Below are positions 1-35,002 of a DNA stretch of 35,002 bases, one piece after another. A model generated the notes under the pieces. It saw only the letters and a program-made list of their open reading frames with translations, was not told the origin of the DNA and made no database searches. Numbering within the stretch: the stretch's first letter is position 1; each line of letters begins with the position of its first letter. The translations under genes were made by a program, and so were the position numbers. Source of the DNA: Thermoplasmata archaeon (GTDB lineage: Archaea; Thermoplasmatota; Thermoplasmata; Lutacidiplasmatales; UBA184); NCBI GenBank assembly GCA_022749995.1, contig JAKIWO010000010.1, positions 1 to 35,002 of the forward strand. The letters run 5' to 3'.

Positions 1-558
1 CAGGTTGAGGTCGATGTCCTCGGCGGTGATGAATCTGGGGTCGAAGCCCTGGAGCCGCTCGAACAGGTACCGCCGGTACCCCAGGTTGCACGAGGGGTAG
101 GTGACGTCGCTCCCCTCGAGGTAGAGCTCGACCCGCTCCATGGGTCCGTAGAATCCCCGGCCGAGCACCGTCGTTCGACCCGCGACCACATCGGACCGGG
201 CAAATCCACGCCGCAGCGCCGCCAGCCAGCCCGGGTCGGCCACGCAGTCACCGTCGATGAACGCGATCCACTCCGCGCGGGCCTCGCCGGCTCCCGTGTT
301 GCGCCCGATCCCGCGCGAGCCGTACCGCTCGATGACCCGCAGCAGCCCCGGGTGCTCCGCGGCGAACTCTCGCGCGTAGTCTGCCGTCCCATCGTGGGAG
401 AGGGCATCGACGAGGATCACCTCGAACGGCGGCTGCTGCAGGAGAAGGCTCTCCAGCATCGATGGAAGGTTCCGCGCCTCGTTTCGGACCGTGCAGACGA
501 TCGAAACGAACGCCGGCGAGGCGCTGGGCGTTCCGTGCGGGTCAGTCGGATCGATCAT
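1..558 (-). CDS. Glycosyltransferase family 2, C-terminus cut by window edge
   Basis: Read on the reverse strand, the frame opens with ATG at 558 and stays open to the window edge, giving 186 codons with the 3' end missing. An in-frame TAG lies about 20 nt upstream of the ATG, so this start is the earliest possible. The product shows the GT-A nucleotide-binding fold of family 2: SIVCTVRNEARNLPSMLESL near the start, then VILVDALSHDGT, IGRNTGAGEARAEWIAFIDG, and the metal-binding DGD as FIDGDCVADPGW. A later TAEDIDLN is the usual ED acceptor-site motif. Such enzymes move a sugar from a nucleotide-sugar donor to lipid or protein glycans on the cytoplasmic face of the membrane. No membrane segment is visible in the part seen. 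The exact sugar and acceptor cannot be told from sequence. Confidence 0.88.
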   Translation of the reverse strand, partial: MIDPTDPHGTPSASPAFVSIVCTVRNEARNLPSMLESLLLQQPPFEVILVDALSHDGTADYAREFAAEHPGLLRVIERYGSRGIGRNTGAGEARAEWIAFIDGDCVADPGWLAALRRGFARSDVVAGRTTVLGRGFYGPMERVELYLEGSDVTYPSCNLGYRRYLFERLQGFDPRFITAEDIDLNL

Positions 559-634
559 GCGAGCGGACGGACCGTACTACGCGTCGGAAGTACATCTACA
601 TCCGGTGGGCCGCCTGGGCGGCTCGATGCAACGA

Positions 635-877
635 CTACTTGCCGATGTCCATGACGACGACGTCCTTGACCGCGCGCATGCTCTTGAACGGGAGCACGAG
701 CCGGCCGGAGCCGTCGGTCTGGAACAGGCGGGACTCGACATCCTCACTCGGTGTCACGAGCACGTGCGCGATGTTCCCGTTGCCGGTGTCCACAACGAAG
801 TTCTCGATCAGTCCGAGTATCTGTCCGTCGTTGGTCATCACCGTCTTTCCCCGGAGTTCGGTGAGAAACTTGCGCAT
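635..877 (-). CDS. PRC-barrel domain protein (80 aa)
   Basis: The reverse-strand frame can be extended upstream to 1090, but the likely start is the ATG at 877. It begins MRKFLTELRGKTVMTNDGQI and has a TATA-like element about 34 nt upstream; the longer reading runs through the promoter and into rpl18e. The 80 residues match the archaeal single-domain PRC-barrel family: LRGKTVMTNDGQILGLIEN, then VVDTGNGNIAHVLVTPS, then a hydrophobic end LPFKSMRAVKDVVVMDIGK. PRC barrels occur in the photosynthetic reaction centre H subunit and in RimM. The stand-alone archaeal proteins are widespread, and roles in RNA metabolism or cell division have been proposed. The gene is divergent from the ribosomal protein operon. 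Family assignment is firm; function is open. Confidence 0.85.
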   Translation of the reverse strand: MRKFLTELRGKTVMTNDGQILGLIENFVVDTGNGNIAHVLVTPSEDVESRLFQTDGSGRLVLPFKSMRAVKDVVVMDIGK

Positions 878-910
878 CGAGGGCCTCGGCGGACGATGGC
901 GGAGTTCGCT

Positions 911-917
911 ATTTAAC
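911..917 (-). promoter_or_regulatory. TATA-like box for the PRC-barrel gene
   Basis: The reverse strand reads GGTTAAAT here, an AT-rich island in GC-rich DNA, about 34 nt upstream of the ATG at 877. That spacing implies a leader of roughly ten nucleotides or less. Assignment is by position and composition only. Confidence 0.5.
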
Positions 918-1003
918 CATTGTCGAGCGCAGGAAGCGCCGGACGGCCGGTTTGCACCCCGGGAGCCGGTCTCGTCTCCGTCGAGAAAACGGTCGCGGCA
1001 ACC

Positions 1004-1010
1004 CTTATAT
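1004..1010 (+). promoter_or_regulatory. TATA box of the rpl18e-rpl13-rps9-rpoN operon
   Basis: CTTATAT lies 30 nt upstream of the rpl18e ATG at 1041, with purine-rich GAGAAAACGG further upstream that could contain a BRE. The expected transcription start about 25 nt downstream gives a leader of only a few nucleotides. Confidence 0.65.
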
Positions 1011-1040
1011 CGGGAACCCGGGTCGAGGGCCGCTCCACCG

Positions 1041-1406
1041 ATGCTTCGCACTATTCGCAAGGGGGACCCGGAGCTCCGGGCCACGCTCATCGAGCTCCGA
1101 AAGGCCTCCCGTTCGCATCACGCACCGATCTGGGCCGCCGTGGCCGAGAGGCTGGACCGCCCCCGCCACCAGATCCAGCCGGTCAACGTGAGCCGGCTCG
1201 AGCGGATCGCCCGCGAGTCGGAAACCGTCGTCGTAGCCGGCAAGCTCCTCGCCGCCGGGACCCTTCGCAAGAAGGTCACCGTCGCCGCCTATCGGTTCTC
1301 TGTCGGGGCACGCGAGAAGGTCCAGAGCGCCGGAGGACAAGCGATCACGATCCACGAGCTGATCCATTCCAACGCCGAAGGCAAGGGGGTGCGGCTGCTT
1401 GGCTAA
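1041..1406 (+). CDS. rpl18e: 50S ribosomal protein L18e
   Basis: A large-subunit ribosomal protein shared by archaea and eukaryotes. The 121-residue product has the usual L18e length and content: KGDPELRATLIELRKASRSH at the start, WAAVAERLDRPRHQIQPVNV (the conserved region in which the protein meets 23S rRNA), VVVAGKLLAAGTLRKKVTVA, and the C-terminal GVRLLG. The ATG at 1041 is chosen because a clear TATA box sits 30 nt upstream and homologues begin near this residue. The frame is open much further upstream, but that part lies under the promoter. It is the first gene of the conserved L18e-L13-S9-RpoN cluster, and its stop codon lies within the first codons of rpl13. Confidence 0.95.
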   Translation: MLRTIRKGDPELRATLIELRKASRSHHAPIWAAVAERLDRPRHQIQPVNVSRLERIARESETVVVAGKLLAAGTLRKKVTVAAYRFSVGAREKVQSAGGQAITIHELIHSNAEGKGVRLLG

Positions 1407-1914
1407 GGCTCCGGCACCCAAGACCGCGGCCTCACCGTCGGCGTCGAGCACCCCGCCGGTCTCCGCGAGCTCTCGCTCCAAGGACAAGGGTCCGCCCCGG
1501 ACGATCGTGGATGCGAGCGACCTGGTCCTCGGGCGTGCCGCGAGCGTCATCGCCAAGCGCCTGCTCTCCGGCGAATCGATCGTCGTCATCAACGCCGAGA
1601 AGAGCGTCATCACCGGTTCTCGCGAGAGTGTGCTGCGCACGTATCGGGAGAACCGCGCTCGTGGCTCGGTGCGCTCCGGCCCGCACTTTCCCCGGTATCC
1701 GGACCGGATCTTCCGTCGCACCGTCCGCGGGATGCTGCCGCACCTGAAGCCCCGCGGGCGCGATGCCTTCGACCGTCTCGAGGTCCACATGGGGGTACCG
1801 CCGGAGTACTCGAGCGGGACCCGCGAGACGCTCGAGCGGGCCAAGATCCGACCCGCGCTGCGCCGCCCGATTACTCTCCAGGAGATTTCCCGGCTGCTCG
1901 GAGCCCGCGTATGA
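1399..1914 (+). CDS. rpl13: 50S ribosomal protein L13
   Basis: Universal large-subunit protein. The core starts near residue 35 with TIVDASDLVLGRAASVIAKR and continues with the conserved VVINAEKSVITGSRESVL, then FPRYPDRIFRRTVRGMLP and DAFDRLEVHMGVPPEY, all typical of archaeal L13 (eukaryotic L13a). The frame starts with TTG at 1399, overlapping the rpl18e stop by 8 nt. This gives a low-complexity N-terminal tail of about 33 residues rich in Ala, Pro, Ser and Lys. A GTG at 1507 directly before the core (VDAS) is an alternative start that would leave a 100 nt gap in an otherwise overlapping operon. I favour TTG because of the overlap. The tail is not part of the usual family length of about 140-150 residues. 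Confidence 0.92.
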   Translation: MAKAPAPKTAASPSASSTPPVSASSRSKDKGPPRTIVDASDLVLGRAASVIAKRLLSGESIVVINAEKSVITGSRESVLRTYRENRARGSVRSGPHFPRYPDRIFRRTVRGMLPHLKPRGRDAFDRLEVHMGVPPEYSSGTRETLERAKIRPALRRPITLQEISRLLGARV

Positions 1915-2318
1915 AGACGCCGCAGATCCTCCAGACGAGCGGCAAGCGCAAGTCCGCCATCGCGCGCTGCACGATCCGCAAGGGGACCGGCCGAGTCCGC
2001 GTGAACCGCACGCCGCTCGAGCTCTACGAACCGCTTCTCGCCCGCCAGAAGATCCAGGAGCCGCTCCTCGCCGTGGCCGAGCGCGGACGCAATCTGGACA
2101 TCGAGGTCCGGGTCAACGGCGGGGGCATCATGGGACAGGCCTCGGCCGCGCGCACCGCCGTGGCCCGCGCGCTGGTGCACTGGCTCAAGGACGGCGAGCT
2201 CGAGAGCATGTTCAAGCGCTACGACCGGAGCCTGCTCGTCAACGACCCGCGCCGAAAGCTGCCGAAGCGGCCGGGCGGCCGCGGCGCGCGCAAGCGCCGG
2301 CAGAAGTCGTACCGATAG
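1911..2318 (+). CDS. rps9: 30S ribosomal protein S9
   Basis: Universal small-subunit protein whose basic C-terminal tail reaches the P-site tRNA. The 135 residues begin with TSGKRKSAIARCTIRKGTGR, continue with the conserved VRVNGGGIMGQASAARTAVA, and end in a strongly basic tail KKLPKRPGGRGARKRRQKSY-like, closing with the SYR terminus typical of S9. The ATG at 1911 overlaps the rpl13 stop as ATGA, indicating translational coupling. The length is normal for archaeal S9. Confidence 0.96.
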   Translation: MKTPQILQTSGKRKSAIARCTIRKGTGRVRVNRTPLELYEPLLARQKIQEPLLAVAERGRNLDIEVRVNGGGIMGQASAARTAVARALVHWLKDGELESMFKRYDRSLLVNDPRRKLPKRPGGRGARKRRQKSYR

Positions 2319-2331
2319 GGGGGCCGACGCG

Positions 2332-2529
2332 ATGACGATGATGGTGCCGGTCCGCTGCTTCACCTGCGGGACCGTCGTGGGGCAGCACTGGGACGCCTTC
2401 CAAGAGCGGACCGCCCGTGGCGAGCCGGTCGGCGAAGTGCTGACTGCGCTGGGCCTGGAGCGGTACTGCTGCCGACGGATGCTGCTCTCGCACGTGGACC
2501 TGCTCGACGAAGTCGGCCCCTACGGTTAG
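2332..2529 (+). CDS. rpoN: DNA-directed RNA polymerase subunit N
   Basis: Small zinc-binding subunit of archaeal RNA polymerase, orthologous to eukaryotic Rpb10, which helps assemble the D/L/N/P platform. The 65-residue product carries both halves of the RpoN zinc site: VRCFTCG near the N-terminus and YCCRRMLLSHVDLLDEV near the C-terminus. These include the adjacent cysteines special to this family. Three possible ATG codons follow each other (2332, 2338, 2341); the last gives MVPVRCFTCG, closest to most homologues, so the true start may be a few codons in. It sits 13 nt after rps9 in the standard cluster. The usual following genes (rpoK, rps2) are absent here. Confidence 0.95.
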   Translation: MTMMVPVRCFTCGTVVGQHWDAFQERTARGEPVGEVLTALGLERYCCRRMLLSHVDLLDEVGPYG

Positions 2530-2700
2530 GCTCAGACTGCCACATCGGCCCCGCGCCCCTTCGGGCGATTACGCCGGGTGAGTTCGGCACCGCGCTAGGT
2601 AGCTGCGCGAGGTCGGGCGGAGCGTGCGCTGGGCTCTCACCCAGGACCGGACGGTCCGCCGTGTCGGCGGGGAAGGGGTTGCGCACGACGCGCGAGGAGG
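2530..2700. terminator. Convergent gap packed with hairpins; possible bidirectional terminator
   Basis: The 171 nt between the ends of rpoN (+) and the surface protein gene (-) hold no credible reading frame. Five short inverted repeats follow each other: 2554-2567 (5 bp stem, loop CTTC), 2591-2609 (CGCGC/GCGCG), 2629-2644 (CTGGG/CCCAG), 2644-2657 (GGACC/GGTCC, loop GGAC) and 2656-2670 (CCGCCG/CGGCGG, loop TGT). Hairpins arise easily in GC-rich DNA and no T-run follows them. A terminator or a structured RNA is therefore only a suggestion. I found no tRNA T-arm here. Confidence 0.35.
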
Positions 2701-5700
2701 CTATTCCTCGTCGTCGTCGTCCTTCGCGTCGCTCTCCTTCTTGCCGCCCCGCTCGAGACCGGACTTGCTCGTGGTTCCCCCGGTCTTGCGGTCGGCGGGC
2801 GCGCGGCTACGGCGCCGGTAGTAGAAGATGAGGAGCACGACGACCACAATGATCCCGACGACGACCGCCAGGATGGTGAGCAGCGTGGTGGTCGGGTTCG
2901 GATTCAACGTCACCAGCTGGCTCTCGGTGTTCGGACCGTAGTTGCCGGCGAACTCGTTCGAGCAGGTCGCGTTCAGGGTGAGCGTGAACGTGCCGGTCCG
3001 GCCCGGGTTCCAGTGGATCAGGGCGCGGATCGTCGCGTTGTAGGCGAGCTTCGGCGCGACGCCGGTGGCGAACGGGCTCGAGGCCACGACGCCGTTCGTG
3101 TAGTTGAACCACTGCACCTGGCTCGGCGAGACGAGGTCGATCCGGTTGCCGGTGCTGCTCGATCCGCTCGTCAGGTAGAACTCGGCACTGACGCTCAGCG
3201 CCGTCGAGTTCTTGCCGACCGTGTTGGTGACGTTGCCCCAGATCGTGTAGCTGGTGCCTTCGTTCATCGAGCCGGGCGCGGTCAGGTTGTTCACCGAAAG
3301 AACCGGACGGGTCGACGCGTTGATCGCGACGGTGAGCTGGGAGGTGCTCCACCCGATGTTGCCGGCCCGGTCGGTGACCGTGAGGTTCACCGTGTACTGG
3401 CTCGTCATGGGTCCCAGCCACGGGCTCGGGACGTACGTGCCCGGGTTAGCGAAGTTGGGACCCGTGGCGTTGAGCGTGCGCTTCGAAAGGAACGAGCTGT
3501 TGCCGGTGTTGTTGATCTTCCAGGCCACGCTCACAATCGAGCCGTTGTGCGGGTCGGTCGAGTACTTCGAGACGAACCCCAGCTGGACGGTCCCGTTCGA
3601 CCCTTCCACGACGCTCGTGACGTTCTTACCGGCCGAGTTCTGGATGGTGACGACCGCCACGGGTTTCTGGTGGTCGCGCACCAGCACCGGCAGCGTGGTC
3701 TTCGCCGTATGCCCGGCGCCGTCCCAGAGCGTGAGGCTGATGTTGTACTGCCAGCCGTTGAGCGGCATCGCCTGGCCGCCCACCTTGCCGTTGGCGAGGT
3801 AGGCGCCCCCGCCGAGGAAGGCGACCGTGTAGTTCGAGTTCACCGACTTCGGATTCGCGCTCGCCGAGTAGTTGGCGAGCGGCAGGTGGAAGCCGTCCCC
3901 CGTGACGTTCCAGAGCGCGATCGAGAGCACCCCCGGCGGGCTCGACGGGAAGCCGAGCGGAGCCGTGCTGCCGGTGACATTGAAGTAGAGCAGCTGGGAG
4001 GAGTTCACGATCAGGTAGGGTGCCCCGTTGGAGGTTTGGTGCATCCCGGCGGTGGCGTTCGAGGTGATCACCGGCACCGGCACGGAGCTGCCGGCCAGTA
4101 CCTTGAACCCGGTGGTGTTGGTCTTCCCGCCCGAGCTGGTGACGAGCACCGTGCCCGCGTAGCTGCCCGCGGCCGCGTAGGTGTGGTAGGCGATCGGCTT
4201 CGAGGTGGTCTGGCTCGAGCTGTCCCCAAAGTGCCAGAGGTAGCTCGTCCCGTTGGTGCCGTCGGGGAAGGTGGAGTTCGACGCCGAGAAGGTGACGTTC
4301 TGGCCGGACCCCACGACCGCGGTGTAGTTCGCGCGGCTCGAGTTGAGCACGTTGAGCGAGGAGAACGTGAAGTTCGCGACCGAGACGTTGACGATGGCCG
4401 TGATCGCGGAGTACTTCACCACGGTGAAGTTCGCCGTTCCCCAGCCCGGCGCGCTGCTCGGCGTGGCCAGCGAGTCCAGCGCGAAGCTGGTCCAGGTGCT
4501 GCCGGGCCCCGTCGGGACGAGGTTCGAGTAGCTCGGCTTGGAGGTATCCGCAGCGAGGGTGTATCCGGCGGGCAGGTCGACGTTGTACCGGATCCACTGG
4601 TCCCCGACCGGGTGCCGGAAGTTGAACGCGATGGTGTAGGTGCTCGCGTTGCCGGCACCGGGAATGGCCGAGGTGCCGTTGAGCGCCTGGGTCCAGTTGG
4701 TCCAGAGCGAGCTGTTGCTGGCGAGGCCGAGCACGCTCGAGGGGATCCCCGAGCTCGTGAAGGTCGCGTTGTTCGGCGCGCCGAAGGTGGTGCCGTCCAC
4801 GAGGAGCATCGCCTGACCGGTCGGCAGGAAGGGGCCCTGGGATTGGAGCAGGCTGAGCACGGCGGCGCGCAGGGTCGCGTTCGTCCCGTCGAACTGGCCG
4901 AACGGCGCGGCGCTCGGGAAGTCGAGCCCGAGCTGCGTCCAGAGCTGGCCCACGGAGGCGTTGCCGAGGTCCGGCAGTACCGACTCGTTCCCCCAGAGCT
5001 CGGTGGAGCTCACGTTGAGCTTGCCGAACTTGCTGGAGAAGACGAGCGTCGTGTTGAACGTCGCCGGCGGGCGGATCGCCGGGACCGAGAGGTCCCGGGT
5101 GACCGTCGTGCTGCCCGTGGAGACGCTGAGCGGGTAGTAGGCCGTCTGGTAACCCGAGGCCGAGACGACGACCTCGAACTGCTCGGGATTGGCCCGCGAG
5201 AACGCCCCGCCGTTGTAGGTTCCGGCGGAGTACCAGCCGGGGACGGTCGGTTGCGAGTACGCGATGCCGGTGCTCGTGTCGAGCAGGGTCACGTTGCCCC
5301 CGTTGGGGACCGGCGAGCCGCTGCTCGCGTTGAAGATCGAACCCTGAACGAGGCTCGACTCCACGAACGGCGAGAGGCTGACCGTGCTCCCGGCGACGTT
5401 GACGCGCGAGTAGTTGTACAGCGCGGGCGCTCCGGGCTCGGTGGTGAGCAGGATCCAGCTGCCGCGGGGGACCTTGAAGGAGAATCCGCCCGTCGTGAAG
5501 TTGGAGGTGGTGTTGTTGACGGCGAAGCTGCCGCCGACCGGCAGCAGGCTGAGCGTGGCCCCGCCGACGTTCCCGTTCGAGTCCTTCACCGTGCCGGTGA
5601 GGTTGGAGGTCTCTTTGAACAGGCTCACGCCGGTAAGGCGCGGCGTGTAGCCGCCGCTGCCCAAGTCGCTCGCGCTCCAGTACCGCAGGAGCGGGGTCCC

Positions 5701-6054
5701 GTTGGCGGGCAGGACGGCCCACTGGAACGGTCCCTGACCGGCGAGCACGAGGTGCGCCTGCGCGGGGACGGCGATCCCCCACCAACCGGGCGAGAGCTGG
5801 CTGCCCGTCGAACTCGAGGAGAAGCTGAACTTCCCTCCGAGCCCCGTGGTGGTCGTGAACACCTGGTGGGTCGCCTCATCGATGAGGTTGACGCCCACAC
5901 CCGCGAGGACCGGCCCGTTGGAGGGCTGGTAAACGTACCCCGTCAGCGTGTAGTTCGTCGTCGTCGCCCGGGCGGGTGCGATCGCGGTGAAGACGCTCAC
6001 CACGAGCAAAAGCACCATCGTCCAGAAGGCTATCCCCATACTGCGGCTACCCAT
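2701..6054 (-). CDS. Large secreted, membrane-anchored surface protein with PKD domain
   Basis: The 1117-residue product starts with a signal peptide: a short positive segment, hydrophobic FWTMVLLLVVSVFTAIA, then a likely cut after APARA near residue 30. The next segment, TNYTLTGYVYQPSNGPVLAG, looks like a carboxypeptidase-regulatory or Cna-B-type beta-sandwich. A similar unit begins around SNLTGTVKDSNGNVGGATLS. Near residues 570-660 lies a PKD domain with the hallmark YLWHFGDSSS and YHTYAAAGSY. The chain is very rich in Asn, Ser, Thr and Gly, with many N-x-S/T sequons. It ends with a transmembrane helix at about 1058-1079 (LLTILAVVVGIIVVVVLLIF) and a short cytoplasmic tail of basic then acidic residues (KDDDDEE). 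This is an exported, probably heavily N-glycosylated cell-surface protein with its bulk outside. Ligand and role are unknown. It shares direction with cdc48, 97 nt downstream of it. Confidence 0.85.
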   Translation of the reverse strand: MGSRSMGIAFWTMVLLLVVSVFTAIAPARATTTNYTLTGYVYQPSNGPVLAGVGVNLIDEATHQVFTTTTGLGGKFSFSSSSTGSQLSPGWWGIAVPAQAHLVLAGQGPFQWAVLPANGTPLLRYWSASDLGSGGYTPRLTGVSLFKETSNLTGTVKDSNGNVGGATLSLLPVGGSFAVNNTTSNFTTGGFSFKVPRGSWILLTTEPGAPALYNYSRVNVAGSTVSLSPFVESSLVQGSIFNASSGSPVPNGGNVTLLDTSTGIAYSQPTVPGWYSAGTYNGGAFSRANPEQFEVVVSASGYQTAYYPLSVSTGSTTVTRDLSVPAIRPPATFNTTLVFSSKFGKLNVSSTELWGNESVLPDLGNASVGQLWTQLGLDFPSAAPFGQFDGTNATLRAAVLSLLQSQGPFLPTGQAMLLVDGTTFGAPNNATFTSSGIPSSVLGLASNSSLWTNWTQALNGTSAIPGAGNASTYTIAFNFRHPVGDQWIRYNVDLPAGYTLAADTSKPSYSNLVPTGPGSTWTSFALDSLATPSSAPGWGTANFTVVKYSAITAIVNVSVANFTFSSLNVLNSSRANYTAVVGSGQNVTFSASNSTFPDGTNGTSYLWHFGDSSSQTTSKPIAYHTYAAAGSYAGTVLVTSSGGKTNTTGFKVLAGSSVPVPVITSNATAGMHQTSNGAPYLIVNSSQLLYFNVTGSTAPLGFPSSPPGVLSIALWNVTGDGFHLPLANYSASANPKSVNSNYTVAFLGGGAYLANGKVGGQAMPLNGWQYNISLTLWDGAGHTAKTTLPVLVRDHQKPVAVVTIQNSAGKNVTSVVEGSNGTVQLGFVSKYSTDPHNGSIVSVAWKINNTGNSSFLSKRTLNATGPNFANPGTYVPSPWLGPMTSQYTVNLTVTDRAGNIGWSTSQLTVAINASTRPVLSVNNLTAPGSMNEGTSYTIWGNVTNTVGKNSTALSVSAEFYLTSGSSSTGNRIDLVSPSQVQWFNYTNGVVASSPFATGVAPKLAYNATIRALIHWNPGRTGTFTLTLNATCSNEFAGNYGPNTESQLVTLNPNPTTTLLTILAVVVGIIVVVVLLIFYYRRRSRAPADRKTGGTTSKSGLERGGKKESDAKDDDDEE

Positions 6055-6121
6055 CGGATGTCACTGCTCCTAGTGCATTCGCCCCCTCGAGGAAGGCTCG
6101 GCCGCGAACATGGCCTCCCTA

Positions 6122-6129
6122 CTTAATGT
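6122..6129 (-). promoter_or_regulatory. Possible TATA element of the surface protein gene
   Basis: The reverse strand reads ACATTAAG here, the most AT-rich stretch in the 97 nt between the cdc48 stop and the ATG at 6054. It lies about 70 nt upstream of that ATG, so a leader of roughly 40 nt would be expected. The evidence is weak. Confidence 0.3.
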
Positions 6130-6151
6130 TGCTGAGTTGCCGGTGCCGTTT

Positions 6152-8377
6152 CTACCGATAAATGGTGCCGGCCGGCTCTACCTGCCGTCGGCCGGCGCGT
6201 TCGCGCAGGATCGTGCGCGCGAACTCCTCGTAGAACTTGAGTGACTCCGCGTCCGTGGACGGGTGGCCGGTCTTGAGCGCCTCTTCGAAATGGGAGCGGT
6301 GCACCTTCTTCACGGCCGGCGTGGTCCGGATCGCGGCGAGTCCGGCCTCGCGGCAGAGCGCCGCCACGTCGCTGCCCACGTACCCCTCCATCCGACGCGA
6401 GAGTTCCGCGAGCGAGACGTCATCGGCGAGCGGCATCGACCGGGTGTGCACCTTGAGGATCTCGAGCCGGCCGGCCTCGCTCGGCGGACCCACGTAGAGC
6501 AACCGGTCGAACCGGCCGGTGCGCAGCAACGCCTCGTCCAGGATGTCCGGACGGTTGGTGGCGGCGATGACGAGCACCCGCTCGAGCGACTCGAGACCGT
6601 CGATCGAGGTGAGCAGTTGGTTGACGATCCGCTCGGTCACGCCGCTCGAGTTCTGGAGCCCGCGCTTCGGCGCGATCGAGTCGATCTCGTCGATGAAGAC
6701 GATCGCCGGCGAGGCCTGCCGGGCCTTCTTGAAGATCACCCGGATCGCTTTCTCGCTCTCCCCGACCCACTTGCTCATGATCTCGGGGCCCTTGACGGAG
6801 ATGAAGTTCGCCTCGCTCTCGGTGGCGGCGGCCTTGGCCAGCAGCGTCTTGCCGACGCCGGGCGGACCGTAGAGCAGGATGCCCCGCGGCGGTTCGATCC
6901 CGAACTGCTTGTAGGCGTCTGGGTTCTTGAACGGCAGTTCGACGGAGTCGATCAGTTCCTGCTTGACCTTGTCGAGGCCGCCCACCTCCTCCCAGTGGAC
7001 CGACGGCACCTCGAGCGCGACGTCCCGGAGCGAGGAGGGCTCGATCTGCTTGAGCGCCTCGTTGAAGTCCTGCTCGGTGACCTTCATCCGCTCGAGCAGG
7101 GTGATCGGGATCGGCTTGTCGAAGTCGATCTCGGGTAGGTAGCGTCGGAGCGCGCGCATCGCCGCCTCCCGCGCCAGCGCCGAAAGGTCGGCCCCGACGA
7201 ACCCGTGGCTGAGCGAGGAGAGGGACTTGAGGAGCCGCTCTCGATCCTTCTCGGTCCCGTCGATCGGCATGCCGCGGGTGTGGATCTGCAGGATCTCGAG
7301 CCGCCCCTGGGCGCTGGGCACGCCGATCTCGATCTCGCGGTCGAAGCGGCCGGGCCGGCGCAGCGCCGGGTCGATCGCCTCCTCCCGGTTGGTCGCGGCG
7401 ATGACGATGACGTTGCCCCGACCGGAGAGCCCGTCCATGAGCGTGAGCAGCTGGGCGACCACCCGCCGCTCCACCTCGCCGACCACCTCGTCCCGGCGGG
7501 GAGCGATCGAGTCGAGCTCGTCGATGAAGATCACCGAGGGGGCGTTCTTCTCCGCCTCCTCGAACTTCTCGCGGAGCTCCTTCTCGCTCTCCCCATAGTA
7601 CTTCGAGATGATCTCGGGCCCCTGGATCCCGATGAAGTGCGCGCCGGCCTCGTTGGCGACCGCCTTGGCGATCAGCGTCTTGCCCGTGCCGGGTGGGCCG
7701 TAGAGCAGCACTCCCTTGGGGGGCGTGATGGCCAGGCGGTCGAACAGCTCCGGGTGCTTGAGCGGGAGCTCGATCATCTCCCGCACCCTTCCGAGCTTCT
7801 CCGTGAGCCCGCCGATGTCCTCGTAGGAGACCCGCGGCGCCGCCAGGTCGGTCTCGGTGACCGTCTCGTCCTTGATGTTGAGGATCGAGGTCGGTCCGAC
7901 CTGCACGATCCCTTTGGGGTGGGTCGCCACCACCATGAACGGGAGCGAGCCGCCCATCAGGAATACGCCGGGGATCACGAAGACGTCCCCGCGGACGAAC
8001 GGACGGCGCGAGAGCGCCTTGGAGACGAACTGCTCGAGCCCCGGACCCAGGTCCATCTTGGCCGAGCCCGAGTAGATCGGTGCGATAGTGATCGATTCGG
8101 CGATCGGGCAGTCCACCCGTTGCACGAGCACCCGGTCCCCGATGCTCACCCCCGCGTTGCGCCGGACCACCGCTTCGACGCGCACGACCCCCTTGCCCTC
8201 GTCGTCCTGCTGGGCGCGATTGACGAGCGCGGCGGTCGCCTTGCGTCCGCGGATCTCGACTATGTCCCCGACCCCGACCTTGAGCCGCTGCCGGGTCCCG
8301 ACATCCAGGCGCGCGGTGCCGAGCCCGATGTCCTGTTGAAACGCTTCGGCGACCCGGAGCGTGGCCGCCTCTGCCAT
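6152..8377 (-). CDS. cdc48: CDC48/VCP-like AAA+ ATPase (VAT)
   Basis: Double-ring AAA+ unfoldase that extracts and unfolds proteins, in archaea probably feeding the 20S proteasome. The 741 residues show the full layout. The N-terminal double-psi barrel and four-stranded domain cover about 1-180. D1 has Walker A GPPGTGKT at 227-234, Walker B FIDELD at 284-289 and the arginine-finger region [14 protein letters not shown]2 has Walker A GPPGVGKT at 504-511, Walker B FIDEID at 561-566 and [12 protein letters not shown]. The C-terminus ends in Tyr-Arg; the HbYX motif (hydrophobic-Tyr-x) that docks onto the 20S core is matched by IYR, which supports a proteasome link. The length is normal for the family. 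The ATG at 8377 lies about 25 nt after a clear TATA box, so the mRNA is probably leaderless. A proteasome beta gene occurs elsewhere in the window (21910-22581). Confidence 0.97.
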
Positions 8378-8401
8378 CGAGGCTCTCTCGAGCGAGGCTC
8401 G

Positions 8402-8410
8402 GAATATAAG
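8402..8410 (-). promoter_or_regulatory. TATA box of cdc48
   Basis: The reverse strand reads CTTATATTC, with its downstream edge 24 nt before the ATG at 8377. This is the spacing expected for a leaderless archaeal transcript. Confidence 0.7.
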
Positions 8411-8519
8411 CGGGCCGTCCGAACGGCTCCTCGATGGGCGGCGCTCGCGGCTCTACCTCCCCCGGCACCGCTACGGCTCCCTAGCGGACCGGCCGCTCGG
8501 GTACCGTCGACCGGCACCG

Positions 8520-8527
8520 CCTTATCC
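8520..8527 (+). promoter_or_regulatory. TATA-like box for the 8550 gene
   Basis: CCTTATCC lies about 23 nt before the ATG at 8550. It supports that start codon over the upstream extension of the frame and suggests a leaderless mRNA. Confidence 0.5.
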
Positions 8528-8549
8528 CGGTCCACGCTGGGCGAGCGCG

Positions 8550-9467
8550 ATGGTCCCGCAGGCCGCCGAGCTCTCCCAGCTCCGCCGGCTATTCCTCGCC
8601 GCGGGGTACCGACTCTCCGACAATGACCGAGGCCTGCTCGCCTGGCGCTTTGAGGATCGTCGCGCGGTGCTGCTCCTCGCGCCGGATCAACCGCTCGTCG
8701 AGGCGGCCCGGGAACTTCCGGCCGACGCGGCTCACCGGACGCTGCTGTGCCTCACGGAGCCCGGCGAGGAGGTGCGGGGCCTCGCCGCACAGCTGGGGGT
8801 AGAACTGCTCCTACCGGAGATGCTCGGGCCGGCGCTCGGGGAGCTGCTGCTCCGCCCGATCGGAACGACCGCCCCGGAGCCGACCCACCCGAGCACGCCG
8901 CTCGAGGCGCCCGTGGGCGTCTTTCCCACGAGCGAGACGGTCGTGCGGCCTAGACTGAGCCGAGAGGACGCCGAGCGGATCGCCGGACCGGGAGGCTCCC
9001 GCTGCACCCTCCGCCTGCTGCCGTTCTTCGTCGCGGCGTACCGGGTGCGATCTCCCTCCCCCCCCAGGGACGGGAGTCCCGTGCGCGAGGAGCTCGTCGC
9101 GGTGAACGGCCTCACGGGCGAGGGGTTCGTCTGGAACTTGGGCCAGCGGGAGCTGGTGGCCGAGATCCCGCCCCCCTTCCAAAAGCTGGAGGCCGTGCTT
9201 AACGAGTCTCAGGCCCGGGCCCACGCGGACGAGTTCCTGCGGCACCGCCACACGATCGGGGTCGACCACACCGAGCAACACGAGGGCGCCCTCGTGATCG
9301 AGCGTCGGAGGGTAGCTCCGGGCCCGGAGGATCTTCGGATCGGACCGTTCGCGCTCTTGCACGTCCCGTATTGGTATGTCGAGGGCCCCGAAGGCCGTGT
9401 GGTCGTCGACGCGGTCACCGGCACCCGGGGTGGGGACGGCGGCCGGAGCGCGGAGTCCCCAGCGTAG
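8550..9467 (+). CDS. Uncharacterised 305-aa protein, possible nuclease-like N-domain
   Basis: I do not recognise this protein. The frame is open from 8361, but the ATG at 8550 has a TATA-like box at leaderless spacing and begins MVPQAAELSQLRRLFLAAGY. Residues 1-105 resemble the alpha/beta start of restriction-endonuclease-like or Mrr-type domains (LLAWRFEDRRAVLLLAPDQP, then a second hydrophobic strand TLLCLTEPGEEV), but no clear D-x-ExK triad is seen, so it could be a non-catalytic relative. After a Pro-rich linker comes a region with LLPFFVAAYRVRSP and LVAVNGLTGEGFVWN, then LLHVPYWYVEGPEGRVVVDA and VTGTRG. The recurrent pattern of aromatic strand followed by (V)xxxTGE/TGT suggests two PepSY-like or similar repeats facing a ligand. 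There is no signal peptide or membrane helix. It lies 43 nt upstream of the metallohydrolase gene. Confidence 0.75.
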   Translation: MVPQAAELSQLRRLFLAAGYRLSDNDRGLLAWRFEDRRAVLLLAPDQPLVEAARELPADAAHRTLLCLTEPGEEVRGLAAQLGVELLLPEMLGPALGELLLRPIGTTAPEPTHPSTPLEAPVGVFPTSETVVRPRLSREDAERIAGPGGSRCTLRLLPFFVAAYRVRSPSPPRDGSPVREELVAVNGLTGEGFVWNLGQRELVAEIPPPFQKLEAVLNESQARAHADEFLRHRHTIGVDHTEQHEGALVIERRRVAPGPEDLRIGPFALLHVPYWYVEGPEGRVVVDAVTGTRGGDGGRSAESPA

Positions 9468-9481
9468 CTCCGCCCCGAGCG

Positions 9482-9490
9482 TCAAATACG
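9482..9490 (+). promoter_or_regulatory. TATA-like box for the metallohydrolase-cgi121 pair
   Basis: TCAAATACG sits just after the stop of the 8550 gene and about 21-26 nt upstream of the GTG at 9511. It decides the start of the next gene, because the longer frame from 9376 would run through it. Confidence 0.5.
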
Positions 9491-9510
9491 CTCCTCCGCG
9501 TGGGCGGGCG

Positions 9511-10122
9511 GTGTGGCTCGAGCAGCACGAGGTGGGTCCGGGCCGGAACTTCACCTACCTGGTGACCGACCGGCCCGGCGGGGAAGGGGTCGTCATCGAC
9601 CCCTCCTACGGGATCGCGCCGGTGCTCCGCTCGATCGAGCGCAACCACCTCAAGATCCACCACATCCTCAACACCCACAGCCACCAGGACCATTGGGCAG
9701 GGAACGCGGAGGTCCGCCAGCTGACCGGCGCGCAAGTGGTCGCGCACCGTTCGGCCCCACTCGGTCAGGCGCTCTCCGTGAAGGACGGGGACCGGCTCGA
9801 CTGGGGGGGACTGTCGGTGGAGGTCCGCCACACTCCGGGTCACACGGCGGACAGCGTGCTCTACATCTTCGAGGGCCACGTCGCGACCGGGGACACCTTG
9901 TTCGTCGACGGCTGCGGGCGGGTCGACCTGCCCGGCAGCAGTCCGCGGGCGATGTTCGACAGCCTGCTCACGACGGTCGTGCAGCTCGAGGACGCACTCG
10001 TGGTGCTCCCCGGACACAACTACGGCCGGACCCCCACCTCCACCATCGGTCGCGAGAAGCAGGAGAACGAGACGCTCCAGCCCCGCTCCCTGGAGGAGTT
10101 CCTCCGGTACATCGTGGAGTGA
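9511..10122 (+). CDS. ETHE1/glyoxalase II-like metallo-beta-lactamase-fold hydrolase
   Basis: The product has 203 residues from the GTG at 9511, chosen because the MBL fold starts there (VWLEQHEVGPGRNFTYLVTD) and a TATA-like box lies at leaderless distance. The metal site is complete: NTHSHQDHWAGN (HxHxDH), HTPGHTADSVLY, VATGDTLFVDGCGRVDL and LPGHNYG. The GCGR(V)D with following SSPRAMFDSL and the end TSTIGREKQENETLQ match the persulfide dioxygenase (ETHE1) and GloB branch more than generic MBL hydrolases. ETHE1 enzymes oxidise glutathione persulfide with one iron; GloB cleaves S-lactoylglutathione. Archaea of this type usually lack glutathione, so the real thiol substrate is unknown. It is followed after 4 nt by cgi121, so the two are likely co-transcribed. 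Confidence 0.87.
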   Translation: MWLEQHEVGPGRNFTYLVTDRPGGEGVVIDPSYGIAPVLRSIERNHLKIHHILNTHSHQDHWAGNAEVRQLTGAQVVAHRSAPLGQALSVKDGDRLDWGGLSVEVRHTPGHTADSVLYIFEGHVATGDTLFVDGCGRVDLPGSSPRAMFDSLLTTVVQLEDALVVLPGHNYGRTPTSTIGREKQENETLQPRSLEEFLRYIVE

Positions 10123-10126
10123 GATC

Positions 10127-10714
10127 GTGAGCCCGGTCCCCGCACCTGCTACACGGAGCCTCCAAGCGGTCGGCGCGCGGCGACGTGCGACCGGAGTTCC
10201 GCCGGCGGCGGAGCTGATCTCCCGGCTGCGCGCCGAGTCGGCACGCTCTCCCGCGCTCGTGGGACTCCTCGACGCCGACGCGATTGGCGGAGAACGTCAC
10301 CTGCTCTCGGCGTGGGCCCACCTGGGACGATCCCGCGCCCGCGGCGAGAGCCGGTTGAGGGACCGGGGGGCGGAGCTGGTGCTGTACCTGAGCGGAGAGG
10401 ACCAGCTTCCTCGCGCGCTCTCTCGGGTCGGGGTCGGCGCCGGCACCGAGCGGTTCGTGCTGATCGCCGAGCGCCCGCGGGAGCTCGCCCCACTGCTGGC
10501 CCTGTTCGAGCTCGTGGAGGACCCCTCCGTGTATCCGCAGCCCGTGACCGAGCGCACGCTCGAGAAGCTCGGTATCGCCCCGGTGGAGCACTCGCTGCTC
10601 ACGAAAGAGCAGTGGGAGGGGCTCGTGCTCGAACGGGTCGCCTTCGTGGACCTCGCCCCGGCACGTCCCACCGGGACGGGAGCGCCGGACGCCGCGAAGA
10701 AACCCAAGGCCTAG
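10127..10714 (+). CDS. cgi121: KEOPS complex subunit Cgi121
   Basis: Cgi121 is the subunit of the KEOPS complex that recruits tRNA for the N6-threonylcarbamoyl modification of A37 (t6A). The recognisable core is HLLSAWAHLGRSRARGESRL, then RDRGAELVLYLSGEDQLPRA, RVGVGAGTERFVLIAERP and a C-terminal helix EKLGI. This is the typical Cgi121 order of tRNA-binding helix, central strand YLSG and Q-x2-A. The product is 195 residues from the GTG at 10127, longer than the usual 150 or so. The first 25 residues (Ala/Arg-rich) and the last 20 (Pro/Ala/Lys) are poorly conserved extensions. The start 4 nt after the metallohydrolase stop suggests one mRNA. Two tRNA genes follow. No other KEOPS gene is in the window. 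Confidence 0.83.
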   Translation: MSPVPAPATRSLQAVGARRRATGVPPAAELISRLRAESARSPALVGLLDADAIGGERHLLSAWAHLGRSRARGESRLRDRGAELVLYLSGEDQLPRALSRVGVGAGTERFVLIAERPRELAPLLALFELVEDPSVYPQPVTERTLEKLGIAPVEHSLLTKEQWEGLVLERVAFVDLAPARPTGTGAPDAAKKPKA

Positions 10715-10820
10715 CGCCGACCGCTCGCCGCGTGCCTCCGGCCGCGGACCGCCGCGAGGGACCTCGCGCGCAAAGCTCTTTGAATCCGGCCGTCGTCGCT
10801 GCGCGTGGCCCGGCGGGTTT

Positions 10821-10920
10821 GCAGGTGTAATCTAGTGGTAGGATATCAGCCCTCCAAGCTGATCACCCGGGTTCGAACCGGAGCGGGACCGTCCGCTTCG
10901 CGGAACTCCCGGCACCTGCA
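10821..10920 (+). tRNA. tRNA-Gly(UCC) with insertion in the T-loop
   Basis: Acceptor GCAGGTG (10821-10827) pairs with CACCTGC (10913-10919), with A73 at 10920 and no encoded CCA. The D-arm is ATCT/GGAT with loop AGTGGTA. The anticodon arm is TCAGC/GCTGA with loop CCTCCAA, so the anticodon is TCC (glycine). Position 33, normally T, is C. The T-stem CCGGG (10867-10871) pairs with CCCGG (10908-10912), but 36 nt lie between them instead of 7. Removing 29 nt restores the canonical loop TTCGAAT and a 71-nt mature tRNA. The extra piece is therefore best read as an intron between positions 59 and 60. The gene has normal stems otherwise and no sign of decay. Confidence 0.85.
10878..10906 (+). other. 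Putative 29-nt tRNA intron at position 59/60
   Basis: This segment follows TTCGAA (54-59) and precedes the T that would be position 60. Its first six bases CCGGAG can pair with CTCCCGG at 10906-10912 (one bulged C), and inside it CCGC-TTC-GCGG (10893-10903) forms a local hairpin. A strict bulge-helix-bulge with two 3-nt bulges and a 4-bp helix is not obvious, so the exact cut sites are inferred from the mature tRNA length. Archaeal introns at 59/60 are known, mainly in Thermoproteales. Confidence 0.65.
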
Positions 10921-10955
10921 CTCGGGCCAGCTTCCCGCCGCCGGACCGCACCCGT

Positions 10956-11039
10956 GCTGAGGTAGCCTAGCCCGGTAAGGCGCCAGCCTTGAAAGCTGGT
11001 GGCGCTTGCGCCACGGGAGTTCAAATCTCCCCCTCAGCG
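10956..11039 (+). tRNA. tRNA-Ser(UGA)
   Basis: Acceptor GCTGAGG pairs with CCTCAGC, with G73 at 11039 and no encoded CCA. The D-arm is GCC/GGC with loop containing CCGGTAA. The anticodon arm is CCAGC/GCTGG with loop CTTGAAA, giving anticodon TGA. The long variable arm forms TGGCGC-TT-GCGCCA, as expected for a class II serine tRNA. The T-arm is GGGAG/CTCCC with loop TTCAAAT. No intron. It lies 35 nt after the tRNA-Gly gene and probably shares its transcript. Confidence 0.96.
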
Positions 11040-11050
11040 TCTTTCTCGGT

Positions 11051-12031
11051 TCACCGGGGGATCGCGTAGCGCATCTGCTCGGAGCCGTACGCGGGCTGGA
11101 ACCCTTCGGACAGGAGCGTGGTCCGGGCGTCGAGGAGGTCCTCGGGCAGCTCGCAGATGACCCGCTTGGCCCCTTGACGACCCAGCGTGTTCGCGGCGTG
11201 ACGGACCGCGTCCCGGCGCTCCGATTCCCCGAGTTCCTCCCCGAAGACCGGTGCGCTGAGGTGGCCGACGGGAGATAGTTGGCCGAAGGTGGTACGGAAG
11301 AATCCCGCCGGCGCTGCGTCGCGCTCGATCACCCAGCCCGCCGAGCCGGAGCCTTCGAACGCGGCCCATCCCATCGGTAGTGCGAACGTGGAGCGGCCGA
11401 CCGGGATCGCCTCCTGGACCTTGGCCGGCGTGCATCGCTCGCCGAGCCGGATGAGCGCCGGCAGATCGTCCCGGCGCCACGGCCGGATGCGGGTGGAGCC
11501 AACCGATGAGCCCTCCGTCCGTTCCGCTCCGACGTAGGTCTGCAGGTCCCGGATCGGTTCGTACCCGAGCTTGCGATAGAGCCGCCGGGCGCCCGAGTTG
11601 CGCACCAACACTTCGAGGACGGCGTACCGTCGTCGGAAGCGGCGCAGGTCGGCATGCGCCCGGGCGAGGATGGCGCTGGCGACCCCTCGTCCCCGGTACG
11701 CCGGGTCGGTCACCACGCTCGCGATGAATCCGGATCGTTCGCCGAATCCCAGGAAGGCCATGCCGGCCGGCTGGCCGTTCCACTCGGCGAAGTACAGGCT
11801 GAATATCGGCCGGCCGAACCAGCGGAGCAACCCGAGAAGGAACCGGACCTCGGGGCGATAGGCCCGTCCGATCAACCGCTCCATCGACTCGGCCCGATAG
11901 CCGACCGTCTCCCGCTCCTCGGGAAACTCCTCCATCAGCCAGCGGCTGTAGCTCGGCGAGTCCCGGCGTCGAAAGGCTCGGACCTGGAGCTCCGGTACGG
12001 CCACGGTCGCGCTCAGGACCGCTCCCCCCAT
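11051..12031 (-). CDS. Tandem GNAT-family N-acetyltransferase
   Basis: The 326-residue product has two GNAT-like halves. The first (about 15-180) is complete: FSLYFAEWNGQPAGMAFLGF, FIASVVTDPAYRGRGVASAI (the Q/R-x-x-G-x-G/A acetyl-CoA loop appears as RGRGVA) and the closing NSGARRLYRKLGYEPI. The second half, starting near IRPWRRDDLPALIRLGERCT, keeps the fold pattern but lacks a clear acetyl-CoA loop, as in MshD-type double GNATs where one half is inactive. The ATG at 12031 is preferred to the further upstream start at 12130, which would overlap mutS and the shared promoter. The substrate is unknown. It is convergent with the tRNA genes, ending 11 nt after tRNA-Ser, and divergent from mutS. Confidence 0.82.
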   Translation of the reverse strand: MGGAVLSATVAVPELQVRAFRRRDSPSYSRWLMEEFPEERETVGYRAESMERLIGRAYRPEVRFLLGLLRWFGRPIFSLYFAEWNGQPAGMAFLGFGERSGFIASVVTDPAYRGRGVASAILARAHADLRRFRRRYAVLEVLVRNSGARRLYRKLGYEPIRDLQTYVGAERTEGSSVGSTRIRPWRRDDLPALIRLGERCTPAKVQEAIPVGRSTFALPMGWAAFEGSGSAGWVIERDAAPAGFFRTTFGQLSPVGHLSAPVFGEELGESERRDAVRHAANTLGRQGAKRVICELPEDLLDARTTLLSEGFQPAYGSEQMRYAIPR

Positions 12032-12067
12032 TCGGCTTGCGGCCGCCGTTTCGGTGCGTCTGTCGGA

Positions 12068-12079
12068 CCGCTTAAGCGG
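12068..12079. promoter_or_regulatory. Palindromic shared TATA element between GNAT gene and mutS
   Basis: CCGCTTAAGCGG is a perfect 12-bp palindrome in the centre of the divergent gap. Its edges lie 36 nt from the ATG of the GNAT gene (12031) and 37 nt from that of mutS (12117). The TTAA core could serve as a TATA box in both directions, or the palindrome could bind a dimeric regulator. No other AT-rich block is present in the gap. Confidence 0.5.
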
Positions 12080-12116
12080 GCGGAGCGCTCGGAAGGCCGT
12101 GCCCGGGCCGAGCGCG

Positions 12117-14726
12117 ATGAGCTCGCTCATGGAGCAGTACGCGGCGGCGAAGGCACGGTATCCGGGCCACCTGGTGCTGATCCGGGTCGGGGACTTCTTC
12201 GAAGGGTTCGGCGAGGAGGCCCAGCTCCTATCGCGGGAGCTCGACCTCGTGTTGACGGCGCGGGCGCCGGACGGGAGCGGCGAGCGGATGCCGATGGCCG
12301 GCGTCCCGGGCCACTCGATCGACAGCTACCTCGCCCGACTGGTTCGCAAGGGGTACAAGGTCGCGCTCTGCGACCAGGTCGAGGACGCGCGGCTCGCGAA
12401 GGGGCTCATTCGGCGGGAGGTGACGCGGGTCGTCACGCCGGGCACGGCGATCGAGGATCGGTTGCTCCCCGGACCCGAGCACAACTTCCTGGCGGCCGTG
12501 GCGACCCCGCCAGGGGGCCCGGCCGCCTTCGCCGCCGTGGACGTGACCACGGGCGAGCTGTTCACGGGCGCCGCCGAAGGTCCGGGACCCCTCGGGCTCG
12601 TGCTCGCTTTGGCCCCGTTCGGCCCTCGGGAACTGCTGCTCCCGGCGACCGCGACCGGGATCCCTACGGAGTCCGCCCGGTTGTTCAAGTCAGAGTTCCC
12701 CGCCGTCCGCCTCGAATCGGCTCCGGAGGCGATCGAGCCGGAGGCGCTGTCCGCACCGCTGCGCGCGAGCTTGGCCGAACTCCCAGAGGCCGAACGGGAG
12801 GCGGCGGGAGCCTGCCTCGCCTACGTCCGCGCGACCCAGCCGCGCCTGCTCCCGTTCATCGAGCGGGCCCCCCGCCCGCCCGCGAGCCGACGGTTGCGTT
12901 TGGACGCGAAGACGCTCCGGCATCTGGAGATCACGCGGTCGATGAGCGCCGAGGAGGGCGCCGCGCCGACCCTACTCTCCACCTGGGACGAGACGCGCAC
13001 CGCGCCGGGACGACGCCTCTTCGGCTTCTGGCTCCGCAACCCCCTCGCCGACGTCCAAGCGATAGGGGCGCGCCAGGACGCCGTCGACGCGCTGCGCGCG
13101 CTCGGCCCTGGCCTCGCCGCGCTTCGCCAATCGCTCGGGGCCGTCGCGGATCTTTCCCGTATTGGAAGCCGGGTGGCGGGCCGGCGATTGCGCCCGGTCG
13201 AGCTCGCCGCCCTCCGCAGCAGCCTATCGGCCGTAGCTCAGCTAGCGCAGGCGCTCGACCGAGAGCCGGTCGCCGAACCAGCCCGTCAACTCGGCCGGCG
13301 CCTGGACGCGCTGCCGGAACTCGCCGAGCGGCTGCGCGTCGCGATCCCAGAAGCTCCACCCGCGGAAGCCGGTGCCCGGGGATTGTTCCGGGACGGCGTA
13401 TTCCCCGAACTCGACGCGGTCACGGCCCAGGAGGCTGCGGCCCTCGCCGAATTGCAGCAGCTCGAGCGATCAGAGCAAGATCGAACCGGCATCCGCTCGC
13501 TCCGCGTGCGCTACAACCAGGTCTTCGGTTTCTACCTCGAGGTGACCCGGCCGCACCTGCCGCGGGTACCTCCCGAGTACCGCCGCAAGCAGACCGTCTC
13601 GGGCGCGGAGCGGTTCACCACCGACGAGCTCGCTGGGATCGAGACCCGAGTGCTCTCGGCGCGCGAGCGGGCCGGCGAGCTCGAGGCCGGTCTGTGGGAG
13701 CGATTCTGCAGGGAGCTCGACGGGTGGGTGCCCCGACTGTACCGACTGGCGAGGGCCGTGGGCGAGCTGGACGTGCTCGCGAGCTTCGCCTGGACGGCAC
13801 AGAGCCGGGGCCTCGTGCGACCCGTCGTCGACGACGGCGGCGAGCTCCTCGTGCGCGAGGGCCGGCACCCAGTACTCGACCGGTTGCTGGGAGAGCGGTT
13901 CGTTCCCAACGACACCGAGCTCGACCTCGCTCAAGCTAGGCTGCTCGTGCTCACGGGCCCGAACATGAGCGGCAAGTCCACCTACATGCGGCAGGTGGGG
14001 CTGCTCGTTCTGCTCGCCCAGGTGGGGGCCTTCCTGCCGGCGCGCCACGCGCGGATCGGCGTGGTGAGCTCGTTGCACACGCGGATGGGGTTCACCGACG
14101 ACATCGGGCGGGGCAAGTCGAGCTTCTTCGTCGAGATGAGCGAAGTCGCGGAGATCCTGCGCGGCGCCGACGAGCGCAGCCTGGTGCTGCTCGACGAAGT
14201 GGGGCGGGGCACGAGCACGTTCGACGGGCTCGCCTTGGCTTGGGCGACGCTTCGCCACCTGCACGACCGGATCCGTTGTCGGACCATCGTCGCCACGCAC
14301 TACCACCAGCTCACCGAGCTCGTCGAGAGCCTTCCCGGTGCCCGCAACGCGCATCTCGGTGTCAAGGAGGAGCACGGCGAGGTGGTGCTGTTGCACCGAC
14401 TCGTGCCGGGCAGTACCGACCGTAGCCTCGGCATCCACGTAGCGCGCCTGGCGGGACTCCCTTCCGACGCGCTCGCCGAGGCGGAGCGGATGCTGCGCCG
14501 ACTGGAGGCGGCCGAGCTTCCGGTCGGCGGGGGGAGTTCAGCCCGACGCGGACCGCGCTACACGCAAGCGGTGCTCCTGGCCGCGAGCGGAGCGACGGAT
14601 CCTTCCGAGCTCGAGCGAGCTCTCGCCGAGCTGGATCCGGACCGTCTGACGCCGCTCGAGGCACTCGCCTGGATCCACGAGTGGAAGCGTCGCAGGGCCG
14701 GCCCCGTCGCTGGAGAGCAGCCGTGA
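12117..14726 (+). CDS. mutS: DNA mismatch repair protein MutS (MutS1)
   Basis: Full-length MutS1 of 869 residues, which recognises mismatches and signals through ATP. The ATG at 12117 is chosen because the earlier start (12054) lies upstream of the TTAA promoter element. Domain I keeps the mismatch-probing Phe-x-Glu motif, RVGDFFEGFGEEA with F27 and E29. The connector and lever regions follow (LRLDAKTLRHLEITRSM), then the clamp. The ATPase domain has Walker A TGPNMSGKST with GPNMSGKS at 614-621, the MutS signature FTDDIGRGKSSFFVEMSEVA, Walker B SLVLLDEVGRGTSTFDG and ATHYHQLTEL. Mut1-type features distinguish it from the MutS2-like proteins more common in archaea. Most archaea lack MutS/MutL and use NucS/EndoMS, so bacterial origin by transfer is likely. 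It is the first gene of a tightly coupled three-gene unit. Confidence 0.96.
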   Translation: MSSLMEQYAAAKARYPGHLVLIRVGDFFEGFGEEAQLLSRELDLVLTARAPDGSGERMPMAGVPGHSIDSYLARLVRKGYKVALCDQVEDARLAKGLIRREVTRVVTPGTAIEDRLLPGPEHNFLAAVATPPGGPAAFAAVDVTTGELFTGAAEGPGPLGLVLALAPFGPRELLLPATATGIPTESARLFKSEFPAVRLESAPEAIEPEALSAPLRASLAELPEAEREAAGACLAYVRATQPRLLPFIERAPRPPASRRLRLDAKTLRHLEITRSMSAEEGAAPTLLSTWDETRTAPGRRLFGFWLRNPLADVQAIGARQDAVDALRALGPGLAALRQSLGAVADLSRIGSRVAGRRLRPVELAALRSSLSAVAQLAQALDREPVAEPARQLGRRLDALPELAERLRVAIPEAPPAEAGARGLFRDGVFPELDAVTAQEAAALAELQQLERSEQDRTGIRSLRVRYNQVFGFYLEVTRPHLPRVPPEYRRKQTVSGAERFTTDELAGIETRVLSARERAGELEAGLWERFCRELDGWVPRLYRLARAVGELDVLASFAWTAQSRGLVRPVVDDGGELLVREGRHPVLDRLLGERFVPNDTELDLAQARLLVLTGPNMSGKSTYMRQVGLLVLLAQVGAFLPARHARIGVVSSLHTRMGFTDDIGRGKSSFFVEMSEVAEILRGADERSLVLLDEVGRGTSTFDGLALAWATLRHLHDRIRCRTIVATHYHQLTELVESLPGARNAHLGVKEEHGEVVLLHRLVPGSTDRSLGIHVARLAGLPSDALAEAERMLRRLEAAELPVGGGSSARRGPRYTQAVLLAASGATDPSELERALAELDPDRLTPLEALAWIHEWKRRRAGPVAGEQP

Positions 14727-16477
14727 GCGGCCCGCGGCGGCCGATCCATCGACTCGACCCCGAGACCATCGAACGGATCGCCGCCGGCGAAGTGGTCGAG
14801 CGACCGGCCTCGGTGGTCAAGGAGCTGTTCGAGAACGCCCTCGACGCCGGGGCGACGTCGGTCTCGGTGCGACTCGCCGACGGCGGCCTGTCGCTCATCG
14901 AGGTGGCGGACAACGGCGGCGGCATCCCCGCGGCAGAGCTCCCGCTGGCCCTCGAGCGGCACGCCACGAACAAGCTCTCCGGTCCGGAGGGGCTCTCCGC
15001 CATTGCCACGTTGGGATTCCGCGGCGAGGCACTCGCCGCGATCGCCTCGGTCTCGAGGCTGCGTCTGCTCTCCCGCTACGGCGATGAGTCGGAGGCGCAC
15101 GGCCTCGATGCCTCGGCCGGCCAGCTCGGTCCACCCTTCACGGCGAGCCGTGCCCCCGGCACCACGGTCGGGTGCGAGTCGCTGTTCTTCAACACACCGG
15201 CCCGGCGCAAGTTCTTGCGGTCGGCGCCCCGGGAGCGGCTCGAAGTGCTGGATACGCTGCAGCGGGCGTACCTGGCGTCTTCGGCGGTGGCCGTCGACCT
15301 GAGCGCCGACGGGGTCGAGCTGCTCCGACTGCCGGCGAGCCGCGACTTGGCCGAGGCGTGCGCGCACGTGCTCGGCCCCGAGTTCGACGCGGTCAAGTTC
15401 GAGGTGCGGGCGGAGGATGGGGCCCGCGGTTCCCTCGAGGGTTGGTTTGCAGGACCGGCGGTTTCGCGGAGCAGCGGCCGAGGGGTCTACCTCTGCGTCA
15501 ACGGCCGGCCGGTGAGTTCGCGTCCACTCGCCCAGGCCATCCGGGCCGCCTTCGGCGACCGACTTCCGAGGACGCGCCAGCCGGTCGGCGTGCTCCACCT
15601 GCACCTCGACCCGACCCGCGTGGACGTCAACGTTCACCCGAGCAAGCGGGAAGTCCGGTTCGAGCGAGAGCCCGAACTGGCCGAGTGGATCCGCCGGGCC
15701 GTCCGTAGCGGGCTCGTGGGCGGGCCGGAGCCGGCACACGACACGGTGGAGCCGGAGCGGTTCGCGCCGGTCCCGCGAACTCTGGGTTCGTTCACCCCGT
15801 CCTCCACGACCGCCCGCCACCGCTCGTCGGCCCCTGCTGCGCGACAAGCCCGGCTCGACTCCCCCCGAGCGAACCGGTCCGTCGCCGCCGAGGGCACCCG
15901 GCCCGCCCTCACGCTGCTCGGCTCCGTGGACCGACTCTATTGGGTGGCGGAGAGCGGAGCGGATCTGCTCCTGTTGGACCAGCACGCCGCGAGCGAGCGG
16001 GTGTGGTACGAGGCGCTCCTCGCGCACTCCCGCCTCGGGCAGCAGCGGCTCGTGCAGCCGGTCCGCGTTCGGCTCGCGCCGAGGGAGGCCGAGGTGGCGC
16101 GAGAACGGCTCGAGTACCTCCGCTCGGTCGGATTCGAGGTCGAACCGATGGGCGGGGCGGAGTGGTGGCTGCGCGGGCTACCCTCCTTCCGAGGACGGAC
16201 CGCACCGGCCGAGGAGTTTCCGCGTCTCCTGGCGGAGCTGGCCGACGGTGGCCGGCCGTCGGTGCCCGATGGCCTCGTCGAGCGGACCGCCGCCAGCGTG
16301 GCCTGCCACGCCGCCGTCCGGGCGGGGGACCGCATCGACGCGGAGGAGATGGGCCGGATCCTCGCCGGGCTGTACGCCCTGCCGAGCGCCCCGACCAGTT
16401 GCCCCCACGGCCGGCCGATCGCCGTGCGACTTCCCCGCGGTCGGCTCGACCGGTGGTTCGGCCGGAGTAGCGTGTGA
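14723..16477 (+). CDS. mutL: DNA mismatch repair endonuclease MutL
   Basis: The 584-residue MutL starts with GTG at 14723, overlapping the mutS stop (GTGA). The GHKL ATPase half shows ERIAAGEVVERPASVVKELF, ENALDAGA with N38, VADNGGGIP, ATLGFRGEAL and VNVHPSKREVRF. A Pro/Ser/Arg-rich linker covers roughly 335-395. The C-terminal domain begins LTLLGSVDRLYWVAESG and holds the metal-dependent nicking motif DQHAASERVWYE at 419-430, matching DQHA-x2-E-x4-E, plus the supporting ACHAAV (C528) and CPHGRP (C560). This MutL therefore should nick DNA itself, as in bacteria without MutH. The length is normal. The next gene overlaps its stop by 4 nt. Confidence 0.96.
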   Translation: MSGPRRPIHRLDPETIERIAAGEVVERPASVVKELFENALDAGATSVSVRLADGGLSLIEVADNGGGIPAAELPLALERHATNKLSGPEGLSAIATLGFRGEALAAIASVSRLRLLSRYGDESEAHGLDASAGQLGPPFTASRAPGTTVGCESLFFNTPARRKFLRSAPRERLEVLDTLQRAYLASSAVAVDLSADGVELLRLPASRDLAEACAHVLGPEFDAVKFEVRAEDGARGSLEGWFAGPAVSRSSGRGVYLCVNGRPVSSRPLAQAIRAAFGDRLPRTRQPVGVLHLHLDPTRVDVNVHPSKREVRFEREPELAEWIRRAVRSGLVGGPEPAHDTVEPERFAPVPRTLGSFTPSSTTARHRSSAPAARQARLDSPRANRSVAAEGTRPALTLLGSVDRLYWVAESGADLLLLDQHAASERVWYEALLAHSRLGQQRLVQPVRVRLAPREAEVARERLEYLRSVGFEVEPMGGAEWWLRGLPSFRGRTAPAEEFPRLLAELADGGRPSVPDGLVERTAASVACHAAVRAGDRIDAEEMGRILAGLYALPSAPTSCPHGRPIAVRLPRGRLDRWFGRSSV

Positions 16478-17019
16478 AGGCTCCCCGCCACCACCTGGAA
16501 GCGGACATGGCCGCTCCCGTCGTCCGTTTTCTGGAGCGGCGGGGATACCGGACCTACCGCGATCCGGACGGGAAGGATTACCTCGACCTCGTGGCGCGGC
16601 GCGGCGAGGAGCTTGGCCTTGTGGAACTCAAGCTCAGCGCGGCACGCACGGTACTGGGCCAGGCGCTGCGCCGTCGGGGCTGGGGCGACTGGGTGGCGGT
16701 CGCACTCGATGGACGTAGGGCCGCCGAGCGGGCCCTCGCGGCCTCTCCCTCCGGGCACAGCGAGCGCGTCGGTGTGCTGGCCGTGCTCGGCGAGGAGGTC
16801 GAGGAGCTACGGCCGGCCGCACCCGTTCACGGAGCAGGATGCTTCCACCCGTTCCCGGAGCTGCGCGCGCGGTTGGTGCTCCTGCTCGACGCCGTGGACT
16901 CCGGCGAGCTGCCGGCGGGCATCGGCTGGGGTGCGCTCTGGCGCTCCGACTCCGGCGGTCGGCACGCCGGTCGCGAATGGCGGATCGAAGAACTGGCGCC
17001 CCCGTCCGAGTCCGATTGA
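16474..17019 (+). CDS. Small PD-(D/E)XK nuclease-like protein in the mutSL operon
   Basis: The 181-residue product starts with GTG at 16474 and overlaps the mutL stop as GTGA, so it is coupled to MutL synthesis. The first 80 residues fit a restriction-endonuclease-like fold: helix HHLEADMAAPVVRFLERRGY with E9, the first acidic residue in DYLDLVARRG (D38), the core strand LGLVELKLS with E51 and K53, and a following helix with Q63 (VLGQALRRRGW) as in resolvase and Vsr-like nucleases. The rest (about 100-181) is variable, with one helical segment RARLVLLLDAVDSGELP, and is unrecognised. The catalytic D-x12-E-x-K triad is present. Known archaeal mismatch repair has no named third component like this, so a role with MutS/MutL is an inference from context. 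It could also be an unrelated repair or defence nuclease. Confidence 0.75.
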   Translation: MKAPRHHLEADMAAPVVRFLERRGYRTYRDPDGKDYLDLVARRGEELGLVELKLSAARTVLGQALRRRGWGDWVAVALDGRRAAERALAASPSGHSERVGVLAVLGEEVEELRPAAPVHGAGCFHPFPELRARLVLLLDAVDSGELPAGIGWGALWRSDSGGRHAGREWRIEELAPPSESD

Positions 17020-17022
17020 CGG

Positions 17023-18204
17023 TCAGGACGAGCGCGGCCGTCCGAGGATCGGCTCGAGCAGCTCCTCGAACTGCTGGGCCATCCGCGCGTAGCTGAACTG
17101 GTCGGCCCAGAGTCGGCCTGCCTCCCCTTGCGCTCGACGCATCCCGGAGTCGGCGAGCAGCTCGGCGAGTTCGCTCGCGTACTCGCCCGGGTCGTCGGAG
17201 TGGACCACCCGCACCTGTCGGGGGCTCTCCGCCCCCTCCAGGGGGACCTGCGCGCTCACGATCGTCGCGACGCCGTAGCGCATCGCCTCCCGCGGAGCCA
17301 GTCCGAACCCTTCGTAGCGCGCCGGGAACAGGAATACGTCGGCGGCGCGGTAGGCGCGGGCCTTCGTCTCCTCGTCGACGAGTCCCAGGGAGAGGACGCC
17401 GGGCTCGGAGGGGACGCTCGAGCCGACGATGATGAGCCGTACCCCGGCGAACAGCGGGCGCATCCGGCGGAACGCCTCGAGCGTCGCCGGCAGACCCTGT
17501 CGCTCGGGCGTCCGCCCGACGAACAGGACGGCCGGGACGTCCGCCGGGAGCCGGAGCGCCGCCCGCGCCTCCTCCCGCGTGCCCACCTCGAGCGGGTCGG
17601 GAACGCCGTGCGGCTGCAGGTGGACGCGGCGGGCCGGTATGCCGTAGTACTGCTCGAGGAGTCGCCGATTCATCTCCGAACCGGCGAGGAGCAGCTGCGC
17701 CCGACGGAGCGCATCGCCTTCGAGCCGGCGCAGCACCCGCCGGTCGAGCCAATTCCCGACCGACTGGCGCACTCCCCGCTTGGGCTCGAGCGGTCGGAGC
17801 GTGTCGAAGGTATGCAGCGCGACATCGTGCACGATCTGCACCCGGATGGGCCGGTTCGGTCGGCTCGACCGGGGAGGGGTGAGCGCCCCGGCCTTCTCGT
17901 CGTTGCCCACGACGACGTCCGCCGCCGGGTCGAGACAACCCGAGGCCATGCGGCCGGCCTCGATGTCCCGGCCGAACGGGCGGCGCGAGACCCGGTGGAG
18001 CGGCACCGGTACGCCCGGCACTCCGCGGTAGGGCGGCACCGGGGCAGGCTGCTCCGTCGGGAAGAGGACGCGAGGGCGATGTCCGCGGGCGGCCAGCTCG
18101 GCCGCGAGCTCCCACACGGCCCGGCTGAGTCCCGAGGAGGTCTCGGTCGATGGTGCGCTCGCGAGGAATTCGATCCGCCAGCCGGTAGAGCTCCCGGCGG
18201 CCAC
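17023..18204 (-). CDS. Glycosyltransferase family 4 (GT-B)
   Basis: The 393-residue protein starts with GTG at 18204 and has the two Rossmann domains of GT-B enzymes. The N-terminal acceptor domain shows ETSSGLSRAVWELAAELAAR (glycine-rich loop after the first strand) and VQIVHDVALHTFDTLRP. The C-terminal donor domain shows AVLFVGRTPERQGLPATLEA, VRLIIVGSSVP, YRAADVFLFPARYEGFGLAP and REAMRYGVATIVS, the last including the conserved E-x7-E-like region typical of GT4. These enzymes add sugars such as mannose or glucose to lipid-linked glycans at the cytoplasmic membrane face. It lies 15 nt downstream of the phosphodiesterase-like gene in the same direction, so they form a pair. Its end meets the nuclease gene 3 nt away, convergently. 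Donor and acceptor are unknown. Confidence 0.9.
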   Translation of the reverse strand: MAAGSSTGWRIEFLASAPSTETSSGLSRAVWELAAELAARGHRPRVLFPTEQPAPVPPYRGVPGVPVPLHRVSRRPFGRDIEAGRMASGCLDPAADVVVGNDEKAGALTPPRSSRPNRPIRVQIVHDVALHTFDTLRPLEPKRGVRQSVGNWLDRRVLRRLEGDALRRAQLLLAGSEMNRRLLEQYYGIPARRVHLQPHGVPDPLEVGTREEARAALRLPADVPAVLFVGRTPERQGLPATLEAFRRMRPLFAGVRLIIVGSSVPSEPGVLSLGLVDEETKARAYRAADVFLFPARYEGFGLAPREAMRYGVATIVSAQVPLEGAESPRQVRVVHSDDPGEYASELAELLADSGMRRAQGEAGRLWADQFSYARMAQQFEELLEPILGRPRSS

Positions 18205-18219
18205 GGGTGGGAGGCCCCG

Positions 18220-19767
18220 CTACGGGCCGAGCGCCGGCGGGGTCGGGGCGCCCGGGCCGTCCGCTCCGTCGGGCGGCGCGAGGAACTCGGCGAAGGAGCG
18301 ACCGGTGCGGTCCGACGGCACGGGCACTCCCATCAGTTCCAGCACGGTCGGGGCGATGTCCAGCAGCGAGAGCGGCTCGGAGAGCCGGCGCGGGGAGGAG
18401 TGGCCGTTGCTCGCGAGCAGGATGCCGTCCATCCGGTGGACTCCGCAGCCGTAGAAGTAGCCGGGGCGGTTGGACAGGAGCGGCTTCGGATACGCGAAGT
18501 CCATGCGGAGCTCCGTCTCGAGCCCATCGACCCGAAGCAACAGGTCCGGCGCTCCGGAGAGATTACGCCCGTGGTACAGTTCCGAGGGGAGGAACGTCTC
18601 CACCGCGGCGGATGGGAAGGCCGCGAGCCGCTCCCGTATCTCCACCAACAGGCTCGCACGGCGGGCCGGGCTGAGCGAGCGGTTCCAGCGGTTCAGGTAG
18701 ATCCCTTCCGGAATCGGGTAGGAGAAAGCGACCGTCTTGTCCCAGTCGATCCGCGAAGCCATCGCCTCGAAGCTGGCGTTGCCCGTGAGCAGCGAGCCCA
18801 TCCGCGAGGCGGGTCGGCTGCCGCCGAGCCGGTCGACGAGCGCCCGCAGCGGGCGGCGGAGCGAGTCGTACCGGTCGATGGCGACCAGCACCCGGGAGGC
18901 GACACGGCGCCGAATGCCGCCGTTGCCACGGAAGTGGAGGTACCCCTGCTCCTCGAGCCACCGATTGGTGAAGAAGTCGGAGCGTGCCGCGCCGTGTCCG
19001 TGGTCGGAGACGACGAGGGTGACCGCCGGCCCACCGGCCTCGCGGAACGCCCGGTCGATGCGGCCGCACGCCTCATCGAGCGCGCGCCAGAAGGCGCACA
19101 GGTCGCCCGCCGCGTGCTCAGGGCCGCGCACGAGCTCCGACCAGAGCTGGTGCTGCACCCGGTCGGTCTCGCGGAAGAGCACGAACAGGAACTCAGGGGA
19201 AGGGTGCCGGGAGAGCAGCTCGCCGATGCGGCCCCGCTGCTCGACCAGATGCACCGCCTGCGACATCCAGCCGGACCGTTCCGCGTCACGGAAGGGCGGA
19301 AGCTCGGCACCGATCGGCTCGCCCAGCTCCTCCTCGAGCTCGGCCCGCAATCCGGCCGGGTGGGTGTCGGGCCGCTCGGTCAGCATCCCGGGGAGGAACA
19401 CTCCGTTGACGGGGTAGCTCGACCGCAGTGGGAAGTTGACGATACCCACACGTCGGCCCCGCCGGGAGAGCGTGTCCCAGACGGCCTCCGCGGGGCGGAA
19501 GGTCTGCACGATCCGACTCCGGCCGGGGCCGCCGTCGGGCGCCGTGAAGCCGAAGACTCCGAGCGAGCCCGGATCGAGGCCGGTGGCGAAGGAGTACCAC
19601 GCCGGGATCGTCTTGGCCGGGTAGACCGAGGTCAGCCGAGCGGAGAGACCACGGCTGGCCATCGAGCGCAGAAACGGGAGCTCGCCCGCTGCAAACCAGG
19701 GGTCGAGGAGGTCAAACGTGCCCCCATCGAGCCCTAGTACCAATACCCGGGTCGGACCGTCCGGCAT
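18220..19767 (-). CDS. Alkaline phosphatase superfamily (type I phosphodiesterase-like) protein
   Basis: The 515-residue product begins RVLVLGLDGGTFDLLDPWFA, the first metal-binding strand of the phosphodiesterase/nucleotide pyrophosphatase family. It continues with LTSVYPAKTIPAWYSFATGL, where the Thr at the start of TIPAW is the expected nucleophile. Further metal ligands appear in FRETDRVQHQLW (D and H), VVSDHGHGA (DH) and GSHS-like ASNGHSSPRR near the end. The last helix LLDIAPTVLELMGVP is characteristic of this superfamily. There is no signal peptide or membrane helix, so it is cytoplasmic. Members hydrolyse or transfer phosphate, sulfate or phosphoglycerol groups. In archaea such genes often lie in surface-glycan clusters, and the GT4 gene directly downstream supports that setting. 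A TATA-like box lies about 40 nt before the ATG. The substrate is unknown. Confidence 0.87.
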   Translation of the reverse strand: MPDGPTRVLVLGLDGGTFDLLDPWFAAGELPFLRSMASRGLSARLTSVYPAKTIPAWYSFATGLDPGSLGVFGFTAPDGGPGRSRIVQTFRPAEAVWDTLSRRGRRVGIVNFPLRSSYPVNGVFLPGMLTERPDTHPAGLRAELEEELGEPIGAELPPFRDAERSGWMSQAVHLVEQRGRIGELLSRHPSPEFLFVLFRETDRVQHQLWSELVRGPEHAAGDLCAFWRALDEACGRIDRAFREAGGPAVTLVVSDHGHGAARSDFFTNRWLEEQGYLHFRGNGGIRRRVASRVLVAIDRYDSLRRPLRALVDRLGGSRPASRMGSLLTGNASFEAMASRIDWDKTVAFSYPIPEGIYLNRWNRSLSPARRASLLVEIRERLAAFPSAAVETFLPSELYHGRNLSGAPDLLLRVDGLETELRMDFAYPKPLLSNRPGYFYGCGVHRMDGILLASNGHSSPRRLSEPLSLLDIAPTVLELMGVPVPSDRTGRSFAEFLAPPDGADGPGAPTPPALGP

Positions 19768-19806
19768 AGGCTCACCCTTGACTCGAGTTCCGACGGGAGT
19801 TTCCGC

Positions 19807-19815
19807 CGTTTAAGC
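19807..19815 (-). promoter_or_regulatory. TATA-like box of the phosphodiesterase-GT4 pair
   Basis: The reverse strand reads GCTTAAACG, about 40 nt before the ATG at 19767. It is the only AT-rich block in this gap apart from the TTACAGAAT just upstream. Confidence 0.5.
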
Positions 19816-19906
19816 ATTCTGTAACGGCGGCGACGGTTCGGGAGGACACCGCTAACCCCTCCCCTCGGACCGGGGGTAGCCCGCGCGGTTCACGGGGTGG
19901 CCGGGC

Positions 19907-21811
19907 CTAGCACACCCGGATCGCTTCGAGGTTGAACGGCGCTCGGGTCTCCAGGTTGAATCGCTTGTGGATGCTCGCGGCCAGGTCGACCGCCTTGGAC
20001 TCCTCGCCGTGGCAGAACAGCATCTGCCGCGGCCGGGGGTCGAGCGTGGCAACGTAGTTCATCAACTGGACGCGGTCGGAGTGGCCGCTGAACCCCTCGA
20101 TGGTGCAGATCTCTAGGCGCACCGGTGTCGAGAGCTGGCGGCTGCCGTCCAGGAAGGTCGCCTCACTCAGGCCCCGCTGGAGCCGGCGGCCGAAGGTGCC
20201 CTCGGCCTGGTAGCCGACGAACAGGAGCCCGTTCTTCTCCTCGGGAGCCCAGGCGCGGAAGTACTCCATCACCGGGCCGCCGCTCATCATGCCGCTCGTG
20301 GCCAGGACGAGGCAGGGCTCCTTCGAATCGAGCACCGAATACCGCATCTGGGCGGAGTCGACGCGGTGGAAGATGTCGGAGAGGAACGGGTTGTCCCCCT
20401 GTTGGAAGATCTGGGTGCGCAGCTGGCTGTTCAGGTACTCGGGATAGGCGGTGTGGATCGCCGTCGCCTCGAAGATCATCCCGTCGAGGTACACGGGGAC
20501 CTTGGGGAGCTTGCCCTCCCGCATCATCTCCTCGAGGACGAGCATGACCTCCTGCGAGCGCCCGACCGCGAACACCGGGACGACCAGTTTGCCGCCCCGC
20601 TCGAGCACCTTCCGGGCGAGCTGGGTGAACTCCTCCGTCGCCTGCTGGCGGCTCGGTTGGACGTCGCGGTACCCTCCGTAGGTGGACTCGAGGACCATCG
20701 TTTCGAGGCGGGGGAACCGGTTCGTGGCCGGGTTGAACAGCCAGCTCCGCTCGAACTTGATGTCGCCCGAGTAGGCCATGTTGTAGTCACCGTCGCCGAT
20801 ATGGAAGTGCGCGATGGAGGAGCCGAGGATGTGGCCGGCGTTATGCAGGGTGAGCCGGAGGTCAGGCGCGATGTCGGTCGTCTCGCCCCAGCGCAGCGGG
20901 ATGGTCCGGGCCACCAGTTCGCGCACGTGGGAGGAGTCGTAGAGTCCCCGCCGCGCTTCCTGGTTGGTGACCTTGATCGCGTCGAGCAGCATCAGGGTCA
21001 TCAGGTCCCGGGTGGGCGCGGTGCAGTAGATCGGGCCCGAGTAGCCGTACTTGAGCAGCGTCGGCACCAGGCCGCAGTGGTCGAGGTGCGCGTGGGTGAT
21101 CACGACCGCGTCGAGCGAATCGAGCGGGAGCAGTTCGGGAGCCGAGAAGTACGGCGTGCGGTCCGAGCCGGGGTCGATCCCGCAGTCGATCAGCACCTTC
21201 GAGTTCTGCGTGGAGAGCAGGTGGGCGCTCCGCCCCACCTCCCGGTAGCCACCGAGGGCGGTGTTGCGCGCCCAGATCTTCTCCGGCAACCGGTCGCGGG
21301 CGATCCGGATCCCGACCTTCTTGAGATAGGTGCGGCGGGCGTCGAACTGGTTCCGGAGATGGATGCGGACCTCCTCGACGGTCTTGGAGGGGATCGGCGG
21401 GGTGCGGACGACGGTCGGGATCCAGCCGATGGTACGCTTGAGCTCGTTCAGCGTCGCCCCCTGACGGCCGATCGCGGCGCCGGGGTTCGCTGCCTCGATC
21501 GCGACCTCACCGGTCTCGGGCTCGAAGAACAGTCCGGAGATTTCCGCCTCGGGAGGGATCCGCTCGCGGATCAGCTTCTCGGCCTCCTTCGGGTCGATCA
21601 GCGAGGCCGGGTCGCTGCGCACCAGGACTCGCCGCCGCAACCGCTGGGCAATCTGGCGGAGGTAATCCCCGCCGGAGAGGAACGCGTCGAGCTGCTTGGT
21701 GTACAGGACGATGTGCGGGCCTTCGAGCTCGATGTCGGTGACCTCGATTTCTTCCGGCAACACCTCTCGGAGGGTTACACGGGTCTGTTCCAGCAAGCTG
21801 TCGTAACTCAT
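19907..21811 (-). CDS. aCPSF1/FttA: KH-domain beta-CASP ribonuclease, archaeal transcription termination factor
   Basis: The 634-residue protein matches the archaeal CPSF73-like factor that cleaves nascent RNA and ends transcription genome-wide. The N-terminal KH region (about 1-145) contains a GxxG loop, GRQG at 115-118. The metallo-beta-lactamase domain has ITHAHLDHCGLVP with HAHLDH at 240-245, LTLHNAGHILGSSIAHF and NMAYSGDIKFER. The beta-CASP insertion has LESTYGGYRDVQPSRQQATE, VVPVFAVGRSQEVMLVLEEM and LATSGMMSGGPVMEYF. The terminal motifs are FSGHSDRVQLMNYV and LFCHGEESKAVDLA. The length is standard. The ATG at 21811 follows the proteasome beta gene by 98 nt in the same direction. No strong TATA box is visible between them, which suggests read-through from psmB. 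Confidence 0.97.
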   Translation of the reverse strand: MSYDSLLEQTRVTLREVLPEEIEVTDIELEGPHIVLYTKQLDAFLSGGDYLRQIAQRLRRRVLVRSDPASLIDPKEAEKLIRERIPPEAEISGLFFEPETGEVAIEAANPGAAIGRQGATLNELKRTIGWIPTVVRTPPIPSKTVEEVRIHLRNQFDARRTYLKKVGIRIARDRLPEKIWARNTALGGYREVGRSAHLLSTQNSKVLIDCGIDPGSDRTPYFSAPELLPLDSLDAVVITHAHLDHCGLVPTLLKYGYSGPIYCTAPTRDLMTLMLLDAIKVTNQEARRGLYDSSHVRELVARTIPLRWGETTDIAPDLRLTLHNAGHILGSSIAHFHIGDGDYNMAYSGDIKFERSWLFNPATNRFPRLETMVLESTYGGYRDVQPSRQQATEEFTQLARKVLERGGKLVVPVFAVGRSQEVMLVLEEMMREGKLPKVPVYLDGMIFEATAIHTAYPEYLNSQLRTQIFQQGDNPFLSDIFHRVDSAQMRYSVLDSKEPCLVLATSGMMSGGPVMEYFRAWAPEEKNGLLFVGYQAEGTFGRRLQRGLSEATFLDGSRQLSTPVRLEICTIEGFSGHSDRVQLMNYVATLDPRPRQMLFCHGEESKAVDLAASIHKRFNLETRAPFNLEAIRVC

Positions 21812-21909
21812 TTCTGAACGGGGAAACGGTTGCCCGGAAGCGGTTGCGCGCGGGGCGCGGACGGAACGGGTTGGCCGCGCTCGGGCGGCCCCGGTAACGG
21901 CCTTTCCCG

Positions 21910-22581
21910 CTAGGGGAGCGGGGCAGGCAGCGGAATCTTCAACGCCTTCAGGCGCTTATTAATTTCGTCCTCGGAGTATTCTTTGTATTCGCGGGCGGTA
22001 ATCGTGTTGATCAGGTAGCCGTCGCCGCTCGCGGAGTCCCGGCGCATCGCCACGGTCAGGCCGCGGAGCGCGATGTCGACGCCCTCCGTCACGCTGAGGT
22101 CGCGGGAGTAGTTCTCCTCGAGCAGACCGTAGACGTACGGCGAGCCGCTGCCGGTGGAGACGTACCGGTCCTCGATCGAACCCCCGGCGGGGTCGACGGA
22201 GAAGACGTGCCCGCCCTTGCTGTCGTAGCCGCCGACGAGTAGCCAGGCGTAGTACGGGAACATCCGGTTCCCGTTCAGAATGTTGGCCAGCAGAGTGGAG
22301 ACGCCCTCGATGGACAGCGGCGCATTGCGCCGGAGCCGGTAGAGCGTGACTTCGGCCTTGAGGTAGCGGGCGAGCATCTGCGCGTCGCCGACCAGGCCCG
22401 CGACGGTGATGCCGACGTTGCTGTCGATACGGAAGAGTTTCTGGGTGGTCTTGTTGGCGATGAAGCTGCCGGCGGTGGCACGCCGTTCGGTGGCGAGGAC
22501 CGTGCCGTCCTTGCAGACGATGCCGATGGTCGTGGTGCCCTTGAGCAGCCGTTCGGGGTCGATACTGAGTTCGCCGTGCAT
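21910..22581 (-). CDS. psmB: 20S proteasome subunit beta
   Basis: Catalytic subunit of the archaeal 20S core. The 223-residue precursor has a 15-residue propeptide ending LLKG, then the N-terminal nucleophile threonine at 16 (TTTIGIVCKDG). The active-site partners are at the right distance: E32 in ATERRAT (mature position 17, Glu here as in Thermoplasma instead of the more common Asp), and K48 in NKTTQKLFRID (mature 33). Further family motifs are YAWLLVGGYD, YVSTGSGSPYVYGLLEENYS and RDSASGDGYLINTI, which holds the SGD of the active-site region. A TATA box lies about 50 nt upstream and GGGAGG about 15 nt before the ATG could act as a ribosome binding site. The matching alpha subunit is not in the window; aCPSF1 follows. 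Confidence 0.97.
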   Translation of the reverse strand: MHGELSIDPERLLKGTTTIGIVCKDGTVLATERRATAGSFIANKTTQKLFRIDSNVGITVAGLVGDAQMLARYLKAEVTLYRLRRNAPLSIEGVSTLLANILNGNRMFPYYAWLLVGGYDSKGGHVFSVDPAGGSIEDRYVSTGSGSPYVYGLLEENYSRDLSVTEGVDIALRGLTVAMRRDSASGDGYLINTITAREYKEYSEDEINKRLKALKIPLPAPLP

Positions 22582-22628
22582 CGTGCGCTCGAATCCTCCC
22601 GGAAAACGTCGCGGGGACAGGAGGTCGG

Positions 22629-22636
22629 TATATAAG
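22629..22636 (-). promoter_or_regulatory. TATA box of psmB
   Basis: The reverse strand reads CTTATATA here in a GC-rich gap, about 48 nt before the ATG at 22581. It predicts a leader of about 23 nt, enough to include the GGGAGG near -15. This gene thus differs from the leaderless ones nearby. Confidence 0.7.
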
Positions 22637-22736
22637 CGCGCGGCGACGGCTGACCCGCGCGTAATCGGGGGGCCGTCCGGAACAAGCCTACCGGCTCTGG
22701 CCGTCCCGGGGATGCTTCCATCGACCGGCGGGAGGG

Positions 22737-22743
22737 TATATGC
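22737..22743 (+). promoter_or_regulatory. TATA-like box for the SnoaL-like gene
   Basis: TATATGC ends 23 nt before the ATG at 22767. This places the ATG at leaderless spacing and argues against the upstream ATG at 22740, which overlaps the box. Confidence 0.6.
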
Positions 22744-22766
22744 TCCGTCCGCTGGTTTCGGAGGTC

Positions 22767-23123
22767 ATGAGCCCGAACAAGAAAGTCATCGAGACGTACC
22801 TGTCGAGCACCGACCGCTCGAAGGTCGCCCCGCTCCTGGCCGAGGACGTAGAATGGATCGAGTGGGGCGACGGAGTCCCCCCTACGGGAGTTCGAACACG
22901 AGGCAAGGACGCCTTCATCCAGAACTTCGGAACCGACGAGCTCCGATCTCAGATTACGCGGATGACCGAGGAAGACAATGTGGTAGTTGCGGAGGGCACG
23001 GTTCGCGTACACAAGAAGGAGGGCGGCATCTTGACCGTTCAGTTTTGCGATATCTTCGAACTGGAGAACGGCAAGGTGAAGCGGCTGTCGACCTTCGGCG
23101 CGCTGGTCAAGGTCCCCGCGTAG
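22767..23123 (+). CDS. SnoaL-like (NTF2-fold) protein
   Basis: The 118-residue product (MSPNKKVIETYLSSTDRSKV at the start) has the NTF2-like pattern. A first helix leads into KVAPLLAEDVEWIEWGDGVP, then a helix with RTRGKDAFIQNF, then the paired strands DNVVVAEGTVRVHKKEGGIL, TVQFCDIFELENGKVKRLST and FGALVKV. This matches the SnoaL-like group (ketosteroid isomerase-related), small cone-shaped domains that bind hydrophobic ligands. Some are isomerases or hydrolases, many have no known activity. The start is set by the TATA-like box 25 nt upstream. Codon use looks somewhat less GC-rich than in neighbouring genes (for example TTTTGCGATATCTTCGAAC), which could reflect recent acquisition. It is divergent from psmB. 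Confidence 0.82.
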   Translation: MSPNKKVIETYLSSTDRSKVAPLLAEDVEWIEWGDGVPPTGVRTRGKDAFIQNFGTDELRSQITRMTEEDNVVVAEGTVRVHKKEGGILTVQFCDIFELENGKVKRLSTFGALVKVPA

Positions 23124-23374
23124 GGGTGGCCAACTCTCACGGGCCGCAGCTTCCGTCGGGCCACTCCCTTCCGGGCCCCAAAGGCTGAGTCGTTGCGTTC
23201 TTGCCGGAGTCGGCTAGGCCGCAAGAGCCTCGAGGGACGCACGCGGGACGGTTGGGCTGCGCTGACTGCCATCCGATACGTCTCGCCTTCCTCCAACTTC
23301 CGGCTCGTGTGGACGCCGGGGAAGGCGTCTAGGGCAGTGTAGACCGGCCCGGCGGCCCCTCGAGATCTCGCCCT
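23124..23374. other. Intergenic gap with no recognisable feature
   Basis: These 251 nt separate the convergent SnoaL-like and DinB-like genes. Short frames on both strands look like chance GC-rich frames, with Arg/Pro/Ser-rich products and no motif. I see no tRNA, no long inverted repeat and no T-run terminator. Confidence 0.4.
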
Positions 23375-23896
23375 TCAGCCCCCGGAGGGGGGCCGCTGGA
23401 TGTACTTCCAATCGATCCAATCCAGGACCGGCGGTTCCACGTCCAGTTGCCAGAGGAGAGCGTTCAGCTCGCCCCGGTGCTGGATCTCCTCCTCGAGCAG
23501 GTGAAGGAGGGTGTCCCGCACCGTGATCTCGATCTCCTGGGAGTAGCCGGCGGGCCTCGGAGCGGGGTACTTCCGGTCCAGTTCCTCCTCCGAGAGGTGA
23601 CGGAAGAACTCCCGCACCGCGGCGTCGACCTCACGCTCGAACCGCCGAATCTCCTCCAGGCTCGGAGGATCGCCAAGATCGGTGGGCTCGGCGGGGCCGG
23701 GCGGTAGGGAGGCATTCTTCAACCACCACCACTGGGCCCCCAGAATGTGAGACTGGATCTGGAGCAAGGTCGGATACGATGCCCCACGATCCCGGGCGAG
23801 TTCCTCCTTGGAGAGCTTCTCGAACACTGCGAGATAACCCTCCCGCGCTCGGATGTTGTACTCCGCCCATTCCCGAAATGCGGCGAGTTCGGACAT
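23375..23896 (-). CDS. DinB-like (YfiT/DinB four-helix bundle) protein
   Basis: The 173-residue product starts MSELAAFREWAEYNIRAREG at the ATG at 23896, which has a TATA box at leaderless distance; a GTG at 23911 is a weaker choice. The four-helix pattern and the metal ligands of the DinB family are visible: the first His in LLQIQSHILGAQWWWLKN and a later pair in TLLHLLEEEIQHRGELNALL (H-x3-E-region and QHRGEL). DinB proteins bind a divalent metal, and several are thiol transferases using bacillithiol or mycothiol. The C-terminal PVLDWIDWKYIQRPPSGG resembles the end of many DUF664/DinB proteins (LD..DY/W). The role here is unknown. It is divergent from the succinate dehydrogenase operon. Confidence 0.83.
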   Translation of the reverse strand: MSELAAFREWAEYNIRAREGYLAVFEKLSKEELARDRGASYPTLLQIQSHILGAQWWWLKNASLPPGPAEPTDLGDPPSLEEIRRFEREVDAAVREFFRHLSEEELDRKYPAPRPAGYSQEIEITVRDTLLHLLEEEIQHRGELNALLWQLDVEPPVLDWIDWKYIQRPPSGG

Positions 23897-23916
23897 GCCC
23901 GGCTCACACACTCATA

Positions 23917-23926
23917 GGGAATATCG
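23917..23926 (-). promoter_or_regulatory. TATA-like box of the DinB-like gene
   Basis: The reverse strand reads CGATATTCCC, 20-30 nt upstream of the ATG at 23896, which is leaderless spacing. Confidence 0.55.
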
Positions 23927-23982
23927 GTTGGGCTGGAATCCTGCTACGGTCGGCCCTCGCTCAAGCCGCCGCGTCGGGGAGC

Positions 23983-23989
23983 GTTTAAG
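23983..23989 (+). promoter_or_regulatory. TATA-like box of the sdhABE operon
   Basis: GTTTAAG ends 32 nt before the sdhA ATG at 24022. A leader of only about 7-10 nt is expected. Confidence 0.6.
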
Positions 23990-24021
23990 TCCCGGCCTGG
24001 CTCGGGAGGTCGATTTTTCCG

Positions 24022-25695
24022 ATGCGGCGGCACGATGTCTTGGTCGTCGGCGCCGGGCTGGCGGGGCAGCGCGCCGCGCTCGCCGCGGCCCAGGCCGGTC
24101 GGGACGTCGCGCTGCTCACCAAGCTCCACCCGTTGCGCTCGCACTCCGGTGCCGCGCAGGGCGGGATCAACGCCGCCGTCGGGGCGGAGGATTCGGTCGA
24201 CACCCACATCTACGACACGGTCAAGGGCTCGGACTACCTCGGAGACCAGGACGCGATCGAGTTCTTCTGCTCCGAGGCCGGGAAGACCGTCGTCGAGATG
24301 GAACACTTCGGGACCATCTTCTCCCGAGCGCCGGACGGCTCGCTCGCTCGTCGTCCGTTCGGTGGCGCCGGCTTCCCCCGAACCATCTACGCCGCCGACC
24401 GGACCGGTCTCGCTCTCCTGCAGGCGATCTACGAACACCTTGGCACCGAGAAGATCACCACGTACGAGGAGTGGGACCTGGTCGACCTCGTGCTCGTCGA
24501 CGGGCGGGTCCAGGGGATCGTTGCCCACGACCGGCGCACGGGTGAGTTCGAAGGGATCGCTGCCAAATCGGTGGTCCTCGCCACGGGCCCGGCCGGGCGT
24601 GTGTACTCTCGCACCACCAACTCGCACAGCTCCACCGGCGACGGCTTGGCCATCGCCTACCGGGCCGGGGCTTGGCTCAAGGACATGGAGTTCGTCCAGT
24701 TCCACCCGACGGCGCTCCTCGAGACCGGCATCCTGATCACGGAGGGGGCGCGCGGCGAGGGAGGGATCCTCAAGAACGGGACCGGCGAGCGGTTCATGAG
24801 CCGGTACGCCCCGCACGTGCAGGATCTCGCTTCGCGGGATGTCGTGAGCCGGGCGATCGTGACGGAGATCCTCGAGGGCCGGGGTTTCCCCGGTGGGTTC
24901 GTGCACCTCGAGCTGATGCACCTCGGCAAGGAGAAGATCGAATCCCGGCTGCAGGAGATCTGCGACTTCTCCCGCAACTTCGCGGGCATCGACCCCGTCA
25001 CCGAGCCGATCCCGGTGAGTCCCGCCCAACACTACATGATGGGCGGCATCGGCACCTCCATCCACGGCGAGACGAACCTTGCCGGACTGTTCGCCGCCGG
25101 GGAGGCAGCGTGCGTGTCGATCCACGGCGCCAACCGGCTGGGGGGAAACTCGCTGCTCGAGACGCTCGTCTTCGGGAAGGAAGCCGGGATCGCCGCAGCC
25201 CAGTTCGCGGCCGACTCGCCCTCTACCCGTGTCTCCGACATCGAGGTGCAACGGACGCTCGGAACGGTCCGCACGATGATGGCCCGCACGGACGGGGTCG
25301 AGCCGCTAGCGTTCCGCGCAGAGATCCAGGCGGTGATGGAGCGCCGCGCGGGGATCTACCGGAACGACGCCGACCTGCGCGCCGGCTGCGAGGAGATCTC
25401 GACGTTGCGCGAACGCGCCGCCACGATGCGGATCACCGACAGCTCGCGCGTCTTCAACCTCAATCTCACCGACGCCCTCGAGACGCTCCACATCCTGGAC
25501 CTGGCCGAGGTGATCCTCGTAGGGGCGCTCGCCCGCACCGAGAGCCGCGGCGCCCACTCCCGCACCGACTTTCCGAAGCGAGACGATGCGAACTGGATGC
25601 GCCACACCATCGCGAGCTACCGCCCCGAGGGGCCGCAGCTCTCCTATGCGCCCGTGGCCTACACGCGCTGGGAGCCCAAGGAGCGCGTGTACTGA
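24022..25695 (+). CDS. sdhA: Succinate dehydrogenase/fumarate reductase flavoprotein subunit
   Basis: The catalytic FAD subunit (557 residues) interconverts succinate and fumarate. It opens with the dinucleotide fold [20 protein letters not shown]. The histidine that carries FAD covalently is H41 in [12 protein letters not shown]. Active-site stretches are [49 protein letters not shown] and the conserved [17 protein letters not shown], followed by [20 protein letters not shown]. The C-terminal helical domain has [20 protein letters not shown] and ends with the [11 protein letters not shown] tail common in SdhA. The segment before AADRTG, normally rich in Gly and Lys, is shortened ([16 protein letters not shown]), as in many archaeal and TfrA-like proteins. 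The stop overlaps the sdhB start (ATGA). Confidence 0.96.
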
Positions 25696-26663
25696 TGGTC
25701 GAGAGCGTCAGCGTCCCCCTGTCGGTCTACCGGTTCGACCCGGGCCGCGACGCCTCGCCCCGGTACGTCGACTATCGGCTCGACCTGCCCCGCCACACCC
25801 CCGTGCTCACGGCGCTCCTCAAGATCCGCAGCGAGATCGACTCGAGCCTGTCGCTCCGCTACTCCTGCCGCAGCGCCATCTGCGGCTCCTGCGCGATGCT
25901 GATCAACTCGAAGAGCCGGCTCGCCTGCCAGACCCAGGTCGGACCCGAGCTCGACCTGCACGGCCGCATCGTGATCGACCCGATGCGCAACCAACCGGTG
26001 CTGCGCGACCTCGTCGTGGACCAGCGTCCGTTCTGGCAGGACTACGAGCGGATCCTCCCCCACCTGGTCACCGACCCGCGCCATCCGATGCCCGAGGGCA
26101 AGCCCAACCCGATGACCCCCGAGCAGGTGGAGCGTTTCCACGAGACCCCCCGCTGCATCGCCTGCGGGGCCTGCTACTCGGCCTGCCCGGCGAAGGAGGC
26201 GGACCCGACCTTCCCCGGCCCGATGGCGCTCGCGAAGCTGTACCGATTCGTCGTCGACCCCCGCGACGGGGCGACCCGGGAGCGATTGCTGCGGATCCAG
26301 CCCGGCGGGCTCTGGACCTGCCTGCGCTGCCACCTCTGCACTACCTCCTGCCCGAAGGACGTCCAGCCGTCCGAGCGGATCCGAGACCTCAAGGAGCTCG
26401 CCATCCGGGAGCAGGGCGCGACCGAGGCCGGCTCGCGCCACGCCGTCGGGTTCAAAGAGAACCTCCACGACCGGGGCCTGCTCAACGAGATGCGGCTCGT
26501 CCGTCAGACCGACGGCGTCCTGGGGATGCTGCGCCAGGCGCCGCAGGGGATCCGGATCGCGGCGAAGAAGCCAGAACTCTTGCACAAGCCCCGACGGATC
26601 GAGGGGCAGGAGGAGGTCCGGCGGTTGTACGAGCTGCTCGAGGACGAGGAGGGGGGCGCGTGA
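25695..26663 (+). CDS. sdhB: Succinate dehydrogenase/fumarate reductase iron-sulfur subunit, with 4-Cys third cluster
   Basis: The 322-residue product carries electrons between SdhA and the partner acceptor. The plant-type [2Fe-2S] site is CRSAICGSC...C with C58, C63, C66 and C78. The second site is CIACGACYSACP (C154, C157, C160, C164), a [4Fe-4S] cluster. The third site is CLRCHLCTTSCPKDVQP, with C209, C212, C215 and C219. In ordinary SdhB the second of these cysteines is absent and the cluster is [3Fe-4S]; here four cysteines predict [4Fe-4S], as in Sulfolobus-type (type E) enzymes and methanogen thiol:fumarate reductase TfrB. The C-terminus extends about 100 residues past this site, longer than classic SdhB. 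It overlaps sdhA (ATGA) and the next gene (GTGA). Confidence 0.93.
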   Translation: MVESVSVPLSVYRFDPGRDASPRYVDYRLDLPRHTPVLTALLKIRSEIDSSLSLRYSCRSAICGSCAMLINSKSRLACQTQVGPELDLHGRIVIDPMRNQPVLRDLVVDQRPFWQDYERILPHLVTDPRHPMPEGKPNPMTPEQVERFHETPRCIACGACYSACPAKEADPTFPGPMALAKLYRFVVDPRDGATRERLLRIQPGGLWTCLRCHLCTTSCPKDVQPSERIRDLKELAIREQGATEAGSRHAVGFKENLHDRGLLNEMRLVRQTDGVLGMLRQAPQGIRIAAKKPELLHKPRRIEGQEEVRRLYELLEDEEGGA

Positions 26664-27547
26664 GGCTCGCCTACTATCCCGGCTGCGTGGCCCAGGAGAG
26701 CGGCAAGGAGCTCGACATGGCGACCCGGTGGGTCGCGCGCAAGCTGGGGATCGAGCTGGTCGAGTTCCCGAAGTTCTCCTGCTGCGGCTCGGGGTTCGTG
26801 GACGAGGCGAACATGGTCCTCAACGTGGCGCTCAACGCCCGCAACCTCTCCTTCGCCGAGGCGGCCGGCCTCGACCTGCTCACCATCTGCTCCACCTGCC
26901 AGGGGATGTTGACGCTCGCCAACCGCAAGCTGGAGGAACCGGCGATCCGCACGCGCGTGGACTCGGCGCTCGGCCAACTGGGCCTGCACTACTCGGGCAC
27001 GACGAAGGTCAAGCACCTGCTCCAGGTGCTGACCGAATCCTACCCGCCCGAGAAGCTCCAGCCGCTGGTGGTCCGCCCGCTGCGCGGTCTCAAGGTCGGC
27101 GCCTTCTACGGCTGCCACCTGCTGCGACCGCAGGGCGAGCTACCGGGGGAGGACGGCGAGGACCCGCACAGCTTCGAGGACCTCCTCCGTGCCTTGGGTG
27201 CCGAGCCGGTGATGTATCGGGGCCGCGTGATGTGCTGCGGATTCCCGATCCTGTTCGTGAAGGAGGGCACGGCCAACCGGATCGCCGGTCGTCAGATCGA
27301 GGATGCGGCCGCGCACGGGGCGCACGCGATGGCCACGCCCTGTCCGCTCTGCCACATCTCCCTCGACTCCTTCCAAAACCACGCGGCCCGCGAGGTGGGC
27401 CACCCGCTCGACATGCCCATCTTCCACCTGCCCCAGCTCGTCGGCCTGGCGCTCGGTGCGACGCCGGAGGAGCTCGGACTAGCCCGGCACCTCGTGGACA
27501 CCGAGGCGGCGCTGCGACGGATTGGGACCGTCGCGACCCCGGCCTAG
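26660..27547 (+). CDS. CCG-domain protein, SdhE/HdrB/TfrB-C-like subunit
   Basis: The 295-residue product starts with GTG at 26660, overlapping the sdhB stop. It has two complete CCG (cysteine-rich) domains. The first has C9 (YYPGCVAQ), C41-C42 (KFSCCGSGF) and C77/C80 (ICSTCQGML). The second has C152 (GCHLLRP), C192-C193 (MCCGFP) and C228/C231 (CPLCH). This is the architecture of SdhE in Sulfolobales-type SDH, of HdrB in heterodisulfide reductase and of the C-terminal half of TfrB. These domains bind an unusual [4Fe-4S] cluster and either reduce disulfides or quinones. No transmembrane segment is visible. The gene ends the operon and overlaps a convergent gene by 4 bp (CTAG serves both stops). 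Whether the acceptor is a quinone or a thiol disulfide cannot be decided here. Confidence 0.9.
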   Translation: MRLAYYPGCVAQESGKELDMATRWVARKLGIELVEFPKFSCCGSGFVDEANMVLNVALNARNLSFAEAAGLDLLTICSTCQGMLTLANRKLEEPAIRTRVDSALGQLGLHYSGTTKVKHLLQVLTESYPPEKLQPLVVRPLRGLKVGAFYGCHLLRPQGELPGEDGEDPHSFEDLLRALGAEPVMYRGRVMCCGFPILFVKEGTANRIAGRQIEDAAAHGAHAMATPCPLCHISLDSFQNHAAREVGHPLDMPIFHLPQLVGLALGATPEELGLARHLVDTEAALRRIGTVATPA

Positions 27548-27831
27548 GGCGCGGGAGAGCGGTCGGAGCTGCGGGCAAACCCCCCGCTCCGAGACAGCAG
27601 GGTGCGGGCGCCCGAGCCCTGGGTCACGAACAGGTGCATCCGGTCGCACATCGACCGGAAGTAGCTCTCGCTCGAGCCTTCGTAGGTCTGGCGGAGGTGC
27701 GCCTCGAGGCGGTCGTCCGGGATGGTCGGGTCCACCTGGGGAGTGAACATGCATTCGAACACGAGGAACCGGTCGCCGTCCAGGTTGATGCGGTCGGATT
27801 CCTGCGCTCCGCAGAAGGGGCAGTGCAGCAC
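27544..27831 (-). CDS. Small Cys-containing (zinc-ribbon-like) protein, unknown function
   Basis: The 95-residue product starts with GTG at 27831. It begins LHCPFCGAQESDRINLDGDR with a CPxCG knuckle at C4/C7, and further cysteines at FECMF and MCDRMH could complete a metal site, though the spacing is unlike standard zinc ribbons. The middle EAHLRQTYEGSSESYFRSMC is helical. I do not recognise the family; similar short proteins are common in Thermoplasmata-like genomes. A TACTAAGAG-like AT-rich site lies about 25-35 nt upstream of the GTG and fits a leaderless promoter. The stop is shared base for base with the convergent CCG-domain gene (CTAG). No function is proposed. Confidence 0.65.
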   Translation of the reverse strand: MLHCPFCGAQESDRINLDGDRFLVFECMFTPQVDPTIPDDRLEAHLRQTYEGSSESYFRSMCDRMHLFVTQGSGARTLLSRSGGFARSSDRSPAP

Positions 27832-27896
27832 GATCGGGAGGACTCGTGGCAGGCTCTTAGTAGTGTGGTTCGACGCGGCGGGGTGGCTCAGCTCTG

Positions 27897-28115
27897 CTAA
27901 TCGATGTAGCCGAGGCTGCGCAACCGCTCCTTGAGCCGTGCCTCTTCCTCGGCGGAGAACGGCTCCTCCGCGGGGGACTCGGCGAGCCGTGACAGGACGA
28001 ACACCACGAACTCCTCGAGGCTGGAAAAGCCGCTACGGTGGAGCCGGCTCTCGAGCGCCGCGGCCACCTCTTCCGGCACGCGCAGCAGGCGACCCGGACC
28101 GGGTTCGGTCCCCAT
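27897..28115 (-). CDS. Ribbon-helix-helix-like (CopG/Arc fold) small protein
   Basis: The product has 72 residues from the ATG at 28115, which lies 24 nt after a TATA-like box; a TTG at 28127 is possible but less likely. The pattern PGRLLRVPEEVAAALESRLH fits the strand plus first helix of RHH proteins, and RSGFSSLEEFVVFVLSRLAE fits the turn (GFSSLEEFV) and second helix, as in CopG-type DNA binders or antitoxins. The C-terminus EARLKERLRSLGYID is a motif seen at the end of many unrelated archaeal and bacterial proteins and may be a degron or docking tail. No toxin gene is adjacent, so a stand-alone regulator is more likely than an antitoxin. The gene is downstream of guaAB with its own promoter. 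Confidence 0.72.
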   Translation of the reverse strand: MGTEPGPGRLLRVPEEVAAALESRLHRSGFSSLEEFVVFVLSRLAESPAEEPFSAEEEARLKERLRSLGYID

Positions 28116-28138
28116 CGGGCGGGCCAAAGTCGGTACCC

Positions 28139-28148
28139 GTTAAAACAC
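28139..28148 (-). promoter_or_regulatory. TATA-like box of the RHH-like gene
   Basis: The reverse strand reads GTGTTTTAAC between the guaAB stop and the ATG at 28115, 24 nt before the latter. It supports the ATG start and a leaderless transcript. Confidence 0.6.
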
Positions 28149-28156
28149 CCGGCCCC

Positions 28157-29104
28157 TCACTCCCATTCGATCGTCGCCGGCGGCTTGTCCGTGATGTCGT
28201 ATAGCACTCGGGTGACCCGACCGGAGAGCTCCCGCGTGATCCGCTCGGCGATGCGGCGTAGCAGTTCCGGAGGGACCACCTGGGCGGTGGCGGACATCGC
28301 GTCGATCGATTCGACGATCCGCACGCTCACCGCCTGCCCGTGCACGCGGTTGTCCCCGAGGACTCCGACGGTGGGGGTCGACAGGAGGACCGCGAAGTAC
28401 TGCCACGGGCGGGCGAGCGTTCCCTGGCGCACCGCCTCCTCCACCTCGGATTCGACCACCGCGTTGGCCTGCCGGCAGATCTCGATGCGTTCGGGGGTGA
28501 GCGCCCCGGTCACCCGCACAGCCAAACCGGGGCCGGGGAACGGCTGACGGTCCGCTTCGGGAACGTGGAGCTCGCGGGCGAGGACCCGGACCTCGTCCTT
28601 GTACAGATCTCGGAGCGGTTCCACGATGCGCAGCTTCGCGTCCGCGGGGATGCCCCCGACGTTGTGGTGCGTCTTGATCGTGTCCCGCAGCGCCCCTCCG
28701 CTCTCGATCCAGTCCGGCGCAATGGTGCCCTGGATGAGCACGCTCGCCCCGCGCTGGCTCGCCTGCTCTTCGAACAGTCGGACGAACGTGTGGCCGATCC
28801 GCCGGCGTTTCTCCTCGGGGTCGCTCACCTCGGCGAGCGCCGAGAGGAACCGGGGCCCGGCGGAGGCGAGTTCCCACCGCAGCGAGCTCGCCTGGAAGTG
28901 GCTCCTTACGCGCTCGACCTCGCCGGCCCGCAACAGCCCCGTGTCCACGAACACCGCATGGGAGCGATCGCCGAGCGCCTCTTGGGCGAGTAGCGCCGCG
29001 ACCGTCGAGTCGATGCCGCCGCTCGCCGCTACGATCGCCGGGCCGGTCACCTCCGCCCGCAGCCGCGCGACCGCCTCCCGGTGGAAGCGGGCCGGGTCGT
29101 TCAT
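28157..29104 (-). CDS. guaAB: GMP synthase subunit B (ATP pyrophosphatase)
   Basis: The 315-residue product amidates XMP to GMP with ATP, using ammonia from a separate glutaminase subunit, as is usual in archaea. It starts at the ATG at 29104 (MNDPARFHREAVARLRAEVT). The PP-loop is GPAIVAASGGIDSTVAALLA; further conserved parts are HAVFVDTGLLRAGE, LIQGTIAPDWIESGG, IKTHHNVGG, the FPGPGLAVRVTG substrate region and the C-terminal dimerisation end RVLYDITDKPPATIEWE, the exact terminus expected for GuaA. There is no glutaminase domain in frame, and the glutaminase subunit gene is not in the window. The start overlaps the purE stop (ATGA), coupling two purine genes. Confidence 0.96.
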   Translation of the reverse strand: MNDPARFHREAVARLRAEVTGPAIVAASGGIDSTVAALLAQEALGDRSHAVFVDTGLLRAGEVERVRSHFQASSLRWELASAGPRFLSALAEVSDPEEKRRRIGHTFVRLFEEQASQRGASVLIQGTIAPDWIESGGALRDTIKTHHNVGGIPADAKLRIVEPLRDLYKDEVRVLARELHVPEADRQPFPGPGLAVRVTGALTPERIEICRQANAVVESEVEEAVRQGTLARPWQYFAVLLSTPTVGVLGDNRVHGQAVSVRIVESIDAMSATAQVVPPELLRRIAERITRELSGRVTRVLYDITDKPPATIEWE

Positions 29105-29565
29105 CCGGAGCCCGAGGGCGTCGCGGCCGAGGGCTCCTCCCGCCACTGGGCGCGGTAGCGCTTGAGACGCTCCTCGAGCGCCGGGTTGGACAGGGCAAGG
29201 ATGTGGACCGCGAGGAGCGCCGCGTTCTCGGCGTTGTCGAGGCCCACGGTCGCCACCGGCACACCGGGAGGCATCTGGGCGATCGACAGCAGGCTGTCGA
29301 GGCCGAGACCGCGGTTGAGCGGCAGACCGATCACCGGCTTGAGCGTGCGGGCCGCGACGGTCCCCGGCAAGGCGGCCGAAAGTCCGGCGATGGCGATGAA
29401 CACGTCCACCTCCGGGTCCCGCACGAGCGCGTCGACACGCTCGGGGGTGCGGTGGGCGCTCGCCACATGGACCTCCACCGGGACCTCGAAGCTGGCGAGC
29501 CTGGCCCTCGCCTTCTCGGCGAACTCGAGGTCGGACTTGCTCCCTACCAGAATCGAGACCTTCAC
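29101..29565 (-). CDS. purE: 5-(carboxyamino)imidazole ribonucleotide mutase / AIR carboxylase
   Basis: PurE forms CAIR in purine synthesis. The start is GTG at 29565, giving 154 residues that begin VKVSILVGSKSDLEFAEKAR; the longer frame to 29823 reads back into the divergent gene. Substrate-binding stretches are GSKSD near the N-terminus, VASAHRTPERVDAL, FIAIAGLSAALPGTVAARTL and the GLDSLLSIAQMPPGVPVATV segment. Whether it is a class I mutase (working with PurK) or a class II carboxylase cannot be fixed without a wider alignment; purK is not in the window. It directly precedes and overlaps guaAB. Confidence 0.93.
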   Translation of the reverse strand: MKVSILVGSKSDLEFAEKARARLASFEVPVEVHVASAHRTPERVDALVRDPEVDVFIAIAGLSAALPGTVAARTLKPVIGLPLNRGLGLDSLLSIAQMPPGVPVATVGLDNAENAALLAVHILALSNPALEERLKRYRAQWREEPSAATPSGSG

Positions 29566-29760
29566 GCACCGCGCGACCGAGGAGGATTCCAAAAGGATTG
29601 CGCGGCCGGGGCCGCCCTGGGTACCCCTCGGGGCGGGTCGGCCCCCCGGGGAGATTGGGGGTCGGCGGAGCTGGCCAGCCGGGGGTAACGCCCATACGCC
29701 GGCGGCACCGTCGGGGCCATTCCCCCGCTGCAGATCGGCCACGGACGCATCCGCCGCCGG
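29566..29760. other. Divergent GC-rich gap, weak promoter signals
   Basis: The gap separates purE (-) from the membrane protein gene (+). On the purE side, CCTTTTGGAATCC about 20-33 nt before the GTG at 29565 is the only AT-richer block. On the other side no clear TATA box is present. A short palindrome GCTGGCCAGC lies near 29670-29679. Nothing else is recognised. Confidence 0.35.
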
Positions 29761-30369
29761 TTGGGCGCGTGGTTCGCGGGGGACCCCACCGAGGGCGACC
29801 GGGTCTATCGACGACTCCTCCACGTGGCGGCCGGGATCTCGATCATCTACTACCTGGTCCCCGTGCAGATCCTACCCGGGCTCTCCCGGGCCGCGCTGCT
29901 GCTGATCGCCCTGCTTCTGGTGCTCTCGCTGGAAGCGTGCCGACTGGCGGGATGGCTGGTGCTGCCCGCGCTGCGCTTGCACGAGGAGCGGCGCCCGGCC
30001 AGCTTCGTGTACTTCGGGTCCGCCGTCGTGGTGGCGCTGCTCGTGGTCCCCGAGGCCTACGCCATCGTGGCGATCGTGGGGACGGCGCTCGTCGACCCGC
30101 TCATCGGGGAGCTGCGGGCCTCGCCCCGCGGCGCTCGGGCCTATCCCGCCGTGCCGCTCGTGGTGTATGCCGCCATCGCGCTACCGATCCTCTCCTGCCT
30201 GGGAGGCTTTCCTTGGGCCAGTGCGGCGGCGCTCGCGGCCGCGGGCGCCCTGCTCGCGGTGGCCGTGGAGTCGCCCCAGAGCCGGCACCTGGACGACGAC
30301 CTCTTGATGACGCTCGTGCCGGCCCTCGGCCTATGGGCGCTCGGCAGCGCCGTGCTCCGGTTTACATGA
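29761..30369 (+). CDS. Polytopic membrane protein, dolichol/phytol kinase or CDP-alcohol cytidylyltransferase-like
   Basis: The 202-residue product is strongly hydrophobic with about six predicted membrane segments, among them AALLLIALLLVLSLEACRLA, FVYFGSAVVVALLVVPEAYA and AAALAAAGALLAVAVES. The opening DRVYRRLLHVAAGISIIYYL resembles the RK-x-x-H of the dolichol/phytol kinase and CdsA-like families. Typical family parts later on are the segment ending VGTALVDPLIGE (compare GDxxAxxxG-type sites) and SRHLDDDLLMTLVPAL with an acidic DDD. These enzymes phosphorylate polyprenols or isoprenoid alcohols, which would fit archaeal lipid or glycan-carrier metabolism, but assignment is tentative. The start is uncertain: TTG at 29761 is used; the frame stays open to 29689, where ATT or CTG codons could also serve. 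It overlaps the convergent ATPase gene by 8 bp. Confidence 0.65.
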   Translation: MGAWFAGDPTEGDRVYRRLLHVAAGISIIYYLVPVQILPGLSRAALLLIALLLVLSLEACRLAGWLVLPALRLHEERRPASFVYFGSAVVVALLVVPEAYAIVAIVGTALVDPLIGELRASPRGARAYPAVPLVVYAAIALPILSCLGGFPWASAAALAAAGALLAVAVESPQSRHLDDDLLMTLVPALGLWALGSAVLRFT

Positions 30370-31906
30370 TGGGGGTAAGCCGCGTGTGCGGCGCGCCCTT
30401 TTCCGGCTCGACCGAGATCGCGTAGATCCGCGTCCGCGGCCGGATGCCGTAGATGCACGGAGCGTTGTCGATGTTGATGATCCGGAAGTACGTGTCCATC
30501 ATGTTGAGCGTCTCGCTCGACATGAGCAGCCCGGGCTTGAGCAGACCGATCCCGAGGTTGTCGGCGAGGCGCGCCCGCTGTACTCCATGGAAGTACATCC
30601 GGATCGCCGCCTGGTCGCCCATCAGGCTCTCCAACGTATCGAACGCCGTGTACTCTAGGATCGGCTTCTGCTCCGGTCCGCGCGCGGCGCGCTCGGCGGC
30701 CACCATCGCCTTCATCGCCTCGTCGCGGCCGAACCGTGCCATCGGCACGATGTAGCTCTCCTCGGTCTCGGAGGCCGTGTAGTCGGCGATCCGGACCCGG
30801 GTGTCGAACAGGTGGGCCGGGGTGTTGTGCGTGATCGAACTGCGCAGCTTGTCGTGGGATTCTCCCGCGGCGAGGATCGCGATCATCCCGCGGCTGTGGG
30901 TGAGGAAGTTGAGGAAGGTCGGCAGGAACAGCATGTAGTAGTCGTCGATGCCGACGTTGACGTCGATCTCGAAGGCGTTGAAGCTGCCGCGCCGGTAGCC
31001 GCCGCCCAGCAAATGGTCGAAGTCGGGGATGCCGGTCGAGTAGAACCGCTCCGGGTCGGGAACGGGGCTCCATCCCTGCGACGGTGACTGACCGTGGTCG
31101 GGCACCATCACCCCGAGCGCCTCGAACCGCCCGCCGGCCAGCGTGATGGCGTACCGGGGTCGACCGATGGCGGTGGCGCGGAGCTTCTCGAGGCGCATGT
31201 GCCGCACCCGGCGCTCGTCGAGCTCCTCGCGGACGAAGGAGAGCAGCCCGTCGACGAGGTACTCGATCCCGCCGGCCTCGGGCTTCTCCAGGATCATGAC
31301 GACGTTGGTGTTGGAATTCTCGACGAGGTCCTTCTGCAGGGCCATGACGAACTCCTCCATTTCGAGTCCGTACTTGTGGGTCACACCCTCGAGCGAGTCG
31401 ATGACCAGCAGCGACTTCTCCGGCAGGGCGCGCTCGATCCGGTTGTAGATGTTCTCCATCTCCGGCATCGGGTTGCGACGCAGCAGCGCGACCAGGTGCG
31501 TCCGGTCGACGCGGGTGGGCGGACCGTGCTCCTCGCTGAAGGTCCGCATCACTTCGCGGGCCGCGGCGATCTTCTTCTGCTCGCTCTCGGGGAGCTCGCC
31601 GGCCGGGCTCGTGCCCGAGCCGCGGACCGCCTCGAGGAACAGCTTGCCGGCGTCCAGGATGCGGGCGCGCATCTCGGTCGCCTTGAGCCACGGGAATTGC
31701 CGGTAGAGCGCTTCGTCACCGACGCGGGTGGAGAGGTAGTAGGACTGCGCCGGGCGGCCGACCTTCTCGAGCAGCTCGAGCCCGAAGGTGGTCTTGCCGG
31801 TACCGGCCCCGCCTTTGACAATGAGCGAGCGGCCGCCGCGGCCCGACAGGAATTCGATGACCTCCGGCGGAACTCCGCCCAATCGCCCACCGTCGTTTGC
31901 GTTCAC
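30362..31906 (-). CDS. KaiC/GvpD-like RecA-superfamily ATPase
   Basis: The 514-residue protein starts with GTG at 31906. Its first half has a full P-loop, VKGGAGTGKTTFGLELLEKV (K38), and a Walker B-like LPEKSLLVIDSLEGVTHKYG, followed by NVVMILEKPEAGGIEYLVDG. The region after the P-loop, YYLSTRVGDEALYRQFPWL, is typical of the GvpD/KaiC-like archaeal group. The second half starts with GIPDFDHLLGGGYRRGSFNA, where a KaiC domain would have its second P-loop, but the Gly-Lys-Ser/Thr is missing, so this half is probably non-catalytic. Such proteins are described as signalling or regulatory ATPases; haloarchaeal GvpD represses gas-vesicle genes. No gas-vesicle gene is near. The leader upstream contains two strong hairpins. 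It lies 119 nt after alaS in the same direction. Confidence 0.85.
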   Translation of the reverse strand: MNANDGGRLGGVPPEVIEFLSGRGGRSLIVKGGAGTGKTTFGLELLEKVGRPAQSYYLSTRVGDEALYRQFPWLKATEMRARILDAGKLFLEAVRGSGTSPAGELPESEQKKIAAAREVMRTFSEEHGPPTRVDRTHLVALLRRNPMPEMENIYNRIERALPEKSLLVIDSLEGVTHKYGLEMEEFVMALQKDLVENSNTNVVMILEKPEAGGIEYLVDGLLSFVREELDERRVRHMRLEKLRATAIGRPRYAITLAGGRFEALGVMVPDHGQSPSQGWSPVPDPERFYSTGIPDFDHLLGGGYRRGSFNAFEIDVNVGIDDYYMLFLPTFLNFLTHSRGMIAILAAGESHDKLRSSITHNTPAHLFDTRVRIADYTASETEESYIVPMARFGRDEAMKAMVAAERAARGPEQKPILEYTAFDTLESLMGDQAAIRMYFHGVQRARLADNLGIGLLKPGLLMSSETLNMMDTYFRIINIDNAPCIYGIRPRTRIYAISVEPEKGAPHTRLTPIM

Positions 31907-31920
31907 GTGACCTCGCAGCG

Positions 31921-31963
31921 GCCCCCGCTATCGGGGGCATCGGAGGCCCCCCGAGAGGGGCTC
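31921..31963 (-). promoter_or_regulatory. Two tandem GC hairpins upstream of the KaiC/GvpD-like gene
   Basis: The first, 31921-31938, is a perfect 6-bp stem GCCCCC/GGGGGC with loop GCTATC. The second, 31941-31963, is GGAG-G-CCCC/GGGG-CTCC with a 6-nt loop and a single bulged base. Both lie between the alaS stop (32026) and the GTG at 31906. They could terminate alaS transcripts, or fold in the leader of the ATPase mRNA if transcription starts near GGTTTACC at about 31991. A T-run is absent. Confidence 0.4.
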
Positions 31964-32025
31964 CGGGTGAATTGAGGAGGGCACGGGAAGGTAAACCTTT
32001 CGCCGACTCGCCGCACGCGTTGCGC

Positions 32026-34602
32026 TCATCCGCCCCCGACCGCCGCCGTCGCCTGCGTGCGTGCCTCGACTACGCCCGCGGCGAGCGCGCGCTCCAGCGC
32101 GGCCCCCGGCTCTCCGCTCGCGGTGGCCACGCTCCGGTTTCCCCCGCCCTTGCCGGCGAACTCCGGCAGCATCGCCGCAAGTACGCTCGCCGCATCCACG
32201 GCGCCCGAGGAGGATCCCACGATGGCGCGTCCCCCCTCCTCGTTCTCCGTCACGAGCACCGCCACGCGATCGGTGCCACGGGTGAGCCGGCGGCACAGCT
32301 CCTGCATCTCCCGGCCCGAGAGCGTCACCCGGCGTCCGAACAGCCGGACCTGGGCGACGGAGTCGGCCGCTCCGGCAAAGCCCTCGATCTCAGTGGCCAG
32401 CGCCTCCAGATCGGTCTTGCGCTCCGCGCGCGCCGCCTTCTCCCGGGTGGCGAGTTCGCCGAGCAGGTGGTCGACCCGCTCGGCCAACTTCTCGGGCGGC
32501 ACGGCGAGTTGCTGGGCGAGCTCGCGCAGCGTGCGCTCCTGCTGCAGCTTGAGCTCCACCGCGCGCTCGCCCGCCGCGTAGTTCAACCGGACCACCCCGT
32601 CCTGGATCCGTTCGGTCGATAGGATCGTGACGAACCCTACCTCGCCGGTCCGCGTGCAGTGGGTGCCGCCGCACGCCTCCACGTCGAACCCCTCGATCTC
32701 CACGATCCGCAGGGTCTTCCCCGGCACGGCCCCGCCCTGGTAGAGCGTGAACCCGAAGCGCCGCTCGGCCTCGCCCCGGCTCTCGAAGTAGCTCCGGACC
32801 GGCCGATTCTCCCGGATGATCGCGTGTACCCGCCGGTCCACGGCCGCGAGCTCTTCGGGGCTCAACGACCGGAAGTGCGTGATGTCGATCCGGGCGGATT
32901 CCGGCCCCTTGAACGCGCCGGCCTGCCAGACATGCGGACCGAGCAGCTCCCGGAGCGCCCCGTTGAGCAGGTGGGTGGCCGTGTGGTGTTGCATCAGCTG
33001 GCGGCGGCGGGGCTCGTCGATCCGACCCCGGACCGAGCTCCCCACCTCGAACGTCGAGGGTTGGTCCAGCCGATGCAGGAGGTGAGGCCCCACGCGGGCC
33101 ACCTCGACGACCGGCAGCTCTCCCAGGGTGCCGGTGTCGGTGATCTGGCCCCCTCCCGTCGGGTAAAAGTAGGTGCGGTCGAGCACGACGTACTCGCCCC
33201 GACTGAACAGCACGTGGGCCCGGAAATCCACCGTGTACGGGTCCGTGAAGTACAGCACCTCGGTGGGCGCCACGCCGACCGGCACCGACGGGCGCTCCGG
33301 CTCCGCCACGGTCGTGTCCGGTCCATCCGAGGCCTCGTGCCGGGTGGCGAGCTGGGTGTAGAAGTTGGGCGGTACCTCCCCCGGCCGACCCAGCTCCTCG
33401 AGGGCGACGTCGGGCGTCACCCCGAGCGAATCGTACCACTCCACGAGCTGGTCGGCGCCGATGGTGCCACCGGTGGCTTCGAGACGAGCGGCCGATCGCC
33501 GGATCTGGGCCCGGGCGCGGTCGATCGCCTCCTCGAACCGCTCGACCTCCGCTTGGACCACCCGGTGCAGGTCCTCGCGGTGCGCCCCGAGCTCCGGATA
33601 GTCCCGGGCCTCATCGCGGGCGACCCGGTCGAGCAGTCCTTCGATCGACGGGGGGTCGGTCATGCGGGCCAGGGTGCGGAGCACCCGGCGCAGCAACAGG
33701 CGGGCGTAGTACCCCTCTTGGGTGTTGGAGGGCACGACGCCGTCGGTGATCAGGAAGTTCAGGGCCCGGGCGTGGTCGACCAGCATCGCCGCGCTCGCGA
33801 ACGGCAGCCGGTCGAGCAGCTCCTCCAGCGCGCGCCCGAACACGGCCTCGTATGCGGTAGGGGTTCCCTGCGACATCCACGTGAACCGCTCGAGGCCGTA
33901 GCCGGTGTCGACGACGGTCAGCGGCATCGGCTCGAGCGCATCACCGCGACGGGTGTACTCCATGAACACGAGCGTGGCCACCTCCAGGCCGTGCAGGCCC
34001 ACGGAGAGCGAGGGGCCCAGGTTGCCGCCGCCCTCCCACACCTCCTCCTTGTACGTGATCGCCTTCGGGTCGGCGCCGAGCTCGGAGGTGAGCAGCTCGT
34101 CGCAGAGCTCCACGCATCGGTCCTTGAAGTAGACCGGCGCCCCGGGCCGGTTGAAGGCGTGATGGGCCATCATCTCGAACTCGGTGAAGTGCCGGCCGGT
34201 GCGGCCCACCTCCTCGAGGTCGATGAACCGTAGGCACGGTTGGGAGATGGTCAGCGGGTTCGCCGGAGGCTCGACTTCGCCGCTGGTCACCCACGGCTGG
34301 AAGTCGTAGATGCTCGCCTGCACGAAGAACACGTCGGCCCGCCAGCGGGCGACCACCGGGTACCGCCCGACCCGGCGGTGGCCCCGCTGCTCGAAGAAGT
34401 GCAGGTAGGTCTCGCGCATCTGCTGCAGGTCGAGCGAGCGCGAGAACCCGGGAGTCCCGGCGATGTGGTACGGCGTGCACGGCTCCTCCGCGCAGCGCCG
34501 ACGCTCCGCGAGCGACCAGAACGCCGAGCCGCAGCTCTCGCAGGTCGACCGCCGGAATCCCTGGCGGCGGAAGAATTCGAGGTCGTACTCCGCGGCGTCC
34601 AT
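32026..34602 (-). CDS. alaS: Alanyl-tRNA synthetase (archaeal type)
   Basis: Charges tRNA-Ala and edits mischarged Ser/Gly. The 858 residues start with the archaea-specific N-terminal extension, which has a zinc-like cluster CESCGSAFW...C (RRRCAEEPC). The catalytic domain follows: TYLHFFEQRGHRRVGRYPVV (motif 1 region), TISQPCLRFIDLEEVGRTGR (motif 2) and VDTGYGLERFTWMSQGTPTA (motif 3). The editing domain has HTATH in QHHTATHLLNGAL (H540, H544) and CGGTHCTRTG (C644, H648), a complete zinc and editing site. It ends with a coiled helical part (EKLAERVDHLLGELATREKA) and the C-Ala domain with FAGKGGGNRSVATASG. The length is close to other archaeal AlaRS, about 900. The endonuclease III gene lies 32 nt upstream in the same direction. 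Confidence 0.97.
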   Translation of the reverse strand: MDAAEYDLEFFRRQGFRRSTCESCGSAFWSLAERRRCAEEPCTPYHIAGTPGFSRSLDLQQMRETYLHFFEQRGHRRVGRYPVVARWRADVFFVQASIYDFQPWVTSGEVEPPANPLTISQPCLRFIDLEEVGRTGRHFTEFEMMAHHAFNRPGAPVYFKDRCVELCDELLTSELGADPKAITYKEEVWEGGGNLGPSLSVGLHGLEVATLVFMEYTRRGDALEPMPLTVVDTGYGLERFTWMSQGTPTAYEAVFGRALEELLDRLPFASAAMLVDHARALNFLITDGVVPSNTQEGYYARLLLRRVLRTLARMTDPPSIEGLLDRVARDEARDYPELGAHREDLHRVVQAEVERFEEAIDRARAQIRRSAARLEATGGTIGADQLVEWYDSLGVTPDVALEELGRPGEVPPNFYTQLATRHEASDGPDTTVAEPERPSVPVGVAPTEVLYFTDPYTVDFRAHVLFSRGEYVVLDRTYFYPTGGGQITDTGTLGELPVVEVARVGPHLLHRLDQPSTFEVGSSVRGRIDEPRRRQLMQHHTATHLLNGALRELLGPHVWQAGAFKGPESARIDITHFRSLSPEELAAVDRRVHAIIRENRPVRSYFESRGEAERRFGFTLYQGGAVPGKTLRIVEIEGFDVEACGGTHCTRTGEVGFVTILSTERIQDGVVRLNYAAGERAVELKLQQERTLRELAQQLAVPPEKLAERVDHLLGELATREKAARAERKTDLEALATEIEGFAGAADSVAQVRLFGRRVTLSGREMQELCRRLTRGTDRVAVLVTENEEGGRAIVGSSSGAVDAASVLAAMLPEFAGKGGGNRSVATASGEPGAALERALAAGVVEARTQATAAVGGG

Positions 34603-34634
34603 CGCTGGCGTGCGCGAGGGAGCGGGCCCCTACT

Positions 34635-35002
34635 TCAGCTTCGCCGTCGAGCCGGCCGGTCCTCCCGACGTGGCGGCGGGAGTCCACGGGCGAGCGCCCG
34701 ACCGGTCGCGCACAGATCCGCGATCGGGCAGCGCTCGCACAGCGGGTGGCGCGGACGGCACAGGTTCTGCCCGTGCTGGACCAGGATTGGGTTGATCGGT
34801 ATCCACAGTTCCCCCGGAACCGTGGCCTCGAGGACCGCCTCGGTCTCCTCCGGCTCCTTCGTCCGCACGACGCCGAGCCGGTTCGCGATCCGGTGGACGT
34901 GCGTGTCCACCGGGATCGCCGGCAGGCCGTACCCGAAGACGAGGACGCAGTTCGCCGTCTTCCGTCCGACCCCGGGCAAGGCGAGCAGCGCCTCGATCGA
35001 CC
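34635..35002 (-). CDS. nth: Endonuclease III-like DNA glycosylase, N-terminus cut by window edge
   Basis: The frame runs to the right edge, so the first part of the gene is missing; 122 codons are visible. It contains the helix-hairpin-helix [20 protein letters not shown], with the catalytic lysine in GRKTA, the catalytic aspartate in [16 protein letters not shown], and the C-terminal iron-sulfur motif [17 protein letters not shown] (C-x6-C-x2-C-x5-C). These define the endonuclease III family, which removes oxidised pyrimidines and cuts the abasic site. The tail after the cluster is basic and short ([20 protein letters not shown]). It is on the same strand as alaS, 32 nt upstream of it. Confidence 0.95.

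Follow-up and report, generated by a model that had tools for sequence, protein, structure and literature searches.

Downstream of mutS and mutL, a family of soil archaea carries a third gene. Its product, a small predicted nuclease, likely serves as an additional component of the machinery for correcting DNA-copying errors. The pathway is known, and the nuclease is its new part. We consider it probable that the nuclease works in MutS-MutL repair, and our best explanation, to which we lean, is a MutS-MutL operon with a dedicated third protein that processes the nicked strand. The computed support for this consists of gene order and overlaps, the predicted fold, an intact active site, a strict link to mutL and purifying selection.

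The mutS-mutL-nuclease operon

The window, that is, the whole stretch of 35,002 nucleotides analysed here, comes from a genome assembly of 1.6 Mb in 95 contigs. A preliminary description of it had reported three genes joined by GTGA overlaps, and all three open reading frames were found in place (Table 1), with GTGA shared by the mutS stop and the mutL start and again by the mutL stop and the nuclease start. The GTG at 14723 is the most likely start of mutL; the longest open reading frame would begin at 14681. MutS domains I, III, IV and V of the window protein exceeded the Pfam cut-offs, and its mismatch-contact motif (GDFFE) and Walker motif (GPNMSGKST) were present. The MutL protein contains HATPase, DNA_mis_repair and MutL_C domains. 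The window therefore has the MutS1 gene adjoining an endonuclease-type MutL gene that defines a MutS-MutL operon, and the earlier label of a third mismatch repair was overstated: this is MutS-MutL repair plus an extra part. On the minus strand (11051-12130) lies a GNAT gene divergent from mutS. Of the relatives fetched, only L042 and L046 showed such a gene upstream of mutS, and it is unrelated to the GNAT gene of genera g2 and g3 described below.

Table 1. Coordinates of the operon genes, nuclease features and downstream neighbour in the window
Feature	Position	Strand	Remarks
mutS, MutS1 type	12117..14726	+	ATG start at 12117; GDFFE, GPNMSGKST motifs
mutL with C-terminal endonuclease motifs DQHAASERVWYE, ACHAAVR, CPHGRP	14723..16477	+	GTG start
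MutL-linked predicted PD-(D/E)XK nuclease, 181 aa	16474..17019	+	GTG start
Nuclease active-site stretch, residues 9-63 (E9, D38, E51-x-K53, Q63)	16498..16662	+	invariant, including distant relatives
WRIEEL, conserved C-terminal peptide, residues 169-174 of the nuclease	16978..16995	+	after low-confidence linker
Glycosyltransferase gene, convergent; synteny marker abutting the nuclease	17023..18204	-	

The nuclease gene is linked to mutL throughout the family

Among the 103 genomes of the window's family, the nuclease gene was found in 82 and mutL in 93. Homologues lying mostly away from mutL would have spoken against the preliminary description, and the search for them showed that close homologues adjoin mutL wherever the contig permits: in 80 of the 82 carriers the nuclease gene lies downstream of mutL on the same contig and strand, and the remaining two copies begin at base 1 or 3 of their contigs and are cut by the contig ends. 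The alignments of the two genes are at most 40 bases apart in 75 genomes (direct junctions). In the other five, from genera g2 and g3, the two are separated by a single GNAT acetyltransferase gene, an insertion that the link survives. The intervening gene (310-317 aa; L047, L048, L053, L057 and L061) starts on the mutL stop with an NTGA overlap. Of 54 distinct direct junctions, 49 showed an NTGA overlap that is in frame with the nuclease (GTGA 33, ATGA 14, TTGA 2). When GTDB genome contigs were scanned, 59 loci emerged: 58 labelled Thermoplasmata archaeon or Candidatus Lutacidiplasma silvani, and a single one labelled 'bacterium'; the nuclease-bearing family is probably Lutacidiplasmatales. 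The nuclease-mutL link is thus real. What a gene neighbourhood shows is an association of the nuclease with MutL, not a biochemical partnership, and we infer that the nuclease binds MutL or MutS.

The MutL tree has nuclease carriers in each of the family's two deep clades and none in genera g4 and g6, a pattern of three changes if the outgroup is counted as lacking the gene. One gain and two losses most simply account for it, and the nuclease was probably present in the ancestor of the family. Both g4 and g6 retain mutS and mutL, so the nuclease is dispensable there. In g6, mutL and the convergent glycosyltransferase gene, the one adjoining the nuclease in the window, end only a few bases apart, which makes this a clean case of presence and absence. 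Ten of the 12 genomes with mutL and no nuclease belong to these two genera; in the other two (G077 and G089) mutL is at a contig end or only partial. In G016 and G019, both fairly complete genomes, mutS, mutL and nuclease are all missing. This is modest evidence, because neighbours drop out together in fragmentary assemblies, and incompleteness partly explains the joint absences in some MAGs. By eye, a small open reading frame reminiscent of OB-fold nucleic-acid-binding proteins overlaps the mutL stop in L054 (G013, genus g4, without nuclease), and in another Thermoplasmata family (L071, G038:C22) a DNA-methylase-like open reading frame (DPFCGSGTT) follows mutL by ~50 bases.

Distant relatives in further families of the class (E 6e-15 to 4e-5) came to light in a profile search of 400 of its genomes, and profile-profile comparison backed their kinship (probability 98.6). 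Presence here means a profile search result, as a simple gene caller missed several of these relatives in GC-rich loci. They keep the E, D, E-x-K and Q set and have Q-x3-Y, with Y67 against R67 in the mutL-linked set. The 20 loci fetched (19 from other families and one G061 paralog; 3-12 kb each) yielded neither mutS nor mutL, and the mutL link therefore belongs to the Lutacidiplasmatales branch and not to the wider family. Also away from mutL is a 239-aa protein (L183, G061:C2:61800-62006) that has a helix-turn-helix-like part and matches the nuclease profile in part (E 5.9e-8). The preliminary description had also suggested that the unit may have moved as a block. This found no support: the nuclease is limited to one family and its distances follow those of MutL (r = 0.81), while mutS and mutL are widespread in the class, occurring in most of its families without the nuclease.

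Operons can contain unrelated genes, and a part in repair is not obvious for the GNAT and glycosyltransferase genes nearby. Operon structure or regulation alone could likewise keep the nuclease in place, its function lying outside mismatch repair, for example in defence, and the position of its distant relatives away from mutS and mutL fits such a view. We regard this as very improbable, since adjacency was unbroken in the 80 resolvable genomes and in both deep clades, and the mutL link persisted where other neighbours changed. A defence gene was also set aside as an identity, as PADLOC yielded no convincing match (one member, E 0.026).

A conserved active site in a predicted PD-(D/E)XK fold

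Nine residues (E9, D32, D38, E51, K53, Q63, R67, R68 and W73) were invariant across 16 relatives with 40-71% identity to the window nuclease, and E9, D38, E51, K53 and Q63 were kept in every covering copy among 61 distinct sequences. D38, E51 and K53 form the D...(D/E)-x-K pattern of a PD-(D/E)XK active site; together with Q63, they are exactly the residues named in advance. The ratio dN/dS was ~0.08-0.19 in three pairs (rough values, with dS >1 in two of them), and the gene is under purifying selection. The invariant residues, a dN/dS well below 1 and the recurring NTGA overlap all indicate that the conserved reading frame is not a chance feature. Toward the C-terminus, 52 of the 61 copies match the strict pattern W-x-[LIV]-[DE]-E; five of the other nine have Y or L at the W position, and the remaining four are cut short or run into another frame. 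The window's version of this peptide, WRIEEL, is a candidate docking motif. A clamp- or PCNA-type motif was looked for in the nuclease and none was seen.

AlphaFold2 (62 sequences) gave a nuclease model with a mean pLDDT of 86.7 and most core blocks above 90. Its predicted core, alpha-beta-beta-beta-alpha-beta (H9-22, E26-29, E39-43, E46-53, H57-66, E73-79), is that of the PD-(D/E)XK superfamily, so the fold anticipated from the sequence is also the one modelled. From residues and model together, the protein is a predicted DNA cutter, with metal-dependent cleavage the activity that such a site would have.

The nuclease had no match above cut-off to any Pfam or NCBIfam family, and no curated family contains it. 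Foldseek matched the first model to 3dnx, Hjc and AF1548, with 3dnx as the best solved structure (E 6.6e-5, probability 1.00) and its segment falling in PF06319 (MmcB-like). The second model matched AF1548 and Hjc, and 3dnx was absent among the best 50 listed. PDB structure matches other than 3dnx were weak. In a viral structure library, the second model matched phage Gp1.5 and MmcB-like proteins, the latter with TM up to 0.57/0.69. PHROG 12193, of unknown function, was matched by 12 of the 16 members (best E 1.9e-6), and tblastn gave a weak match to SPO1-like phages; an IMG/VR scan found no viral relative. A Pfam match to VpsR (best E 0.00072) and a PDB match to a response regulator were put aside as chance, as the active-site pattern fits neither.

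MutL keeps its own nicking site

The preliminary description had credited MutL with a nicking motif of its own, and this is kept: every full-length MutL examined, whether or not its genome has the nuclease, retained D-x-HA-x2-ER and the C-terminal motifs. In several family MutLs, L042, L046 and L063 among them, D, T, A or S takes the place of the last E of DQHA-x2-E-x4-E, and the change to D also occurs in a nuclease-free genus. DAHA replaces DQHA in one deep MutL clade. As the motif D and E-R are intact and only the last E varies, we rejected the idea that the nuclease replaces a dead MutL nuclease; with D-x-HA-x2-ER retained, the extra nuclease is not a substitute for the MutL nick.

The nuclease might nevertheless be an incision or strand-choice factor, making the initial or a second nick upon activation by MutL, as E. 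coli MutH does. MutH belongs to the same fold superfamily, and the strict mutL link, the compact single-domain protein and an active site with the layout seen in NucS, a mismatch endonuclease, would all suit this role. A strand-choice nick is made less likely by the nicking motif of MutL itself, which is kept in nuclease-bearing and nuclease-free genomes alike. Also, the operon contains no methylase gene, and genera g4 and g6 do without the nuclease. Overall we think an incision role unlikely, if worth keeping in mind.

NucS/EndoMS matches were found in 2 of the 103 family genomes; with NucS nearly absent, MutS-MutL is the known mismatch-repair route in the family. UvrD was not found in any of G000-G005, the six genomes that represent the window's genus, so helicase-driven excision of the E. 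coli type looks unavailable there. This argument is weak, because UvrD is present in some other genera of the family and occurs alongside the nuclease in some members.

A proposed step after the nick

MutL covers the nick and the step left is excision, into which a MutL-coupled nuclease would fit. In the scheme that we propose, MutS would detect the mismatch and MutL, with its own endonuclease site kept, would nick the new strand. The nuclease, produced by coupled translation from an mRNA shared with mutS and mutL and perhaps tethered to the complex via its conserved C-terminal peptide, would then cut or degrade the nicked strand so that the mismatch could be removed. We incline to excision or strand processing after the nick as the step served by the nuclease. 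An accessory nuclease locked to MutL, the central claim of the preliminary description, is well supported; which of the roles listed there (excision, strand discrimination or loading) it fills is not settled.

The folds nearest to the nuclease are those of DNA-repair and junction nucleases, which speaks for this scheme. Those of the MmcB-like family (3dnx and the phage proteins) and of Hjc would also suit a different function. MmcB protects Caulobacter against mitomycin C (PMC9578287). On this basis the nuclease could act on other lesions or junctions, such as crosslinks or recombination intermediates, and be recruited by or merely co-expressed with MutS-MutL. However, a lesion-specific enzyme would not need the mutL position in every genome, and the role of Holliday-junction resolvase, which we rejected as an identity, is covered by a separate Hjc gene in 86 of the 103 family genomes. 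We give this reading a rather small chance.

In agreement with the claim that such a protein was undescribed for archaeal mismatch repair, no nuclease locked to archaeal mutL was described in the open-access papers searched, whose silence is not proof. The Lutacidiplasmatales genome paper lists mutLS, and the word 'nuclease' does not occur in its main text (PMC9287336). Some archaea are without a known mismatch-repair route (reviewed in PMC7690668). For archaeal MutS-MutL, the choice of the error strand and its removal after the MutL nick are largely assumed from eukaryotes. With a MutL-locked nuclease that spans a family to its full depth, the step that is missing acquires a concrete candidate open to testing, and a probable function can be given to a protein family so far uncharacterised.

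Comparison with known systems

The phage SPO1 Gp1.5 family (PHROG 12193) resembles the nuclease by a weak repeated profile match and by a structural match to a Gp1.5; to our knowledge the family has neither a known function nor a link to mutL. Archaeal Hjc shares the nuclease fold with weak structural matches, and its family PF01870 gave no match above cut-off (one of 16 members, E 0.18 only).

The likeness to the MmcB-like family (PF06319; 3dnx, SPO1766) lies in a small single-domain protein and in what may be the same fold, with 3dnx matching the first model only and phage members of the family the second. No sequence match to PF06319 was found in the 16 members (E up to 0.5) or in 150 genomes. 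MmcB is encoded by a bacterial SOS-regulated gene, whereas the nuclease here is archaeal and mutL-linked, and we know of no case in which MmcB is a neighbour of mutL.

With E. coli MutH, which is activated by MutL, the nuclease may share the role of a nuclease working with MutL. Searches gave no sequence or structure match between the two, and they differ in that the MutL here carries its own endonuclease motif.

NucS works independently of MutS-MutL. The nuclease had no match to NucS in Pfam or PDB sequence searches, and membership of NucS/EndoMS was rejected as it also lacks the N-terminal mismatch-binding domain plus NucS_C, being a single domain of 181 aa. The active site of NucS comprises E127, D160, E174, K176, Q187 and Y191, a motif common to RecB (PMC7343888). 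The first five correspond at near-equal spacing to E9, D38, E51, K53 and Q63 of the nuclease, and the position of Y191 is R67 in the mutL-linked protein. A bolder and more doubtful idea, which we offer tentatively, is that the MutL-docked nuclease is a third core MutS-MutL protein of this archaeal order, excising in place of a helicase plus exonuclease, and that MutS-MutL, not a recognition domain of its own, would bring its NucS-like site to mismatches.
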